A stretch of DNA of 64,000 nucleotides, taken from contig NZ_BJKN01000001.1 in the NCBI RefSeq assembly GCF_006538365.1, positions 62,001 to 126,000 on the forward strand. Reading direction: 5' to 3'. The stretch comes from Moorella sp. E308F (GTDB lineage Bacteria > Bacillota > DSM-521 > Neomoorellales > Neomoorellaceae). A program made the translations under genes and the position numbers. The notes under the pieces were generated by a model. It did no database searches. It had not been told where the DNA came from and was given only the letters and a program-made list of their open reading frames with translations. This document shows positions 1 to 64,000 of this stretch, piece after piece; the first letter of the stretch is position 1; each line of letters opens with the position of its first letter.

Positions 1-1
1 C

Positions 2-385
2 AAGGGCACGGTAGTCGAGGATGCCGTCGAGGCCAATTTCAAAGGGGAAACCATGGAGGTTGGCCTGTATCTGGCCATGGCCCGCCAGGCCATGCGGGAA
101 GGCTATCCCGAGGTGGCCCTGGTCCTGGAAAAAATCGCCTGGGAAGAAGCCGAGCACGCCGCCCACTTTGCCGAACTGAATGGCAAAATTAGCGCCAGCA
201 CCAAGGAAAACCTGGAAAAGATGCTGGCCGGCGAGCTGGGAGCCAACAAAGGCAAGCGCGAAGCCGCTGTCAAGGCCAAGGAAAACAACATCGACCATGC
301 CCACGACTTCTTTGACGAGTCCTCCCGGGACGAAGGCCGCCACGCCCTGGCCCTGGAAGGCCTGCTTAATCGCTACTTCAAGTAA
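2..385 (+). CDS. Rubrerythrin-family ferritin-like protein (5' end outside window)
   Basis: This is the C-terminal 127 residues of a ferritin-like diiron protein of the rubrerythrin/NADH-peroxidase group, which reduces peroxide in anaerobes. The frame is open to the left edge, so the true start is outside; the ATG at 53 is only an internal Met. Diiron-type helices are visible: an ExxxE pattern around '[10 protein letters not shown]', 'EEAEHAAHF' and '[12 protein letters not shown]', the latter being the ExxH-like closing motif. No C-terminal CxxC rubredoxin domain follows 'LLNRYFK', so if a rubredoxin domain exists it is N-terminal (reverse rubrerythrin). Exact subtype cannot be settled from the fragment. 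A strong hairpin terminator follows at 421. Confidence 0.85.
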
Positions 386-420
386 ATAGGGCTGCATTAC
401 TGAAAAGGGCGTACACACTT

Positions 421-448
421 AAAGCCGGGGAATATTCCCCGGCTTTTT
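421..448. terminator. Rho-independent terminator between convergent genes
   Basis: A perfect inverted repeat (AAAGCCGGGG / CCCCGGCTTT) with a short AATATT loop is followed by a T run on the plus strand. It lies just after the rubrerythrin stop and before the 3' end of the convergent gerAB gene. The plus-strand T run is the better one. Confidence 0.85.
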
Positions 449-472
449 GCCTGGATTTGCCGTCCGGTGCTA

Positions 473-1567
473 TCAGGAAGATCCGGCGGGAGGAAAACGT
501 ATGCTAGCAATAAGATAGAGGATTGCTGGTATAATCAGCAAGTAAGCAAAGCCCAGGGGTTGGAGGAAGAAAAAAAAGCTTTTCACTTCCAGGTTGTTCC
601 CTGGATGCCGGGCCAGAAAATAGACCAGAGGCAACTGGTAAAAAGCCAGCAGGCGATAGTCTTTTAAATCGAACATGCGCCCGGCCAGGTAAGCGCTGGC
701 CCAGAGAAGAGCTGCGACCGTAGGAAACGCCAGAATAATCCACAGGGAGATAAAAACCAGGCTGGTGCGTTCAATAAAGGTGCCGGCAAACTCGGCCAGC
801 TGGGTGACACTTAACCCCGGAATTAAAGCATACTTAAGGAGCTCAATTCCTAAAACTCCCTGGCAGGTGGTCAGGACAGTGATTACGACGACCATTACCA
901 CCAGGTAACCCCGGCTGGCAGCCTGCCAGGCTTCCCGGGGTTGCTGCAAGAATGGCACCAGGATTAGAAACAAGCTCATTTCTTCGGCATTGCTAATGCG
1001 CCAGAAGGCCAGGCGCAGGACCGGCCAGGGTCCTCTGGGTAATATTGGTAAGAAATTGTCAAAGCGAAGATGGGGCAGGACCAGTAAAAAAAGGATCATA
1101 ATCAACGGTAAAGTGACTATGATGATAATAATGCAGGCGCGCGCCAGGGGTTCCAGGCCCCGGCTGGCTAGGTAGGCTGCCGCAATAAGTAAAGATAAAA
1201 TGATAACTTCGGCCGGCGTACGCGCCAGCAGGGAATTTTTGATTACATCAGTAGTAACCCGCGTAACGTGGGCCGTCAAAGCAAGCCAGTAAAAAAGTAA
1301 ACCTAAACTCAGGGGCCAGGCCACCCAGCGGCCGGCAATTTGCCGGCTGAAGCCGAAAAAATCCTGCCGGGGAAACTTCATGGCCAGGCGGGTAAGAATG
1401 TATATTGCTCCCAGGCTGAAAAAAGTCTCCAGGGGTGAAACCAGCCACATGTCCACCCCCACCTGATCGGCTATGTCCCTGGCGCCGATTAAGGTCCCAA
1501 CTTCGATCATTGCGGCTACAGTTAAAAAGAAGGCCTCGCTGGTACCAATTCTTTCTTGCGATAGCAT
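473..1567 (-). CDS. gerAB: Spore germination permease GerAB
   Basis: A 364-residue polytopic membrane protein of the GerAB/YndE endospore germination family (APC-superfamily fold), the subunit thought to bind the amino-acid germinant in the spore inner membrane. About ten hydrophobic segments span the whole length. The N-terminus (SQERIGTSEAFFLTVA) and the central 'SNAEEMSLFL' segment are family-like. Its ATG directly follows the gerAC stop codon, so it is the last gene of a gerAA-gerAC-gerAB operon. Order A-C-B differs from the A-B-C order of the Bacillus subtilis gerA operon. Germinant identity cannot be inferred. Confidence 0.9.
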   Translation of the reverse strand: MLSQERIGTSEAFFLTVAAMIEVGTLIGARDIADQVGVDMWLVSPLETFFSLGAIYILTRLAMKFPRQDFFGFSRQIAGRWVAWPLSLGLLFYWLALTAHVTRVTTDVIKNSLLARTPAEVIILSLLIAAAYLASRGLEPLARACIIIIIVTLPLIMILFLLVLPHLRFDNFLPILPRGPWPVLRLAFWRISNAEEMSLFLILVPFLQQPREAWQAASRGYLVVMVVVITVLTTCQGVLGIELLKYALIPGLSVTQLAEFAGTFIERTSLVFISLWIILAFPTVAALLWASAYLAGRMFDLKDYRLLAFYQLPLVYFLARHPGNNLEVKSFFFFLQPLGFAYLLIIPAILYLIASIRFPPAGSS

Positions 1568-2746
1568 TTAGCTCACCATTCCTGTACCCCTGATGCTTAC
1601 CTTTACCTGTACAGTAACCGGTAGACTGGGGTATATTTGCCGCCACTGCCCTTTCATAGCTTCCCACTGGTGCGGCCTAACTTTTTCCACCTTGCGACCA
1701 AAGCCCAGTACATCAGCCTGGTACTGTTGCTGTAACTTGCCCAGTACCTCCCTGATACGCTCCTCCATTAGTCTGGCCGCCCTGTTTTCCACTTGCTGCA
1801 GGTCGCCAGCTGCAAACAACCTGGGATTGCCCATTTTTTCAGCTATTTTACCTTCAACCTTTATTTTTATAGTAAAACTTAATTTATCTTCTTCTATTAC
1901 AGGCTTTACTTGCGCCTGGAGCTTATTAAATTCTACACTTAATGTTTGCTGTAACTCCGGTACCGGTACTACTAGAATGTCGCAACCTTTAGTTTCCCCG
2001 GTGATCCAGAGGGCGGCCTGGGTTTCTTGGGGAGTGAGCCACCCCACCAGCCGTCCTTCGCGAATTACACCGGCACCGCTGACTTCTAATTTTTGCCCTG
2101 GAACCATCTTTACCCTTGAAAGTAAGATATCTTGGCCGGCGTTCAGGGCGGCCAGCACTTCAGCTAAAGAATGCTTGACAAAACGGGAAGTCTTAATAAC
2201 TTGCTGCATCTGTTCATGTAAAAACATGCTGACACTGCGGGCAAATTCGGGACGGGCTTCCATTATACCCCCGGCAGGCCCCTCGGCCAGCAGGACATTA
2301 ATAGCTAGATAGCTTTCCCGATTGCGGGCCCACCAATCTAATACCGACTTTAAATCACCCCGGCGGGCCAGTTCTTCGCCTATGAGCAGTATTTTTTGGT
2401 GGCCAAAGAAAAGGGTCCGTTCCGAACGGGTAGCCGCCTTATTTATGGCCTCGGCAAAGGTAGTTCCAGTCAAAGCCAGACGCCAGGTCGGCATGGTATT
2501 CTCATCTTGCCCTTCGCCACCGCCACCACCGCCCCCACCCCTGGTAACCATGCGGCGCAGGATCGGCATTTCCAGGGTAATTTTCCAAAGTTCCGTCACC
2601 GCCAAATCACCACCGGCAGCAGCCAGGTCAACTGCCGCCCCCAGCACCAGGGCCCGGCGTTCCAGGTCTTTGTTATCCCAGCAGCCGGCGGTAAATATTA
2701 TTAATGATAGAAGGAAAACAGCCCGGTACAGGTTCCTCCGGTTCAT
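1568..2746 (-). CDS. gerAC: Spore germination lipoprotein GerAC (Ger(x)C family)
   Basis: A 392-residue Ger(x)C protein: a positively charged N-terminus, a hydrophobic segment and a lipobox TAGC with the lipidated Cys at residue 22, then the characteristic 'CWDNKDLERRALVLGAAVD' start of the mature protein. It is predicted to be lipid-anchored on the outer face of the spore inner membrane and needed for the germinant receptor. Residues 70-77 are eight consecutive glycines, an insertion not expected in the family. ATG overlaps the gerAA stop by four bases (ATGA), indicating translational coupling. The C-terminal part ('VQVKVSIRGTGMVS') is intact. Confidence 0.93.
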   Translation of the reverse strand: MNRRNLYRAVFLLSLIIFTAGCWDNKDLERRALVLGAAVDLAAAGGDLAVTELWKITLEMPILRRMVTRGGGGGGGGEGQDENTMPTWRLALTGTTFAEAINKAATRSERTLFFGHQKILLIGEELARRGDLKSVLDWWARNRESYLAINVLLAEGPAGGIMEARPEFARSVSMFLHEQMQQVIKTSRFVKHSLAEVLAALNAGQDILLSRVKMVPGQKLEVSGAGVIREGRLVGWLTPQETQAALWITGETKGCDILVVPVPELQQTLSVEFNKLQAQVKPVIEEDKLSFTIKIKVEGKIAEKMGNPRLFAAGDLQQVENRAARLMEERIREVLGKLQQQYQADVLGFGRKVEKVRPHQWEAMKGQWRQIYPSLPVTVQVKVSIRGTGMVS

Positions 2747-4317
2747 CGCTTTTTATTACCTCTACCTATGCGCCTGGCTTCCAAAGGCTTGTGATAAACC
2801 GGGCGGAGGCGCTCCCTGAAAAGGGCGGCCCGGTAAATACTATCTTTAAGATCCGCTGCTGTCCAGGGTGCCCAGGGTTTAAGATAAGGCACACCGAAGC
2901 TTTTTAAAGAAACCATATGGGTAAGGATTAGCATTAACCCTAAAATAACACCATAAAGGCCAAAAATTGCCGCCATGATCATTAAAAAGAAACGCAAGAT
3001 CCGTAAGGAGATAGCGGCGTCATAACTGGGAACGACAAACCCGGCTATAGCTGTCAGCGCCACAACAATTACCATGGCCGAGCTGACAATACCCGCCTGG
3101 ACCGCCGCCTGGCCCAAAATAAGCGCCCCAACAACACCCAGGGTTTCCCCCAGAGGACCTGGCAGGCGGATACCCGCTTCCCGCAACAGTTCCAGGACGC
3201 TTTCCATGATAAAGGCCTCGATAATAGTTGGAAAAGGTAGACCTTCACGACCGGCGCCGATGGAAATGGCCAGGGAGGTAGGGATCATTTCCGGCGTAAA
3301 GGATACCATGGCAATGTAGAAGGACGGTAGCAGCAGGGCCAGGAAAGAGCCGACAAAACGCAAGGTGCGAATCAGGACGGCAATAAACCAGCGGTGGTAA
3401 TGATCTTCCGGGCTATGCATTAAGGAGTTGAAAGTCGCAGGTACAATCAGGGCAAAAGGTGTATTATCGGTTAGAATAACTACCCGCCCTTCCAGAAGGG
3501 CGGCGGCAGCTTCATCGGGCCTTTCGGTGTTCTGGATCTGGGCAAAGGGGGAATACCATTTATCCTCGATAAACTGCTCGATATAGGCGCTTTCAAGGAT
3601 ACCATCGATATCGATTACGTTGAGGCGCTGCTCCACTTCAGTGATCAACCCGGGGTTAGCTATACCCTCAATGTACATTAAACCAACTGTCGTCTGGCTG
3701 CGCCGGCCTAAAAAATAAGTCTTTAATTTAAGCTGGGGGTCCCGCAGGCGGCGCCGCAAGAGGGCCGTATTGGTCCGCAGGCAATCAGAAAAACCCTCCC
3801 GGGAACCCCTGATCAAGGCTTCGGTAGGCGGCTCTTCCACCCCCCGGTATTCCCACCCACAAACCTCAATAGCCAGGGCCCGTTTGATACCATCCAGGAA
3901 AAATAAAGCAAAGCCGCTCAGGATACAGCGTGCCGCTTCCCGGAATTCAAGGATTTCCCGCACATTGGCTACAGTTAAAAGGGAGTCCCTGACCTGGCGG
4001 TAGAGTTCATAAGGTGCCCCCGTCAATACTGGCATCGCCTGGGGCCCTTCCAGGAGGATTGACTTCATAATCTGATCATTGACTAGATCATTATTTACCA
4101 GCCCGTCGACATAAACAAGAGCCGCCTGATGCCCCATAACCCCGCCAATTCGCATCCGCCTGAAGACAACATCCTGGCAGTCGGCAAAAATGGCTTGTAA
4201 AGTTTCTAGATTAACCGCCAAACTATATTGCAACGGCAGTGCTGCCGCTTGCCCTTCATCGACCAGGGGAACGGCCTTATTCCTATGTCCCAGGTAACGC
4301 CAGGATTTATTAGCCAC
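2743..4317 (-). CDS. gerAA: Spore germination protein GerAA
   Basis: A 524-residue GerAA/SpoVAF-family subunit of the spore germinant receptor. A large soluble N-terminal domain (about residues 1-290) is followed by several membrane segments and the family signatures 'PFPTIIEAFIMESV', 'SSAMVIVVALTAIAGFVVPS' and the C-terminal 'SFGVPYLKPWAP'. The start is GTG, 10 bases behind a strong AAAGGAGGAG site. First gene of gerAA-gerAC-gerAB. The operon would be expected to be expressed in the forespore under sigma-G; I could not identify a convincing sigma-G promoter in the AT-rich 160 bases upstream. Confidence 0.95.
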   Translation of the reverse strand: MANKSWRYLGHRNKAVPLVDEGQAAALPLQYSLAVNLETLQAIFADCQDVVFRRMRIGGVMGHQAALVYVDGLVNNDLVNDQIMKSILLEGPQAMPVLTGAPYELYRQVRDSLLTVANVREILEFREAARCILSGFALFFLDGIKRALAIEVCGWEYRGVEEPPTEALIRGSREGFSDCLRTNTALLRRRLRDPQLKLKTYFLGRRSQTTVGLMYIEGIANPGLITEVEQRLNVIDIDGILESAYIEQFIEDKWYSPFAQIQNTERPDEAAAALLEGRVVILTDNTPFALIVPATFNSLMHSPEDHYHRWFIAVLIRTLRFVGSFLALLLPSFYIAMVSFTPEMIPTSLAISIGAGREGLPFPTIIEAFIMESVLELLREAGIRLPGPLGETLGVVGALILGQAAVQAGIVSSAMVIVVALTAIAGFVVPSYDAAISLRILRFFLMIMAAIFGLYGVILGLMLILTHMVSLKSFGVPYLKPWAPWTAADLKDSIYRAALFRERLRPVYHKPLEARRIGRGNKKR

Positions 4318-4480
4318 CAGGATTTCTCCTCCTTTAAATGCTATTTTTATCTTGCCTGGAAAAATAGTAAAATATAACCTGGAAAGCTCAGCGATACCTG
4401 TTTTAGAAAGTTAAAGAAAAGTTATAGCAAACTACCGAGAAGTCATATGGATATTTTCCAGCGTAAAGAAAAAAGCTGCA

Positions 4481-4509
4481 TTGACTTCACCCGATTTTTG
4501 GGTTATAAT
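4481..4509 (+). promoter_or_regulatory. Sigma-A promoter of tRNA-Pro
   Basis: TTGACT at 4481-4486 and TATAAT at 4504-4509 with an exact 17-base spacer, ending 12 bases before the mature tRNA 5' end. This is a near-consensus housekeeping promoter as expected for a stable RNA. Confidence 0.88.
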
Positions 4510-4521
4510 AAATTTTGCTGT

Positions 4522-4600
4522 CGGGATGTAGCTCAGCTTGGCTTAGAGCGCACGGTTCGGGACCGTGAGGTCGCTGGTTCGAATCCAGTCATCCCGACCA
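4522..4600 (+). tRNA. tRNA-Pro (anticodon CGG)
   Basis: The cloverleaf can be drawn by eye: acceptor stem CGGGATG / CATCCCG, D arm GCTC...GAGC, anticodon stem CACGG / CCGTG with loop TTCGGGA (anticodon CGG, proline CCG codons), and T arm CTGG-TTCGAAT-CCAG. Discriminator A is followed by an encoded CCA at 4598-4600. It has its own promoter and terminator, so it is a single-gene transcript. Confidence 0.96.
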
Positions 4601-4616
4601 TTGTTTTCGAAAGATA

Positions 4617-4655
4617 AAAGGCCTATCTCATCAAGAGATGGGCCTTTTTATTTTT
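4617..4655 (+). terminator. Terminator of tRNA-Pro
   Basis: AAAAGGCCTATCTC pairs with GAGATGGGCCTTTT (14 pairs including one G-T), with an ATCAA loop and a T-rich tail. Confidence 0.9.
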
Positions 4656-4720
4656 AGGTCATCACTATTTGAGGCGGCCGACATAGGATATATTGAAACC
4701 AATCAAGGAGGGGAAGTTAC

Positions 4721-4801
4721 ATGGGCGGCCTCACCCTGGATAGACGTTTTGCTTTCATCCTTTTCCTCATCCTCATCCTGCTGTTCTTCGGTGACAATTA
4801 A
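4721..4801 (+). CDS. 26-residue single-pass membrane peptide (YjcZ-like tiny sporulation type)
   Basis: A strong AAGGAGGGG site 7 bases before ATG opens a 26-codon frame: a short polar head (MGGLTLDRRF), then an uninterrupted hydrophobic segment (AFILFLILILLFF) and the tail GDN. This layout of Gly-rich head, one transmembrane helix and near-immediate stop resembles the tiny YjcZ-type sporulation peptides of Firmicutes, but sequence alone cannot prove membership. No strong promoter was identified; it lies 66 bases after the tRNA terminator. Its excellent ribosome binding site is the main evidence that it is expressed. Confidence 0.65.
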   Translation: MGGLTLDRRFAFILFLILILLFFGDN

Positions 4802-4845
4802 ACAATTAAATTTTAGTCCGGGGCCGGGGCAACCCGGCCCTTTTG

Positions 4846-5310
4846 TTACACCAGGCCGGGGAAAGCAAGCTGGCGCAGGGCTTCGTAGAGGACCAGGGCG
4901 ACGGTATTGGCTAGATTAAGGGAGCGAAGCCCCGGGCGCATGGGGATACGCAATACCCTCTCCCCCGCCGGCTCCAGGATGGAGGCCGGCAGGCCCCGGG
5001 TTTCGGGGCCAAAAACGAGAAAGTCCCCCGGACGATAATTGACATCCGTATAATAGCGATGGCCCCTGGTCGACAGGTAGTAACAGGTGGCCTGGGGGTA
5101 GGTTTCCAGGAAAGACTGCCAGCTGTTGTGTTCATGGATAGTTACTTCATCCCAGTAATCCAGACCGGCGCGTTTCAAGTGCTTCTCATCCAGGCGAAAA
5201 CCCAGAGGATGGATTAAGTGCAAAACCGTCCCCGTAGCCGCGCAGGTACGGGCAATATTGCCGGTATTCTGGGGGATTTCCGGCTGGTAGAGGACAACGT
5301 GCAGCGGCAA
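4846..5310 (-). CDS. trmL: tRNA (cytidine/uridine-2'-O-)-methyltransferase TrmL (SPOUT family)
   Basis: A 154-residue SPOUT-class RNA 2'-O-methyltransferase of the TrmL/YibK type, which methylates the wobble nucleotide of tRNA-Leu species using SAM. Typical motifs are the N-terminal 'VVLYQPEIPQNTGNIART', the trefoil-knot 'LVFGPETRGLP' and the C-terminal 'SLNLANTVALVLYEALRQ'. I place the start at TTG 5310, because AAAGGAGA at 5328-5321 lies 10 bases upstream of it and the protein then begins LPLHVVLYQPE as in relatives; an ATG at 5343 would put the binding site inside the gene. Confidence 0.9.
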   Translation of the reverse strand: MPLHVVLYQPEIPQNTGNIARTCAATGTVLHLIHPLGFRLDEKHLKRAGLDYWDEVTIHEHNSWQSFLETYPQATCYYLSTRGHRYYTDVNYRPGDFLVFGPETRGLPASILEPAGERVLRIPMRPGLRSLNLANTVALVLYEALRQLAFPGLV

Positions 5311-5387
5311 GGTAACCCAATCTCCTTTGTAAATGTCTTTCATGCTTCACGGGCGGTATCCAGCCCGAGTGGAGAGATTTTCTTAAA

Positions 5388-5669
5388 CTATAGTAACTCC
5401 GTATGATAATCCACCAGCTCAATATCCCCTTGCGCCTCCAAAAAGTCCAGGATCGCGGCCATGACCTGGTCGGCATGGCTGCCGGCGGTGCTGACGCAGG
5501 CAATGCCCACCTCGGCTTCCTGGTGGCTGTCGTGACGCCCTACTTCGGCGGCGGCGACGTTAAAGCGGTTGTGCAAACGTGTGAGTAAACTCTTTAATAC
5601 CCGCCGTTTATCCTTTAAACTCCTTGCCCCGGCAATACGCAAGGTTGCCTGGCTTACCCCAATTACCAT
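5388..5669 (-). CDS. YlxP-like DUF503 family protein
   Basis: A 93-residue DUF503 protein. The family pattern is clear: 'SLKDKRRVLKSLLTRLHNRFNVAAAEV', then '...AEVGIACVST' and a C-terminal helix. In many Firmicutes a DUF503 gene (ylxP) sits in the nusA-infB-rbfA region and is thought to relate to ribosome function; here it stands outside that context, between trmL and aconitase. No catalytic motif is known. Divergent from the aconitase gene with about 90 bases between. Confidence 0.8.
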   Translation of the reverse strand: MVIGVSQATLRIAGARSLKDKRRVLKSLLTRLHNRFNVAAAEVGRHDSHQEAEVGIACVSTAGSHADQVMAAILDFLEAQGDIELVDYHTELL

Positions 5670-5692
5670 CAGGGTTCATCCCCTTCCCCGGG

Positions 5693-5721
5693 TTCACATT
5701 CCGGCCTGCTTCTGTTATATT
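5693..5721 (+). promoter_or_regulatory. Probable sigma-A promoter of aconitase
   Basis: TTCACA (5693-5698) and TATATT (5716-5721) with a 17-base spacer, 38 bases before the GTG start. An alternative -10 (TATAAT at 5721-5726) has a perfect hexamer but too long a spacer. Confidence 0.5.
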
Positions 5722-5758
5722 ATAATGGATTATAGCCTTTGGGAAAGGAGGAAATACC

Positions 5759-7684
5759 GTGGGCCAGAATTTAGCCCAGAAAATAATCAGCCAGCACCTG
5801 GTGGCCGGCAGGATGGTGCCGGGGGAGGAAGTCGCCATCCGCATCGACCAGACCCTGACCCAGGATGCCACCGGCACCATGGCCTACCTGCAGCTGGAAG
5901 CCATGGGCATCCCCCGGGTGCGGACCAAACTTTCTGTCAGCTATGTCGACCATAATACCCTCCAGACCGGCTTTGAAAACGCCGATGACCACCTTTTCCT
6001 GCAGAGCATAGCCGCTAAATACGGCATTATCTTTTCCCGCCCCGGTAACGGCATCTGCCATCAGGTTCACCTGGAGCGCTTTGCCGTCCCGGGGACAACC
6101 CTCCTGGGCTCCGACAGCCATACCCCTACCGCCGGCGGGGTGGGCGCCCTGGCTATAGGTGCCGGTGGCCTCGATGTCGCCGTGGCCATGGCCGGGGGAC
6201 CTTTTTATTTTAACATGCCGGCCGTGATCCGTGTCAATTTACACGGCCGTTTGTCCCCCTGGGTCAGCGCCAAGGATATTATCCTGGAGGTTTTGCGTCG
6301 CCTGACGGTCAAAGGCGGGGTAGGTAAAATCATCGAATACGGCGGGGATGGTGTCGCCACCCTTTCCGTACCGGAACGCGCCACCATTACCAATATGGGC
6401 GCCGAACTGGGCGCCACCACCTCCATCTTTCCCAGCGACGAGGTTACCCGGTCCTTCCTGGCCGCCCAGGGACGGCCTGATGACTGGGTGGAATTGCTGC
6501 CGGATGCCGATGCTACTTACGAGCAGGTCATTGACATCGACCTGGGAAGCCTGGAACCCCTGGTGGCCAGGCCCCACATGCCGGATAACGTGGCCACCGT
6601 CCGGGAAGTTGGCCCCATTAAAGTCAACCAGGTGGCCATAGGCAGCTGCACCAATTCTTCTTATACCGATCTCATGCGCGTGGCGGCCATCCTTAAAGGC
6701 AAGCGCGTCCACCCGGATGTCAGCCTGGTCATTGCCCCCGGTTCCCGCCAGGTCTTGCGTATGCTGGCGCAGAACGGCGCCCTGGCCGACCTGGTCACGG
6801 CGGGTGCCCGGATCCTTGAGTGCGCCTGCGGCCCCTGTATTGGTATGGGACAGGCCCCTCCTTCGGGCGGCGTTTCGGTGCGTACCTTCAACCGCAACTT
6901 CCAGGGTCGCAGCGGTACCGCTGACGCATTAGTCTACCTGGCCAGCCCGGAGGTTGCTGCCGCGACGGCTATCAACGGCTACTTAAGCGATCCCCGGGAA
7001 CTGGGTGACCCCATCAATATAACTTTACCGGCGAGCTTCCCCGTCGACGACGGCATGTTTATCTTCCCGCCGGAGGATGGTGCGCAGGTGGAGATCCGGC
7101 GCGGGCCCAACATCAAACCGCTGCCCTTACCCCAGCCGCCGGACCCGATGATCGAAGCGCCGGTAATCTTAAAGACGGGCGATAATATTACCACTGACCA
7201 TATTTCACCGGCCGGGGCCAAATACCTGCCCCTGCGTTCCAATATTCCCGCTCTGGCCGAGCACGCTTTCGAAGGGGTGGACCCCACCTTTGCCCGGCGG
7301 GCCAGGGAAGCCGGGCGGGGAATTATTCTCGGCGGGCAAAACTACGGCCAGGGTTCCAGCCGCGAGCATGCCGCCCTCTGCCCCATGTACCTGGGCATCA
7401 AGGCCGTCATCGCCAAATCCTTTGCCCGGATCCACCGCAGTAACCTGGTGAATTTCGGCATCCTGCCCCTAACCTTTGCCGACCCGGCCGATTATGACCG
7501 CATTGAAGCGGGTGATAGGCTGATCATTGATTTGCACGCCGGCCTGGAGCAGGATGAAATCGCCGTTACCAACGTTACCAGGGGCTTTACCTTTAAAGTA
7601 CGCCACGGCCTTTCCCCCCGCCAGCAGGCAATCATTTTAGCCGGCGGGCTATTAAATTACACCAGGCAACAGGCAGCGAAGTAA
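5759..7684 (+). CDS. Aconitate hydratase (single-chain, mitochondrial-like type)
   Basis: A 641-residue [4Fe-4S] aconitase that interconverts citrate and isocitrate. The three cluster cysteines are present: Cys297 in 'GSCTNSS', and Cys357 and Cys360 in 'CACGPC'. Active-site segments 'GSDSHTPTAGGVGALAIG', 'TGDNITTDHISPAG' and 'GGQNYGQGSSREHAA' are intact, with the swivelling LeuD-like domain fused at the C-terminus (about residues 470-641). Length fits the 640-residue short aconitase group, shorter than AcnA (about 890). The start is GTG behind AAAGGAGG (7-base spacing). In an acetogen it would serve the incomplete oxidative arm of the TCA cycle toward 2-oxoglutarate. Confidence 0.93.
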   Translation: MGQNLAQKIISQHLVAGRMVPGEEVAIRIDQTLTQDATGTMAYLQLEAMGIPRVRTKLSVSYVDHNTLQTGFENADDHLFLQSIAAKYGIIFSRPGNGICHQVHLERFAVPGTTLLGSDSHTPTAGGVGALAIGAGGLDVAVAMAGGPFYFNMPAVIRVNLHGRLSPWVSAKDIILEVLRRLTVKGGVGKIIEYGGDGVATLSVPERATITNMGAELGATTSIFPSDEVTRSFLAAQGRPDDWVELLPDADATYEQVIDIDLGSLEPLVARPHMPDNVATVREVGPIKVNQVAIGSCTNSSYTDLMRVAAILKGKRVHPDVSLVIAPGSRQVLRMLAQNGALADLVTAGARILECACGPCIGMGQAPPSGGVSVRTFNRNFQGRSGTADALVYLASPEVAAATAINGYLSDPRELGDPINITLPASFPVDDGMFIFPPEDGAQVEIRRGPNIKPLPLPQPPDPMIEAPVILKTGDNITTDHISPAGAKYLPLRSNIPALAEHAFEGVDPTFARRAREAGRGIILGGQNYGQGSSREHAALCPMYLGIKAVIAKSFARIHRSNLVNFGILPLTFADPADYDRIEAGDRLIIDLHAGLEQDEIAVTNVTRGFTFKVRHGLSPRQQAIILAGGLLNYTRQQAAK

Positions 7685-7713
7685 ATACCCCGGTGACATT
7701 TAACGGTTAATGG

Positions 7714-7756
7714 GGCTAGACCTGGTAGTATTTTACCGGTCTAGCCTTATTCTTTG
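7714..7756 (+). terminator. Terminator of aconitase
   Basis: GGCTAGACC (7714-7722) pairs with GGTCTAGCC (7738-7746), with further inner pairing (TGGTA/TTACC), followed by a T-rich tail. Confidence 0.85.
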
Positions 7757-7817
7757 TATGAAACTGCGCCTCTATTGCCTGCTTCATCTCCTGGAAAATG
7801 ATAGCGTAAAATTTAAC

Positions 7818-7854
7818 ATAAAAAGAGAGACCTAATATTAAAGGTCCCTCTTTC
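7818..7854 (-). terminator. Terminator after the ferredoxin-like gene
   Basis: Read on the minus strand, AAAGAGGGACC and GGTCTCTCTTT form an 11-position stem with one mismatch, followed by TTTAT. It lies about 30 bases past the stop of the frameshifted ferredoxin gene. Confidence 0.65.
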
Positions 7855-7885
7855 TTTCAGGCCGGCAATTTATTCCCTAAAAGCT

Positions 7886-8259
7886 TTACCCGTGGATCAG
7901 TACCGGCAGGCAGCGGGTGCAAACCCATGTGCTTTCGCCGTGGTGGCGGGCAAAGAGAAGGACGGCCCGGGTTTCATCGGCACCGCAACGCAGGCAACGG
8001 GGAGCCGTACCCTCTGCCCTTTTGGCAGCCAGATTCTCTTCGGCCGCAATGGGATCAAAGGCCGGCGCCTCCCGCTCCTCAATAGTCAGGGCCCCGGTGG
8101 GACATACGTTCAGGCAAACGCCGGCACCATCACACAGTTCCTCCCGCAGAACCCTGGCCTTACCGTCAATAATCTCAATGGCTCCCTCGGCGCAGGGCGA
8201 TACGCACAGGCCGCAGCCGGTGCATTTCTCTTCGTCTATAGGACAATCTTGCGTTTCAT
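7886..8259 (-). pseudogene. 4Fe-4S dicluster ferredoxin with a -1 frameshift near its N-terminus
   Basis: ATG at 8259 (good AGAAGGTGA site) opens MKRKIVL and stops at TAG after seven codons. Shifting by one base at about 8238-8244 opens a frame that reads IDEEKCTGCGLCVSPC and continues 115 codons to TAA at 7886. The shifted frame has no start codon of its own: an in-frame TGA lies just before it. It carries a complete CxxCxxCxxxC cluster motif, a second partial one (CDGAGVCLNVCP) and a C-terminal CxxC pair (CLRC...CTRC). It resembles the small ferredoxins near hydroxylamine reductase/hybrid-cluster genes. Either a real inactivating deletion, a sequencing error, or programmed frameshifting. 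Confidence 0.85.
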
Positions 8260-8298
8260 AAGATCACCTTCTTGGAAGACTTAGATTTTTATCAAGCT

Positions 8299-8336
8299 GC
8301 TTTGCTTACCTATATTTTATCTCCTTTAAGCAAAGC
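8299..8336 (-). repeat. Perfect 10-bp inverted repeat directly after the nth stop
   Basis: GCTTTGCTTA (8299-8308) and TAAGCAAAGC (8327-8336) flank an 18-base AT-rich loop containing AAAGGAGA on the minus strand. It starts at the base next to the nth stop codon and lies 40 bases before the ferredoxin start. No T run follows on the minus strand, so it is a stabilising or attenuating hairpin rather than a classic terminator. Confidence 0.6.
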
Positions 8337-8987
8337 TCATTGTGATGCCTTACCCAGGCTCTTGTGATCCGCATCACTACAGTAACTACTAACCACACAC
8401 TGCCGGCACTCGGGACGCCTGGCCCTGCAGACCGCCCGGCCGTGGTGGATTAGCAAGTGGTGGGCTTCACCGCGGGTACCGGGGGGCAGAATAGCCATAA
8501 GCTGCTTTTCTGTTTCCAGGACATTACCGGCACGTGCCAGACCCAGGCGGTTGGCCACCCGGAAAACATGGGTGTCGACGGCGATGACATCCCGGCCATA
8601 GGCGTTGCTCAGGACCACATTGGCCACCTTCCGCCCTACCCCGGGGAGGCGCAGGAGGTCCTCAAGTTTATCCGGAACCCGGCCGCCATACTCCCTGACC
8701 AGGGTCCGGCAGGCAGCCACCAGGTGGGCGGCCTTCATCCGGTACAGGCCCAGGCTTTTAATACAGGCAGCAACCTCTTCCGGGTCTGCCGCCGCCAGGG
8801 CCGCCGGGGTGGGATAACGCCGGAAAAGCTCCGCTGTCACCTTGTTTACCTGGTCATCGGTGGTTTGGGCCGAGAGAATGGCCGCCACCAGGAGTTCAAA
8901 GGGATTTCTGTATTTAAGGCGCGACCGCGCCCCCGGGTAAGCGGCTCGTAAAGCCTTGAGAATTGCTTCTACTCTACCCTTTTGCAT
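8337..8987 (-). CDS. nth: Endonuclease III (DNA glycosylase/AP lyase)
   Basis: A 216-residue base-excision repair enzyme that removes oxidised pyrimidines. The helix-hairpin-helix 'LPGVGRKVANVV' carries catalytic Lys120 and 'VDTHVFRV' carries Asp138, the same numbers as in E. coli Nth. The C-terminal [4Fe-4S] loop C-x6-C-x2-C-x5-C (CRARRPECRQC...C) is intact. I prefer ATG 8987 over GTG 8993 because AAGGAG (9002-8997) is then 9 bases upstream. It is divergent from the thiamine-binding-type gene and may be transcribed with the ferredoxin gene behind it. Confidence 0.95.
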   Translation of the reverse strand: MQKGRVEAILKALRAAYPGARSRLKYRNPFELLVAAILSAQTTDDQVNKVTAELFRRYPTPAALAAADPEEVAACIKSLGLYRMKAAHLVAACRTLVREYGGRVPDKLEDLLRLPGVGRKVANVVLSNAYGRDVIAVDTHVFRVANRLGLARAGNVLETEKQLMAILPPGTRGEAHHLLIHHGRAVCRARRPECRQCVVSSYCSDADHKSLGKASQ

Positions 8988-9039
8988 AACCACTTACTCC
9001 TTGATAAAAAATAGTTACAAACGAAAGGAGGAAGCTGCC

Positions 9040-9282
9040 ATGCTCAGCGCGGAAGTAAGCCTTTACCCGCAAAAGACAGCCCGGGCCAGTGAGATTATCA
9101 ACGACTCCCTCCAGTCCCTGGCCCAGCAGGGCGTTAGCTACAATGTCGGCCCCATCAGTACCGAAATCCACGGTAAGGAAGAACAGGTCTGGGCCGGTAT
9201 CCGTTCCCTTTTCGACCGGGCCAGTTCGGCAGGCGAGGTCAGCATGGTCGTTACCCTTTCCAATGCGGCCCGTAAAGGCTGA
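9040..9282 (+). CDS. MTH1187/YkoF-type thiamine-binding family protein
   Basis: An 80-residue protein of the small ferredoxin-fold MTH1187/DUF77 group, homologous to one half of YkoF; some members bind thiamine or HMP. Typical features are the N-terminal 'AEVSLYPQ', central 'SYNVGPISTEIHG' and C-terminal 'GEVSMVVTLSNAARKG'. ATG 9040 is preceded by AAAGGAGG with 8-base spacing. Single-gene unit with a good terminator. No TPP riboswitch is visible in the short upstream region, so a thiamine role is family knowledge, not evidence from this locus. Confidence 0.8.
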   Translation: MLSAEVSLYPQKTARASEIINDSLQSLAQQGVSYNVGPISTEIHGKEEQVWAGIRSLFDRASSAGEVSMVVTLSNAARKG

Positions 9283-9298
9283 ACTCCCTTTCCGGAAT

Positions 9299-9337
9299 CA
9301 AAAAGCCGGTGTATATCATATACAGCCGGCTTTTTGA
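9299..9337. terminator. Bidirectional terminator
   Basis: AAAAAGCCGG and CCGGCTTTTT flank an inner GTATA/TATAC stem. T runs exist on both strands, serving the thiamine-binding-type gene (plus) and pckA (minus). Confidence 0.85.
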
Positions 9338-9357
9338 TATGCTCAGCAGGGTCATTG

Positions 9358-10938
9358 CTATTTACTGACAGGCCCGGCCTCCAGGATGCCGGTCGGTACG
9401 TCCTTGAATTTGGCAAAATTCTCTTTAAAGAGGCCGGCCAGCTTGCGGGCCATGGCATCATATTTTTCCGGTTCCGCCCAGGTGTTGCGGGGATTGAGGA
9501 TTTCCGCCGGAACTCCGGGGCAGGCTTTAGGTACAAGGAAGCCGAAGACCGGGTCGGGGGTAAATTCCACCTCATCCAGTTCGCCGTTTAAAGCCGCCCG
9601 GACCATGGCGCGGGTATGGGGCAGGCTCATGCGCCGGCCGGTGCCGTAGGGTCCCCCTGTCCAGCCGGTATTGACCAGGTAAACGCTGGCGTTGTGCTTG
9701 GCTATCCTTTCCCCCAGGAGGTTGGCGTAAACCATGGGCGACCGGGGCAGGAAGGGCGCCCCGAAACAGGTGGAAAAGGTGGCCTGGGGGTCGGTGATAC
9801 CCCGCTCGGTGCCGGCCAGCTTGCTGGTATAACCGGACAGGAAATGGTACATGGCCTGTTCCCGGGTCAGTTTGGCTATGGGCGGCATAACGCCAAAGGC
9901 GTCAGCGGTGAGGAAAACTATCGACCGGGGATGGCCGCCCACCCCCGGGATTACGGCGTTGGGGATGAAATCTACCGGATAGGCAGCGCGGGTGTTTTCC
10001 GTCAGGGCATCGCTGTCGTAATCAATGGTCCGGCACTCGGGGTCTACAACAACATTCTCCAGGACGCTGCCGAAACGGATAGCGTTCCAGATCTGGGGCT
10101 CGTGCTCGGCGGAGAGCTTGATGCACTTGGCGTAGCAACCGCCTTCAAAGTTAAAAATCCCTTTATCCGACCAGCCATGCTCATCGTCGCCAATGAGGTA
10201 GCGTTCCGGATCGGCCGACAGGGTAGTCTTGCCGGTGCCGGAAAGGCCGAAAAACAGGGCCGTATCGCCTGCCGGCCCCATGTTGGCCGAGCAGTGCATG
10301 GGACAAACTCCTTGCTCCGGCAGCAAATAGTTCATAACGGTAAAGATGGATTTTTTCATCTCGCCGGCATAGGAGGTACCGCCGATGATGACCAGCCGCC
10401 GGTCAAAGTTTAAAATAATAAAGGCTTCGGAACGGGTACCGTCTTCCTCCGGAATGGCCTTGAAGCCCGGAGCGCAGATAACGGTAAACCGGGGCTCATG
10501 GCCGGCCAGTTCTTCCGCCGTCGGCCTGATAAAAAGCTGGTGGACAAACAGGTTCTGCCAGGCATACTGGTTGACGATCCTGATGGGCATGCGGTAGGCA
10601 GGATCAGCCCCGACAAAGCCGTCAAAAACAAAGAGTTCCTTTCCCTGGAGGTAGGCCGTCAGGCGACTGTAAAGGCGCTCAAAGGTCGCTTCGCTCACAG
10701 GCTGGTTGACGCCACCCCAGCTGATGCTGTCGTGAACGGCGGGTGTGTCCACGATAAACCTGTCGTTAGGGGAACGGCCGGTATACTTGCCTGTATTCAC
10801 GCTTAATGCCCCGCTGGGAGCCAGGATGCCCTCTCCCCGCGCCAGGGCTATTTCAACCAGCCGGGCCACCGGCAGGTTGCGGTAAACAGTACCGGGATTA
10901 ATGAGGCCTAATCGCTCTAAACCATAAGTACTGCCCAT
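9358..10938 (-). CDS. pckA: Phosphoenolpyruvate carboxykinase (ATP)
   Basis: A 526-residue ATP-dependent PEP carboxykinase (oxaloacetate + ATP to PEP + CO2 + ADP), linking C4 acids to gluconeogenesis. The P-loop '[14 protein letters not shown]', the metal/substrate segment '[12 protein letters not shown]', and '[16 protein letters not shown]' and '[15 protein letters not shown]' are all present. ATG 10938 is chosen because AAGGGAG lies just upstream and family members begin close to 'YGLERLGL'; an extension to 11031 would add an unrelated 31-residue leader. Neighbouring aconitase suggests a carbon-acid interconversion block. Confidence 0.96.
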
Positions 10939-11084
10939 AAACTCTCCCTTCCTTCTCCCTCTATAATCTTTAGCAATATACCACAGGGGCTGAAGGAAGG
11001 TCAACAGAATCAATGCATGTATACTGTACACCTTTAACGCGAATCCGGGGCACTGCTGTTGCCCCTGCTATGGTCGCAATATTT

Positions 11085-11378
11085 TTACCGATAAGCCGCC
11101 CTGCCGGCCGCCAGGACGCCGTTGCCGGCGACAAAGTAGGCCAGGCGCAGGGCTTCCCGGATCTCCTCTTCGCTGGCGCCGAGCTCCCGGGCCTGTTTAG
11201 CCAGGACGGCTACCCCTTCGCCGGCGCCGTGGGCGGCGTCCAGGGCCAGGGTGATGAGGGTCTTGGTCTTGGCGTCCAGGGCGCCGGGGGCCATGGCCGT
11301 TTCCGCTACAGCTTTAACAGCCCGGTAAAACTCCGGATCCCGCTCCGATAGGGCTTCAATAAAGGGTGGTAAGGGCAT
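11085..11378 (-). CDS. Carboxymuconolactone decarboxylase/AhpD-like protein without cysteines
   Basis: A 97-residue all-helical AhpD/CMD-family protein ('LDAKTKTLITLALDAAHG...ELGASEEEIREALRLAYFVAGNGVL'). Where redox-active relatives carry CxxCxxxH in the second helix, this protein reads AAHGAGEGV and contains no cysteine at all, so peroxidase-type disulfide chemistry is excluded. ATG 11378 follows AAGGTGAT with suitable spacing; an in-frame GTG at 11387 overlaps that site. A 32-codon frame overlaps its start (see 11356-11454). Confidence 0.8.
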   Translation of the reverse strand: MPLPPFIEALSERDPEFYRAVKAVAETAMAPGALDAKTKTLITLALDAAHGAGEGVAVLAKQARELGASEEEIREALRLAYFVAGNGVLAAGRAAYR

Positions 11379-11454
11379 CTGTATCACCTTCCTCTATTAA
11401 GATGCGGGGTGTAGGAGGGATGGCAACTTGGTAGGAACGGGTCAAGTCCGTCAT
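11356..11454 (-). CDS. Possible 32-residue leader peptide overlapping the AhpD-like gene
   Basis: ATG 11454 sits 7 bases after GGGAGGTG. The frame runs 32 codons (begins MTDLTRSYQVAIPPTPRI) and ends 23 bases inside the AhpD-like gene in a different frame. No recognisable domain. The strong ribosome binding site and the overlap suggest translational coupling, but a chance frame cannot be excluded. Confidence 0.4.
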   Translation of the reverse strand: MTDLTRSYQVAIPPTPRILIEEGDTDALTTLY

Positions 11455-11553
11455 CGATTAACACCTCCCTGTTCCCCTCGTTTTTATGTTCTCCCTGCGG
11501 GTACAAAATCCTGCCAAGGTATAAAAATGCCGTACCGGCCTTTTTATATCTGA

Positions 11554-11572
11554 TAAGTAAGTAAGTAAGTAA
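11554..11572. repeat. Short TAAG tandem repeat
   Basis: The tetranucleotide TAAG is repeated 4.75 times between the AhpD-like gene and the gene at 11620-12681. It places many stop codons in the region and is outside any supported gene. Confidence 0.6.
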
Positions 11573-11619
11573 CTAGTTGAAATCTCACAGCTATGAAGGG
11601 CTTACATATAAGCACTATT

Positions 11620-12681
11620 TTATACCTTTACACCCCCAGCCAGATAAGTTTTTAGGGCCAGGAGCAGAATGCCGGCCTCGGCGGCGTGGTAGGGCCAGGG
11701 GTGACCCCGGGCGATAATATTCTCCTCCAGCCCTTCCACATACTGGCGCACCCGCCAGCGGTCTTCCATGAGGGCGGCGGTATAGACTACCAGCGTGGTG
11801 ATAAAATTCTCCGGCGCCGTCTGCCGGTACCAATGGGGATAATTCCGCAGGAAATTGGCGTACAGGCGCCTGGCAGCCTCTTCCCGGGGCGTGAGGACGC
11901 CGGTTATAATGGGAAAGAGCTGCGCCATGGCATCCGGATACCACTTTTTCCAGTTGGGCCGCCGGCGCAGGCCGGCGCGGTAAATAGCCGGGCAGTAGCC
12001 GCCATCGAGAAGCATCTTAGCCTGGATGGCATCTTTTACTCTTGCGGCCAGGGCTGCATATCTACCGGCTTCTTGGGCGTACTTACTGACCTTTTTCTCC
12101 CCCTCCGCCTCCAGGTGTCCGTTTGGCATCCGTGCTTCTCCGGCGTACCCCCTTACGCGCGCCAGCAGCCAGGCGTAATCTTTTAACCCCTGATAGACCT
12201 CACAGTTGTCCATCAGGTACTTCACCCGCCAGTCCGGCCGGGCCACGGTGAGGTTATCCCGCTGGAGGGTCGCCAGTATGGCCCCAGCCACCAGGTCCAG
12301 CTCCGGCCTGTGGTCCTCCACCCAGGCCCTGTCGCCGCTACTCTCGTAATAAAGCCGCACCAGGGTGAGGAAGGTGGCAGCGTAAGAATCAGAGGAATCA
12401 TAGGTGCAGGCCGGAACCTCCGCGCCCCTCTCATCCAGGTAATAATCGTAGACGGTACCCGTGACGCCGTAGCGGTCCGGCCTTTCCAGGCGGGACAGGT
12501 ACCAGTCCAGGTAGGCCCGCACCCGCGGTAGACTCAATCCCCAGGCCGCCAGGCCGTAGAGGGCCAGATGGGCAAAGTAGGGAACAATTTTAGGCCGGCC
12601 GGGGTAGGAGGTAACCACCGCCCCCCGGGGTAACTGCTGGCTGAGGATCCATTCGGCCTCCCGCCGGACAATTGCTTCCAT
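11620..12681 (-). CDS. Uncharacterised protein, probable helical (alpha/alpha)-barrel glycosidase-like fold
   Basis: A 353-residue soluble protein with no signal peptide. I do not recognise a named family. The spacing of helices with aromatic and acidic turns ('PYFAHLALYGLAAWGL', 'TYDSSDSYAATFLTLVRLYYESSGD', 'GLKDYAWLLARV', 'HPWPYHAAEAGILLLALKTYL') resembles six-hairpin glycosidases. 'YDSSDSYAATFL' and 'PHWYRQTAPENF' are the most motif-like stretches. The ribosome binding site is poor (GGGTGGGGGTG, ATG 8 bases later). Stands alone between pckA/AhpD-like and the molybdoenzyme operon. The fold is inference from pattern only. Confidence 0.6.
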   Translation of the reverse strand: MEAIVRREAEWILSQQLPRGAVVTSYPGRPKIVPYFAHLALYGLAAWGLSLPRVRAYLDWYLSRLERPDRYGVTGTVYDYYLDERGAEVPACTYDSSDSYAATFLTLVRLYYESSGDRAWVEDHRPELDLVAGAILATLQRDNLTVARPDWRVKYLMDNCEVYQGLKDYAWLLARVRGYAGEARMPNGHLEAEGEKKVSKYAQEAGRYAALAARVKDAIQAKMLLDGGYCPAIYRAGLRRRPNWKKWYPDAMAQLFPIITGVLTPREEAARRLYANFLRNYPHWYRQTAPENFITTLVVYTAALMEDRWRVRQYVEGLEENIIARGHPWPYHAAEAGILLLALKTYLAGGVKV

Positions 12682-12875
12682 AAAAAAACACCCCCACCCT
12701 ATTGTATGGTGAGGGGAGAACCCTGGTCAGGGCCGGGCGTATCCGTTCCGGGTCAAAAAACCCCTGCTTCTTGACGTAACATCATCTCGCCTTTTCTTAT
12801 TAATACCTGGATAGGAAATTTTTTAGAGCACAAGTCAAATGCCGGCAAACTTTAGCAACTTAGTCATCAAGACAC

Positions 12876-14156
12876 TCAGGGGCGACCGCCGGGTGCAGAA
12901 CTACTTCTGCCCGGTATCTGCGGCAGGAAACTATAAGCACTCACCATCAAGGAAATGACCAACAAGGCCAGGCCAAAGGGTAAAAGATCAACGGCAACTT
13001 CAAATAAGGTGGGCACGTAGGGCCAGGAGCCGGCAAATACCGGCGCTCCTGCCTTAAATACGCCAACTGCTATGGGATAATTCCAGCCTTCAATTTCCAT
13101 TCCAGGGATAGAGAGGCTTAAAGGGAACTGGTTAAAGGCCGGGAACATTAACATCAGCCGGTGGGCAAATACGCCGGTAAAAAGCAGGGCGCATCCCAGC
13201 AAGAGGGAACCGGCCGACCGACCGCCTTTTTCGCTGAAGAAGTAAACCATGACCAGGGCCGGCAGGGCGATTTCCACCAGGTAGACCGGGCCATAACGCT
13301 TGAAAACCAGGCCCAGGGTGCTTAAGGCTTCGGGGCTGCCCCACCACCAGTGAATTAAGATATCCATGGCTACGAAAAAGAAGTGGACGGCCAGGGCGCT
13401 GGCCGCAATCCTGGCCAGGGTATTAAAGGCGCCTGCATACTGGTTAAACCCATCTTTCCCGACCACCAGGATGGCAATCACCAGCACCAGGGCCGTCCCG
13501 GAAGCCACCGCCACGGCGATGAAATCCGGGGGTAAGATGGCCGTATACCACCAGCCGCGCGAAGCCTGGGTGGCAAAAATCAAGGCCGTGATGGTGTGAA
13601 TTAGAATCGCCACCGGGAGCCCCACCATGGCTACCCGCCGGGACCACCTGGCAGCAATGCTTTCTACCTCCTCCTGGGAAAGCTTCCTTGTCCAACCGTT
13701 GAGAAAGCCGCGTCCTTCCTTTTTCCAGTCCGGTAAAAGCTGAAAATAAACGCTCAAGAAAGTTAAGACGGTATAGGCGGAAACAACTATTACGTCCCAG
13801 ATTAAAGGCGACCGGAAATTGGGGTGCAGCAGCAAGTTGTAAATCCTGTCTACCCGCCCCAGATCCGGCAGGATGATTACCGCCGCGGCCATAATGCTGG
13901 CAAAGGCAGACAGGGAAGCAATGCGGGTAAAGGGCTTCAACTGCTCAAGATTGAAGAGGTAAACCGAAGAAGAAACGATTAGCCCCCCGGCGGCAATCCC
14001 CACAAAGAAGGCGAAGGTGGCAATATACAGGCCCCAGCTAAAGGGATTGCGCATGCCGGTCACAATCAGACCGCTTTTAAGCTGGTAGCCCCAGGTAAAT
14101 AAACTTACCAGCAAAAGAACCAGGCCTATGGTAAAAGCCACATTTAGTTTCCTCAC
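12876..14156 (-). CDS. NrfD/PsrC-family membrane subunit of a molybdoenzyme complex
   Basis: A 426-residue integral membrane protein of the NrfD/PsrC family, which exchanges electrons with the quinone pool without haem. About ten hydrophobic helices; typical elements are 'NPFSWGLYIATFAFFVGIAAGG' near the start, 'LDxGR'-like 'LPDLGRVDRIYNLLLHPN' and 'FRSPLIWDV'. It is the third gene of an operon with the [4Fe-4S] subunit (15 bases upstream) and the catalytic subunit, so it should anchor the complex in the cytoplasmic membrane. No clear terminator follows; the 194 bases to the next gene are AT-rich without an obvious gene. Confidence 0.88.
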   Translation of the reverse strand: MRKLNVAFTIGLVLLLVSLFTWGYQLKSGLIVTGMRNPFSWGLYIATFAFFVGIAAGGLIVSSSVYLFNLEQLKPFTRIASLSAFASIMAAAVIILPDLGRVDRIYNLLLHPNFRSPLIWDVIVVSAYTVLTFLSVYFQLLPDWKKEGRGFLNGWTRKLSQEEVESIAARWSRRVAMVGLPVAILIHTITALIFATQASRGWWYTAILPPDFIAVAVASGTALVLVIAILVVGKDGFNQYAGAFNTLARIAASALAVHFFFVAMDILIHWWWGSPEALSTLGLVFKRYGPVYLVEIALPALVMVYFFSEKGGRSAGSLLLGCALLFTGVFAHRLMLMFPAFNQFPLSLSIPGMEIEGWNYPIAVGVFKAGAPVFAGSWPYVPTLFEVAVDLLPFGLALLVISLMVSAYSFLPQIPGRSSSAPGGRP

Positions 14157-14171
14157 AAGATCTCCCTCCTT

Positions 14172-14858
14172 TTACTTCCGCGGTCCTGCTGGCGGCAGGT
14201 AAAAGACTTTGGGCTTTGTACCCAGTTCTTCTTTTAGCCTTAAAGCCTGCCGCTCCCGCACCAGGCGGCTTACTTCCGACTTGGGGTCATCGAGGTCGCC
14301 AAAGAAGCGCGCCCCGGCCGGACAGGCCTGGACACAAACCGGTAATTCCCCTTTATCGGTATACTGCACGCAGAAGGTACATTTTTCCACTATTCCTTTG
14401 GGACGATCCGGCATGTAGACCAGGCGGCTGTTCCGGTCGCGATGCTCGAAAGGATAGCCGTAATCATACCCCGGCATATAACCCGCCTTTGCTTTGGCCT
14501 TTTGCTGGTCCTCCCAGTTGAACTGGCGCACGCCGTAGGGACAGGCGGCCATGCAGTAACGGCAACCGATACAGCGCTCGTAGTCAACCAGCACCCGGCC
14601 CCGGTCGTCGGTGTAGGTCGCCCCCACCGGGCAGACCTTTTCACAGGGCGCGTTTTCACACATCTGGCAGGATACGGGTAAGAAATACATCTCCACTTCC
14701 CCGTTTTTCGCTACGGGAAGCTGGTGTTCAGGACTTCCAGGAGTAAAGACCCGGTTCCACCACATACCCGGCGGCTGGGAGTTGTGCCCTTTGCAAACCA
14801 CCGCGCAGGTACGGCAGCCGATGCAGCGGTCCAGGTCGATGACCATTCCCAGTCTCAC
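14172..14858 (-). CDS. Four-cluster [4Fe-4S] electron-transfer subunit (DmsB/PsrB type)
   Basis: A 228-residue ferredoxin-like subunit with four cysteine sets: CIGCRTCAVVC, CQMCENAPCEKVC, CIGCRYCMAAC and CTFC...CVQAC, i.e. four [4Fe-4S] clusters as in DmsB, PsrB and NrfC. It wires the catalytic subunit to the NrfD membrane subunit. The start is GTG 14858, which overlaps the preceding stop (TAGTG), so translation is coupled. It is much shorter than NarH, the usual partner of NarG-type catalytic subunits. Confidence 0.93.
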   Translation of the reverse strand: MRLGMVIDLDRCIGCRTCAVVCKGHNSQPPGMWWNRVFTPGSPEHQLPVAKNGEVEMYFLPVSCQMCENAPCEKVCPVGATYTDDRGRVLVDYERCIGCRYCMAACPYGVRQFNWEDQQKAKAKAGYMPGYDYGYPFEHRDRNSRLVYMPDRPKGIVEKCTFCVQYTDKGELPVCVQACPAGARFFGDLDDPKSEVSRLVRERQALRLKEELGTKPKVFYLPPAGPRK

Positions 14859-17431
14859 TATACCTCACCTGCCTTTCTTACATCGCAGAGGGCTTCGTTC
14901 CAGGCTGTATTGGGGGCCCATATCCCCGGTACGAAGTAGACCTCATGGGTGGGCTTGATAAAAGGATAGGTCAGGGAGTTATAAGAGTCACCGTTAAGAT
15001 AGCGGCTCCACCAGCCCTGCTCAAAGACGACTATTTTTCTCCCCAGGCCCGGGTCCAGGACGGCATAACCACGCACCCGGCCGCGGTCATTGTAAACTTC
15101 GACCAAGTCGCCTTCTTTAATACCCTTTGCGGCAGCGTCCTGGGGGTTCAAGAAAACCTTCGGCTTATTATCCTGCAGCTCGTTCATCCAGAGATTATTG
15201 GAATGGGTGGAGTGGACCCGGTAAAGGGAATTACGAGTGATATAGGCAAACTGGTACTTGCCTTTAACTTCCGGATTCAAGGCATACTCGCTATCCTCAA
15301 AGGGCGGCTTGTGCACGGGCAAAGTCTCACCCAGCTGGATAAAGGTTTCCTCTTCCTTATAAAACTCGATCCGACCACTCCTGACAAATTTTGCCGTCGC
15401 TTCCAATGCCGCCGGCCGGCTGACAGGCGGGAAGGGCTTTTTAAACTGTACCTGTTCATAAAAGGGAATCTGGCGATTTCCCGGCACCTCCGATTTCAGC
15501 CGCACCGGCCCCTTTTTTAGTTGCTCCAGGGTAATCCCGGCCACAGGCTGGCCGCCGGTGGCAAGGAGAAGTTCAATGGCTTTTTCCGCCGCCGTGTTCT
15601 CATCCAGATCGGGGAAAAAGTGTTTTGCAAAGTCGGGATTGAGCCTTTTAGCTAGTTCCCTGGCCATCCATAGTTCGGACCTGGCTTCATAAAGAGGCCT
15701 GATAGCCGGCTGCTGCAGCTGCATGTAGGGGTGCAAAGGAGTGGTTACCAGTTCGGTCTTTTCATACCAGGTGGCAGCCGGGAAAACGACATCGCTGTAA
15801 CGGCAGCTGGTGGTCAGGGAAAAATCCAGGCCGGCGATGAATTCCAGTTCGCCCTTTATTGCCATCTGCCGCAGGCGGTCGGCCATATTATGCTGGTCGA
15901 AGGGGTTGCCCCAGCCAAAGATCAGGGCTTTGACCCCGTTCTTGGGCCACCTGGCTTTCATACCGGGGGTCGGGCCATGGAGGATATAAAGCCAGGGAAG
16001 CCATCTGGGCGGCCTGGGAAACCACCATTCTTTGACATTGAACCGGATCTTGTACTGGCCGGCATAGGTGGAAATACCCGCACCCGGCTTGCCGAGATTG
16101 CCGGTCAGCACCGGCAACAGAGCCAGGGCGCGGCCCTTCAAGTCGCCGTGATACCACTGGTAGTTGCTGGCACCATAGATGACATGGAGCGGTTTCGTTG
16201 TCGCCATCTCCCGGGCCAGGCGGACCACCGTATCCCCGGGAACGCCAGTCTCCTGCTCTACATAGGCCGGTGTATAGCTGGCTAAATGTTCTTTTAACAG
16301 CTGGAAGACCGGTTTGGCCTTAACCCGCCGGCCGTCCTTTAATTCGATATCTACTTCGCCCTCTAGGATTACATCCAGAGGAAGCTCCAGCTTTTCCGGG
16401 TGCACGGCCAGGAACTGCCCGTTGTAAGCGACAAAGGCCTCCCGGTAGGGCGGTAGTCCGTCCGGTCTGGTCAGGCCCTTTACCTCATCCGCTTTCAGGC
16501 GCCGCCCGTTATCAAGACGAACCAGAAGGGGCATATCGCTGTAGGTTTTGATGAATGCCTCGTCATAGAGTTTTTCTTCAATGATTACCCTGGCCATCCC
16601 CAGGGCCAGGGCCGCATCGCTGCTGGGTTTAAGCTGGACCCATTCGTCGGCCTTGGCGGCCGTCGGGCTGTAGTTGGGGTCAAAAACAACCACCTTTGTA
16701 CCATTATTCCTGGCTTTAATCAGGAAGTCAGAGTCAATAAGGCGGGTAACCATAATGTTAGAACCAAATATCGCTATATAGCGGGAATTAAGCCATTCCA
16801 GGGGTTCCAGCTCTTCCGTCTGGACGCCGAAGGTCATGGGCCAGAACATAGGCAGATCGCCGTTCTGGTCGTAAGGGTGGATCAGGCTCCACCCCGCCAT
16901 AGTAGCCAGGGCAAGCCAGGCTCCCTTCTGGACGTGGCCGGTCCCGCCGACCTGGAAAATAAAGCCGATGGATTCCGGCCCGTATTTGGCGGCAATCTCC
17001 TTAAGGCGTTTTGCCGTATAGTCCAGGGCTTCTTCCCAGGATACCTCCCGGAACTCCCCCGCACCGCGTTCCCCGGTACGGATCAATGGTTTTTTTATAC
17101 GGTCAGGACCGTAGATTAGGTTGATAAAGGAGAGCCCCCGCAGGCATCCCCGGGGTCCATATTCGGGCTCGGGGTAGTCGTTGGACGGTAAAAGGGCCTT
17201 GATCTGCCCGTCCACCACCATGGCCTTAATACCGCAGGCCAGGGTACAGTTGGGTGAACAGGTACTGCGCACGTATTTAACTTCTTTTAATGGGGACGTA
17301 TTCTCTGCCCCGGCTTTCGGGATAAAATATCGCGTAGGCCCCGCCGTACCCGCCAGGACGGCCGTTGCTGCCGACGCCTTTAAAAACTGGCGCCGACTGA
17401 GCCTGAATTCTCGCTTCTCTTTCTTCTTCAT
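14858..17431 (-). CDS. Tat-exported molybdopterin oxidoreductase, type II DMSO reductase family
   Basis: An 857-residue catalytic subunit. A twin-arginine signal SRRQFLK (residues 12-18) and hydrophobic stretch predict export. The cluster motif is C58-x3-C62-x3-C66...C96. 'GDLPMFWPMTFGVQTEE' (from residue 191) aligns position by position with the NarG segment holding the molybdenum-ligand Asp, so Asp192 is the probable ligand. Both features mark type II enzymes (NarG, SerA, ClrA, DdhA, EbdA) rather than PsrA/PhsA, yet the partners are DmsB-like and NrfD-like. ATG 17431 follows GGAGGTGACC; an upstream Met is less likely. The substrate is unknown: an oxyanion or a sulfur/selenium compound is plausible. 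A sigma-54 promoter lies 220 bases upstream. Confidence 0.85.
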   Translation of the reverse strand: MKKKEKREFRLSRRQFLKASAATAVLAGTAGPTRYFIPKAGAENTSPLKEVKYVRSTCSPNCTLACGIKAMVVDGQIKALLPSNDYPEPEYGPRGCLRGLSFINLIYGPDRIKKPLIRTGERGAGEFREVSWEEALDYTAKRLKEIAAKYGPESIGFIFQVGGTGHVQKGAWLALATMAGWSLIHPYDQNGDLPMFWPMTFGVQTEELEPLEWLNSRYIAIFGSNIMVTRLIDSDFLIKARNNGTKVVVFDPNYSPTAAKADEWVQLKPSSDAALALGMARVIIEEKLYDEAFIKTYSDMPLLVRLDNGRRLKADEVKGLTRPDGLPPYREAFVAYNGQFLAVHPEKLELPLDVILEGEVDIELKDGRRVKAKPVFQLLKEHLASYTPAYVEQETGVPGDTVVRLAREMATTKPLHVIYGASNYQWYHGDLKGRALALLPVLTGNLGKPGAGISTYAGQYKIRFNVKEWWFPRPPRWLPWLYILHGPTPGMKARWPKNGVKALIFGWGNPFDQHNMADRLRQMAIKGELEFIAGLDFSLTTSCRYSDVVFPAATWYEKTELVTTPLHPYMQLQQPAIRPLYEARSELWMARELAKRLNPDFAKHFFPDLDENTAAEKAIELLLATGGQPVAGITLEQLKKGPVRLKSEVPGNRQIPFYEQVQFKKPFPPVSRPAALEATAKFVRSGRIEFYKEEETFIQLGETLPVHKPPFEDSEYALNPEVKGKYQFAYITRNSLYRVHSTHSNNLWMNELQDNKPKVFLNPQDAAAKGIKEGDLVEVYNDRGRVRGYAVLDPGLGRKIVVFEQGWWSRYLNGDSYNSLTYPFIKPTHEVYFVPGIWAPNTAWNEALCDVRKAGEV

Positions 17432-17556
17432 TAAGGTCACCTCCAAGCGGCATTTAGGGACCAGACCCCGGTATCCCGTGGTGCTGGGAACTGGTTATTC
17501 ATTTACGAGTTCCGTCGCACTTTTCTAAAATAATATTCTTGGTGTTATGGGGCCAA

Positions 17557-17601
17557 CTATACCCCGTAATAAAACTGCCAACTGGTAGTATTTCTGGTCA
17601 T
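17557..17601 (-). CDS. Possible 14-residue leader peptide in the 5' leader of the molybdoenzyme operon
   Basis: GGGGGAGGGG followed after 5 bases by ATG encodes MTRNTTSWQFYYGV and stop. It lies between the sigma-54 promoter and the first operon gene in a leader of about 200 bases, and a GGGG...CCCC hairpin (17545-17572 region) overlaps its end. This arrangement is compatible with translational attenuation, but the peptide is too short to be sure. Confidence 0.35.
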   Translation of the reverse strand: MTRNTTSWQFYYGV

Positions 17602-17653
17602 ATATTCCCCTCCCCCAACTTGTGAAAGTAACATATTTATACATGCCTTTTAT

Positions 17654-17670
17654 AGCAAGTTTCATGCCAG
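17654..17670 (-). promoter_or_regulatory. Sigma-54 (-24/-12) promoter of the type II molybdoenzyme operon
   Basis: Minus-strand CTGGCATGAAACTTGCT matches the consensus YTGGCAC-N5-TTGCW, with GG and GC exactly 10 bases apart. It points toward the operon 17431-12876, and a PAS/AAA+ sigma-54 activator gene lies 2.4 kb upstream on the same strand. Expected transcription start is near 17642. Confidence 0.85.
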
Positions 17671-17676
17671 CAAAGT

Positions 17677-17709
17677 AAAAAGCCCCGGTCTCTGTTATCC
17701 GGGGCTTTT
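17677..17709 (-). terminator. Terminator of the Nas-type oxidoreductase gene
   Basis: AAAAGCCCCGG and CCGGGGCTTTT flank a 10-base loop; minus-strand tail TTTTTA. It separates the upstream gene at 17763-19964 from the sigma-54 promoter immediately behind it. Confidence 0.85.
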
Positions 17710-17731
17710 CTGCCCTGCAAGGGTATAAGGG

Positions 17732-17772
17732 CTCTCTAAAATTTTATAACCCATCTCTAGAATTATAGAGAG
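17732..17772. promoter_or_regulatory. Imperfect 15-bp inverted repeat, candidate activator (UAS) site
   Basis: CTCTCTAAAATTTTA (17732-17746) and the reverse complement of 17758-17772, CTCTCTATAATTCTA, match at 13 of 15 positions, 11 bases apart. They lie about 65-105 bases upstream of the -24 element, the usual place for enhancer sites of sigma-54 activators, and overlap the 3' end of the neighbouring gene. Confidence 0.5.
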
Positions 17773-19964
17773 TTTAGCCTCTCTATCCGGCAGGCTCCGG
17801 CCTTGGCCAGGGGCTGACCGGAAAGGGGATCGACGTTCCGGCCGGTGAGGTGGTTGGCCGCCTGGCGCCTTTCCCTCTCGCTGGGGTCCAGATCACCAAA
17901 GTGGAAGGGGACAAAGACCTCCCCCGGCGCTACCACCTCTGTAATCCTGGCCGGCACCTCAACCCAGCCTCGGCGGGACACCACCCGAACCACCTCGCCC
18001 TCAGCCACCTTTAAACGTGCCGCGTCTTGCGGGTTAATTTCCACATAGGCCCCGGGTACCAGGGCCTGGAGTTCCGGTATGCGCTTGGTCTTGGTCCGGG
18101 TATGGTAATGTTCAATAATCCGGCCGGTATTGAGCCAGAAGGGAAATTCTCCGTCAGGTACTTCTGGCGGCGGTGTATAAGGAACAGCCCAGAGACGCGC
18201 CCTGCCCTCCGGGTGATTAAACTCGCCATAACCCTGGGCTTCTTCTGGCAGCGTGGGAAAAACGCCGGCGGTGTAGAGCCGCGGTGTTCCCCGGCCGCCC
18301 TCCGGGCAGGGCCACTGGATGCCCCCCTGGCGTTCAAGCAGGGTGTAGTCCACGCCTGTCAGGTCATTGGGCCGGTGGCGGGTAAGCTCCCTTAACTCCT
18401 CAAAGGCCGCCGCCGGCCCCTGCCAGGCAAAGAGGCTCCCTGCACCCAGGTAGCGGGCCACCTGGCTGACGATGGCCAGGTCGTCCCGCGCCTCTCCTGG
18501 TGGATTCACAGCGCGGCGGACGAGATTCAGCCGCCGCTCGGAATTGGTAATTATCCCGTCCTTTTCCCCCCACCCGGCGCCGGGAAGGAAGATGTCGGCG
18601 AAGGCCGCCGTCTCCATGGGATAAAAGACGTCCTGGACAATTAAAAAGACCTTTTCTAGCTGGCGACGGCTAAACCCCTGGTCGGGCAGGGAAACGGCCG
18701 GGTTGGTGCCTATGACCCACAGGACCTTGAGCCTGCCGGCAGCAATTAGCTCCAGCATGTAGTTGATATCATTGACCCGGCGGGGCAACCGGTCTTCCGG
18801 GATACCCCAGTAGTTGGCCACCTGGCGGCGATGCTCGGGATTCTCGGGGTTGCGGAAGCCAGGGAGGCCGCCGCCCCCGCCGATCTCCCGCATGCTCATG
18901 GCCGAGGCCTGGCCGGTAAGGGAAAAGGGCGCCGAACCCGGCCGGCCGATTTTGCCGGTGATGAGGTGCAGGGAGTTAATCAGAGTTACCGTATCAACCG
19001 CCTGGCTGCTCTGGTTAACCCCCTGACAAAAAACGGTGACGGCGCTGGGGGATTGGCCGAAGAGGCGGGCGGCGGCCACAATATCCGCCCCCGGCACGCC
19101 GGTGAGAGCGGCCACCCGCTCCGGCGGGTAGGCGGCGGCGGCACGGGCCAGTTCTTCAAAGCCTGTCGTTGACCGCCGGATAAAGTCCCGATCCAGCAGA
19201 CCTTCCTTAACTATAATATTAATCAAACCGTAGAGGAGGGGGATGTTGCTGCCGCAGCGCAGGCGCAGGTGGAGATCGGCCACCCGGGCCGGCAGGGTAA
19301 GACGCGGGTCGGCCACCATGATTCTGGCCCCGTTAAGTTTACGGTTGCGTAAAATCCGCTGCCAGAGCTGGGGGTGCATCTCCGCCGGGTTGGCGCCAAA
19401 GATAAAGATGAGGCTGCTCACATCCAGGTCTTCGTAGCAGCCCGGTGGGGCGTCCACGCCAAAAGAGCGGATATAGCCGCTTACCGTGGAGGCCATACAG
19501 AGCCGGGTATTGGCATCAATATTGGGCGTACCCAGCACGCCTTTAGCCAGCTTGTGGATGGCGTAGTATTCCTCCAGGGTCAGCTGCCCGCCGTGATAAA
19601 TGCCGACGGCTTCCGGGCCGCCGCTTGCCAGGGCTTCCCGGAGACGCTGCGCCACCTCGGCCAGGGCTTTTTCCCAGGTCACAGGATGCATTTCCCCGCC
19701 CCGGCGACGAAGGGGTACCGTCGCCCGCTCCGGGTGGTGCAGGGTTTTCCACTCGTAAAGGCCCTTGAGGCACAGGTGGCCTTTATTTACCGGCGCGGCG
19801 GTATCAGGTTTGACGGCCACTGCCCGGCCGTCTTTAACCCCCAGGAAAAGGCCGCAGCCGGTACCGCAATAACCGCAGGTGGTAGCCACCCAGCGGTCTA
19901 CAGCTATTTCCTCCTGATCCTGGAACAAGCTAAATATTCCTTGTTGCAGCTCCGCCAGTGCCAT
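17763..19964 (-). CDS. Cytoplasmic molybdopterin oxidoreductase, assimilatory nitrate reductase (Nas/NarB) type
   Basis: A 733-residue member of the Nas/Nap/formate dehydrogenase branch of the DMSO reductase family. The N-terminal cluster is C30-x2-C33-x3-C37...C65. 'ANTRLCMASTVSGY' holds the probable molybdenum ligand Cys156, and the following 'SFGVDAPPGCYEDLD' is typical of nitrate reductases. The C-terminal cap ('ANHLTGRNVDPLSGQPLAKAG') also matches NasA/NarB. No Tat or Sec signal, so cytoplasmic. No electron-transfer subunit is adjacent. ATG 19964 follows GAGGGAG. It lies 63 bases behind the sigma-54 activator gene and may be co-transcribed. Formate dehydrogenase-like chemistry remains the main alternative. 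Confidence 0.82.
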   Translation of the reverse strand: MALAELQQGIFSLFQDQEEIAVDRWVATTCGYCGTGCGLFLGVKDGRAVAVKPDTAAPVNKGHLCLKGLYEWKTLHHPERATVPLRRRGGEMHPVTWEKALAEVAQRLREALASGGPEAVGIYHGGQLTLEEYYAIHKLAKGVLGTPNIDANTRLCMASTVSGYIRSFGVDAPPGCYEDLDVSSLIFIFGANPAEMHPQLWQRILRNRKLNGARIMVADPRLTLPARVADLHLRLRCGSNIPLLYGLINIIVKEGLLDRDFIRRSTTGFEELARAAAAYPPERVAALTGVPGADIVAAARLFGQSPSAVTVFCQGVNQSSQAVDTVTLINSLHLITGKIGRPGSAPFSLTGQASAMSMREIGGGGGLPGFRNPENPEHRRQVANYWGIPEDRLPRRVNDINYMLELIAAGRLKVLWVIGTNPAVSLPDQGFSRRQLEKVFLIVQDVFYPMETAAFADIFLPGAGWGEKDGIITNSERRLNLVRRAVNPPGEARDDLAIVSQVARYLGAGSLFAWQGPAAAFEELRELTRHRPNDLTGVDYTLLERQGGIQWPCPEGGRGTPRLYTAGVFPTLPEEAQGYGEFNHPEGRARLWAVPYTPPPEVPDGEFPFWLNTGRIIEHYHTRTKTKRIPELQALVPGAYVEINPQDAARLKVAEGEVVRVVSRRGWVEVPARITEVVAPGEVFVPFHFGDLDPSERERRQAANHLTGRNVDPLSGQPLAKAGACRIERLNSL

Positions 19965-20027
19965 TAGCGCTCCCTCATTTATTACCAGCCATGGGTTAGA
20001 ATAATTTCCATGCCAGTTCCAAATACT

Positions 20028-21719
20028 TCAGTTGATACTGTAGCGCTTCAATTTCTGGTAGAGGCCGGACGGATGAATGCCCAAAAGCCTTGCCGCCTCC
20101 TGCTTATTCCCCCCGGCAGCCGCCAGGGCCCTCTGGATAGCCGCCTTTTCCGCTTCTGCAACGGCCTCCTTCAATTCCAGGCCGGCCTCGTTGTCCCTCA
20201 CCTGTTGCATAGCCGGCGGCAGGTGTTCCCGGCGGATGATGTCTTCCCCCGGCTCTAAGAAATTAAAGGCGTGCTCCAGGACATTCTCCAGTTCGCGGAC
20301 ATTGCCCGGCCAGGTATAGCGGTAAAATAGCTCCTGCACCCCCGGGGCGAGGCCCCTGACGGCCATCCCATAGCGGTTATTGAGGCGCCGGATAATGGCC
20401 GCCGTCAAAACCTCGATATCTTCCGGCCGCTCCCGCAGGGGCGGTATATTGAGGGTCACCACCGCCAGGCGGTAATAAAGGTCGCGGCGAAACTTGCCGG
20501 CCGCCTCCAGGGCCAGGAGATCCTGGTTGGTGGCAGCAATAATCCTCACATCTACCTTGATAGTCTTACGTCCCCCGACCCGCTCAAAGGAACGTTCCTG
20601 CAAAGCCCTGAGGAGCTTCGGCTGCATACTCAAAGGCAGGTCACCGATTTCATCCAGGAATATGGTGCCGCCATCGGCCAGCTCAAACTTGCCGGGCTTG
20701 CCGCCCCGGGCCGCCCCGGTAAAGGCCCCTTCCTCGTAGCCAAAGAGCTCGGCTTCCAGCAGGTTTTCCGGGATGGCCGCACAGTTGATTTTGATCAAAG
20801 GTTCATTGCGGCGGGAACTGGCCCTGTGGATGGCTTGGGCCAGCAATTCCTTCCCGGTACCGCTCTCACCGGTAATTAAAACGTTAGCCTCGCCCCGGGC
20901 CACCCGGGCTGCCCGTTTTTTCAGCTGCACCATGGCCGGGCTCGTCCCCAGTATCCCCTGCCAGGCGTCCTGTTCCCCATGGAGGGACGCGAGTTCCTGC
21001 TGGTAAAAGAGGACCTTGCCCTCTAAAACCTGCAGGCGCCGGGAAATATCTTTTAGGCCTGCAGCAGCCAGGTCTTCAACTGCCATGGCCTTGCCTACGG
21101 CACCCAGAAGGTTGCCGGCGGCATCTTTGACAGGCATTTCCGACAATAACAGTTTCTTGCCGGCATACTGGACCTCAAAGCCGACTACCGGCCGGCCAGT
21201 AGCCAGTACCTCCGGCAGGCGGCTGAAGGTTAAAACATCTCCTATCTCCCGGCCTGTAAGGACATCAGCCCTCTGGCCCAGGAGTTCGGCATACATCTGG
21301 TTGATACTGACGATTACCCCCTGGCGATTAACCACCACCAGGTAGAGGGGAAAATCATCGAGGAGGGCGGCGTAGAGTTCATTAATGGCCTGAAGGTAGG
21401 CTGCGTCCGGCTGTTCTTCCGTAAAAAGAACGAGGACTCCCTCCTGGCCGTCGGGGAAATAATCGACGCGGTAGTTTTTACCCCCGGCGGCAAAACAGGT
21501 TCCCTGGAGGGGGCGCCGGTGGGTAAAGACCTCGGCCAGGCGCGTCTCCGGAAAGACCTCCGTCAGTCGCCGGCCCTTTAAATCCCGGCCGGCCAGCCCC
21601 AGGATGGCGGCAGCCAGGGAGTTGGCCACCAGGATGTGACCGACGGCGTCGACATAGATCATTCCCTGCTGCAGCGCATTAAAGGTTTCTCCCCAGAAAT
21701 CCCTGGCAGTCCCGGCCAT
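20028..21719 (-). CDS. Sigma-54-dependent transcriptional activator with PAS domains
   Basis: A 563-residue bacterial enhancer-binding protein. Two PAS-like sensor regions (about residues 10-100 and 118-225) are followed by an AAA+ core with Walker A GESGTGKE (284-291), the sigma-54 contact loop GAFTGA (331-336) and Walker B GTIFLDEIGD (351-360). The C-terminus is a Fis-type helix-turn-helix (GGNKQEAARLLGIHPSGLYQKLKRY). It has no receiver domain, so a ligand or redox signal via PAS is likely. ATG 21719 follows AGGGAGGGGAG. The only clear -24/-12 promoter found nearby is at 17654-17670, its likely target. Confidence 0.95.
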   Translation of the reverse strand: MAGTARDFWGETFNALQQGMIYVDAVGHILVANSLAAAILGLAGRDLKGRRLTEVFPETRLAEVFTHRRPLQGTCFAAGGKNYRVDYFPDGQEGVLVLFTEEQPDAAYLQAINELYAALLDDFPLYLVVVNRQGVIVSINQMYAELLGQRADVLTGREIGDVLTFSRLPEVLATGRPVVGFEVQYAGKKLLLSEMPVKDAAGNLLGAVGKAMAVEDLAAAGLKDISRRLQVLEGKVLFYQQELASLHGEQDAWQGILGTSPAMVQLKKRAARVARGEANVLITGESGTGKELLAQAIHRASSRRNEPLIKINCAAIPENLLEAELFGYEEGAFTGAARGGKPGKFELADGGTIFLDEIGDLPLSMQPKLLRALQERSFERVGGRKTIKVDVRIIAATNQDLLALEAAGKFRRDLYYRLAVVTLNIPPLRERPEDIEVLTAAIIRRLNNRYGMAVRGLAPGVQELFYRYTWPGNVRELENVLEHAFNFLEPGEDIIRREHLPPAMQQVRDNEAGLELKEAVAEAEKAAIQRALAAAGGNKQEAARLLGIHPSGLYQKLKRYSIN

Positions 21720-21759
21720 TATTCTCCCCTCCCTGTATGGTCAGCCTTGTTCTTTCATT

Positions 21760-21788
21760 ATGTTAACATTTCGTTCCCCTGACTGCAA
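21760..21788 (-). promoter_or_regulatory. Weak candidate promoter of the sigma-54 activator gene
   Basis: On the minus strand, TTGCAG (21788-21783) and TAACAT (21765-21760) are 17 bases apart and end 40 bases before the ATG. Only 4 of 6 positions match in the -10 element. Confidence 0.3.
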
Positions 21789-21933
21789 CCCGGCCAGGCA
21801 TTCCACTAAAAACCGCAGGATCTCTTAATAAACCGTACAATCATTCCAAAAAGGAATATAAAGCATAGCAGGACTTTATAAAATGGCGACGAATCTCAAA
21901 GGCATATCACTGCTAAAGGAGTGAGAAGATACC

Positions 21934-23157
21934 TTGACCAGCAAAACGGTTTTGAGTGATGCGAGCAAAGGAAGTTATGTATGGCAATCTATAAAAGGTG
22001 GTTGGTTAAGGATATTTACCGAACCCTGGCCTATTGGAGTAGGTGTCTTTGCTCTAACCATTACCAACTTATTTATGTTCATGTATGCCCGGGCCCTGGG
22101 CGTCTTTCCCCAAATGGCCATGTGGGGGAGCTGGCTTTATAATCTGGTGGGGATTAAAACTGAAAGCCCATTTATCCCTTACCCTGTAAAGCCTATTTAT
22201 CTGGATATGCATAGCTTGATTGACATAGGTATCATAGCTGGTACCCTTGGGGCTTCTCTGTTGGCCCGTGAATTTAAAATTCGTAAAGAAGACTGGCAGG
22301 GTTATCTCTGGGGCGCTGCTGGGGGCATACTGATGGGTTTGGGTACTGTCCTGATGCCTCCATGTAATATAGGAGGATTCTGGGTAGCTACCATGGCCTT
22401 TTCTTTAAGCGGTCCCCTGTCTGCTGTAGGTCTTTTGCTGGGTGCTTATGTTGGAGGCAAAATTTTACAATATCAAATGCGTAAAGCCCTGCAAAAGCTT
22501 GATTTCACCACGGCGCCAAAGGGAGAAACGAAAGCGGCAGAAGTTTTATCCCGTCAACCCCAATGGGGAGTCCTGGTATTTTCCCTTTCACTTCTCATCG
22601 CTGTCATTTATTACATTGCAGGCATGCCCAAAAATACAGGTCTCTTTTTATTTGGGATTCTTTTTGGGCTGATTATCCAGCGTTCGCGTCTCTGCTTTGT
22701 AGCTGCCTTCCGTGAAATTTTGGTCAGCCGTGACGGTAAGGTTATGAAGTGGCTATTGCTGGGAATGGCTGTGGGAGCCATGGGTTTCGCCATCCTCAAG
22801 GCCCAGGGCTATCAGCCTGCGCATATGGTTTTTCCCGCAGGATGGCATAATATCGGGGGTGGCTTCATTTTTGGTATCGGCATGGTCCTGGCCGGAGGAT
22901 GCGGTGTGGGTATCCTGGCGCGGAGCGGTGAAGGCTACACGCGTTCCTGGGTGGCGATTTTAACCGCCATGTTAACCTCTGGTGCCTGGGTACACATTTA
23001 TGGCCAGAAGGTGGGACAGGGATGGCTATACGGGAAACCGGTATACCTGCCTCAATTATGGGGCTGGGGAGGGGCTCTGGCTTTTATCTACGGCTTCTTG
23101 CTGCTGTTCTACTTATTTATCCTCTGGGTGGAGGCTGGAAAGCATGAAAGAGCTTAA
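21934..23157 (+). CDS. YeeE/YedE-family transporter (sulfur/selenium uptake type)
   Basis: A 407-residue membrane protein with two copies of the YeeE/YedE (sulfur transport) unit. The conserved cysteine motifs are 'LMPPCNIGGFW', 'QRSRLCFVAAFRE' and 'GGCGVGILARSGEG'. In the family TsuA/YeeE imports thiosulfate, passing it along cysteines; YedE relatives associate with selenium metabolism. The start is TTG behind AAAGGAGTGA (10 bases). The TusA-like gene overlaps its end by 14 bases. The upstream 210 bases separate it divergently from the sigma-54 activator and contain a small ATTCC-AAAAA-GGAAT dyad at 21843-21857. Confidence 0.88.
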   Translation: MTSKTVLSDASKGSYVWQSIKGGWLRIFTEPWPIGVGVFALTITNLFMFMYARALGVFPQMAMWGSWLYNLVGIKTESPFIPYPVKPIYLDMHSLIDIGIIAGTLGASLLAREFKIRKEDWQGYLWGAAGGILMGLGTVLMPPCNIGGFWVATMAFSLSGPLSAVGLLLGAYVGGKILQYQMRKALQKLDFTTAPKGETKAAEVLSRQPQWGVLVFSLSLLIAVIYYIAGMPKNTGLFLFGILFGLIIQRSRLCFVAAFREILVSRDGKVMKWLLLGMAVGAMGFAILKAQGYQPAHMVFPAGWHNIGGGFIFGIGMVLAGGCGVGILARSGEGYTRSWVAILTAMLTSGAWVHIYGQKVGQGWLYGKPVYLPQLWGWGGALAFIYGFLLLFYLFILWVEAGKHERA

Positions 23158-23401
23158 TGCGGTTAAGGTAAACGATAACCATTATCAGGTTGATATGCGC
23201 GGGTGGATGTGCCCGTATCCCAAGTACGCCGTTGCAACCCTCCTGGAAAAACTACCGCCGGCCAGCTTTTTAAACCTTTTAGTCGACTGTCCTTCCGCAA
23301 CAAAGGACGTACCTGACCTGGCTAAAAATCAAGGGTATGATGTGCAGAAGGTCGAACTTCTGAGGGACGGGGAATGGATGATTTGTATAAGCAATAAATA
23401 A
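23144..23401 (+). CDS. TusA/SirA-family sulfur carrier protein
   Basis: An 85-residue TusA-like protein with the hallmark CPxP motif (GWMCPYPKYAVATLL), whose cysteine carries sulfur (or selenium) as a persulfide. ATG 23144 lies inside the end of the YeeE/YedE gene with a GGAGG site 10 bases before it, so the two are translationally coupled and probably work as transporter plus intracellular acceptor. The internal Cys in 'LLVDCPSATKDVPD' matches the conserved second half of the family. Confidence 0.9.
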   Translation: MKELNAVKVNDNHYQVDMRGWMCPYPKYAVATLLEKLPPASFLNLLVDCPSATKDVPDLAKNQGYDVQKVELLRDGEWMICISNK

Positions 23402-23467
23402 TATTGATTACACCTTTACTTATCATTACCCCTCCTTTACAAGGCAATAGAGTATTCATAAGCTTCT

Positions 23468-24301
23468 TCACAACCTGTTTTCTACGGATTGACCTTTAAC
23501 GATATAATCTGCGAGACCTGTTTTCCCGTTTTCTTTTGCCAACACATTTTTAAACTTAACAGGCAGTCCCGCGGAAGCAAAAAAGCTTCTCCCGTCATTC
23601 AATTGAAAATGAACATGGGGTTCGCTGGTATTCCCGGAGTTGCCGCATCTGGCAATTACTTGCCCCCGGACAACCTTCTGACCTAATGTAACGGTTATGC
23701 TGTTGGGCATGAGGTGAGCGATGGTGCTGAACTCTTTTTCATTATGTTTGAGCGTAATAAAATTTCCGCGGATATCTTTCGCCCTGCATTCAGCCCTGCC
23801 GTCACCATATACCTTGCTTTCAGGATGCCCGTCGGCCATACTAACAATTTCACCGTCGGCAGGCGCTAGAATGTCTTTCCCGTAGCAGTAATAATCCTGC
23901 AGCTGCTTGCCGCTGCCGGAGCAGGTTTTTCCACTTTCATCAACTATAACAAAATCATAGGCATAGCGCTGCGGCCACACGCCCCAGGAATGGGAGGTTC
24001 TCTTGTCTACGCCGCCGTTTGCGACGTACCACTGTCCCTTAAAGGGCAATATGTATTCCGTCATACCGACATAATTATCTTTTGACGGCAGACGAAAACG
24101 ATGGCGGAATAATATCAAAGGATAAGAGAGAAGCTGTTGAATACTCTGGTAGAATGCCGGCAGATTGCTGAATATCTCAATAAACCCAAGCAAAAAGAAC
24201 AGCCAGAAAAGCTTAAGGTAAGCATTGCCGGTGATGCTGCCCAATAGCCCAATTAAGCCGATCCATTTAAATTTTGCCAGAATATTTACAAACCTGTGCA
24301 T
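23468..24301 (-). CDS. Membrane-anchored M23-family peptidase
   Basis: A 277-residue protein: two hydrophobic segments at residues 10-50, then a LytM/M23 zinc metallopeptidase domain. Metal-ligand motifs are visible as 'HSWGVWPQRYAYDF' (H-x8-11-D) and 'EPHVHFQL' (HxH), with the typical 'GNFITLKHNEKEFSTIAHLMPNSITV' between. M23 enzymes cleave peptidoglycan cross-links. It is the third gene behind the DUF3796 and XRE genes, with 17 bases after the XRE stop. Base composition is visibly more AT-rich than the flanks, suggesting acquisition with the whole module. Confidence 0.85.
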   Translation of the reverse strand: MHRFVNILAKFKWIGLIGLLGSITGNAYLKLFWLFFLLGFIEIFSNLPAFYQSIQQLLSYPLILFRHRFRLPSKDNYVGMTEYILPFKGQWYVANGGVDKRTSHSWGVWPQRYAYDFVIVDESGKTCSGSGKQLQDYYCYGKDILAPADGEIVSMADGHPESKVYGDGRAECRAKDIRGNFITLKHNEKEFSTIAHLMPNSITVTLGQKVVRGQVIARCGNSGNTSEPHVHFQLNDGRSFFASAGLPVKFKNVLAKENGKTGLADYIVKGQSVENRL

Positions 24302-24318
24302 ATCTTAGCCACCCCACG

Positions 24319-24522
24319 TCACTCTTCTGTAATTTCAAAAATATCTTCGACTGTTGTATGAAAAACCTTTGCTATGTCAAGCGCCAGTTTTAAGGACGGA
24401 TTGTATTTACCGTTTTCCAAATGGCCGATCGTTTCACGCCTTACGCCGACCAAAGCCGCCAATTCTTCCTGCTTCATATTGTATTTGGCTCTGTATTCCT
24501 TGATTTTGGTTTTGATCATCAT
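24319..24522 (-). CDS. XRE-family helix-turn-helix regulator (YozG/YvaO-like)
   Basis: A 67-residue one-domain HTH_XRE repressor: 'KIKEYRAKYNMKQEELAALVGVRRETIGHLENGKYNPSLKLALDIAKVF' (helix-turn-helix around residues 15-40). Overlaps the upstream DUF3796 gene by four bases (ATGA). This compact regulator type commonly pairs with a DUF3796 or DUF2178 membrane protein gene. A perfect inverted repeat in the operon promoter region (24880-24912) is its probable operator, giving autoregulation. Confidence 0.92.
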   Translation of the reverse strand: MMIKTKIKEYRAKYNMKQEELAALVGVRRETIGHLENGKYNPSLKLALDIAKVFHTTVEDIFEITEE

Positions 24523-24860
24523 AAACTGCTACCGCTTTCTCTTATCTCACACACCATCAGTATGACGGTGAACACGAAGATGGACAACGCCATTCCAAGC
24601 CCCATTCCAAGCGTCGGTAATGCATCATTATTCATCAACACCCTCAGCATAATCGTAACCGCCGATGATGCAAGTCCAGTAAAGAATGCGGGTGTTGCCG
24701 CTTTTTGAACATTGGCTTTAAACAATTCATCCGGTATAACAAAAAAATACCGAATGTAGTACAGAAAACCCCAAAATCCTAGGTATGCCTTATTATCCGT
24801 TAAAAAACCCAGTGTACCTAATACTGCAAGAAGACTTAAATAACCCAATTTGTTTTTCAA
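24519..24860 (-). CDS. DUF3796-type membrane protein paired with an XRE regulator
   Basis: A 113-residue protein with four hydrophobic helices and the family-like core 'GFLYYIRYFFVIPDELFKANVQKAATPAFF'. Function unknown; in similar pairs the membrane protein is thought to be controlled by, or to antagonise, the adjacent XRE repressor. The start is TTG 24860 with AAGGGAGAG 6 bases upstream. First gene of the DUF3796-XRE-M23 operon. Confidence 0.8.
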   Translation of the reverse strand: MKNKLGYLSLLAVLGTLGFLTDNKAYLGFWGFLYYIRYFFVIPDELFKANVQKAATPAFFTGLASSAVTIMLRVLMNNDALPTLGMGLGMALSIFVFTVILMVCEIRESGSSL

Positions 24861-24879
24861 TGGTATCTCTCCCTTGTAT

Positions 24880-24912
24880 GATATATTTATAACTCCATGT
24901 TATAAATATATC
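24880..24912. promoter_or_regulatory. Perfect 14-bp inverted repeat, probable XRE operator
   Basis: GATATATTTATAAC (24880-24893) and GTTATAAATATATC (24899-24912) are exact reverse complements with a TCCAT spacer. It lies 20 bases upstream of the first gene of the DUF3796-XRE-M23 operon, where a repressor would block transcription. Confidence 0.75.
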
Positions 24913-25201
24913 ACATTTCAAACCTAAGTCAAGTATATTTAACGAACTTATTGAAAGCTTATGATATAACATTAAAATCTAATCTTGTCCGGTTGGTGTA
25001 ATTTTGATATAGAAGATCTACCTATACCTAATTAAAGCTTTCATCAATTTTTCTTAATAAAGCGCGAAAAAGCCCGGTCTTTCTGGACTTTTCGCGGGTC
25101 AGCATTGTATCAATATTGACGGGATAATATGATGAAAACAAGAGATTTAAACCTCTTTCTAAAATCACAGTAGACATGTTTCCGCGAACAATCACATAGA
25201 C
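24913..25201. other. AT-rich gene-free stretch with a hairpin
   Basis: No reading frame here has a credible start and ribosome binding site. A 79-codon minus-strand frame (25028-25267) runs through the structured element at 25202-25279 and looks accidental. A hairpin CGCGAAAAAG...CTTTTCGCG occupies 25063-25096. The stretch separates the acquired module from the RNA methyltransferase gene. Confidence 0.5.
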
Positions 25202-25279
25202 AAAAAAAGCAGGGCTTCCCGGCATCCTTACCACCCGCCGACACTCTTTCGGCAGATAGTAAAACACCGGAAAGCCCTG
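25202..25279 (-). terminator. Large two-stem terminator structure after the rRNA methyltransferase
   Basis: On the minus strand, CAGGGCTTTCCGG pairs with CCGGGAAGCCCTG (one mismatch) around an inner 7-bp stem CTGCCGA/TCGGCGG, with asymmetric loops between, followed by seven T. It starts 23 bases after the stop at 25303. It terminates transcription, but the nested architecture is larger than needed. Confidence 0.65.
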
Positions 25280-25302
25280 TATTTAAGCCGTTTTTCAAGC
25301 CT

Positions 25303-26598
25303 TTATCCGTTCTTTACATTTTGCATCAGAACCACGCACTCAACATGACGGGTGTGGGGAAACAAGTCCACCGGCTGCACCGGGCCCGGGGTGAAGCCGG
25401 CTTCTCGCAGGTAGGCCAGGTCCCGGGCTAAAGTTGCCGGGTTACAGGAAACGTAGACAACCCGCCCGGGTGCCATGGCCGCCACTGCCGCCAGTACCCG
25501 GCGGTCGCAGCCGGCCCGGGGCGGGTCCAGGATAACAACTTCCGGCCGGTAGCCTGCCCCGGCCAGGCGGGGTAATACTACCTCGGCGGCCCCGGCACGG
25601 AACCTCGTATTGGTAATGTTATTTAAAGCAGCATTGCGCCGGGCGTACGCAATGGCCTCCGCTACCACTTCTACCCCGGTAACCCTTCCCGCCTGCCGGC
25701 TCAACCACAAGGCAATGGCCCCGCTGCCGCAGTAGGCATCGAGGACCTCTTCGCCGCCCTGCAGGCTGGTAAAGGCTGCTGCCTGGTTGTAGAGGGTCTC
25801 AGCCTGGACGGTGTTAACCTGAAAGAAGGTAGTAGCAGAGATATGGAAGCGTAGTTCTCCCAGACGCTCCTCCAGGTAATCCCGGCCGTAGAGGATAGTT
25901 TCCTCAACCGCCTCCCTGCTGTTATTAAAAGGCAAGGCTACCACTCCCACCAGCTCCAGGAAGCGGCCGGCCAGTTTCACCGCTAACTCCTTGCCGCCCG
26001 GCCAGCCCGCCTCAACCTCCAGGGCTACCAGCAACTCCCCTGTAGCCCGGCCCTGGCGCAGGGTCACGTGCTTGAGGCCCGGAGCCAGCCCCGGTAGCAG
26101 CCGGGCCATCTCCCGGGCCAGTTCCAGGAGACCGGCAGGTAAGAGGGGGCAATGAGAAGAGGGTACTACTTCATGGCTTCCCGGCCGATAAAAGCCCAGC
26201 CGGCCTCTCGCCACATGGAGCCGTACCTTATTGCGGTAGCCCCAAGGATTGGCCATTCCCACAACCGGCAAGACCCGGATGTCCCGCAAACCTCCCAGGC
26301 GCTGCAAGGCTTCTACAACCAGACGCCGTTTCCACAGCAGCTGGGCCCGGTAGTCCAGGTGCTGCAGGTGGCAGCCGCCGCAATGGTGCGCCTCTGGACA
26401 GGGAGGCAACACCCGGTCCGGGGAGGCTTTTTCGATCTCCAGCAGCCGGGCCAGGGCATAATTCTTCTTCCTGGCTACCAGTTCTATTTTTACCCTTTCC
26501 CCCGGCAGGGCCCCTGGTACAAAAACAGCCAGGCCGTCCTGCAAGCGCCCCACGCCAGCCCCTTCATGGGTTAACCCGGTAATGTCAACCTTTTCCAT
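25303..26598 (-). CDS. 23S rRNA (uracil-5-)-methyltransferase, RumA/RlmD family
   Basis: A 431-residue class of SAM-dependent m5U methyltransferase. An N-terminal TRAM domain (about residues 1-60) is followed by the iron-sulfur cysteines 'CPEAHHCGGCHLQHLDY'. The catalytic domain has 'DAYCGSGAIALWLS' (SAM), 'ILDPPRAGCD' and the catalytic 'YVSCNPATLARDL'. Firmicutes copies (RlmCD) modify U747 and/or U1939 of 23S rRNA. It starts 4 bases after the CPBP protease stop, so the two are co-transcribed. Confidence 0.95.
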   Translation of the reverse strand: MEKVDITGLTHEGAGVGRLQDGLAVFVPGALPGERVKIELVARKKNYALARLLEIEKASPDRVLPPCPEAHHCGGCHLQHLDYRAQLLWKRRLVVEALQRLGGLRDIRVLPVVGMANPWGYRNKVRLHVARGRLGFYRPGSHEVVPSSHCPLLPAGLLELAREMARLLPGLAPGLKHVTLRQGRATGELLVALEVEAGWPGGKELAVKLAGRFLELVGVVALPFNNSREAVEETILYGRDYLEERLGELRFHISATTFFQVNTVQAETLYNQAAAFTSLQGGEEVLDAYCGSGAIALWLSRQAGRVTGVEVVAEAIAYARRNAALNNITNTRFRAGAAEVVLPRLAGAGYRPEVVILDPPRAGCDRRVLAAVAAMAPGRVVYVSCNPATLARDLAYLREAGFTPGPVQPVDLFPHTRHVECVVLMQNVKNG

Positions 26599-26602
26599 AT
26601 CT

Positions 26603-27301
26603 TCAAACCCACCGCAGGGTAAAATAAAGGAGGAGAATCATAATGGTATTCCAGGTAGCATGGGCAACGATGGGGGTGAGGATATTTCCTGTCCGCTCAT
26701 AAAGGTAAGCCAGGCCCATGCCGCCGAGTGCAAGCGGCAAGAAACGCACCAGGTCCAGGTGCAGGAGGGCGAAGATCAGGCCGCTCCCCAGAAGGCCCCT
26801 GCCGAAGCCGTAGCGCGCTTTGAGGGCCGGGAAGAGAAACCCCCGGAAATAGAGTTCTTCCGTAACGGGAGCCAGAAAAGCACCGAGAAATAGCGGTATA
26901 GCCAGGTCACGGGGCTGCCGGGCGTTGATGACCAGTTCGGTAAAGGGCTGGGGGGCCTGGTCGGGTAAAAAGAACTGTAACAGACTGCCGACAATAACTA
27001 CCAGTAAAAATAAAACCAGGCCGCCTCCCAGGCCTGAAGCTATGGCCCGGACCAAAGAAGCGGCTTTTAAACCCACAGCTTCCAATCCCAGGCCGTTTTT
27101 CTTGCGCACGAAATAATGCAGTCCCCCCAGGACGGCCGCTCCCTGGGCCAGGCCCACCAACAGGTAACGGTAGGCCAGGGGTAACCAGGAAGCAAAGAAT
27201 CGGACCATTAACGCCGTACCATAACCTGCCGCCAGCATCCCCAGTAATACCAAAAGACACTGCCGTAAATTCCAGGGTATTTTCTCCGTTTCTCCTGTCA
27301 T
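26603..27301 (-). CDS. CPBP-family intramembrane metalloprotease
   Basis: A 232-residue polytopic protein of the CAAX-protease/bacteriocin-processing (CPBP) family. Catalytic motifs are EELYFRGFLFPALK, the His in 'ALLHLDLVRF' and 'ILTPIVAHATWN' (HxxxN). About seven membrane helices. The substrate is unknown; members mature peptides or confer bacteriocin immunity. I use ATG 27301 because GAGGTGG lies 7 bases upstream; the in-frame GTG at 27310 overlaps that site. Confidence 0.88.
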   Translation of the reverse strand: MTGETEKIPWNLRQCLLVLLGMLAAGYGTALMVRFFASWLPLAYRYLLVGLAQGAAVLGGLHYFVRKKNGLGLEAVGLKAASLVRAIASGLGGGLVLFLLVVIVGSLLQFFLPDQAPQPFTELVINARQPRDLAIPLFLGAFLAPVTEELYFRGFLFPALKARYGFGRGLLGSGLIFALLHLDLVRFLPLALGGMGLAYLYERTGNILTPIVAHATWNTIMILLLYFTLRWV

Positions 27302-27389
27302 AAATTCCACCTCATTAAACCTTTAACTAAACAGGCCTTATGGCCTAAATATATAACAACCCCGGATGTTTGAAAAGCCTCTATAGAAA

Positions 27390-29354
27390 TTATGCCAGCA
27401 ACTGCCGCCTCCGGCCGAGGTATTTTTCTACGGCGCTCACAAAGGTGGCATGGGACCAGGTTAAAGGAGAAACCGACAGGGGTTCGCCGGTAAAGGGGTC
27501 CAGTTGCTCCGGGAGCATCCCCGCCGGCGTTGCCCGTTCTGCCGCCCAGGTAAGAATACCGCGAGCCGCGGCCAGGTCATTTAAATTTTGCGCCCGTAAA
27601 GCGTGCCACTCGGCCAGCCACAGGGTACAGATAAACCATGGGTTACCCGGGGCCACCTGGAGGTTATCGCTTTTACGGAAGTAGTAATCCCCGGTATAGC
27701 GGGCCACTCCTCCTATTTCCGTCTTGACCTGCAGTCCTTCCTCCACTGCCGCTATAGTCCTGGTCAGGCGCGGGTCAGCCAGGGGTACCGCTTCCAGCAG
27801 GGCCAGGGCCGCGAGGCTGGCATCCAGGGTAAAATCAGGCACCAGGCGGCCGTCATCTTCCCTGTAAACTCCCCGGATGAAACGCCCCAGATCCGGGGAA
27901 TAGAGGTGTTCGCTAATCCCCCTCCCGACTTCCACCGCCGCCCGCCGGTAACGTTCTTCCCCGCCCGTGTCACCGGCCAGGCGCGCCATATCGGCAGCGG
28001 CAGTCAACCCGGCGTAGACGGCAGCCGCAGTAAAGGCAAAGATGCCGCGCCGCTCTTCCCAGAGGTCATAGCTCGGCAGGGGCAGGCCCAGGTCTGGATC
28101 GCGGTAATCCACCAGGAAATCGGCTGCCGGCCGTACCAGGGCCGGGTAGAGGTCGTGGATGAGACCCCAGTTCCGCCCCAGGCGGAAGGACTGGCCCAGG
28201 GCCCATAGGACCAGGGCTGTTTCATCTTCCTGGATGGGCAAAATGCGCTCACCCCGGTGCACCGGCGGTAACCAGCTGGATCCCAGGCTGCCGTCGGGAT
28301 TGTATTTTTGATAAAAAAAGCCGTCCTGCTCCAGCACCCGGGAGCAATAATAAAAAAAGCTGGCCGTTAACTCGCCATAGCCGGCTTGGTCCAGGGCATT
28401 GGCTACCAGGGCCCCATCTCGGGGCCAGCAATAGCCGTAGTGATCCCGGGCTTCCGCCAGGATGTCGCTATCGGTAGCCGCCAGGATCGCCCCCCTAGTA
28501 TCAATCTGGGTGCGCACGACCAGGAGGCTGCGGTGGTAGAGGGCAACTACCGCCGGGGGTAAATCGGCAAAGTCGCGTCCATTTTTATAGACCCAGCCCC
28601 GCCAGTAGGCCGCCGTGGCTGCCAGCAAGTTTTTTACCCCCTGGGACAGCACCCGGTTATTTAGCTCTCCGGCAACCGTAAAGTTCTCGGCAGCCACAAT
28701 CCAGTAGGTAATCTCTCCCCTCTCTCCCGCGGCCAGCTGCAGGCGAAAGCTAAAGGTACTGTCTACCGAACCGTGGTGGATGGGATGGCCTTCCAGCCAG
28801 CCGTCCTCGGCATCCCGCCAGGTGCCCTCGGCACCGCGAAAACGCTTGTTACCGGTGGCATACTGGAAAAAAATATTGGCCCCGGCGCGGCCATTGATTA
28901 AAAGGTAGAGCCCCCTTTTATAATGAAGTAAAACCTTCTGGTCCGGCAGGTAAGTCACTGTATCACCGATGGGGGATTCATTTAAAGTAAAATCATGATA
29001 AAAAAACAGCCGCACTTCCCGGGAGCGACCGGCCATGTTGTGAACCGTGATTCGAGCCAGGTAAATATCTTCTTGAAAATGAACGGCGTTGTTGATAATT
29101 ATTTCCAGTTCCATTCCATTATTCCTGGCCCGGCAATGGCCTACCAGGGTATCCGCTTCATACCCTACCTCCCGCTCCCACTCCCGGCTTCCCAGCCAGC
29201 TAAAATGGCCATCCACCCAGCAGCCCAGGCGATTCCTTTCCCCGCCGATGTGATTGGGCCAGCCAACATAAGGGTAATATAAGTCACGCATATTAAATTC
29301 AGCATCAAAATTAATCAACAAACGCCCGTTCCCCAGGGTCAGTTCTCGCGGCAT
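27390..29354 (-). CDS. Glycoside hydrolase family 15 (glucoamylase/glucodextranase-like)
   Basis: A 654-residue GH15 enzyme, cytoplasmic (no signal), releasing glucose from alpha-glucan or trehalose-type ends. A beta-sandwich N-terminal domain (about residues 1-260) precedes an (alpha/alpha)6 catalytic barrel. Catalytic regions are 'YDLWEERRGIFAFTAAAVYAG' (general acid Glu) and 'GMLPEQLDPFTGEPLSVSPLTWSHATFV' (general base Glu). 'HYGYCWPRDGALVANAL' is the substrate-binding signature. ATG 29354 sits behind AAGGGGTGA. Divergent from the DUF4912 and GH57 genes, all fitting glycogen handling. Some GH15 proteins are trehalases, so specificity is open. Confidence 0.9.
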   Translation of the reverse strand: MPRELTLGNGRLLINFDAEFNMRDLYYPYVGWPNHIGGERNRLGCWVDGHFSWLGSREWEREVGYEADTLVGHCRARNNGMELEIIINNAVHFQEDIYLARITVHNMAGRSREVRLFFYHDFTLNESPIGDTVTYLPDQKVLLHYKRGLYLLINGRAGANIFFQYATGNKRFRGAEGTWRDAEDGWLEGHPIHHGSVDSTFSFRLQLAAGERGEITYWIVAAENFTVAGELNNRVLSQGVKNLLAATAAYWRGWVYKNGRDFADLPPAVVALYHRSLLVVRTQIDTRGAILAATDSDILAEARDHYGYCWPRDGALVANALDQAGYGELTASFFYYCSRVLEQDGFFYQKYNPDGSLGSSWLPPVHRGERILPIQEDETALVLWALGQSFRLGRNWGLIHDLYPALVRPAADFLVDYRDPDLGLPLPSYDLWEERRGIFAFTAAAVYAGLTAAADMARLAGDTGGEERYRRAAVEVGRGISEHLYSPDLGRFIRGVYREDDGRLVPDFTLDASLAALALLEAVPLADPRLTRTIAAVEEGLQVKTEIGGVARYTGDYYFRKSDNLQVAPGNPWFICTLWLAEWHALRAQNLNDLAAARGILTWAAERATPAGMLPEQLDPFTGEPLSVSPLTWSHATFVSAVEKYLGRRRQLLA

Positions 29355-29473
29355 GGTTCTCACCCCTTCACTTTCCTCATCTTAACGGCAATAAAGTAAA
29401 GGTAAGTGGATATACTAAGCGATGAGTTTAACGGTCCTTTAGCATTATTCCACCAGAGAGCGGGGATTATTGC

Positions 29474-30070
29474 ATGATAACCTTTATTGCCCTGTTAATC
29501 ATAGCCATCCTGGCCGGGGCGCTCTTCTGGTACCGGCGCCGGCAGGCCGCCCAACCGGCTGCCAAACCCTTGCCAGTCCCAGCACCGGCAGGCCGGGAGT
29601 TGCCGGCAAAATATGGTAAAGATGAAGTTGTCCTCATGGTCAAGGACCCCTACTGGCTCTATGCCTACTGGGAATTAAGCGATGCCAAAAAGGAGGAACT
29701 TAAGCGTCGCTTTGGCCCGGGTGCCTGGGAAAAGTCCCGTCCTTTACTCAGGGTTTACGACCTTACCAACCACCCCTATGATTTTCTCCAGGCACCCTTT
29801 TTTGAAATAGCCATTACGGACATGGCCGACAACTGGTATATCCACACCGGTAAACCCTCCAGCACCTTTTGCGTTGACCTGGGACGCTGGTTTCCGGAAT
29901 ATGGTTTTGTTACCATAGCCCGGTCCAATATCGTCACTACCCCGGCCGATAAACCCAGCAGCGTTATTGACCCCTTATGGCCGCCCCTGGAAGCCTGCTG
30001 GCAGGCGGTGGAACGTTACGGTAAAGCAAAAGGTTTCAGCTCTATCCAGCTGGTAAAAACACAAAAATAA
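29474..30070 (+). CDS. DUF4912 protein with N-terminal membrane anchor
   Basis: A 198-residue protein: an N-terminal transmembrane helix (residues 2-20), a proline/alanine linker, then a DUF4912 domain ('DEVVLMVKDPYWLYAYWELSD...PLLRVYDLTNHPY...WYIHTGKPSSTFCVDLGRW'). The domain resembles carbohydrate-binding modules and is often encoded next to GH57 enzymes, as here (108 bases before the branching enzyme). Likely role: tethering glycogen or an enzyme at the membrane, which is inference. The ribosome binding site is weak (CGGGGA). Confidence 0.8.
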   Translation: MITFIALLIIAILAGALFWYRRRQAAQPAAKPLPVPAPAGRELPAKYGKDEVVLMVKDPYWLYAYWELSDAKKEELKRRFGPGAWEKSRPLLRVYDLTNHPYDFLQAPFFEIAITDMADNWYIHTGKPSSTFCVDLGRWFPEYGFVTIARSNIVTTPADKPSSVIDPLWPPLEACWQAVERYGKAKGFSSIQLVKTQK

Positions 30071-30177
30071 GGGCGGGCCTCCTAGAAATAAGACCCGTCC
30101 CTATATCATTTACATAAAAGGCTTTCATGCAATTGGTCCGGACCAACTCCAGCCAGCAACAAGAAAGGAAGAAACTT

Positions 30178-31764
30178 ATGCCCCGTGGTTATGTCGCCCT
30201 GGTATTACACGCTCATTTACCGTATGTCCGTGATACGGAAGACGAATTTTCCCTGGCCGAAAAATGGTTCCACGAAGCTGTCACCGAAACCTATATCCCC
30301 TTGATCCATGTCTGCCAGCGCCTGAATCGGGACCGGATACCCTATAAATTGACCCTCTCTTTAAGCCCCCCTTTGACTGCTATGATGGCCGATAACCTGG
30401 TCCAGGAGCATTACCGCCGTTACCTGGAACGCCTGCGGGAGCTGGCCGCCCGGGAGGTCTGGCGTACCAGGAACGATCCGCGCTTTCACCTGGTGGCCCG
30501 CATGTACCAGGACCTTTTTGAAAGCATCTACCGCACTTACCTGGCATACGGAGGCAACCTGATCAGTGCCTTCCGGGAACTCCAGGACAGCGGCAACGTG
30601 GAAATAATAACCTGCGCCGCCACCCACGGCTACCTGCCTTTAATCGGCCTGCAGCGAGAAGTAGTCCGTGCTCAGGTAGAAGTGGCAGTCAATAACCACC
30701 GCCGCCTCTTCGGCCGGCCGCCGATGGGCCTGTGGCTGCCCGAATGTGCCTATAACCCTGGAGATGACGCCATTTTAAGGGATTACGGCATTAAATACTT
30801 CTTCGTCGATGCCCACGGCCTCCTTTACGCCACACCGCGGCCCCGCTACAGCATTTTTGCCCCCGTCTACACCCCGGCAGGAGTTGCTGCCTTCGGCCGC
30901 GACCTGGAGTCTTCGGAGCAGGTGTGGAGTGCCCAGGAAGGCTACCCGGGGGACTTCGATTACCGGGAGTTTTACCGGGATATCGGCTATGACCTGGACT
31001 TTGAATATATTAAGCCCTATATCCATCCTTCCGGCCTGCGATTGGATACGGGTATGAAATACTACCGCATCACCGGTAAGTCCAACTATAAGGAGCCCTA
31101 TGTACCGGAATGGGCTAGTTTCAAAGCCCACACCCACGCCGGCAACTTCCTGTTTAACAGGGAACACCAGATTAACTACCTGGCCGATTACATGGACCGG
31201 CCGCCCCTCATTGTCTGCCCCTATGACGCCGAGCTCTTCGGGCACTGGTGGTTCGAAGGACCCCAGTTCCTGGAATCGCTCTTCCGCCAGGTGGCGGGGC
31301 TCGCCCATCAACCCTTTACCTTTATCACGCCAAGCGAGTACCTGGAGCGTTTCCCCGTCAACCAGCCGGCCACGCCCTGCATGTCCAGCTGGGGGAATAA
31401 CGGTTATAACGAGGTCTGGCTGGAGGGTTCCAACGACTGGATTTACCGCCATCTCCACCACGCTGCTGACGAGATGATCCGACTGTCCAACCAGCACCCG
31501 GAGGCCACGGGCCTGCTGCTGCGCGCCTTAAACCAGGCCGCCCGGGAACTCCTGGTGGCCCAGAGCAGTGACTGGGCCTTCATCATGAAAACCGGGACCA
31601 TGGTAGATTACGCCGTCCAGCGGACGAAAAAACACCTGCTGAATTTCTGGGATCTCACCCGGTCAGTAAAAAATAACGACCTGGACCCTGAAAAGGTCCA
31701 GGCCCTGGAGGACGCTAATAATATCTTTCCGGATATAAACTATAGGGTTTTTGCCAGCAGATAA
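30178..31764 (+). CDS. GH57 1,4-alpha-glucan branching enzyme
   Basis: A 528-residue GH57 branching enzyme that introduces alpha-1,6 branches into glycogen. The N-terminal 'YVALVLHAHLPYVRD', the nucleophile region 'GLWLPECAYNPG' (Glu) and the acid/base region 'CPYDAELFGHWWFEGP' (Asp) are intact, and the C-terminal helical domain has 'SWGNNGYNEVWLEGSNDWIYRHLHHA'. ATG 30178 is chosen because AAAGGAAG precedes it; an ATG at 30127 has no site. Ends 17 bases from the convergent superoxide dismutase gene. Confidence 0.95.
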   Translation: MPRGYVALVLHAHLPYVRDTEDEFSLAEKWFHEAVTETYIPLIHVCQRLNRDRIPYKLTLSLSPPLTAMMADNLVQEHYRRYLERLRELAAREVWRTRNDPRFHLVARMYQDLFESIYRTYLAYGGNLISAFRELQDSGNVEIITCAATHGYLPLIGLQREVVRAQVEVAVNNHRRLFGRPPMGLWLPECAYNPGDDAILRDYGIKYFFVDAHGLLYATPRPRYSIFAPVYTPAGVAAFGRDLESSEQVWSAQEGYPGDFDYREFYRDIGYDLDFEYIKPYIHPSGLRLDTGMKYYRITGKSNYKEPYVPEWASFKAHTHAGNFLFNREHQINYLADYMDRPPLIVCPYDAELFGHWWFEGPQFLESLFRQVAGLAHQPFTFITPSEYLERFPVNQPATPCMSSWGNNGYNEVWLEGSNDWIYRHLHHAADEMIRLSNQHPEATGLLLRALNQAARELLVAQSSDWAFIMKTGTMVDYAVQRTKKHLLNFWDLTRSVKNNDLDPEKVQALEDANNIFPDINYRVFASR

Positions 31765-31780
31765 GGTCCTCCGGACTGTA

Positions 31781-32458
31781 TCAGGGCAGATAACCAGCCA
31801 GGCTTAAGGGTACCAGGGCCGGCAATGCGAGTTGCAGTCGCCGCTCTACCTCCGGCCAGTTGACCAGCTGCCACCAGTCCTTAACATAATCGGCGCGCCG
31901 GTTCTGGTAGTCCAGGTAATAGGCGTGTTCCCAGACATCGAGGACCAGGATGGGAATGGCCCCCCACTGGGTCAAATCCTGGTGCTTTTCTGCCGTCAGG
32001 ATTTCCAGGCGGCCCCAGGCCGGCTGCCAGGCCAGGATGGCCCAGCCGGAGCCCTCCACATCTACAGCCGCCCGGCTAAACTGTTCCTGGAAGGCAGCTT
32101 GGCTACCAAAATAGCTGTTTATTTTCTCCCGCAATAAACTCCCCGGCCCTCTCCCGCTCCAGGGAGCCATTACCGTCCAGTAGATGCTGTGCAGGATATG
32201 CCCGGACCCGTGAAAGGCCAGCTCCCGCTCCCAGTGCTTTACCAGGGCAAAGTCGCCCTTCTGCCGGGCCTCAACCAGTTTTAATTCCGCTTTGTTGAGC
32301 CCCTCAACATAGGCCAGATGGTGGCGGTCGTGGTGGAGGCGCAACTGCCTCTCGCTGATGACCGGTTCCAGGGCATCATAAGGATAAGGTAAAGGCGGCA
32401 ACCGGTGCTCGCCGGGAGGCACGGGAGGAGATAACCAGAAGTTTTGTGCTTCTTCCAT
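31781..32458 (-). CDS. Superoxide dismutase (Fe/Mn family)
   Basis: A 225-residue Fe/Mn superoxide dismutase (2 O2- to H2O2 + O2). Metal ligands are His42 (LRLHHDRHH), His90 (GHILHSIYW), Asp174 and His178 (LDVWEHAYYLDYQN). An N-terminal extension of about 17 residues precedes the usual 'HRLPPLPYPYDALEPVIS'. Metal preference cannot be read securely. Ribosome binding site AGGGAGG. SOD is notable in a strict anaerobe and complements rubrerythrin at the left edge. Confidence 0.94.
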   Translation of the reverse strand: MEEAQNFWLSPPVPPGEHRLPPLPYPYDALEPVISERQLRLHHDRHHLAYVEGLNKAELKLVEARQKGDFALVKHWERELAFHGSGHILHSIYWTVMAPWSGRGPGSLLREKINSYFGSQAAFQEQFSRAAVDVEGSGWAILAWQPAWGRLEILTAEKHQDLTQWGAIPILVLDVWEHAYYLDYQNRRADYVKDWWQLVNWPEVERRLQLALPALVPLSLAGYLP

Positions 32459-32514
32459 ATTATATCCTCCCTGGAAGTTGTTTCTTTATAGCTTATGCGC
32501 CGTCCATAAAAAAG

Positions 32515-33426
32515 CTACTCCGCCAGCCGGAAATGGGGGCTGGCCCGGTGGGCCGCCTCTAAAGCCTCTTTAAACTCCTCTCGGGTAATCCGCCGGCTCA
32601 AAGGGCCGTAGCGATAGGCCTCGCAGGCCGGGTAATACTGGTTCATGACGTTGATATAGGCATGGGGTGAGATTTCCCGGGCGATAAACTCCATGACCTC
32701 CCCGGTTCCGGCCAGGCCCTCCGGTAGGACCAGGTGACGGATAATTAACCCTCGCCTTGCTATTCCCTCGTCATCCACCTGCAGGTCGCCCACCTGGCGC
32801 TGCATTTCTTTAATGGCTATCTTTGCCACCCGGGGATAATCCGGTACATGGGAAAGGCGTCTGCCAACCTCAGGATCGGCATACTTGAAGTCCGGCATGT
32901 AGATGTCTATGAGGCCGGCAATCTCCTCCAGGGTCGCCTTTTCTTCATAGCCGCCGCAGTTATAGACCAGAGGTAACCGCAAACCTTTTTCGGCGGCAAT
33001 GGCCAGGGCGGCGATAATCTGGGGGACATAGTGGGACGGCGTTACCAGATTAATATTATGGCAGCCCCGGTCCTGCAACGATAGCATTATGCGGGCCAGC
33101 GTCTCCAGGGAAACCTTTTCGCCATGTTGACCGCGGCTGATATCGAAGTTCTGGCAAAAAACGCAGGCTAAGTTGCAGTGGCTGAAGAAAATGGTCCCGG
33201 AGCCACCTCGCCCTACCAGGGGTGGCTCCTCGCCAAAGTGGGGACCGTAGCCGCCGATTTCCACCTCCCAGCTCGCCCGGCAAAAGCCCAATTCCCCTTT
33301 TTGCCGGTTGACATGGCAATGGTGGGGACAAACAGTGCAATCTTTAAGGCGTTCCATGAGACCGGCAGCCAGGTCCTTTAGCCTGCCGCTCCTGGAGCTA
33401 TCGATATACCCAGGATAATCAGTCAT
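32515..33426 (-). CDS. Radical SAM protein, PflA-like (pyruvate formate-lyase activating enzyme related)
   Basis: A 303-residue radical SAM protein. The cluster motif 'SHCNLACVFCQNFDIS' is CxxxCxxC-type, preceded by a Cys-rich N-terminus (CTVCPHHCHVNRQKGELGFC) as in the PflX/YjjW-like group. 'YNCGGYEE' and 'IYMPDFKYADPEVGRRLS' are typical of these proteins. The glycyl-radical or other substrate is unknown, and no glycyl-radical enzyme gene is nearby. ATG 33426 has AAGGGGG upstream. Confidence 0.88.
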   Translation of the reverse strand: MTDYPGYIDSSRSGRLKDLAAGLMERLKDCTVCPHHCHVNRQKGELGFCRASWEVEIGGYGPHFGEEPPLVGRGGSGTIFFSHCNLACVFCQNFDISRGQHGEKVSLETLARIMLSLQDRGCHNINLVTPSHYVPQIIAALAIAAEKGLRLPLVYNCGGYEEKATLEEIAGLIDIYMPDFKYADPEVGRRLSHVPDYPRVAKIAIKEMQRQVGDLQVDDEGIARRGLIIRHLVLPEGLAGTGEVMEFIAREISPHAYINVMNQYYPACEAYRYGPLSRRITREEFKEALEAAHRASPHFRLAE

Positions 33427-33473
33427 AAAGGTCCCCCTTGAAGTACTATTCTTTGCTTAGGGTAACCCGGGGC

Positions 33474-33959
33474 TTACTTTTTTAGCCCAACACACTCACC
33501 TGCCTGTGGCAGCGCTTTCAGCCATTTTACATATTCTTTTTGCTCGCTCACTATTTTGACAAGCCTTTCGTCAGCTGTCCAATATTCACAGGTTTCGCCC
33601 GTATTTTCGGTTACTATTTCCGCGACGGCCATGAAAACTGCATCATACAGCGTAGGCATATCAAAATGCTTACCGAGCTCCCAGGCCCGTCCCATCACCA
33701 TATTGTCGTTCAGGTATTCGACCCCGGGAAACTGCTGGAACTCCGCCCATAAATCATCGGCATCCGGAGTGCTCAATTCTCCTCTCTTGCATTTTTGCCG
33801 CAAAACGCTTCCTACTTCGGCCCAGGCAAACGCAGGAAGGACAATTATTTTACGTTCTTCAATTATCCTTCGCATCAGCGCCGTGGCTTTATCGCTGTCT
33901 TCTTCCTCGACAAGCACTTTCATTAGAACGGAAGTATCCAGGCAGATATAGCTACTCAT
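33474..33959 (-). CDS. PIN-domain toxin (VapC-like RNase)
   Basis: A 161-residue PIN-domain protein with the four acidic metal-binding residues in the right places: Asp8 (CLDTSVLMK), Glu48 (WAEVGSVLR), Asp106 (TLYDAVFMAVAE) and Asp130 (YWTADERL). VapC toxins cleave RNA, often tRNA or rRNA. It overlaps the antitoxin gene by 8 bases, antitoxin first, the usual type II toxin-antitoxin order. Confidence 0.9.
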   Translation of the reverse strand: MSSYICLDTSVLMKVLVEEEDSDKATALMRRIIEERKIIVLPAFAWAEVGSVLRQKCKRGELSTPDADDLWAEFQQFPGVEYLNDNMVMGRAWELGKHFDMPTLYDAVFMAVAEIVTENTGETCEYWTADERLVKIVSEQKEYVKWLKALPQAGECVGLKK

Positions 33960-34254
33960 GCCTGCCCAACCTTTCCCGCAGTTCGCGGATCACTGCCACG
34001 GAATCTCCCCGGGCCTCTGTTTTCCTGGCAACCCTCGCCCTTAACCGGAGCATCCTGTCCAGGCTTTCTCTCCTGGCCTGGGATAAAATATCCACGGCAT
34101 CGTATTTTCGCATCCTCTCAAACGTGTCTGCATCAACCAGATACGCGACAGGCTTTGACCGCTGGACAATGACCGCCGGAGCTTTTGTCCTGGCTATTTC
34201 TGCCAGGATCTCACGGATATTTCTCCTAACGTCTGTTACGTTTACTATATGCAT
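33952..34254 (-). CDS. Phd/YefM-family antitoxin
   Basis: A 100-residue antitoxin with the Phd/YefM fold at its N-terminus (VNVTDVRRNIREILAEIA...PAVIVQRSKPVAYLVDADTFERM), followed by a charged helical tail (RRESLDRMLRLRARVARKTEARG) that would block the PIN toxin. ATG 34254 follows AGGAGTGATT; an upstream Met at 34287 lacks a site. The pair probably autoregulates through the Phd domain. Confidence 0.88.
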   Translation of the reverse strand: MHIVNVTDVRRNIREILAEIARTKAPAVIVQRSKPVAYLVDADTFERMRKYDAVDILSQARRESLDRMLRLRARVARKTEARGDSVAVIRELRERLGRHE

Positions 34255-34297
34255 TAGAATCACTCCTAAATGTGTTTTTAGGATCATTATATACTTG

Positions 34298-34677
34298 ATG
34301 GCTAAAAATTACAAACTTGTACGGGAGGAATCGGGCAGTTTCTCCGCCACCTTCCCCGGCCCGGTATTCCCGGGGCGCATAGCCAATGGCCCCCCTGGTG
34401 ATGGCGCTGCCATTCGTCGGGGAAACCGGCCACAGCATAGGCCGCCCGGCCATGGTCAAAAATAAGCTCGCTGCCGTCCAAAGAAGTACAGGAAGCCAGC
34501 AAGCAGCTGGCCGAACGCCGCACCAATCTCTATCTGTACATTAAAGATAAATTTGATATTATGGTTTTGGGTTTGCCCCGAACTTTTCACTATGGGCCGG
34601 GTATGGGAACCAATCCCATCATTTTGCCTCAAGCCATCAGCGCCAACCTGGCGCTAAATTTCGATGTTGGTAAATAA
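34298..34677 (+). pseudogene. Remnant of a LarA/DUF2088-like (lactate racemase-type) gene, at least two frameshifts
   Basis: Three consecutive pieces in different frames read as one protein end: frame from ATG 34298 ('KLVREESGSFSATFPGP'), then a second frame around 34415-34475 ('ALPFVGETGHSIGRPAMVK'), then a third from 34477 to TAA 34677 ('FDIMVLGLPRTFHYGPGMG', 'ILPQAISANLA'). The last part looks like the C-terminal region of nickel-dependent lactate racemase-like DUF2088 proteins, recognised from memory only. No upstream part of the gene remains, and there is no ribosome binding site. Confidence 0.55.
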
Positions 34678-34712
34678 ACACTTAAAACCAGGTTTTCCGG
34701 GAGGTCCTTATT

Positions 34713-35552
34713 TTGGTCAGTCTTTCCATGGCAATATTGATTTTTACCGGTTCAATTCTTGCCGGTATAGTGGGGGCCCTGCTGGGGCTGGGTGGCGGGA
34801 TTATCATCATCCCTGTGCTGACCCTGCTCCTCAATATTGACATCCGCTATGCCATTGGCGCCAGCATCGTCTCCGTTATCGCTACTTCCAGCGGTGCGGC
34901 GGCGGCCTATATTCGTGACCGTATTACCAATATCCGCATCGGTATGTTCCTGGAAATGGCCACTACCACCGGGGCTATTACCGGAGCTTATTTAGGCGGT
35001 CTAATTAGCCCCCACTACCTTTATATCATTTTTGCCGTTGTCCTGGGCTATTCTACCCTGGCCATGTTTAAACGGCGCAACCTTGAGCTTCCGGAAGGAG
35101 TCGTCGCCCATCCCCTGGCGAAAAAATTGAAATTAGAGGGAAGTTACTACGACCAGGTCCTGAACCGGCAGGTAGAATACACATCAACAGGGGTTTACGA
35201 GGGTTTTGGCATTATGTACGGGGCTGGCGTTATTTCCGGCCTGCTGGGTATTGGCAATGGGATCTTTAAAGTCATGGCTATGGACATGTTCATGAAATTG
35301 CCCATGAAGGTGTCTACCGCTACCAGCAATTTCATGATTGGTGTCACCGCGGCCGCCAGTGCCGGTATATATTTCGCCCGGGGTGATATCCACCCCGCCA
35401 TTGCCGCTCCCGTAGCCCTGGGCGTCGTTATCGGAGCCACCCTGGGCACCCGCCTCATGGTTCGCCTGCGCAACACTACCTTAAGAAAGATCTTTGTGCC
35501 GGTATTGCTTTATATTTCCCTGCAGATGCTCTTGAAAGGCCTAAAAGGGTGA
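34713..35552 (+). CDS. TSUP (TauE/SafE) family anion permease
   Basis: A 279-residue membrane protein with the TauE/SafE pattern: an N-terminal 'GIVGALLGLGGGIIIIPVLTLLL' repeated in the second half as 'GVISGLLGIGNGIFKVMAMD', and two halves of about four helices. Family members export or import sulfite, sulfoacetate, sulfonates or related anions. The start is TTG 34713 behind GGGAGGTC. Followed by a DUF1634 protein, its frequent partner. May relate functionally to the sulfur-type genes at 21.9-23.4 kb, but there is no direct link. Confidence 0.9.
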   Translation: MVSLSMAILIFTGSILAGIVGALLGLGGGIIIIPVLTLLLNIDIRYAIGASIVSVIATSSGAAAAYIRDRITNIRIGMFLEMATTTGAITGAYLGGLISPHYLYIIFAVVLGYSTLAMFKRRNLELPEGVVAHPLAKKLKLEGSYYDQVLNRQVEYTSTGVYEGFGIMYGAGVISGLLGIGNGIFKVMAMDMFMKLPMKVSTATSNFMIGVTAAASAGIYFARGDIHPAIAAPVALGVVIGATLGTRLMVRLRNTTLRKIFVPVLLYISLQMLLKGLKG

Positions 35553-35596
35553 AGGTTGGTTCTTGATAAGTATTAAATTTAAGTAAGGTGAATGAT

Positions 35597-35983
35597 ATGG
35601 AAAATAACTTGCCAAAAGATACTCCTCAAGAATCCCATGCCATCGTTGTGGAAGATTTCATCAGCCAGTCTTTACGCTGGGGAGTAGTTATCAGCGCCAT
35701 AATAATTGCTGTCGGTCTGGTACTTTATTTACTCACCGGCGACAGCGGCTACCCGGCCGGTTTCTTCCCCACCAGCCCCCTCCAGGTGCTCAGGGATGTG
35801 GTGCATTTTAAGTCCTTTGCCATTATTGACCTGGGGCTTTTACTGCTCATCGCCACTCCCATTTTCCGCGTCGCCGCATCGATTATCGCCTTTATCTCTG
35901 ATCGCGACCGCCCTTATGTACTGATTACTACTTATGTGTTAGCTATGTTAATTTTAAGCTTGTTGTTGGGAAGGGCAGAATGA
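35597..35983 (+). CDS. DUF1634 membrane protein, TSUP partner
   Basis: A 128-residue protein with three transmembrane helices ('WGVVISAIIIAVGLVLYLL', 'SFAIIDLGLLLLIATPIFRVAASIIAF', 'YVLITTYVLAMLILSLLLG') matching the DUF1634 pattern. DUF1634 genes usually follow TauE/SafE permeases, suggesting an accessory subunit. ATG 35597 is placed behind AAGGTGA; a GTG at 35588 overlaps that site. Its stop overlaps the next small gene (ATGA). Confidence 0.82.
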   Translation: MENNLPKDTPQESHAIVVEDFISQSLRWGVVISAIIIAVGLVLYLLTGDSGYPAGFFPTSPLQVLRDVVHFKSFAIIDLGLLLLIATPIFRVAASIIAFISDRDRPYVLITTYVLAMLILSLLLGRAE

Positions 35984-36099
35984 CAGCGAAAACTATTGAC
36001 ATACTCCTCCATATTCTGGTGGTGGCCCTGGTCCTTGTCCTGCTTTACCGCGGCTATTATCCTGGACCTGCCCGGTCGCAGCGGCCGGAACCACGGTAG
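35980..36099 (+). CDS. 39-residue single-pass membrane peptide coupled to DUF1634
   Basis: ATG 35980 overlaps the DUF1634 stop in an ATGA arrangement. The frame encodes one hydrophobic helix (IDILLHILVVALVLVLLY) and a basic, proline-rich tail (ARSQRPEPR). No known family. The overlap argues for a third component of the TSUP/DUF1634 unit. The 180 bases after it hold only a short open fragment in another frame (to TGA near 36177) without a start, perhaps a remnant. Confidence 0.5.
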   Translation: MTAKTIDILLHILVVALVLVLLYRGYYPGPARSQRPEPR

Positions 36100-36230
36100 C
36101 CGACCTCTTGAAAATGTTTGAACCGGCCGGCGGCAGCGCCTTTGCCGACGATAGGGTACTGCTAACAGGTAGCTGATGCTGACAATTCCGGGTTAAGCGG
36201 GGCTAGTTTTTGGGAATAAAAGGATTTCCA

Positions 36231-36259
36231 TTGCCCGCCTGGAAAAATAATGGTATGAT
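36231..36259 (+). promoter_or_regulatory. Sigma-A promoter of the coiled-coil protein gene
   Basis: TTGCCC (36231-36236) and TATGAT (36254-36259) with a 17-base spacer, 23 bases before the ATG. Confidence 0.65.
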
Positions 36260-36281
36260 TTAGCCAAAGGGGGGAGCCACC

Positions 36282-36686
36282 ATGCCAGAGGAAGCCAGAA
36301 AAGAAATAGCGGCCGGAACAGATGAGCAAGGGTTATTTCCTCGTGGTTTCGACCTGTTTGGCTATATCATCCAGCAGCTGACTAACATGGACGCTCGTTA
36401 TGAAGCGCGCTTTGACCGGATTGAAACGAGGATCGATAAACTTGACACCCGGATTGATAAACTTGACAGTAAAATTGATACCCAGATAAATGCTTTGCGC
36501 CAGGAAATGCAGGAAAATGATGCCCGGTTACAGCAGGAAATTGCGATATTACGGCAGGAAATCAAGTCAGGGCAACAGGAAATACGTAGCATCCATAGAT
36601 GGTCTATCGCCAGTATAGTAACTACTATTGTTGGTCTGGGGGGGGTTATCGCTTCCCTACTGGCCATCCTGGCCTGGCTACCTTAA
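36282..36686 (+). CDS. Coiled-coil protein with C-terminal membrane anchor
   Basis: A 134-residue protein of unknown function. A central heptad region (residues about 36-100) contains near-repeats (RIETRIDKLDTRIDKLDSKID) and is followed by a transmembrane helix at the C-terminus (IVTTIVGLGGVIASLLAILAWL). This tail-anchored coiled-coil layout occurs in many short Firmicutes proteins and in some phage or surface proteins. A strong purine-rich site (AAAGGGGGGAG) precedes ATG. It heads a short set with two damaged genes. Confidence 0.75.
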   Translation: MPEEARKEIAAGTDEQGLFPRGFDLFGYIIQQLTNMDARYEARFDRIETRIDKLDTRIDKLDSKIDTQINALRQEMQENDARLQQEIAILRQEIKSGQQEIRSIHRWSIASIVTTIVGLGGVIASLLAILAWLP

Positions 36687-36706
36687 TCAATCCAGGAGTA
36701 GATACT

Positions 36707-36856
36707 ATTGGTATAAAAAGAGAGTTCCTTATTAAATACTTTAAACAGCTAACGCCCGAACAAAAGATGAAGATGGTGCCACAACTGGGGCGGTATGCGG
36801 AGAGGCTAAAGCTGGGAATAAAGAGGGCCAGGAAAAATGGGCGACCCGATAATTAA
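36707..36856 (+). pseudogene. Small basic protein gene with an apparently lost start codon
   Basis: AGGAG at 36694-36698 is followed 8 bases later by ATT instead of ATG, opening 49 codons ('GIKREFLIKYFKQLTPEQKMKM...KLGIKRARKNGRPDN'). No ATG, GTG or TTG suits the site. Either ATT is used as a rare start or an ATG was mutated. Its end overlaps the next gene by 20 bases. No family recognised. Confidence 0.45.
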
Positions 36857-37202
36857 GGTTAGCGCTATACTGGAAAAAATAGATATGCCCTACTGCCTTA
36901 TTGGTGGCTATGCTGTTGCTGCCTATGGAGCACCCAGATATACCGCTGAGGTTAATTTTTTGGTATCCCGCTTAAAAGATTATTGTGGGCATCTCCAAGC
37001 TAATTTACAAGAAGAAAATCTTCCTTTCGAGTTCTCCAGGGCCGACCTGTTAGATCCAGTTATAATAAACAGCCTTTATTCCACAATCACCTCGCCCCTC
37101 GGACGCGGCCGGTTACGGTCCAGTTCCACGCGGGGGCGCATCGCCGAAGACCCGTCTGACTCTAGCAGAGTCAGGCTAAGGGGAGCAATTTTAAGGTATT
37201 AA
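36837..37202 (+). pseudogene. Degenerate, truncated nucleotidyltransferase-fold gene
   Basis: The first 80 residues fit a minimal nucleotidyltransferase: 'YCLIGGYAVAAYGAPRYTAEVNFLVSRL'. The catalytic DxD expected after 'RYT' reads E-V-N, so metal binding is lost. From about 37078 the protein turns into low-complexity sequence unlike the family and ends at 37202, overlapping the end of the convergent porB gene. Likely a decayed gene cut by a rearrangement. Confidence 0.6.
37156..37174. repeat. 8-bp hairpin at the end of the damaged nucleotidyltransferase gene
   Basis: CTGACTCT-AGC-AGAGTCAG is a perfect stem with a 3-base loop, 25 bases past the porB stop on the minus strand. It could stabilise porB mRNA or end transcription, although no T run follows on either strand. 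Confidence 0.5.
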
Positions 37203-38014
37203 CCCAGCATATGGGCAAAACGTGCCTGGGGCGCCAGGTATTCGCGCAAGGGTCTGGGATTGGGAATCTCTTTTACCGTAAGCTCTCCATTTACGTATTC
37301 GGCCAGGGGCCACTGGCCCGTCTGGACGGCCAGGCGGGCTAGCTTCACCGTCAGGTCGCTGCGGTAGCCCCAGCCCGGTGGGCAGGGGGAAAGAACCTGA
37401 ATGTATGCCGGGCCTTCCACCTGCATGGCCTTTTGCACCTTGGTCAGGTAATCCTGGGGGTAGCCGATGCTGGCTGTTGCCGCATAGGGGACACCGTGGG
37501 CCGCTACAATACGCAACATATCCTTTTTGGGCCTTTCTTCGCCCCGGCCCACGCTGCCCACCGGCGTCGTCGTGGTCCGCGCCCCTAAAGGTGTGGCCCC
37601 GCTCCGCTGTACCCCGGTATTCATGTAGGCTTCGTTGTCATAGCAGATGAAGATAAAATTGTCGCCCCGCTCCAGGGCGCCGGATAAAGCCTGGAGCCCG
37701 ATGTCGACGGTACCGCCGTCGCCGGCCAGGCCCACGACTTTGACCCCTTTCTTCCCCCGGCGCCTCAAACCGGCCACCACTCCGGAAACGGCCGCCGCTG
37801 TGCTGGGGAAGGTGACATTGACGCAGGGAACTTTGAAGGCCAGCTGGGGATAAAATGTGGTTACCCCCAGCAGGCAGCTCGGTGTGGTGACGATGACCGT
37901 TTCCGGCCCCAAGACCTTCAGGGCCAGACGGACGGCGAGTATCCCGCCGCAGCCGGCGCAGGCGTAAGAACCCTGCACCAGTTCTGCATCAGGTAATTCT
38001 TTTATTTTAACCAT
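37199..38014 (-). CDS. porB: 2-oxoacid:ferredoxin oxidoreductase, beta (TPP) subunit
   Basis: A 271-residue thiamine-diphosphate subunit of a four-subunit pyruvate- or 2-oxoisovalerate-type ferredoxin oxidoreductase. TPP/Mg motif 'VGLAGDGGTVDIGLQALSGALERGDNFIFICYDNEAYMNTG', and Cys residues 'YACAGCGG' near the start and 'TTPSCLLG' as in PorB. Last gene of porGDAB. GGAGGTAGG precedes ATG 38014. Catalysis: 2-oxoacid + CoA + oxidised ferredoxin to acyl-CoA + CO2 + reduced ferredoxin, or the reverse for CO2 fixation. Confidence 0.93.
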   Translation of the reverse strand: MVKIKELPDAELVQGSYACAGCGGILAVRLALKVLGPETVIVTTPSCLLGVTTFYPQLAFKVPCVNVTFPSTAAAVSGVVAGLRRRGKKGVKVVGLAGDGGTVDIGLQALSGALERGDNFIFICYDNEAYMNTGVQRSGATPLGARTTTTPVGSVGRGEERPKKDMLRIVAAHGVPYAATASIGYPQDYLTKVQKAMQVEGPAYIQVLSPCPPGWGYRSDLTVKLARLAVQTGQWPLAEYVNGELTVKEIPNPRPLREYLAPQARFAHMLG

Positions 38015-38034
38015 TGGTACCTACCTCCAGGCTT

Positions 38035-39210
38035 TTACTTCTGCCAGCCGCCACTAACAACCTGTTCTTCACCCCTGTCCTGGCGCCGTACCGCCTCCAG
38101 GCAATGGCGGAAAATACCTGCCAGTTCCTCCTGGCTGATATCGCGGCCGCCCAGGCCGCCGATGAAGCCAGCCACCTGCGGCTGTGCCGGTAGATCAGCC
38201 AGGGCCGCCTTTACTTCCGTGGCCAGCACCCCTTCATAACCGAAAGAGCAGTCGCGGTCCAGAACGGCCACCACCCTGGCTCTGGCGAGGGCCGCCTGGA
38301 GGTCTTCCACCGGGAAAGGCCGGAAACTCCGCAGGCGCAAGAGGCCTACCGCTTCGCCCTGCCGGCGTAAACAGTCCACCACTTCCCGGGCCGTTCCGGC
38401 GGTGGCGCCCATGACGACCAGCACCACCTCAGCGTCATTACAGCAATAAGGGTCCACCAGGCCGCCGTAGCTGCGCTGGAAGTGGGCCTGAAACTCCCGG
38501 TCTACTTCTTTAATAACCTCTTTCGCTTTCAGCATGGCCTGCTGCTGGAAATACTTAAAGGCAGGATACAGGTCCGGCCCCGCGCCAACGCCAAAGACAT
38601 AGGGCCGCTGCGTGTCCACGCTATACTCCGGCCGGTATGGCGGCAGGAAGCGGTCCACGGCCTCCTGGTCCGGTAAGTCCACAATTTCTTCCGTATGGGA
38701 CAGGACATAGCCGTCCAGGCAGACCATAACCGGCGTCAGCACCTCCGGATGGGCCGCAATTTTATAGGCCTGCAGGCAGGTGTCCAGGGCTTCCTGGGCC
38801 GTTTCCACGTAGAGCTGGATCCAGCCCGTATCGCGGCAGGCAATGGCGTCCTGGTGATCGGCCCAGATGGTCCAGGGAGCCGCCAGGCCGCGGTTGGCCA
38901 CAGCCATGACCATGGGTACGCGGCAGCCGCTGACATAATGGAGCATTTCAAACATGTAGGCCAGCCCCTGGGAAGAGGTGGCCGTAAAGACCCGCGTTCC
39001 CGTAACCGCCGCCCCGTAGCAGGCCGCCAGGGCGGCATGTTCGGATTCTACCCTTATATAGTCCGCTTCCATGGAACCGCCGGCTATGTATTCTGCTATT
39101 TTCTCCACAATGGTCGACTGGGGAGTAATGGGATAGGCGGCCACCACTTCCGTCCGGGCGAGCTTCACGGCCGCCGCTACCGCCTCGTTACCGTTCAGAT
39201 AAGCGCGCAT
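38035..39210 (-). CDS. porA: 2-oxoacid:ferredoxin oxidoreductase, alpha subunit
   Basis: A 391-residue alpha subunit: 'RTEVVAAYPITPQSTIVEKIAEYI' and 'VESEHAALAACYGAAVTGTRVFTATSSQGLAYM' are the standard pyrimidine-binding domain signatures, and the C-terminal domain has 'LLRLRSFRPFPVEDL'. ATG 39210 follows AGAAGGTAG and the protein then starts 'MRAYLNGNEAVAAA' as in relatives; it overlaps the end of porD by 23 bases. Between porD and porB in the operon. Confidence 0.94.
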   Translation of the reverse strand: MRAYLNGNEAVAAAVKLARTEVVAAYPITPQSTIVEKIAEYIAGGSMEADYIRVESEHAALAACYGAAVTGTRVFTATSSQGLAYMFEMLHYVSGCRVPMVMAVANRGLAAPWTIWADHQDAIACRDTGWIQLYVETAQEALDTCLQAYKIAAHPEVLTPVMVCLDGYVLSHTEEIVDLPDQEAVDRFLPPYRPEYSVDTQRPYVFGVGAGPDLYPAFKYFQQQAMLKAKEVIKEVDREFQAHFQRSYGGLVDPYCCNDAEVVLVVMGATAGTAREVVDCLRRQGEAVGLLRLRSFRPFPVEDLQAALARARVVAVLDRDCSFGYEGVLATEVKAALADLPAQPQVAGFIGGLGGRDISQEELAGIFRHCLEAVRRQDRGEEQVVSGGWQK

Positions 39211-39478
39211 CGTTACTACCTTCTTCCACCAGGGCCAGGGCTTCCCGCGGGCACTCGGCCACACAGATGCCACAACCCTTGCAAAAATCTAGATTAAGGC
39301 TAACTATCCTTTCGCCCCTGGTAAAGCAGCCTTCCGGGCAAAAGAGCCAGCAGGTGAGGCAATTATTACAGCGTTCGGGATTTAGAACCGGCCGCACCAA
39401 TCGCCAGGAACCGGTAGTCGTACTCAATAAGGGTGTTGCCAGGTTGGGCCCCTTCCTTAAATCACCTTCAGTCAGCAC
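39188..39478 (-). CDS. porD: 2-oxoacid:ferredoxin oxidoreductase, delta (2x[4Fe-4S]) subunit
   Basis: A 96-residue ferredoxin-like subunit with two complete clusters: CNNCLTCWLFCPEGC and CKGCGICVAECPREA. 'GSWRLVRPVLNPERC' is the typical PorD approach. The frame starts with GTG 39478 overlapping porG by 11 bases; the precise start is uncertain because a site is not obvious. Transfers electrons from the TPP centre to ferredoxin. Confidence 0.92.
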   Translation of the reverse strand: MLTEGDLRKGPNLATPLLSTTTGSWRLVRPVLNPERCNNCLTCWLFCPEGCFTRGERIVSLNLDFCKGCGICVAECPREALALVEEGSNDARLSER

Positions 39479-40076
39479 TCACTAACGCCTCCCTCTTAAC
39501 CCGGCTGCCACTGGCTATTGCCTCCTTACCGCCGAGAACCTTTGCCAGGTCATAGGCCTGCCGGGCCACGGCAATGTTTTGGGCAGCCAGCCCTTGTGGC
39601 AGGACGGCAGCGATGGCTTTTTCTACCGCCTCCAGGGAGAGGAGGCCGGTCGCCCCGGCCAGGGCTGCCACCATGGTTGTATTGACTATTGGAACGCCCA
39701 GGACCTCCCGGGCCAGGCGGGTGGCGTCAAGGTAATAGACCCGGGCGCGGTCCAACGCCCGTACAGCCGCCTTCTCCCGGTCGGCATTGATGAGGACCGT
39801 CCCCCCGGTTGCCAGACCGGCAAAGACATCAGTGCACTCCAGCAAGGTGGCATCCAGTACCACCACATAATCAGGGTTATAGATCTGGCTGCGGTCGCGA
39901 ATAGGCCGGTCATCCAGGCGGGTAAAGGCCGTCACCGGCGCTCCCCGCCGTTCCGTGCCAAAGGAAGGAAAAGACTGGGCATACCAGTCCCCATAGACGG
40001 CTGCCGCCAGGCCAAAGATGCGCGCCGCAGTAACGGCGCCCTGGCCGCCACGACCATGCCAGCGAATCTGTAACAT
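39468..40076 (-). CDS. porG: 2-oxoacid:ferredoxin oxidoreductase, gamma subunit
   Basis: A 202-residue gamma subunit: 'IRWHGRGGQGAVTAARIFGLAA' N-terminal signature, 'SFPSFGTERRGAPVTAFTRLDD' and 'NTTMVAALAGATGLL'. First gene of porGDAB with AGGGGGT before ATG and a TTGACA promoter upstream. The order G-D-A-B matches archaeal and thermophile Por operons. Substrate (pyruvate vs branched-chain 2-oxoacid) is not resolvable by eye. Confidence 0.93.
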   Translation of the reverse strand: MLQIRWHGRGGQGAVTAARIFGLAAAVYGDWYAQSFPSFGTERRGAPVTAFTRLDDRPIRDRSQIYNPDYVVVLDATLLECTDVFAGLATGGTVLINADREKAAVRALDRARVYYLDATRLAREVLGVPIVNTTMVAALAGATGLLSLEAVEKAIAAVLPQGLAAQNIAVARQAYDLAKVLGGKEAIASGSRVKREALVSAD

Positions 40077-40112
40077 TTTTCTACCCCCTACCTTTATATT
40101 CTACCACCAGGT

Positions 40113-40140
40113 AATATCAGTAGCAAGTAATATTTGTCAA
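40113..40140 (-). promoter_or_regulatory. Probable promoter of porGDAB
   Basis: Minus-strand TTGACA (40140-40135) and GATATT (40118-40113) with a 16-base spacer, 37 bases before the porG ATG. The -35 is perfect, the -10 is 4 of 6. Confidence 0.55.
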
Positions 40141-40141
40141 T

Positions 40142-40168
40142 AAAAAAGACCACCTTGGTCAGGTGGCC
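40142..40168 (-). terminator. Terminator of the sugar nucleotidyltransferase gene
   Basis: Minus-strand GGCCACCT and AGGTGGTC flank a short GACCA loop, with six T after. It starts 2 bases past the stop at 40170 and abuts the porG promoter. Confidence 0.8.
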
Positions 40169-40169
40169 C

Positions 40170-42632
40170 TTACTCCCAATCCTTCTCCCGGGCGATTAAT
40201 TCCCTTAAGCGCTGCTCATAAAAACCGGCCAGCTCTTCAGCCATCTCCTGGGAAAAAGCTTCGCTGTAAATGCGGTAATGGGGTGTTTCCCCGTCGGGGA
40301 ATACCAGGGACCAGCCATCTTTATGGCGTATCTGGACTCCGTCCAGCAGTTCCACCCTTTCGGCCGGTTCCTCGCTGATCAAGGTCCGCATAACCCGGCC
40401 CTTGGCTTCCCATGGGCAGGGTACGGTCCGGGTGACGGTATGGATGGCGGGCAGGCCGGCCACCGCTTCAGCCAGGCTCTCATCCCGCCGGGCCAGCCAG
40501 TCCAGGATATAAAGGAGGGCTCCCAGGGCATCCAGTTGCAGGTGCTGCTGCGCCAGGGCGGCTTCTCCATCCACCCGGGCCATGGCTTCCTGGTGGATAC
40601 CGGGATGGCTCTTCACCCGCTCTATCATTCCCCCCATGTACCCGGCCACCAGTTCCGCTGCCTTGGAAGCTGTCACCGGCAGGACCAGTATTGCCCCCCG
40701 GTTTGCCTCCAGGTAGACCCGGGCCAGAAGGGCCTGCTGCTGGGAGGGTGTTAACCGGCGGCCCTCGCCGGTAAAAAGGATTAATTCCTCACCATTCTGG
40801 TCAATGGCTGCTCCCAGGACTGCTCCATAGCGCTCGATTTCTGAAGCGAAAAAGGGTATATCCTCCTGTATGGCCCCCCAGCTCTTGGCAGGATCGAAAT
40901 CCAGCCGGACCACTTCGGCCCCGGCCCGCTGTAAAACTTCACTGGCCAGGGCGGCTATTTCTCCCTGGCACCCCAGGGCTATCCGTACCGGCCTACTTTT
41001 TATCCCTTCGTCCCCCAGGGTCGACAATAACCAATCACGGTAAGTTTCCTTCAGGGCCGGGAAATAGGTAGTGGCCTGTACCTCTTTCACCTGGCGGCCG
41101 TCTTCCCGCCAGTACAAGTTTTCAATTTTACGCACCGCTCCGGGGGCTAAATCGTGACCGCGCTCATTGACCAGGTGCAACCAGATCTTATCCCGGTTGG
41201 TAGCATCCTGTTTAAGATGACAGCCACCGGCCAGCCTTAAAGTACGGACGGCAAAACGATGGACCGGGGTTGGTAACCGGCCCAGGTCGGCCACCTTGAC
41301 CCCAGCAGCCATCAGGCCGGCGGCCATAGCCTTGAAGAGCATTTCCCCGGCTCCGCCGGCAAAGGTGCTCAGGCCCACCAGGGCTCCCGGTTTAAAACTG
41401 GCACCATAGGCCAGCCCCATGCGGGTAACCTGGAAAGGAGTTAAATCTCCTTTTAAATAGCCCGGTGCCTGGCTGCCAACAAAGAGGGGCCGGCCCGTTC
41501 CCTGGCCCCAGATGAGGCTTTCATGCACCACCGTCTCCCGGCTTAAAATTTTCTCAGGCCAGATCTTTACCTCCGGCCGCACCTCGGCTCCGGTGTCTAC
41601 CCGGCTGCCGTCGCCGATAACCGCGCCTTCATAAATCCGCACCTGCCGCTGCAGGCTGGCCCGGCTGCAGACCACTGCCCCCCTTAAGCCTGCCCCTTGC
41701 CCGACATACACATTATCCCATAGGGTCGACCGCTTGACGCTGGCCCCTTCTTCCACCCGGGTGTATGGCCCCAGGACGGTAAAAGGCCCGACCGCAGCCC
41801 CGGGGCCGATACGGCAATAGCTGCCTATCAGAACCGGACCTTCAATCCTGGCCGTGGGATCAATCTCCACCTCTGCGCCGGCCACCACACCCTTACCCCG
41901 GTCTTCACCCACCACCCGGACTTTAACTTTACCGCTCAAGATATCCTCCTGGGCCTGCCTGTATTGCGTCAAATTACCAATATCGCACCAGTAGCCGGAG
42001 AGGGTCACCCCAAAAAGGGGCCGTTTTTCCTTTAGCAGCCGGGGGAAAAGATCTTTGCTGAAATCAAAGGATTGCCCCTCCGGCACCAGTTCCAGGACCT
42101 CAGGCTCCAGGATATAGATCCCGGTATTGACCCGGTCGCTGAAAACCTCGCCCCAGCTGGGCTTTTCCAGGAAGGAGCGGATACTGCCGTCCGGATTGGT
42201 AATCACCACCCCGTACTCCAGGGGGTTGTCAACTGTCGCCAGCACCAGGGTGGCCAGGGCGCCGCTTTCCTTGTGCCGGGCAATAGCGGGCCGCAGGTCA
42301 AAATCCGTCAGGGCGTCACCGCTTACCACCACAAAGGTTTCATCTAAAAAGGAAGCCGCGTTTTTAACGCTGCCGGCGGTACCCAGGGGCTTATCCTCTA
42401 CAAAATAATGAAGGTGCAGGCCAAAGTCACTACCGTCACCGAAGTATTCCTGGATCAATGCCGGCAGGTACTGCAGGGTCACCCCTACTTCTTTGATACC
42501 CAGGTCACGTAACAGGTCTAGGCAGTATTCCATTACCGGCCGGTTGGCCACCGGCACCAGGGGTTTGGGCCGCTTGCAGGTCAGGGGCCTGAGCCTCGAC
42601 CCCTCCCCGCCGGCCATGATAATCGCTTTCAT
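40170..42632 (-). CDS. Sugar-1-phosphate nucleotidyltransferase fused to a phosphomannomutase-like domain
   Basis: An 820-residue three-part protein. Residues 1-240: nucleotidyltransferase with 'AIIMAGGEGSRLRPLTCKRPKPL' and 'VVVSGDALTDFDL'. Residues 245-370: left-handed beta-helix hexapeptide repeats ('GPVLIGSYCRIGPGAAVGPF'). Residues 375-820: phosphohexomutase-like region. The mutase phosphoserine loop TASHNP is absent; the corresponding stretch reads GGCHLKQDATNRDKIWLHL, so the mutase half is probably inactive and regulatory. Family annotation is mannose-1-phosphate guanylyltransferase/phosphomannomutase; glucose-1-phosphate as substrate (for GlgA or TreT) is an alternative. GGAGGTTAG precedes ATG. 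Confidence 0.88.
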   Translation of the reverse strand: MKAIIMAGGEGSRLRPLTCKRPKPLVPVANRPVMEYCLDLLRDLGIKEVGVTLQYLPALIQEYFGDGSDFGLHLHYFVEDKPLGTAGSVKNAASFLDETFVVVSGDALTDFDLRPAIARHKESGALATLVLATVDNPLEYGVVITNPDGSIRSFLEKPSWGEVFSDRVNTGIYILEPEVLELVPEGQSFDFSKDLFPRLLKEKRPLFGVTLSGYWCDIGNLTQYRQAQEDILSGKVKVRVVGEDRGKGVVAGAEVEIDPTARIEGPVLIGSYCRIGPGAAVGPFTVLGPYTRVEEGASVKRSTLWDNVYVGQGAGLRGAVVCSRASLQRQVRIYEGAVIGDGSRVDTGAEVRPEVKIWPEKILSRETVVHESLIWGQGTGRPLFVGSQAPGYLKGDLTPFQVTRMGLAYGASFKPGALVGLSTFAGGAGEMLFKAMAAGLMAAGVKVADLGRLPTPVHRFAVRTLRLAGGCHLKQDATNRDKIWLHLVNERGHDLAPGAVRKIENLYWREDGRQVKEVQATTYFPALKETYRDWLLSTLGDEGIKSRPVRIALGCQGEIAALASEVLQRAGAEVVRLDFDPAKSWGAIQEDIPFFASEIERYGAVLGAAIDQNGEELILFTGEGRRLTPSQQQALLARVYLEANRGAILVLPVTASKAAELVAGYMGGMIERVKSHPGIHQEAMARVDGEAALAQQHLQLDALGALLYILDWLARRDESLAEAVAGLPAIHTVTRTVPCPWEAKGRVMRTLISEEPAERVELLDGVQIRHKDGWSLVFPDGETPHYRIYSEAFSQEMAEELAGFYEQRLRELIAREKDWE

Positions 42633-42770
42633 ATCTAACCTCCTGCAAGATCCAGATTAGCACTTTTTAGCATTTTACCCCTTCTCCCCGTAAAAAATTC
42701 CCGGCAGCCTTTTTCCAGATGTGCTATTGCAAAGCTGGTAAGCTCTTATACCGCAGACAGTGCCCGTAAC

Positions 42771-42795
42771 AAAAAGGTCGCCCCCACGGGCGACC
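42771..42795 (-). terminator. Terminator of the SLH repeat protein gene
   Basis: GGTCGCCC and GGGCGACC around a 4-base loop, with five T on the minus strand. Confidence 0.85.
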
Positions 42796-42822
42796 CTCGC
42801 TTTATACCTCTACTTTATGCCC

Positions 42823-45411
42823 TTATAACACTTCTATTTCATACACCACATCATCCAGCAGGTATACCTGCACCTGCCGGCCTTTTTTCAGGTTGCTTGC
42901 GGATACAGAGCTCCCAGCCTCATGTACATATACATACTCAGCGACATCATAGGATTCCTGGCGCCAGGGACTGCTGGCCGGTTGCAGGGTAAGACCGTCT
43001 TCGTGTAAGAGATAGACATCTACGTCGGCGACCAGGGTGCCGGCTACCTCCTGCATCACTTTGAAAGTATAACCGCCCTTAACGTTCTCCACCACTTCTA
43101 CACGATCACCCACAGCAAGTCTGCTCAGGCTGTCATACTTTTTGCTGCCGGCAATGACTTCGCTTCCCTCGCGGAACTCCAGGGTAGCGGTAGTGCCGTC
43201 GAAACAGGTCAGGGCAACGGTGCGGGTATAGGTGTTAACTGCCGTGACCTTCCCACGCTGCGGTTGCAAGACCTCCACCTTTTTCAAGTCCTCGCCCATG
43301 TAGGTGGCCCTGACCGTATCGCCCTCGCGAACGTCTTCTACATCCGGGTAATCAACACCCGGTACCACCAGCTCTACCCCATCGCGGATATAGAGCTTGT
43401 AAGTGTCGCCGTCTTCATCCTCAGCATCAATACGGTCCCAGTATTCCCGGATATCTTCAACGCGCAGGATTAATTCTGTGCGCAGCATTATATCGGTAAC
43501 GGTGTCGCCGTCCAGGGTAATCTCGACAAAATCACCGCGCCTGATTTCATCCAGCTCGTCACGGTCATCCCTGCTCTCCACATCGACGTTTTTAGCAAGA
43601 ACATAGGTTTCCCGTTGGCCGGCCTCATCCTGGAGCACCAGGAGCAGGCCGGTATCATCCAGGGAAACAACCGTACCGGCCCGGGAATTGTCCACTTCTA
43701 AAAAGATTATTTCCTGATCGAGCAACCGGATAGTGGCCTGCATGTCCTTTTTAACAGCGCTTAAAGTCCCGTCTTCGCCGTCGATAACTATGCGGGCATT
43801 GTCTTTTACTTTATACGCCTGGAGGGTATTTTTTTCATCCATCAGGGTCAATATCCTGTTACCAGTGTCTATACCCACCACGGTACCGGTAAGCCTATCC
43901 TCAATCCGGCGACCTTTAATCTCCAGCCCGGTTATAACTCCCTTCTCCACCCGGGCCTGTACCTGGTCGCCACTGACTACTTCCGCCAGGACGGCTCTGG
44001 CATCATCAGCGACCCAAAAAGCCCTGGGCTGACCCTCCACCTGCAAGGTCAGGACGCCGTCGGCAGGTGCAACTGTTATCACTGTCCCGGTAACATCCAG
44101 GAGCGAGTATACCTCCAGTACTTCAATGGTTGTAACAGCGTAGTTTTCTACCGTCAGCCGTACCCGGTCACCCTGGTGAATGTCCTTCACCGCCGGGAAA
44201 CGCTGTCCCTCCATGACCACATTTACCTCATCCGCCAGGCGATAGGAGACAAGGCTGCCGCTGTCGGCCTGCAGGGTAATCAGCTTGGCATCCGGGTCCA
44301 GGTCGTAGACGATGCCTTCATTAATGTCTCTCTGCTGGCGGGAAATTACCGTAATGCTCGTCACGTAATTGGCCGCATCCAGGATAATCTCCACTTCGTC
44401 ACCGGGCTGGAGGGCCGCCACTCCCCCGGCGCCGGCCCCACTCACCGGGATATCGCCGTCAGCAGGCAGATAAAAGGTGCGATATTCACCACCGGCCACT
44501 TCCACCACTAAAGCCCGCATTTCCTGGTAGACCTTGCGGATGCTCCCGTTCACCACAGCGCCGACCGGTTCGGCGGGCAGTTTTTCCAGGTATTTTACCC
44601 TATCACCGTCGGTTACCAGGGAAACCTTGTCCAGGCGCTGCAAGGCCAGGAGGGAAATGGGCCCACTCTCATCGTAGGCCGGTAAATCATAGGTAACCTG
44701 GAAGGTGCGCGTTTTCCCGTCAGAGGTGCTAATGGTCAGCTGGTTCAAACTTACTTCCAGCACCCTGCCTTTAATAAGCCCGCCAGAATCCGGCAGCATA
44801 TCCTGCGCCCGCCCCAGAAAGGTCGCCATTTCCGCCCTGGTCACGGCCGCGTCGGGGCGGAAGGTGTTATCCGGATAACCGCTCACCAGTTTACTGGCTT
44901 GCGCTACCTGCACATAGCCGGTGGCCCAAGACGGAATCAAGTAGCTGTCCGTAAAAGCAGGGAGCTCGTAGCTATTTATGGCTTCCTCTTCCTTGCCAAT
45001 CATGCGTACCAGCAACCTAGTCACCCAGGCTCGGGTGGCGGCAGCCTCGGGATAGAAGTCTTCGTAGCTTTTAAGCAGGCCCAGGTCCAGGGCCCGGGCT
45101 ACATCCTGCCTGGCCCAGTCTGGAACTACAAAGGGAACCGTGGCCGCAGAGCTGGCATTACCCCCCATGCACCGGATGGCCATAAGCACTGCCTCCAACT
45201 CGGTGACAGCCTGGTCTGGCCGGAAAGTACCGTCCGTATAACCGCCGACTATCCCCATGGCATTCATCCTGCTAATATACCTTGCCGCCCAGTGGGCGTC
45301 GGTAACGTCCAGAAAGCTTGTAGCCGCCAGGGCCGGGTGGCTGAGCGAAATAATTATCAGGAACAAACTAAAAGTAACGAAAAAACGTCGAACCCCGTGA
45401 CGTTTTTGCAT
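42823..45411 (-). CDS. SLH-domain surface protein with about nine tandem beta repeats
   Basis: An 862-residue exported protein. A signal peptide ends near residue 29 (SHPALAA). Three SLH modules follow (residues about 32-205: 'FLDVTDAHWAARYISRMNAMGIVGGYTDGTFRPDQAVTELEAV' type), which bind pyruvylated cell-wall polymer. The rest (about 215-862) is built of roughly nine repeats of 65-80 residues, each opening like 'GTVVGIDTGNRILTLMDE' and later 'L..V..GD.V.......V..I'. These look like small beta-barrels. No enzymatic motif. Very acidic; probably an S-layer or envelope scaffold. Confidence 0.88.
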   Translation of the reverse strand: MQKRHGVRRFFVTFSLFLIIISLSHPALAATSFLDVTDAHWAARYISRMNAMGIVGGYTDGTFRPDQAVTELEAVLMAIRCMGGNASSAATVPFVVPDWARQDVARALDLGLLKSYEDFYPEAAATRAWVTRLLVRMIGKEEEAINSYELPAFTDSYLIPSWATGYVQVAQASKLVSGYPDNTFRPDAAVTRAEMATFLGRAQDMLPDSGGLIKGRVLEVSLNQLTISTSDGKTRTFQVTYDLPAYDESGPISLLALQRLDKVSLVTDGDRVKYLEKLPAEPVGAVVNGSIRKVYQEMRALVVEVAGGEYRTFYLPADGDIPVSGAGAGGVAALQPGDEVEIILDAANYVTSITVISRQQRDINEGIVYDLDPDAKLITLQADSGSLVSYRLADEVNVVMEGQRFPAVKDIHQGDRVRLTVENYAVTTIEVLEVYSLLDVTGTVITVAPADGVLTLQVEGQPRAFWVADDARAVLAEVVSGDQVQARVEKGVITGLEIKGRRIEDRLTGTVVGIDTGNRILTLMDEKNTLQAYKVKDNARIVIDGEDGTLSAVKKDMQATIRLLDQEIIFLEVDNSRAGTVVSLDDTGLLLVLQDEAGQRETYVLAKNVDVESRDDRDELDEIRRGDFVEITLDGDTVTDIMLRTELILRVEDIREYWDRIDAEDEDGDTYKLYIRDGVELVVPGVDYPDVEDVREGDTVRATYMGEDLKKVEVLQPQRGKVTAVNTYTRTVALTCFDGTTATLEFREGSEVIAGSKKYDSLSRLAVGDRVEVVENVKGGYTFKVMQEVAGTLVADVDVYLLHEDGLTLQPASSPWRQESYDVAEYVYVHEAGSSVSASNLKKGRQVQVYLLDDVVYEIEVL

Positions 45412-45544
45412 TATGGCAGGCCCCTCTCCCTGGTAAATTCTGCTTAGGTGTATTTCGACATCCTCTTTGCAATTCCTCCCTCCTGATGAGGCCGGTAAAA
45501 CAAAACAGGAATGCTTACCGGAGCTTTTTACAGATCTGGCATAT

Positions 45545-45607
45545 AAAAAAAGGAGCAGGGCAGGTTTAACTCAAGGGCCGGCCGCGTCGTATCCCCTGCC
45601 CCGCCCC
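45545..45607 (-). terminator. Terminator of the YcdB/SLH protein gene
   Basis: Minus-strand GGGGCGGGGCAGG pairs with CCTGCCCTGCTCC (13 pairs, two G-T) around a 30-base loop, followed by seven T. The remaining 45412-45544 stretch upstream of the SLH repeat gene shows no gene. Confidence 0.75.
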
Positions 45608-45670
45608 GAATGTCATTAAAGCCCGTGATTCTCTATGGAGCGCCCGGCTACCAGTCTAAAAGAATAGTAT

Positions 45671-47884
45671 TTACTGATTTGCCTGCAGGGACCGTACCAG
45701 GGCGGCAGCGGCTTCGGCCCTGGTCACAGTATGCTCCGGTTCGAAGGTAGAGCCATTGGCCTTCAGTATACCCAAGCCCCACGCCAGGGCCACATAGCCC
45801 AGGGAACCGGGTCTTAAGGACGCAGCATCGCTGTAAGGAACCTTATAGATCCCCTCCACCCGGGCGGCGCGCTCCAGGTTTAAAAAGCGGATCAAGAACT
45901 TCGCCAGAAGTTCCCGGCTGACGGTAGCTCCGGCCTGCAGGTCTTCCTGCAGCCACTTCTCATCCCGGGCCCGCTTCAGAATCTCCTCATCCTTCATGTC
46001 TTTATATCCCCAGACGCCGTTCCTGGCCATAAACATCGCCCGCAGCATAGAAACAACAGTGATGTTTTCATCAGGACGGAAAGCGTCGCCGTATTCCCCG
46101 AAAAGCCCGGCCTGGCCCAGAAGGTTGATTTCCTTTTCGGCAAAATTGCCCGCTATATCGTTAAAACGGTAGGGCCGGGGTTGCTGGGCAATAGGTTTGC
46201 CCTCCCAGTCAAGGAATTGACCGGTCCTGGCATCCATCATATCCGAGGCGGCACTGCTGGAATCACCCAGGGGCTGGTAGACCAAACGTATCTCACCCTG
46301 GCTCGGACCGCCCGGGCTGTAGATGCGGGTATAGCTCAGGGTCAGGGGGCGGTTTTTCAGGAAGGTTTCTACTGCCTGCTGCCTATCGATGATTTTCGCG
46401 GCCGCCGGAAAATCAAAATTGCCCCAGTTAAGGTTGTAGTTGGTGATGCGCCCGGCCACCGCGTCCACCGTCACGTTGATGCCGTTGCCGGGGAAGGGGA
46501 TGCCGTTGACCAGGCGGCGGTAGTAAAAGTACTGGACTGCCGGGTTCTTGCCGTCCTCCATGATTACCGGCTCCCACACGGGTCGGCTGCTATAATCCAG
46601 CTGTACTTCCTTGAAGCGTTGCGGTTGTACCTTTTGCAGGAAGTCCTCGACCAGGCGCTGCGCTGCTTTGCGGTCCAGTTTGCCGTCCCTGTCATTGCCG
46701 GAGGGGGCAGAGGGCAGGTCAAATCCCAGCAGTTCGCCATTGCTGGCATTGACCCTGGCGCTCATATAACCGGGTTTTCCCGGCTCGGGTTTATCGCTGC
46801 TCCAGCTCAGATTCCAGCTGCGGATTTCCGGGTCCTGCCAGTCGGCGTAGAGGTTGGCGCTGTGTAAGGTAAGGCCGGCCGGGATATCCACCCACTTCTT
46901 AACGGCGGCAATAGCTTCTTCCTGGCTGATCAATTTGGCCGTTTTTTCGATTTCCTTCATTTCTTCAGGGCTTAAGGGTTTGGACTGGATGCCATCCAGT
47001 AAAGCCGCGGCCTTACGGGCCATCTCCAGAGAAGCATCTCCCATCCCCCCGGCGCCGCCTTTATCAAACCACCCGCCGTTTCCCAAATCTAGTGGTTTGC
47101 CGCTCAGGGCATCAATCAACCCTCGGGAAGGATGGCTGAGCCGGTAAACTAGCAGCACCGGGCGTTTCTCCCCGGCGGCCAGGGGCCTGACAGGGGGTTG
47201 CAGGTAATACTGCAGTTCCAGCATGCCGGTGCTGGCAAATACCTGCCGCGCCTTTTCCGGAGAAATGGCATTTGTAGCCGCAGGGAAATCGGCTTTCGTC
47301 CAGTTGAGGTTGTAGTTCGTTACCTGACCGTTATCGCCGCGGACGGTTATGGTCACGCCATTGGCCGGGAAGGGAATGCCATTGACTACCCGCTGCCAGC
47401 GGAAGGTATAGGTAACCGGTCCATAACCGGTTAAGGAAAGGGGCGAATTCTCATCGGGCAGCGGTTGCAGTTCCTGGATATGCCTGGCAGCCAGGCGGTT
47501 TAACAGTTCAACCGCCACCTGGCGGGCCTCGGCGGCGGAAATAGCCGGCAGCCGCAGGCCCGGTTCGGACCGTTTTTCCGGTTTCCAGGTATTCATATTT
47601 AAGATTTCACCTGTCCTGGCATCCACATCGGCGTTAAAACTGCCACCCGGCTCGCCGGGAGCATTCCAGTGCAGGGACCAGGTCTGGCGGTTATCGTAGC
47701 TGTTGTAACTAGAGGTAAAAATGTTATACTCTTTAGGAATATTAAAGTTGTCTTTAACCGTGCGAATAGCCTCTTCCAGAGAAACAGCTGGTGTATCCCT
47801 CGCCACGGCTATGGCGGGAAAGAAGGACACCAGCAACAGGACCACCAGGCCCCAGGCCAGCAAGCGTTGCCAAATTGTTACCAC
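45671..47884 (-). CDS. Exported protein with duplicated YcdB/YcdC domains and C-terminal SLH modules
   Basis: A 737-residue protein with a signal peptide (AIAVA, about residue 28). Residues 30-290 and 310-560 are two copies of a YcdB/YcdC (PepSY-like) unit: both contain a 'VNGIPFP.NG' and 'TNYNLNW..DFPAA' block and a '(T/N)GE(I/L)L' turn. Residues about 590-737 hold SLH-like modules (FNDIAGNFAEKEINLLGQAG; ALAWGLGILKANGSTFEPEHTVTRAEAAAALV) for wall binding. Function unknown; PepSY domains often inhibit or regulate secreted peptidases. Adjacent to the other SLH protein on the same strand. Confidence 0.87.
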   Translation of the reverse strand: MVTIWQRLLAWGLVVLLLVSFFPAIAVARDTPAVSLEEAIRTVKDNFNIPKEYNIFTSSYNSYDNRQTWSLHWNAPGEPGGSFNADVDARTGEILNMNTWKPEKRSEPGLRLPAISAAEARQVAVELLNRLAARHIQELQPLPDENSPLSLTGYGPVTYTFRWQRVVNGIPFPANGVTITVRGDNGQVTNYNLNWTKADFPAATNAISPEKARQVFASTGMLELQYYLQPPVRPLAAGEKRPVLLVYRLSHPSRGLIDALSGKPLDLGNGGWFDKGGAGGMGDASLEMARKAAALLDGIQSKPLSPEEMKEIEKTAKLISQEEAIAAVKKWVDIPAGLTLHSANLYADWQDPEIRSWNLSWSSDKPEPGKPGYMSARVNASNGELLGFDLPSAPSGNDRDGKLDRKAAQRLVEDFLQKVQPQRFKEVQLDYSSRPVWEPVIMEDGKNPAVQYFYYRRLVNGIPFPGNGINVTVDAVAGRITNYNLNWGNFDFPAAAKIIDRQQAVETFLKNRPLTLSYTRIYSPGGPSQGEIRLVYQPLGDSSSAASDMMDARTGQFLDWEGKPIAQQPRPYRFNDIAGNFAEKEINLLGQAGLFGEYGDAFRPDENITVVSMLRAMFMARNGVWGYKDMKDEEILKRARDEKWLQEDLQAGATVSRELLAKFLIRFLNLERAARVEGIYKVPYSDAASLRPGSLGYVALAWGLGILKANGSTFEPEHTVTRAEAAAALVRSLQANQ

Positions 47885-48052
47885 CTGCTCTTCCTCCTTT
47901 AGCTCCTTCTTGGTATACGTCTTAGGGTTAAATTTATATGTCCCTTTAGGTCATAGGCATTTCCCCCTTCCCCGGTTTCCCTCCCCCGGTGATTCCGTCC
48001 TTCCTGATTATATAGACGTAGGGCAAGGGAAAAAGTTCCCATTTGCAGAACT

Positions 48053-49396
48053 TTACCCTTCCCCCCTACCCCGGCGCTGGTTCACAAGGGCGGCCCGGCG
48101 CTGGGGCAGGTCATAGCGACCTACCAGGGGTAACGGCTGTTCCCGGGGCGGTTCTGCCGCCGTAGAGGGTGTAAAGCGCCAGAAGCGGGCGACCACTGAA
48201 GGCCGCTCTGGCCAGGAGGTGCGCCGGTACTGGCTGTAAACCTCCTGGTAAACATCGACCGTCCGGCGGGCAATATTTTCCCAATCATAAACATCCTTTA
48301 CCAGGCGATGACCGTTGGTTCTCAATCTCTCCGCCAGGGCGTCATCCCTTAAAACTGCCAGAATGTTATCGGCCAGGGAAACGGCATTGCCTGGGAAGGC
48401 GCGCATACCGTCAACGCCATGGGTGATGATCTCCGTTAGGCCCCCCGTCTCGCTGGCCACCACCGGTGTCCCGGCCGCCATGGCCTCCAAAGCCACAATG
48501 CCAAAGGGCTCATAGAGGCTGGGAAACACCGCCACCCTGGCGGCCCGGTAGAGCTGGTTACGGGTATGATCGTCAATGTAGCCGGCAAAATAAACCTTGT
48601 GGCTGATGCCGAGCTCCCGGGCCCGGTTCTGGAGTTGGCCTTCCATGGGCCCCTGGCCGGCCACTACCAGCTTGGCCTCCGGGCAGGCGGATAAGATCTT
48701 GGGCATAGCTTCCAGGAGGACCTGGACCCCCTTTTCGATTACCAGGCGGCCCACGAAGAAGATAATCTTTTCATGGGGGGCGGCATAACGCTGCCGCACC
48801 GTTGGGTCAACGGCCCCGGTCCGGAAATTCTGGCTGTAAACCCCGTTGGGGATAATAGTAATTTTATCGGCCGGCAGCTGGAATAATCCCTGGACTTCCT
48901 GGCGCATATGCTGGCTGCAGACGATTACCCGCCAGGCCTCGTAGGTCAGCCACCATTCAACGTTGTTAATGTAGCGCTGCATGTCATTATATAAGCCGCG
49001 ATTCCGACCGGCTTCGGTAGCATGAATAGTGGCAATGAGGGGCAAGCGGTGGGCGTGTTTTAAAGCCCGGCCGGTAAAGGCCACCAGCCAGTCATGGGCA
49101 TGGATAATCTGGAAAGGACCGTATTTGCGCATGATGATCATGGCTTCTTCCAGGAAGCGGGCATTGAGCTGCAGCACCCAGATGAGAAAATCGGGGGTAT
49201 GAACGGGGTAGGCTTCCACCCGGTGGACGGTTAAGCCGTTCTCCCGGCTTTCAGTAGCCTGCCCCGGGCGGCCGATAGTAAGTACATGTACATCTTGGCG
49301 CAATCGCGCCAAGGAAATAGCCAGGTCCTCAACATGCCGGGCCAGGCCACCGACACTCTGGGGCGGATATTCCCAGGAAAGCATCAGGATACGCAT
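48053..49396 (-). CDS. GT4-family glycosyltransferase (glycogen/alpha-glucan synthase-like)
   Basis: A 447-residue GT-B glycosyltransferase. N-terminal 'MLSWEYPPQSVGGLARHVEDLA' with the GGLxxHV donor loop, 'IIHAHDWLVAFTG', and the C-terminal 'FVGRLVIEKGVQVLLEAM' and 'EPFGIVALEAMAAGTPVV' (E-x7-E). A proline/arginine-rich tail of about 45 residues (from 'RRTSWPERPSVV') is extra. Placed divergently beside the galT-like/glgA pair, so an alpha-1,4-glucan or maltose-1-phosphate product is plausible; GT4 members are too diverse to be sure. Confidence 0.85.
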   Translation of the reverse strand: MRILMLSWEYPPQSVGGLARHVEDLAISLARLRQDVHVLTIGRPGQATESRENGLTVHRVEAYPVHTPDFLIWVLQLNARFLEEAMIIMRKYGPFQIIHAHDWLVAFTGRALKHAHRLPLIATIHATEAGRNRGLYNDMQRYINNVEWWLTYEAWRVIVCSQHMRQEVQGLFQLPADKITIIPNGVYSQNFRTGAVDPTVRQRYAAPHEKIIFFVGRLVIEKGVQVLLEAMPKILSACPEAKLVVAGQGPMEGQLQNRARELGISHKVYFAGYIDDHTRNQLYRAARVAVFPSLYEPFGIVALEAMAAGTPVVASETGGLTEIITHGVDGMRAFPGNAVSLADNILAVLRDDALAERLRTNGHRLVKDVYDWENIARRTVDVYQEVYSQYRRTSWPERPSVVARFWRFTPSTAAEPPREQPLPLVGRYDLPQRRAALVNQRRGRGEG

Positions 49397-49522
49397 TAAT
49401 CTATCACCTTCATTAAATTTCTACCTTGAATTTATTTTGGCAGTCTCGACCAATCTTATACCGCATAATTTACCTTGGATAGATAAAACCTAGTAGCAAG
49501 TTGATGATTTGGAGGTTCCAGT

Positions 49523-50539
49523 ATGCCCGAATTACGCCAGGACCCAGTTAGCGAGCGCTGGGTAATAATTGCCACCGAACGCGCCAAACGTCCTTCGGAC
49601 TTCAAGCCTCTTCATAAAGAAAAGAAGGGTAACGCCAGCTGCCCTTTCTGTCCCGGCCACGAAAAGGAAACACCGCCGGAGGTGCTGGCCTTTCGTGACG
49701 CCAATACTGAACCCGATACCCCAGGCTGGCAGGTACGGGTGGTGCCCAACAAGTTTGCCGCCCTGGTGGCCGACGGGGAAGTATCCAGCGAAAGTAAAGG
49801 GATGTACCGGACTATGTCCGCTACCGGTGTGCATGAGGTTATCATCGAGGGTCCCGATCATGATACCTTATTCGCCGATCTGGCACCCGAGCATGCCGTC
49901 CAGGTTCTCAAGGCCTGGCGACAGCGTTACCTGCAGCTTAAGCAGGACAAAAGGCTGCAATACATCCAGCTCTTTAAAAACCACGGCCCTACCGCCGGGG
50001 CTTCTCTGGAACACCCCCACAGTCAGCTTATTGCCACCCCCCTGGTGCCGGCAGCCGTTAACGAGGAACTGGCCAGGCTCAAGGCTTACCGCCAGGAGAA
50101 GAAAAGCTGCCTCTTTTGCGATTTAATAGAAGCGGAACTGGCAACAGGCACCAGGGTCGTTGCCTTTAATGAAGAGTTCCTGGCTTTCTGCCCCTTTGCC
50201 TCGCGTTTTCCCATGGAAACGTGGATTATTCCCCGGCGGCACCAGGCAAACTTCGGTGAATGTGAGGACGGCCAGCTAAAACAACTGGCCGCCATCCTGC
50301 AGGAAACCCTGAGCCGGTTGCAAAAAGCCGCCAACGACCCTCCCTTTAACCTGGTCCTGCATACCGCGCCCCTCCGCCAGGAAGGAGATACCTACCACTG
50401 GCATTTTGAGCTCCTGCCCCGGCTGACGATCATCGCCGGCTTTGAGTGGGGGACGGATATGTACATCAATCCCACACCGCCGGAAATCGCGGCCCAGTCG
50501 CTGAGTGAAGTAAACATAAACGCCGAGGAGGAAGGTTAA
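49523..50539 (+). CDS. galT: Galactose-1-phosphate uridylyltransferase-family protein (GalT-like)
   Basis: A 338-residue HIT-superfamily nucleotidylyltransferase. 'LRQDPVSERWVIIATERAKRP', zinc-type 'CPFCPGHE', 'VVPNKFAAL' and the active-site 'GASLEHPHSQLIATP' (HPHxQ, nucleophilic His) are intact; the second half has the mirrored 'WHFELLPRLT'. GGAGG precedes ATG, and its stop overlaps the glgA start (TAATG). No galK or galE is in the window. In this glycogen context it may act on glucose-1-phosphate or ADP-glucose rather than galactose; that is inference. Confidence 0.87.
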   Translation: MPELRQDPVSERWVIIATERAKRPSDFKPLHKEKKGNASCPFCPGHEKETPPEVLAFRDANTEPDTPGWQVRVVPNKFAALVADGEVSSESKGMYRTMSATGVHEVIIEGPDHDTLFADLAPEHAVQVLKAWRQRYLQLKQDKRLQYIQLFKNHGPTAGASLEHPHSQLIATPLVPAAVNEELARLKAYRQEKKSCLFCDLIEAELATGTRVVAFNEEFLAFCPFASRFPMETWIIPRRHQANFGECEDGQLKQLAAILQETLSRLQKAANDPPFNLVLHTAPLRQEGDTYHWHFELLPRLTIIAGFEWGTDMYINPTPPEIAAQSLSEVNINAEEEG

Positions 50540-52002
50540 TGCCTGAACCCTTAAAAATCCTGTTTGTCTCGCCTGAAGTAGCCCCCCTGGCCAAGACCGG
50601 GGGCCTGGCCGACGTGGCCGGCAGCCTTCCCAAAGCCCTGGCCGCCCGGGGACATGAAGTGCGGGTGGCTATGCCCCGTTACCGCCAGGTAAAGAATGTC
50701 GATTACCTCACCGACCTGCCCGTGGAAATGGATGGCAGCCTGGAGACGGCCATTATCCGCCGGGCGCAGCTGGCAGGGGATCCACCCGTGCCGGTCTATC
50801 TCATTGATAATTACAAGTTTTTCTGGCGGGACGGTATGTACTGCTATGCCGACGACGCGGCCCGTTTTAATTTTTTCTGCAAGGCCGTCCTGTCCATGCT
50901 GCCCTGGTTGGAGTTCCAGCCGGATATTATCCATTGCAATGACTGGCAGACGGGCCCCATCCCCCTTTTCCTCAAAGTCAAGCACGAGGATAACCCCTTT
51001 TACCGGCAAACGGCAACCATCTACACCATCCACAACCTCCAGTACCAGGGGACCTTCCCCCGCCAAACCTTGAAGATTATGGCCCTGGGTGAAGAATTTT
51101 TTACCCCCGAGCGCCTGGAGTTTTACGGCCAGGTCAGTTTCATGAAGGCCGGGATCCTGTACGCTGATTTAATCAACACCGTCAGCAAGAAATACGCCCT
51201 GGAAATCCAGACCCCCGAATACGGGGAGCGCCTGGACGGCCTGTTAAGGAAACGCGCCGCAGATCTACGGGGAATTTTGAACGGCATTGACTACCAGGAG
51301 TTCAACCCGGCCACTGACCGGCGCCTGGCCGTCAATTACGACGCCGAGCACCTTGAAAAGAAAAAAGAAAACAAGGCGGCCCTGCAAAGGGAAATGGAAC
51401 TGCCGGTCAAGGATGTACCCCTCCTGGGCCTCATTTCCCGCCTGGTTAATCAAAAAGGGCTGGATCTGCTGGCCGCCATTCTCGACCCTCTGCTGCAGCA
51501 GGACCTGCAGTTCGTCCTCCTGGGTAGCGGCGAGGATTATTACCAGCAGCTTTTCTCCCGTTACAAGGTCAAATACCGGGATAAAATGGCCGTCAAAATC
51601 GGCTTTGACCCGGTACTCGCCCAGCGGATTTATGCCGGCTGCGATATCTTCCTCATGCCCTCACGCTTTGAACCCTGCGGCCTGGGCCAGATGATCAGCC
51701 TGCGCTACGGCACCGTACCGGTGGTCCGGGCCACGGGCGGCCTGGAGGATACCATCAAGGACTTCCACCAGTACCCGGGAAGCGGCAATGGCTTTTCCTT
51801 CCGCGATTACCAGCCCCAGGCCCTCCTGGATACCATTAATCGCGCCCTCCACGTTTACCGGAACGAGCCGGAGGAGTGGCGTAATCTGGTCCGGCGGGGC
51901 ATGGCCGCCGACTTTTCCTGGAACGCCTCGGCCGGTCAATACGAAGATATGTACCGGGAAGCCCTCCAGAAGAGGATGGCTACCCAGGTTAAAGTGGGGT
52001 AA
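50539..52002 (+). CDS. glgA: Glycogen synthase (ADP-glucose, GT5)
   Basis: A 487-residue GT5 starch/glycogen synthase. Donor-binding 'LAKTGGLADVAGSLPKALA' at the N-terminus, 'IIHCNDWQTGPIPLFL', 'NTVSKKYALEIQTPEYGERLDGLL' and 'PSRFEPCGLGQMISLRYGTVPVVRATGGLEDTI' are canonical. Elongates alpha-1,4-glucan. Coupled to the upstream galT-like gene. Slightly long central insert around 'DAEHLEKKKENKAAL'. No glgC-like ADP-glucose pyrophosphorylase is adjacent; the fused nucleotidyltransferase at 40170-42632 is the nearest candidate donor enzyme. Confidence 0.96.
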   Translation: MPEPLKILFVSPEVAPLAKTGGLADVAGSLPKALAARGHEVRVAMPRYRQVKNVDYLTDLPVEMDGSLETAIIRRAQLAGDPPVPVYLIDNYKFFWRDGMYCYADDAARFNFFCKAVLSMLPWLEFQPDIIHCNDWQTGPIPLFLKVKHEDNPFYRQTATIYTIHNLQYQGTFPRQTLKIMALGEEFFTPERLEFYGQVSFMKAGILYADLINTVSKKYALEIQTPEYGERLDGLLRKRAADLRGILNGIDYQEFNPATDRRLAVNYDAEHLEKKKENKAALQREMELPVKDVPLLGLISRLVNQKGLDLLAAILDPLLQQDLQFVLLGSGEDYYQQLFSRYKVKYRDKMAVKIGFDPVLAQRIYAGCDIFLMPSRFEPCGLGQMISLRYGTVPVVRATGGLEDTIKDFHQYPGSGNGFSFRDYQPQALLDTINRALHVYRNEPEEWRNLVRRGMAADFSWNASAGQYEDMYREALQKRMATQVKVG

Positions 52003-52014
52003 GGAGAACTATTA

Positions 52015-52089
52015 CCGGCGCTTACGTTGCAAACGCCGGGGAAATATCAGCTCCGCCTGCCCGGGATCAGTTCCCGGGCAGATATTTTT
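52015..52089 (+). terminator. Hairpin pair and terminator after glgA
   Basis: A first hairpin CCGGCG/CGCCGG (52015-52039) is followed by a strong stem CTGCCCGGGA/TCCCGGGCAG (52057-52081) nested in an outer GGGAAATATC/GATATTTTTCCC pairing, with a T run. The following 145 bases before asnB hold no supported gene. Confidence 0.8.
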
Positions 52090-52234
52090 CCCGCACTTTT
52101 TCCCCCTCCCTGCATAAGATCATCATGGAACCCGTTTGGGGTTGCAAGGCCGTGACCCCGGTGGGCAACGGCGTCCAGAGGAAGGGTTTCAATTTAAGGG
52201 CGTTTTTAACAGCCTGCTGGGGAGGGATTTATTT

Positions 52235-54076
52235 ATGTGTGGAATCACCGGCTGGGTGGACTGGGAGGTGGATCTGACCCGGCAACAGTCTGTCCTGGAG
52301 GCCATGACGGCCACCCTGGCCTGCCGCGGGCCGGATGCCTCCGGGGTATGGCTTTCCTCCCGGGCGGCCCTGGGCCACCGCCGCCTGATTGTCGTTGATC
52401 CTGCCGGCGGCGGCCAGCCCATGGTACGCCGCCGCGGCAGCCAAACCTTTGTCATATCCTATAACGGTGAACTCTACAACACACCCGACCTGCACCGGGA
52501 GCTGGAAGCGCGGGGCTATACCTTCCAGGGGCACTCAGATACGGAAGCGCTGCTGACGGCCTATATGGAATGGGGGCCGGCCTGCGTCGAGCGTTTCAAT
52601 GGCATCTTTGCCTTTGCCATCTGGGATGATTCCAGGCAATGCCTGTTCCTGGCCCGGGACCGCCTGGGCGTCAAACCCCTCTTTTATACGCAAAGGGGCA
52701 GTGCCTTCCTCTTCGGTTCGGAATTGAAAGCCCTGCTGGCGCACCCGGCGGTGGAAGCGGAGGTGGACGCCGAAGGGCTGGCCGAAGTCTTTGTCCTGGG
52801 GCCGGCCCGGACGCCGGGACACGGAGTATTTCGCAACATAGCTGAATTGAAACCCGGCTGCTACCTGATATATGACCGCCAGGGCATCCACCAGCACCAG
52901 TACTGGCGCCTGGTAAGCCGTCCCCACCCGGATGACCTGGAGACAACTACTGCTAAGGTCCGCGAGCTTTTACAGGATACGGTGGAGCGGCAGCTGGTAG
53001 CCGACGTGCCCGTCTGCACCCTGCTCTCCGGGGGGCTGGATTCCAGCGCTGTTACCGCCTTTGCCGCCCGGGCCTTTCAGGAGCGGGGGCTGGGGCCCAT
53101 CCATACCTGGTCGGTAGACTACGTCGACAATGACCGTTATTTCCGGCCCAGCCATTTCCAGCCCCATAGCGACGCCCCTTGGGTGGATTTGGTTTCCCGC
53201 CACCTGGGTACCAGGCACCACTACGTCTTTATCGACACCCCCGAACTGGTAGCCTCCCTGACTGCGGCCATGCGCGCCCGGGACCTGCCGGGGATGGCTG
53301 ATGTGGATTCTTCCCTGTATCTCTTCAGCCGGGAAATTAAAAAAGAAGCCACTGTCGCCCTGTCCGGCGAGGCTGCCGACGAGGTCTTCGGCGGTTACCC
53401 CTGGTTCAGGAGCGAAAAGGCCATGGCCATGGCTACTTTCCCCTGGACGCGGGCCGGCCAGGAGAGGATACGCCTCCTTTCCTCCGAACTTAAAGCAATG
53501 GTCCGGCCGGAGGAATACGTGGCCAGGCGCTACCATGAGGCCCTGAAGGAAGTACCCCGCCTGCTGGGAGAGGACCCCCGGAGCGCCCGGTTGCGGGAAT
53601 TTTCTTACCTTACCCTGACCCGTTTTATGCCGGTACTCCTGGACCGCAAGGACCGCATGAGCATGGCCGCGGGCCTGGAAGTCCGGGTGCCCTACTGCGA
53701 CCACCGCCTGGTAGAGTATGTCTGGAACATCCCCTGGGAGATGAAATTCCAGGGCCAGATGGAAAAGGGAATCTTACGCCGGGCTTTACGCGGGATACTG
53801 CCGGAGGAGGTCCTGCAGCGGCGCAAGAGCCCCTACCCCAAGACCTACAACCCGGCTTACCTGGAGGCCGTCCGCACCTGGATGCTAAAGATTTTGAACG
53901 ACCCCGGTTCGCCCCTGCTGCCCTTTATCGACGTGCCGGCCGTCCGTGCCCTGGCGGAGAAGGAAGAGCCCTTCGACCTGCCCTGGTTCGGCCAGCTCAT
54001 GAGCGCCCCCCAGCTTTTCGCTTATCTTGCCCAGGTCGACACCTGGCTGCGGGAATACCGGGTGGCGGTGCGTTAG
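52235..54076 (+). CDS. asnB: Asparagine synthase (glutamine-hydrolysing)
   Basis: A 613-residue asparagine synthetase B. Residue 2 is the glutaminase Cys (MCGITGWV), so ATG 52235, which has GGGGAGGG upstream, is the correct start. The Ntn glutaminase domain ('SYNGELYNTPDLHRELEARGY') occupies 1-210. The synthetase domain has the PPi loop 'TLLSGGLDSSAVTAFAAR' and 'ALSGEAADEVFGGYPWF'. Converts aspartate + ATP + glutamine to asparagine. Its place between glgA and the trehalose operon has no obvious metabolic reason. Confidence 0.94.
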   Translation: MCGITGWVDWEVDLTRQQSVLEAMTATLACRGPDASGVWLSSRAALGHRRLIVVDPAGGGQPMVRRRGSQTFVISYNGELYNTPDLHRELEARGYTFQGHSDTEALLTAYMEWGPACVERFNGIFAFAIWDDSRQCLFLARDRLGVKPLFYTQRGSAFLFGSELKALLAHPAVEAEVDAEGLAEVFVLGPARTPGHGVFRNIAELKPGCYLIYDRQGIHQHQYWRLVSRPHPDDLETTTAKVRELLQDTVERQLVADVPVCTLLSGGLDSSAVTAFAARAFQERGLGPIHTWSVDYVDNDRYFRPSHFQPHSDAPWVDLVSRHLGTRHHYVFIDTPELVASLTAAMRARDLPGMADVDSSLYLFSREIKKEATVALSGEAADEVFGGYPWFRSEKAMAMATFPWTRAGQERIRLLSSELKAMVRPEEYVARRYHEALKEVPRLLGEDPRSARLREFSYLTLTRFMPVLLDRKDRMSMAAGLEVRVPYCDHRLVEYVWNIPWEMKFQGQMEKGILRRALRGILPEEVLQRRKSPYPKTYNPAYLEAVRTWMLKILNDPGSPLLPFIDVPAVRALAEKEEPFDLPWFGQLMSAPQLFAYLAQVDTWLREYRVAVR

Positions 54077-54079
54077 CGG

Positions 54080-54126
54080 AAAAAATAAAGCCAGAGGCCC
54101 AGGAGCAATCTCCGGGGTCTCTGGCT
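54080..54126 (-). terminator. Terminator of the treT operon
   Basis: AGCCAGAGGCCC and GGGGTCTCTGGCT form the stem; the minus-strand tail is TTTATTTTTT. It ends the malQ-treZ-GH57-treY-treT transcript and also lies just past asnB. Confidence 0.8.
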
Positions 54127-54146
54127 GCTGTGGGATGATAAAATAG

Positions 54147-55370
54147 CTAGCTATTGCGCCGCCCGTCAAGCAAGTTTATCAGTCTTAGCCAATTGTATAG
54201 ATACACCGGCAGGATAAAGCGCTGGCGCACGTGCTCCCGTCCGGCCGCGCCCAAACGCCTTCCAAGGGCGGGGTTGAGCAGCAGGCGTTCGACCTGTTTG
54301 GCCATTTCTTCCGCCGTCCGGGCAGTCAGTCCTGTTTCGCCGTCCAGTACTTGGTGGGCCAGGCCGCCGGTAGGGGTGGCTACCAGGGGTTTGCCTTTCC
54401 AGAGGGCCTCGGTGGCAGTTAAACCAAAACCCTCACGCAGCGACTTTTGCACTATCACATCGGCGCGCCGCTGTAAGACGTTTATTTCCAGGTTAGCGTC
54501 GGGGTCCAAGGAAAGTACGGTAATGTCCGGGTCGCCCTTAACCGATGCCCGCACCTCGTCCAGGACTGCAGCACCCTCCGGGTCGTCATCGGCGCTACCT
54601 CCGGCCAGGATCAGGCGGCAGGCCATATTTTCCCTTACCAGTTTAAAAGCCTCGATTACACCGGTAGGATCCTTGAGCCGGTCGAAACGGGATACCTGGA
54701 GGATTATTGGCGGGCCTGCCGGGTCTATGCCCAGCTTCTCGAGCACCGCCCCGTATTCAGCGGGAGATACATCCCTGTTTTTGTCAGATAGAGGGTCGAT
54801 AGCCGGGGGCATGAAGTACTGGAGTACCGGCAGGTCGCGGGCGTATTCCGGCAGGTGAAATACGGCTGCATCGCAGGTGGCAATCATGGGCGCCAGAAAA
54901 TACCAGACCGGTGGTACGGCATAACGCGGGTCAACGTGACAGTACCAGAGCCACCGGCCGCTGTTCTCAGCGCGGAAGGTAGTCAGTCCCAGGGGCTGCT
55001 GGTCATGGATTACCACCAGGTCGGCCTCTCCCGTCACAAGGTCTTTGTTTTTTTGTGCTGTGGCGAGATAACTCTCCAGCATCTCACCGGTGACATTCAC
55101 CTGCTGGCCATGCATGCCATTATGAAATTGCTTGGTAGTATTGAAAAATTCCGGGCTACCGCTAAGCACCTTCCAACTGACGGTCAGCCCTGCCTCCTCC
55201 ATCAGAGGCACCAGTGAGCTTAAAATTTCTGCCACCCCACCACCGATGGTGGTAGAGTTGATATGCCAGACACTGTAGCCCTGTAAATTTTCTCCCAGGG
55301 ACCGGATTTCGTCAATAAGGGCGCTTCCGGTTACGCTTTCATAATCTTTAAGGCTCACACGGCGAAGCAT
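54147..55370 (-). CDS. treT: Trehalose glycosyltransferring synthase-like GT4 (TreT type)
   Basis: A 407-residue GT4 enzyme resembling archaeal/thermophile TreT, which makes trehalose from NDP-glucose and glucose. Typical segments: 'VWHINSTTIGGGVAEILSSLVPLMEEAGL', 'VIHDQQPLGL', 'WLWYCHVDPR', 'QVSRFDRLKDPTGVIEAF' and 'SLREGFGLTATEALWKGKPLVATPTGG' (E-x7-E). AGGAAGGAAG precedes ATG. Last gene of the trehalose operon, 47 bases behind treY. Having TreT next to TreYZ gives two independent trehalose routes. Confidence 0.88.
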   Translation of the reverse strand: MLRRVSLKDYESVTGSALIDEIRSLGENLQGYSVWHINSTTIGGGVAEILSSLVPLMEEAGLTVSWKVLSGSPEFFNTTKQFHNGMHGQQVNVTGEMLESYLATAQKNKDLVTGEADLVVIHDQQPLGLTTFRAENSGRWLWYCHVDPRYAVPPVWYFLAPMIATCDAAVFHLPEYARDLPVLQYFMPPAIDPLSDKNRDVSPAEYGAVLEKLGIDPAGPPIILQVSRFDRLKDPTGVIEAFKLVRENMACRLILAGGSADDDPEGAAVLDEVRASVKGDPDITVLSLDPDANLEINVLQRRADVIVQKSLREGFGLTATEALWKGKPLVATPTGGLAHQVLDGETGLTARTAEEMAKQVERLLLNPALGRRLGAAGREHVRQRFILPVYLYNWLRLINLLDGRRNS

Positions 55371-55417
55371 TTGGGACTTCCTTCCTTTATCTGTATTAAA
55401 ACGATAAAAAGAGCGGT

Positions 55418-58285
55418 TTATTCGTCACCGGCTAGTAAAGCAACTGGAAAACTACGTAACGTGTCGGCAAGGGTAAGAACTCTTCCTTTAGTCGAAGAGG
55501 TGGCTAACATAACCTCTCCTGTCAAAATATTATGCCAGTTGCTTGGAGCTGGTTCAGGTAAAACAATGGCTGTTTCTTGCCATACGGTTTCCCCAGGGAG
55601 GAAGCCAACGGCTGGCGGCATACCATCTGTTGGTATTACCTGGCCCGCCAGCAGCCGCGCCAGCAGGCGAGGTACAATCACCAGAGCCCACTTCCCGCCG
55701 AAATGACGGGCGAAGGCGCAGACGTGTCTCGACCTGGACCCGGTGACTGCCACGGGGATATACTCACCGGTGACAAACATTTCCCGGTGATCGCGACGGA
55801 AGTGGAGGGATTTATAAGTCAGGTAGAGCTTTACCCGGCCATCCTGCCAGTGGGTAAGGAGGTTTGTTACTAAAGCCTGTTGACCTTTTGTCTCTTCTTC
55901 TTTGAGCCTTTTTAAAAGCCTGGCCCGGGTTTTAAAGTCAACCGGACGCCGGTTGTCAGGATCAACAAGGCTGAAATTCCATAGCTCTGTTCCCTGATAA
56001 AAATCAGGCACCCCCGGGCTGGTTATTTTGAGCAGTACCTGGGCTAACGAGTTCCAGGCACCATAAAAAGCAACGACTTTTTGGAAGCGAAGGAAGTCCG
56101 GCAGAAACCGGTTCTCCGGCTCCGGCGTTAAAATAGAGAGGGCAAACTCTACCAGGGCTTTCTCGTAAGCGTTATCAGGATCAAGCCAGCTGGTCCGGGT
56201 TTTGGCCTCCCGGGCCGCTTTGACCAGATAAGCCCGGAGCCGTTCCTTAAAAGCGGGTATTTCTTCTTCTAGAAGCGGCCAGGCGCCGATTAGCGTCTGG
56301 TAGATAAATAGCTCCATATTGCCATCGGGTACAGGCTCACCTTTTATATTTAACTTTTTGGTCCCGTTCCAGCGATGCCAGCGCTCGACCCTCTCTCCCC
56401 AGGCGTCAGGGATTTCCGTTAGAACATTGATCCGCGCCCGGACATCCTCACTGCGCTTGGTATCATGGGTGGACGTGGCGTTAAGGGTATGGGGCCAGCG
56501 CTCCTGCCGGGTTTTATTGCGGCGGTGGAACTCAGCCACCGATATGCACCTGGTCCGGGGACTGCTACCTACCTCATTGAGGGAAACCAAAGGGTTGTAG
56601 ATGTAGAGGGAGGTATCCTCGTAACCCTTGGCCATAACCGGTCCCGTAAACTGTTGCCAGCGCATTACGAAACGCAGCCAGGCCTGCCGTTGTTCGGGGG
56701 GCAGGGAGACGGGAAAATCCAGCAACAGCACCTGGCGCAGGAAACGGCAGGCCGGGCCGGCGGCCGGGCACCTCCGGACGGCCGCGGCTATGGCAGTTTC
56801 GATGTAATGCCGGTCCTGCGGCGCTACCGTGAAGTCGCGGATATAGGTCCGGTAGATACCCAGGCTGGCAGTGACTGCGACCAGGGCCTCTTCCAGTTCT
56901 GCCAGGGTGAGGTCGTGGCCCAGGCGATCCCCTTCAGCCAGGCGTCCCAGCTCCCCTACCAGGCTGCGCACCTCGCTGGCGAACAACCTGGTCATTACCA
57001 GCTTCTTCTGGTTATAGACCACCCTGGTAAAGTCGGTTTCGGCGCCGCTGTACCTGGCATATAACTCTTCCAGGACGGCGAGCCCTTCTTCGTCAACGAA
57101 GAGTCCGTTCAACGAATTTAAAAAGTCGTAGCCCGTTGTTCCATAAGTAGGCCAGGCCGCCGGCAGTTCCTCCCCGTTGCTTAGTATTTTCTCTACGACC
57201 ACGTAAAAACCGGAGGAACTTCCTGCTGCAGAAAGGTGTTCCTGCAGCCGTTCGAGGTACTCCTGGGGGTCATACAGGCCATCAATATGGTCGATTCTGA
57301 GGCCGGTAACTTGCCCAGCCCCGACCAGTTGAAAAATCAGGGCGTGCACCGCCTCAAAAACTTTTTTTTCTTCCATGCGGATTGTTACCAGGTCGCTAAC
57401 GTCAAAGAAGCGCCGGTAATTGATTTCCTCATTGGCCACCCGCCAGTAGGCGAGCCGGTAGGCCTGTTCCGCCAGGATATGCTCCAGTTGATTGAAACTT
57501 TGCGGCTCACCTTTATTACCATTTAATTTGCACAGGTTCCTGTCAATAAATGCTTTTACCGCGGGGTTAGTATTGTATAGATACCAGAGGCTTTTCCAAG
57601 CCTGTTGCCAGGCAGTCGACGGCTCGCCTGCCCCGGTAAGAGGGGATGCTGTGAGGGAGGCAAGCAGATCCAGCAATTGTGATAGCGCCTGTTCGGCAGC
57701 GCCACCATCCCCGGCCAGTATTTGCGCCCAGCCGTCGAGAATCCGGCGGGAGGAAGGGGGGCTAAGGGGGAATTGCTTTTCATAGTAGCAGACCCGGAAA
57801 CCATCTTCCGCCAGCTGCAGGGCCAGTTGCTGGTTTTCCAGCACCTTACCAAAGGGTTCACCCAGGACTGGCAGCAGTACTTTGTTTGCCAGCCCCGGCC
57901 TGGCGGGTTGCCAGTCAATATCGAAGTAAGTTGCGTAAGTAGAAGCGCGCCCGTGGCTGAGGACGTCCTGCCACCACGGATTTTCAACGCTGGCTGCCAT
58001 ATGGTTGGGCACGACGTCCAGTAACAGCCCCATCCCCTGCTGCTTCAGGGTATCAGTCAGGGCGGTAAAATCCTCCCTGCTTCCCAGTTCCGGGTTTAAC
58101 TGCCCCGGATCAGTCACGTCGTACCCGTGGGGGCTATCTTTCCTCGCTTTCAGCAGGGGGGAGGCATAAATATCGGTAACCCCCAGCGCCTGCAGGTACG
58201 GTACCACTTCGCGCGCTTCGATAAAGCTAAACTGCCGGTTAAACTGCAACCTGTAAGTAGCGGTGGGGATGCGCGACCTGACCAT
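55418..58285 (-). CDS. treY: Malto-oligosyltrehalose synthase
   Basis: A 955-residue GH13 enzyme that converts the reducing-end alpha-1,4 link of maltodextrin to the alpha-1,1 link of trehalose. Standard features: 'PTATYRLQFNRQFSFIEAREVVPYLQALGVTDIYASPLL', 'GLLLDVVPNHMAAS', 'VTGLRIDHIDGLYDP' (nucleophile Asp) and 'NATSTHDTKRSEDVRARINVL'. Longer than the usual 700-850. Its start is 2 bases after the GH57 gene stop. Works with TreZ to release trehalose from glycogen. Confidence 0.95.
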   Translation of the reverse strand: MVRSRIPTATYRLQFNRQFSFIEAREVVPYLQALGVTDIYASPLLKARKDSPHGYDVTDPGQLNPELGSREDFTALTDTLKQQGMGLLLDVVPNHMAASVENPWWQDVLSHGRASTYATYFDIDWQPARPGLANKVLLPVLGEPFGKVLENQQLALQLAEDGFRVCYYEKQFPLSPPSSRRILDGWAQILAGDGGAAEQALSQLLDLLASLTASPLTGAGEPSTAWQQAWKSLWYLYNTNPAVKAFIDRNLCKLNGNKGEPQSFNQLEHILAEQAYRLAYWRVANEEINYRRFFDVSDLVTIRMEEKKVFEAVHALIFQLVGAGQVTGLRIDHIDGLYDPQEYLERLQEHLSAAGSSSGFYVVVEKILSNGEELPAAWPTYGTTGYDFLNSLNGLFVDEEGLAVLEELYARYSGAETDFTRVVYNQKKLVMTRLFASEVRSLVGELGRLAEGDRLGHDLTLAELEEALVAVTASLGIYRTYIRDFTVAPQDRHYIETAIAAAVRRCPAAGPACRFLRQVLLLDFPVSLPPEQRQAWLRFVMRWQQFTGPVMAKGYEDTSLYIYNPLVSLNEVGSSPRTRCISVAEFHRRNKTRQERWPHTLNATSTHDTKRSEDVRARINVLTEIPDAWGERVERWHRWNGTKKLNIKGEPVPDGNMELFIYQTLIGAWPLLEEEIPAFKERLRAYLVKAAREAKTRTSWLDPDNAYEKALVEFALSILTPEPENRFLPDFLRFQKVVAFYGAWNSLAQVLLKITSPGVPDFYQGTELWNFSLVDPDNRRPVDFKTRARLLKRLKEEETKGQQALVTNLLTHWQDGRVKLYLTYKSLHFRRDHREMFVTGEYIPVAVTGSRSRHVCAFARHFGGKWALVIVPRLLARLLAGQVIPTDGMPPAVGFLPGETVWQETAIVLPEPAPSNWHNILTGEVMLATSSTKGRVLTLADTLRSFPVALLAGDE

Positions 58286-58287
58286 TT

Positions 58288-60711
58288 TTACCTCCGCACC
58301 TGTAGTTTGTCCCCCAGGGAGTTAAACAGGTCAAGCCACGCCTTGGCTTTCCCATCCCCCTGGCGGGCCTTCTCCCGGTATCCAGGGTAAACTGTCTGCA
58401 ATAAGCGGTAATAAACGTTTTGTACTTTCCAGAGGTTTACTTCAAAGGGCAACGAGCGCACCAGGCTGATTACCGCGTCCAGATGCCCGATGAAGGCCTG
58501 GTCGTCAGGTTGGCCCAGTAGTTTCTCAGCCATTTGTTTCAGGGTCTGTTCCAGAACATACCCCAGAACTTCGCCGTCGAGGGGAACACCGGCCATCTCG
58601 GCTTCACTTAGGAGCGCTTTGATGCGTTCCAGGTCCAGATTGTCACCTGCGAAAGCCTGGCGGAGGCTGGTGTTCAAGACGAACTCGGCAGCGGCCTGCA
58701 GTGCCCGGGGCTGGGGGATATTTAAATCCTTTAAGAAACGCATTAAGGGGGCATGACGATCGTAAATGCGCCGGTAATCTTCCGCCGCTTCCGCCAGGGT
58801 GGACTCCAGGATGATATCCAGCACCATCCGCTGTTTGTCCCGGAAAAGCTGCCTTAAAGAATAGGTGGCCCCTTCAAAGTGCTGATCCAGGAGCCTGATG
58901 ACCTCACTGAAATCGGCCCGGTCGAAGGCACCGGTTAATTCCTGTACCATTCGCTGGTAGGACTCGTCATTCTCGTAAACCCGGACACCGCCACTAACAT
59001 TATGGTTACCTAAAGTAACGGCGCCATAACTAATCTTCATCGACTCCTGGGTAATCTGGGAGGTGACCTGCGCCCGGCCTACAGCTAACCTGGCTGTACC
59101 TGCTAAACGATTCTGACTGTCTTCCCGGTAGACATCGTAGCAAAAGATGCGGGAATGCTGGTCATAGGTTTCGTATAAAGAACACAGGGCATAATGGCCT
59201 CCAACCTTGAGCAAATCGACCGTTGCCGGCTTGACAAATTTTTCATAGATATGGGCTCCGTCACGGTGTTCAGGGATGTTGCTCTTGGCCTGGGCCAGCA
59301 TCTCCATAAAACGGGGCTCTGGCGACTCGTTAAATAATTCCTGGGCTAATTGAATCACACGGCCGGCGTATTTAATAACCTGCACTGTCTCAATGCCTGA
59401 GATTTCGTCAAAGAACCAGCCGCAGCTGGTGAACATTAACATGGCGTGTCGCTGGAGCTCCAACAGCTTCAACACCGTGATTTTTTCTTCCTGGTTTAGT
59501 ATACGGGTGGCATGTTGTCCGAGGAAGCGGTCGAAGTTTTCCGGTGAACGGTCGAGGATGACCGCGATGTAGTCATTACGCGCGGCCCAGGGATCTTTTA
59601 GAAACTGGCGCGCCCTTCCCTCAAACTTGGGTGCCAGGGTGTTCCGCAGCCAGTTGAGGCTATCGCGCAGGGGTGCCCGCCAGGCCTGGCTCCACCCTGG
59701 ATGCATACCCGTGTTACAGCCACAATTAGTCCGCCACCTTTCCACTCCATGGGCACAGCTCCAGGAGCTATTATTATTTATCTCCACCTCATGGGTGGGT
59801 GGGTGTTTTTCCAGGTATTCGCCGTAGTTGGTTAGACGTGCCAGTTTATTGGCTTCAATATAATCCAGGGCGTAGGCCAGGGCCATATCCCCGTGGCGGT
59901 GGTGGTGGCCGTAGGTCTCGCCGTCGGTAGCAATATTGACAAGCTGGGGCGCGTTGCGTCCCTCGTTAAAGACACTCAGTAGACGTTTGGCAAAGCGTTC
60001 ACCGTTATCGAGCAGTTTCTCGAAGGCTACGGCGCGGGCGACTTCGCCATTATAAAAGAAGACATTGATCGTCCGGTCCGTATTGGGCAGGCGAACCTGA
60101 TAAGGCATGGTGGTATCGAGGCCACCGTGGACCTCCTGCCAGTTATCGCTACCCAGGGGTCGGATGCGACGCGCCTGCCAGTGGGCCAGGATGGTGAAAC
60201 GGATGCCCTGTTGTGCCATCATGGCAAGAGTTTCCAGATCAACGGCGGTCTCCGGTAACCACATTCCTTCCGGCCGCCGGCCAAAGCGGTGCTCAAAATC
60301 TTTAATCCCCCAGATTATCTGGGTGTATTTATCACGCGTGTTGGCCAGGGGCATGATCATGTGGTTATAGGCCTGGGCCAGGGCTGAACCGTGCCCCGAA
60401 AAGCGCCGCTGGCTTTCCCGATCAGCTTCAATTATCGCCCGGTAAACCTCCGGGGCATTGGTTTCCATCCAGGAAAGGAGGGTGGGACCAAAGTTGAAAC
60501 TGATTTTGCTATAGTTGTTGACGATTTTCCTGATCCACCCGTCACCATCAAGAATGCGCGAGGCGGTGTTAGGTTCGTAGCATTCAGCGGTAATCCGTTC
60601 ATCCCAGTCGTGGTAGGGGTAAGCCGAGTCCTGGAGCTCGATGTCCTCCAGCCAGGGGTTTTCCCGTGGTGGCTGGTAAAAATGGCCGTGGATGCAAATG
60701 TACCGTTCCAT
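58288..60711 (-). CDS. GH57-family protein with DUF3536 domain
   Basis: An 807-residue protein with an N-terminal GH57 catalytic fold (residues about 1-330: 'YICIHGHFYQPPRENPW', 'GMWLPETAVDLETLAMMAQQGI', 'NIATDGETYGHHHRHGDMALAYALDYIE') and a C-terminal DUF3536-type helical region. The Glu of 'WLPET' and the Asp of 'TDGETYGHHH' are the probable catalytic pair. Specificity unknown. It lies inside the treZ-treY operon (TAATG overlap with treZ, 2 bases from treY), so it should act on malto-oligosaccharide or branched glucan feeding trehalose synthesis. Confidence 0.88.
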   Translation of the reverse strand: MERYICIHGHFYQPPRENPWLEDIELQDSAYPYHDWDERITAECYEPNTASRILDGDGWIRKIVNNYSKISFNFGPTLLSWMETNAPEVYRAIIEADRESQRRFSGHGSALAQAYNHMIMPLANTRDKYTQIIWGIKDFEHRFGRRPEGMWLPETAVDLETLAMMAQQGIRFTILAHWQARRIRPLGSDNWQEVHGGLDTTMPYQVRLPNTDRTINVFFYNGEVARAVAFEKLLDNGERFAKRLLSVFNEGRNAPQLVNIATDGETYGHHHRHGDMALAYALDYIEANKLARLTNYGEYLEKHPPTHEVEINNNSSWSCAHGVERWRTNCGCNTGMHPGWSQAWRAPLRDSLNWLRNTLAPKFEGRARQFLKDPWAARNDYIAVILDRSPENFDRFLGQHATRILNQEEKITVLKLLELQRHAMLMFTSCGWFFDEISGIETVQVIKYAGRVIQLAQELFNESPEPRFMEMLAQAKSNIPEHRDGAHIYEKFVKPATVDLLKVGGHYALCSLYETYDQHSRIFCYDVYREDSQNRLAGTARLAVGRAQVTSQITQESMKISYGAVTLGNHNVSGGVRVYENDESYQRMVQELTGAFDRADFSEVIRLLDQHFEGATYSLRQLFRDKQRMVLDIILESTLAEAAEDYRRIYDRHAPLMRFLKDLNIPQPRALQAAAEFVLNTSLRQAFAGDNLDLERIKALLSEAEMAGVPLDGEVLGYVLEQTLKQMAEKLLGQPDDQAFIGHLDAVISLVRSLPFEVNLWKVQNVYYRLLQTVYPGYREKARQGDGKAKAWLDLFNSLGDKLQVRR

Positions 60712-62567
60712 TAGTCAGCCTGAGCCTCCTTTATTCTTTCAAACAACAGACATGCTCCCGGGGTTAAAGGCATCTGCATTTTTCCCTGAGATACAAGCAG
60801 GGCAGGTATGGTACTACCGTTGCCCAACCAGCGCTCTTCAGCGGCATCCAATCGTTTGCGCCAGCGCCCTGCCGGCAGGGGCAGGGTGGGGGTTGATTCG
60901 GCATCGCTAAAGGAAAAGATGATGCCCGCCTCACTATCATTGCTCCAGCGATGCACGAACAGGACCAGGTCCTCCTCGCAGGTGATAACCTCCATATTTT
61001 CCAGGTTTAGATCCGCCAGGGCGGGTAGTTCCCGGCGCAACTGGATTAGCTGCCGGTAGAAGTCCCGGAGTACCCGGTGCTCTCCCTGAAGGCTGAGGCC
61101 GTGGTTAAGACAGGAACGTCGGAAGGTAGCCTCATCCTGGGGATCAGGCACCTCGCCTGTCCAGTTGTGGCCGGCGAATTCTTCCCGCCGCCCCCGGCGT
61201 ACCGCTGCGATGAGCCCGGGATCGGAATGGCTGGTAAAGTATTGAAAGGGTGCCGTTTCACCGTATTCCTCGCCCATGAAGAGCAGCGGTACGAAGGGGG
61301 AGAGGAGCACTACGGCGGCGGCCAGTTTGAGTTTGACGAAGGGAACCAGGGTGCTTAACCTTTCACCCCGGGCCCGGTTGCCTACTTGATCATGGTTCTG
61401 GGTAAAAACCACGAACTGGTTACCCTTGCACGGATGCGGCCGCCGGCCGTGCCGCCGCTGCCGGTAGGCAGAGTACTGACCGGTGTAAACATAACCTTCC
61501 CGGAAGGCCCGGGCCAGGTTGCCGAGGGTGCCGAAGTCACGGTAGTAGCCGTTTCTTTCCCCCGTCAGCAGCGCATGCAGGGCGTGGTGAAAGTCGTCGC
61601 ACCACTGGGCATCAAGGCCATATCCCCCCAATTCTTGCGGCCGGATTACCCGGGGGTCGTTCAGGTCACTCTCGGCAACAATATAAACCCGGCGTCCCAG
61701 CCGTTCGGCCTGAAGCTTCACGGCAGCGGCCAGTTCCTCCAGGAAAGGTAAAGCAGACCTGTCCATAATGGCATGGATGGCGTCCAGCCGCAAGCCATCC
61801 AGGTGAAACTCGGTTAACCAGTAAAGGGCGTTTTCGATAAAGAAGCGCCGGACTTCGTCGCTACCGGGTCCATCAAAGTTGAGGGCCTGTCCCCAGGGGG
61901 TATGGTAACGGTCGGTAAAATAAGGCCCGAATTTGGCCAGGTAGTTTCCTTCCGGGCCCAGGTGGTTGTAGACCACATCGAGAAATACGGCGAGGCCGTA
62001 CTTGTGGCAGGTATCCACCAGCCGCCTGAGCCCCTCCGGTCCACCGTAAGAGTTCTGGACGGCAAAGGGGAAAACGCCGTCGTACCCCCAATTGCGGCTT
62101 CCCGGGAACTGGGCCACGGGCATTAATTCAATGGCGGTAACCCCCAGGGTGCGCAAATCGTCCAGGTGGGCGATGATGGCGTCAAAAGTGCCCTCCGGGG
62201 TGAAAGTCCCTACATGCAGTTCATAGAAGATTAGCTCCTCTCGGGTGCAGCCCACCCAGGAGTCGTCCGACCAGACGAAAGCCTGGGGATCTACAACCTG
62301 GGAAGGGCCGTGGACACCGTGTGGCTGGTAGCGCGAAGCCGGGTCAGGGAACTGCCTTCCGTCCAGAAGGTAGTAATAGAGACTACCAGGTTCGACCCCC
62401 TCTACCTCGCCTTGAAAGTACCCACGTTCTTTCCGGGTTAAAGGTTCAAGTCTTTCTTCAGGTGCCACGATCTGTACCGCCACACTTTCGGCCAGGGGTG
62501 CCCAGAGGTGGAAGCGGCAGCGGCCATCCCCCAAGTAAGTGGCCCCCAGGCTAACATTATAGGTCAT
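60711..62567 (-). CDS. treZ: Malto-oligosyltrehalose trehalohydrolase
   Basis: A 618-residue GH13 enzyme that releases trehalose from maltooligosyl trehalose. N-terminal CBM48-like 'GRCRFHLWAPLAESVAVQI', then 'FYELHVGTFTPEGTFDAIIAHL', 'FHLDGLRLDAIHAI' (nucleophile Asp), 'YIVAESDLNDPRV' (Glu) and 'FTQNHDQVGNRARGERL' (Asp). Overlaps malQ by 11 bases and the GH57 gene by one base. Confidence 0.95.
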   Translation of the reverse strand: MTYNVSLGATYLGDGRCRFHLWAPLAESVAVQIVAPEERLEPLTRKERGYFQGEVEGVEPGSLYYYLLDGRQFPDPASRYQPHGVHGPSQVVDPQAFVWSDDSWVGCTREELIFYELHVGTFTPEGTFDAIIAHLDDLRTLGVTAIELMPVAQFPGSRNWGYDGVFPFAVQNSYGGPEGLRRLVDTCHKYGLAVFLDVVYNHLGPEGNYLAKFGPYFTDRYHTPWGQALNFDGPGSDEVRRFFIENALYWLTEFHLDGLRLDAIHAIMDRSALPFLEELAAAVKLQAERLGRRVYIVAESDLNDPRVIRPQELGGYGLDAQWCDDFHHALHALLTGERNGYYRDFGTLGNLARAFREGYVYTGQYSAYRQRRHGRRPHPCKGNQFVVFTQNHDQVGNRARGERLSTLVPFVKLKLAAAVVLLSPFVPLLFMGEEYGETAPFQYFTSHSDPGLIAAVRRGRREEFAGHNWTGEVPDPQDEATFRRSCLNHGLSLQGEHRVLRDFYRQLIQLRRELPALADLNLENMEVITCEEDLVLFVHRWSNDSEAGIIFSFSDAESTPTLPLPAGRWRKRLDAAEERWLGNGSTIPALLVSQGKMQMPLTPGACLLFERIKEAQAD

Positions 62568-64000
62568 GGTTTGCCACCTCGCCTTTGCAGATAAGAGGGC
62601 CGCAGATGTTAGTATTCCTTAGATAACTGATCTCCTTTAGTACTTGCAGCACTTCCGGCTTCTGACTAAACTCTTCCACGGTGTAGCGCGCCTTGCGCCG
62701 CCAGTTGGGATAGGCATCGACTGTCCCGGGGATATTTTGCGGAGCAGTCTCTAACCACAAATCCTCCAGGTTAACCAGGAGAATCCGGGCCCGGCTGGCG
62801 GCCAGGTGAGCCAGGCAAGCGCGGGTGACGTCCCCGGTTTTATTGGTGGGTAGCGCCAGCCGACCCTGGTGGTAAAGAAAGACGGGCAAAGCCACCCGTT
62901 CACTGGCGTCTTTTCCTAACCAGAAGGCTGCGAAGGGTGGCATATCATGGGTATTTAAGCATACCAGGGCCCTGGCGGGGATAGGGCGCAGTACCCTCCG
63001 GGTATTACCGGTATATTCGAAGGGCAGCACATACATCCGGTTGATATTATGCCCCTTCATGGCGCTGCGAACGGAACCGGGTACGTTACCAAGGTCCTCG
63101 CCCACGAGTAGTGCCCGGTAGCGCTGGGATTCAAGGGCTAAAATGGCATAGAACTCCTCGGCGCGGTAGCGCACATAAACCCCCTCGCGCGCGGATAGAC
63201 CCCGGGGAATCCAGTAGAGACGGTGCAGCCCCATTACGTGGTCGAGGCGTAAGATGCCGGCATGTTGGAGGTGGTGGCGCACGACGGCGATATAGTAGCG
63301 ATAACCCTGTTCCCGGATTCCCTCTGGATGGAGGGGAGGAAACCCCCAGTCCTGTCCCCGGCTGTAAAACGCATCAGGCGGGGCGCCACTATTGGCTTCC
63401 AGGGCAAAGACGGAGCGCTCGCGCCAGACATCGTACCCATCGCGATGAACTCCCAGCGGCAGATCAAGATATAACCTTTGCCCGTTTTGCCGGGCCCGGG
63501 CGGCGAGGTCCTGGAACTGGCGATGGGCCAGCCACTGGACATAAAGGTGATAACCCTCGACCCTCGGATCATAGTCCCCTTCCCGAAGGATGCCGTCCCG
63601 CAGCCGGCCAGGCCATACCTGCCAGCTGGTGCGCCGTTTCTCGACGGTAGCCCGAAAACGGGCATAATCCTGCACCACCGGGTTCTTTTTCACCCAGTCC
63701 CGGAAGGCGGCCTGCCGCCCGGAATTTCCAGCAAAGAAGTGGCGGGCGCAGAGTTCGAGTATCCGGCGTTTCACTGCCATCCCGCGGCGGTAGTCCACCA
63801 GTGGTGCGGCCTGCAGGGCCGCTATCTCTTGCCGGAACGCCGGGGAATTTAGTAACTCCCTTGCCTCACGGCACCTTTTTAATTCCTCCACGCGGGTAAC
63901 ATCAAGGTAAAATTCATTCCAGAACAAGCGAGTGACTGGTTCGTAGGGGCTCGGGATAAAAGGTTCGTCTAAAAAGCTCGCCAGAAGCGGTAGCGTACCA
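62557..64000 (-). CDS. malQ: 4-alpha-glucanotransferase (5' end beyond right edge)
   Basis: A GH77 amylomaltase, open to the right edge; the reading frame continues upstream of the TTG at 63927 through 'LLASFLDEPFIPSPYEPVTR', so the gene begins outside the window. Catalytic segments are present: 'LRLDHVMGLHRLYWIPRG' (nucleophile Asp), 'LLVGEDLGNVP' (acid/base Glu) and 'CLNTHDMPPFAAFW' (Asp). The visible part is 480 residues. It transfers maltodextrin segments, supplying longer chains for TreY/TreZ. First visible gene of the trehalose operon. Confidence 0.93.
   Translation of the reverse strand, partial: GTLPLLASFLDEPFIPSPYEPVTRLFWNEFYLDVTRVEELKRCREARELLNSPAFRQEIAALQAAPLVDYRRGMAVKRRILELCARHFFAGNSGRQAAFRDWVKKNPVVQDYARFRATVEKRRTSWQVWPGRLRDGILREGDYDPRVEGYHLYVQWLAHRQFQDLAARARQNGQRLYLDLPLGVHRDGYDVWRERSVFALEANSGAPPDAFYSRGQDWGFPPLHPEGIREQGYRYYIAVVRHHLQHAGILRLDHVMGLHRLYWIPRGLSAREGVYVRYRAEEFYAILALESQRYRALLVGEDLGNVPGSVRSAMKGHNINRMYVLPFEYTGNTRRVLRPIPARALVCLNTHDMPPFAAFWLGKDASERVALPVFLYHQGRLALPTNKTGDVTRACLAHLAASRARILLVNLEDLWLETAPQNIPGTVDAYPNWRRKARYTVEEFSQKPEVLQVLKEISYLRNTNICGPLICKGEVANHDL

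What the first reader, a model, noticed from the sequence alone, without database searches (positions are those of the whole stretch)
24319..24912. Perfect 14-bp palindrome plus DUF3796-XRE-M23 operon: self-controlled mobile module
The exact inverted repeat lies right before the operon, and the XRE gene is translationally coupled to a membrane protein. Adding a membrane-anchored M23 peptidase to this pair is unusual, and the region is AT-richer than its flanks.
Basis: partly seen in the sequence, partly recalled or inferred. Interest (0 to 1): 0.5.

Follow-up and report, generated by a model that had tools for sequence, protein, structure and literature searches.

The report
Self-regulating membrane-protein/repressor operon with peptidase
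A small acquired operon encodes a membrane protein, a DNA-binding repressor and a cell-wall-type peptidase, and its palindrome looks like a repressor binding site that recurs in front of similar gene pairs in many distantly related bacteria; it resembles the little-studied two-protein switch that controls the enterococcal cytolysin genes.

Summary
A perfect 15+5+15 inverted repeat (24879-24913) lies before a minus-strand operon: DUF3796 membrane protein, XRE (4-nt overlap), membrane M23 peptidase (17-nt gap). It is part of a 39-bp operator (24877-24915) made of two 18-bp dyads, TGTKATA-N4-TATMACA, centres 21 bp apart, with the -10 hexamer inside the first dyad. The operator precedes 60 of 62 distinct DUF3796-XRE loci and was absent from 41 control loci. 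A strict pattern search of 398 genomes gave 25 sites: 24 precede an XRE gene, 23 of them with a membrane-protein gene between, including partners that Pfam does not assign. Thus the site tracks the XRE (RRETI recognition segment), not DUF3796. The closest solved relative of the XRE is CylR2 of the CylR1/CylR2 cytolysin switch. M23 is an uncommon third member: 9 of 62 loci, 7 intact, all in one subclade. The 1.9-kb AT-rich islet is absent from all 10 other genomes of the genus, and one congener shows the empty tusA-rlmD junction, but nothing in it can mobilise it. Best reading: an autorepressed CylR1/R2-like membrane switch carrying an envelope peptidase. DNA binding, signal and M23 substrate are untested.

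The parts
24877..24915 (.).
24879..24913 (.). perfect inverted repeat 15+5+15
24905..24932 (-). sigma-70-type promoter: TTGACT (24932-24927), 16 nt, TATATT (24910-24905, inside the promoter-distal dyad)
   Evidence: the same layout in other loci
24867..24873 (-). probable ribosome-binding site GGGAGAG before the TTG start
   Evidence: sequence
24519..24860 (-). DUF3796 membrane protein, 113 aa, four predicted helices, invariant Asp44-Glu45
24319..24522 (-). CylR2-like XRE/HTH_3 regulator, 67 aa, recognition segment VRRETI
23468..24301 (-). M23 peptidase, 277 aa, N-terminal membrane helices then M23 domain; conserved H104, D116, H196, H229, H231
23402..25302 (.). AT-rich acquired islet between tusA (ends 23401) and the 23S rRNA methyltransferase-like gene (25303-26598)

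Best explanation
This is an autorepressed membrane-protein/XRE switch of the CylR1/CylR2 kind with an added envelope peptidase. Shown: the conserved promoter-operator layout, the gene pairing and the acquired islet. Inferred from conservation: two XRE dimers bind side by side on the 39-bp operator (dyads two helical turns apart), cover the -10 and the start site, and shut off their own operon. Inferred by analogy: the DUF3796 protein, made together with the XRE by coupled translation, senses something at the membrane and lifts repression, probably through its Asp-Glu loop. The M23 protein is then made as the effector that cuts or remodels peptidoglycan or a peptide at the cell surface. The unit reached this genome by horizontal transfer as a 1.9-kb passenger.
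For: Operator found by leave-one-out matrix before 58 of 62 XRE-linked loci (99% null threshold 3.3 bits), and before 2 more whose gene start had been misplaced. 63 sites above 15 bits in 74 loci (301,564 bases), all before a DUF3796 gene; none in 41 control loci (153,512 bases). In 398 genomes, 25 pattern sites: 18 before DUF3796-XRE pairs; of the other 7, five before another membrane ORF plus XRE, one directly before an XRE, one before neither. Reversed-pattern control: 3 strand hits in 2 genomes. -35 at 17 bp from the internal -10 in 49 of 58 loci (window: 16); at least 4 of 6 consensus bases in 55 of 58 (shuffled 24%). Operator position 4 and its mirror are complementary in 54 of 59 (0 of 2000 shuffles). 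All 61 distinct pair XREs carry RRE[TS][IV]; 3 of 3 unlinked XREs do not. Only one perfect dyad in the own genome; at <=2 mismatches 22 against 18 in the control. XRE start overlaps or lies within 20 nt of the membrane gene stop in 60 of 61 pairs. Closest solved XRE: CylR2, 5.4e-13. M23 fold Z 14.4, rmsd 3.1, 133 residues to a LytM domain. Empty site in G008.
Against: No binding or expression data. Sequence relatedness inflates conservation counts; the covariation test does not correct for the tree. No XRE column covaried with the operator in a way that singles out the recognition segment, because that segment is almost invariant. Sensing by DUF3796 is by analogy only: CylR1 was not compared and the DUF3796 fold has no clear solved match (best Z 7.8, common for helical proteins). 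The M23 topology is unclear (two or three membrane passes), and the first His-to-Asp spacing differs from canonical M23. No peptide toxin gene was recognised beside the islet.
Confidence: 0.62

Rival explanations
1. Immunity/resistance module like SdpR-SdpI: the membrane protein is itself the protective protein and sequesters the autorepressor when a toxin peptide is bound; M23 adds protection by cutting the toxin or wall.
For: Same gene logic (autorepressor plus membrane protein that protects against a toxin) is described for sdpRI (PMC6818787, passages); patchy acquired distribution.
Against: SdpR is recalled as an ArsR-type protein, not XRE; no toxin genes recognised nearby; no resistance data.
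Confidence: 0.25
2. Toxin-antitoxin pair: DUF3796 is a membrane toxin and XRE its antitoxin and autorepressor.
For: Two small coupled genes, palindromic operator at the promoter, sporadic acquired distribution. Makarova et al. 2009 saw conserved XRE-membrane protein pairs and left open that some could be TA (PMC2701414, passages).
Against: The same authors excluded such pairs because no type II system with a membrane component was known; PADLOC gave no match for DUF3796 or M23, and only generic HTH matches for XRE.
Confidence: 0.08
3. The M23 protein is the signal-transducing protease, releasing the XRE by cleavage in the manner of ImmA acting on ImmR.
For: Metalloprotease next to an XRE repressor; if there are only two membrane helices its domain could face the cytoplasm.
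Against: M23 is absent from 53 of 62 pairs, although the operator is kept in 60 of the 62; its fold is that of peptidoglycan peptidases; distant homologues L067-L069 begin with lipobox-like export signals (my reading).
Confidence: 0.04
4. The inverted repeat is an RNA hairpin or chance palindrome, not an operator.
For: The repeat could fold if both arms were transcribed.
Against: The -10 lies inside the upstream arm, so the transcript from this promoter would carry only the other arm; spacing to the -35 is conserved; chance rate 0.05 per 64 kb.
Confidence: 0.01

Closest known systems
CylR1/CylR2 of Enterococcus faecalis cytolysin
   Same: Standalone 66-aa XRE repressor (51.5 bits; about half of 61 aligned residues identical by my count of the printed alignment) encoded with a small membrane protein; repressor acts at a promoter (review PMC3709268, passages).
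   Different: CylR1 is predicted to have three membrane helices, here four are predicted; CylR2 controls a divergent toxin operon, here the site fronts the pair's own operon; no lanthipeptide genes recognised; recognition segment RRETI against SRQTI; an M23 gene is added.
XRE-membrane protein pairs noted by Makarova et al. 2009 (YoaS-like and others; PMC2701414, passages)
   Same: Conserved adjacent XRE repressor and membrane protein.
   Different: DUF3796 is not named in the passages I saw; no operator, third gene or mechanism was given there.
SdpR/SdpI of Bacillus subtilis (PMC6818787, passages)
   Same: Autorepressor plus integral membrane protein in one operon.
   Different: Different repressor fold class (recalled) and a known toxin ligand.
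BcrR of enterococci (recalled, no call)
   Same: XRE DNA-binding domain working with four membrane helices.
   Different: One fused protein; here two separate proteins.
LytM/lysostaphin-type M23 peptidases
   Same: Fold (Z 14.4, rmsd 3.1, 133 residues to 7qrl) and conserved HxH and catalytic His.
   Different: Membrane helices at the N terminus and unusual spacing before the Asp ligand.

Membership tests
CylR1/CylR2-type switch | standalone XRE of about 66 aa similar to CylR2 | tested here: met
   phmmer 5.4e-13 over residues 3-63
CylR1/CylR2-type switch | adjacent small multi-helix membrane protein | tested here: met
   four predicted helices, mean pLDDT 93.3; DUF3796 and XRE paired in 62 of 74 distinct loci
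CylR1/CylR2-type switch | membrane protein homologous to CylR1 | not tested
   CylR1 sequence was not fetched
CylR1/CylR2-type switch | repressor site overlapping a promoter | tested here: met
   -10 inside the operator; binding itself not testable here
CylR1/CylR2-type switch | control of a two-component lanthipeptide toxin operon | tested here: not met
   operator occurs once in the genome, before this operon only; neighbours are tusA/yeeE-type genes and a methyltransferase-like gene
Type II toxin-antitoxin | toxin activity neutralised by the XRE | not testable with these tools
   PADLOC has no match for DUF3796
Self-mobile element | own recombinase, transposase or mobile carrier | tested here: not met
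   no recombinase-like ORF among those listed in the islet (read by eye); no plasmid or phage match for DUF3796
Acquired genomic islet | empty site and absence in relatives | tested here: met
   absent from 10 of 10 other genus genomes; G008 has 26 bp between the flanking matches
M23 peptidase | Pfam M23 above cut-off and M23 fold | tested here: met
   53.6 bits against cut-off 28.7; Z 14.4
M23 peptidase | metal and catalytic residues | tested here: inconclusive
   H196, H229, H231 in 18 of 18, D116 in 17 of 18, H104 in 15 of 18 at the same column; 11 residues lie between H104 and D116 instead of 3 (canonical spacing recalled)

The most novel reading that the evidence does not exclude
One operator code and one near-invariant XRE recognition segment (RRETI) define a wide, uncharacterised family of phosphorelay-free membrane switches in Bacillota and Chloroflexota. 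Several membrane-sensor families of different sequence, all with an Asp-Glu loop, plug into the same repressor, and effectors such as the M23 peptidase are added as cargo. CylR1/CylR2 would be one distant branch.
Probability: 0.4. Interest if true: 0.65.

Novelty: new variant of a known kind. Interest (0 to 1): 0.5.

Why it matters
CylR1/CylR2 is a known but mechanistically unexplained way to pass a signal through the membrane without a kinase; one paper states that its prevalence in other gene clusters has not been explored (PMC11343131, passages). The present data give a conserved operator that can be used to find such switches in genomes, including ones whose membrane partner matches no curated family, and a compact three-gene operon with a testable output. 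DUF3796 appeared in only two papers in one full-text search, one occurrence each.

Tried and rejected
Fused XRE-DUF3796 proteins: none confirmed; one 617-aa open frame (L110) matched DUF3796 weakly and was not pursued after the one plus-strand frame I translated showed many stops and low-complexity sequence. Homology of the M23 N-terminal hairpin to the DUF3796 first hairpin: 14.9 bits in a small search, but hhalign probability only 13.5%, so not claimed. Covariation of XRE residues with operator base 4: signals spread over the protein, as expected from relatedness. A regulon beyond the operon: dyad matches elsewhere in the genome hardly exceed the control. Rfam: only a tRNA in the window at gathering thresholds. 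Fold of DUF3796 in the PDB: Z 7.8 at best, not informative. Search in papers for two or more of XRE, DUF2178, DUF3796, DUF3169, DUF6442: none. The CylR2 structure paper (PMC517608) is not held; its content is recalled only. Rows dropped: 12 of 86 loci as near-duplicates by the first 60 residues of DUF3796; 15 of 74 from the column and symmetry counts (score 20 or less, or N); one more from the -35 count for lack of upstream room; 4 of 62 from the tree (58 rows). L053 gave no hit.

Full report
OBSERVATION. The minus-strand operon is DUF3796 (24519-24860), XRE (24319-24522) and M23 (23468-24301), preceded by a perfect inverted repeat 24879-24913 with arms of 15 bp and a 5-nt spacer. It is the only repeat of its class in the window and far above chance. 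The XRE start overlaps the DUF3796 stop (ATGA), and M23 starts 17 nt after the XRE stop, which leaves no room for a promoter there; the consensus scan lists none in that gap.

OPERATOR. A -35 (TTGACT) and a -10 (TATATT) were found, the -10 lying inside the upstream arm of the repeat. Aligning the stretches upstream of DUF3796 genes from other genomes shows that the repeat is part of a 39-bp element, consensus TGTGATATATTTATAACATAAAGTTATAAATATATCACA. Reading the columns, it consists of two 18-bp dyads TGTKATA-N4-TATMACA whose centres are 21 bp apart, that is, about two helical turns (the two-dimer reading is inference). With a leave-one-out matrix 58 of 62 XRE-linked loci exceed the 99% null threshold; L023 and L120 have the site further upstream, giving 60 of 62. 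The two misses are L042, where only the right half is visible, and L133, whose DUF3796 match is below the Pfam cut-off. Scanning all 74 distinct loci, 63 sites exceed 15 bits and all lie in front of a DUF3796 gene; 41 control loci have none. The -35 lies 17 bp from the internal -10 in 49 of 58 loci (16 in the window), and 55 of 58 have at least 4 of 6 consensus bases against 24% after shuffling. Base 4 and its mirror are complementary in 54 of 59 loci (G-C in 36, T-A in 18), never reached in 2000 shuffles. That test ignores relatedness.

WHAT THE OPERATOR TRACKS. A pattern of the two dyads (up to 3 mismatches) was searched in 398 genomes of the phylum: 25 sites in 24 genomes; the reversed pattern gave 3 strand hits in 2 genomes. 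Eighteen sites in 17 genomes lie before DUF3796-XRE pairs. Of the other seven, L164 precedes a DUF3796-like protein below the Pfam cut-off plus an XRE; L141, L147, L148 and L153 precede membrane ORFs that reach no Pfam cut-off, plus an XRE; L146 directly precedes an XRE; L154 has no XRE and is probably chance. So 24 of 25 sites precede an XRE and 23 of 25 a membrane ORF plus XRE. The strict pattern finds only 17 of the 41 genomes with DUF3796; the matrix finds most of the rest. The XREs at L141, L147, L148, L153 and L164 carry RRET, and all 61 distinct pair XREs carry RRE[TS][IV]; three of three unlinked XREs in the same loci do not. L146 carries TRETI. The membrane partners share an Asp-Glu followed some residues later by Lys/Arg-Ala (read by eye); Asp44-Glu45 are the only invariant residues of 38 aligned DUF3796 proteins. 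This makes the XRE the likely binder and DUF3796 one of several exchangeable partners. Binding is not shown.

REACH OF CONTROL. In the own genome the full operator occurs once and a perfect dyad once; dyads with up to 2 mismatches number 22 against 18 in the control. The switch appears dedicated to its own operon.

DISTRIBUTION. DUF3796 was found in 41 of 398 phylum genomes (40 over the cut-off) and in 24 of 391 genomes of the class of a Clostridium relative (23 over the cut-off). Two loci are labelled Chloroflexota (L008, L009). Of 74 distinct loci 62 have the XRE within 150 bp, and in 60 of 61 measured pairs the genes overlap or lie within 20 nt.

THE M23 MEMBER. M23 follows the pair in 9 of the 62 loci: intact in L001 (this genome), L002, L003, L004, L051, L120 and L128, cut by an internal deletion in L005, and a short remnant in L006. 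L002-L005 are close to each other, so the independent number is smaller. On a tree of DUF3796+XRE (58 rows) all nine lie in one 15-row group of weak support inside a supported 17-row clade; 4 changes of the label are needed, 3 forced by well-supported branches. Homologous M23 genes occur in 30 of 398 genomes at E <= 1e-12; of the 28 loci inspected (L057-L084), only L060, the same place as L051, has the XRE upstream. M23 is therefore an independent family joined to the pair rarely but recurrently. Its predicted structure has three N-terminal helices and an M23 domain (mean pLDDT 91.4), with Z 14.4, rmsd 3.1 and 133 aligned residues to the LytM domain of DipM. H196, H229 and H231 are invariant in 18 aligned homologues and D116 is present in 17; H104 shares its column with His in 15. 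Distant homologues L067-L069 start with lipobox-like signals (my reading), which suggests an extracytoplasmic role; the orientation of this protein is not settled.

ORIGIN. The 1.9-kb islet has GC 0.418, nearly the lowest in the window. Its DNA is absent from the 10 other genomes of the genus (two of these are under 90% complete). In G008 the matches on the tusA side end at 23390 and those on the methyltransferase side begin at 25333, with 26 bp between them, so the arrangement without the islet exists. In G001 the islet is absent and most of the methyltransferase gene too. The nearest DUF3796 relatives (79-87% identical) are in other taxa. No plasmid or phage record matched DUF3796. Hence horizontal acquisition, without evidence of self-mobility.

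COMPARISON. CylR2 is the closest solved protein to the XRE. [quoted passage not shown] XRE-membrane protein pairs were seen in 2009 and set aside (PMC2701414, passages). The present operon works like CylR1/R2 in anatomy, but the lanthipeptide target is missing and CylR1 homology was not tested, so membership is not claimed.

Noticed in passing
L141, L146, L147, L148, L153: The same operator fronts XRE genes with membrane partners that reach no Pfam cut-off (weak DUF6442-like signal in L147, L148 and L153), or with none at all (L146): probable unannotated relatives of this switch.
   Followed up: partly
window 21934-23401: A sulphur-transport (YeeE/YedE-like) gene and a TusA-like gene of lower GC (0.486) adjoin the islet; in G002 the matches run from the sigma-54 activator gene straight to the methyltransferase gene, so this junction seems to gain and lose genes repeatedly.
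   Followed up: partly
L099 (G001): In one congener the methyltransferase-like gene next to the islet is reduced to a 29-bp match, with tusA about 94% identical beside it.
   Followed up: no
L003 1-8339: A contig binned as an uncultured actinobacterium carries the trio with the same downstream neighbour as L002 and L004; probably mis-binned, or a recent transfer.
   Followed up: no
window 25205-25284: Imperfect 18-nt inverted repeat with a 44-nt loop in the AT-rich stretch beside the end of the methyltransferase-like gene; no Rfam match.
   Followed up: no
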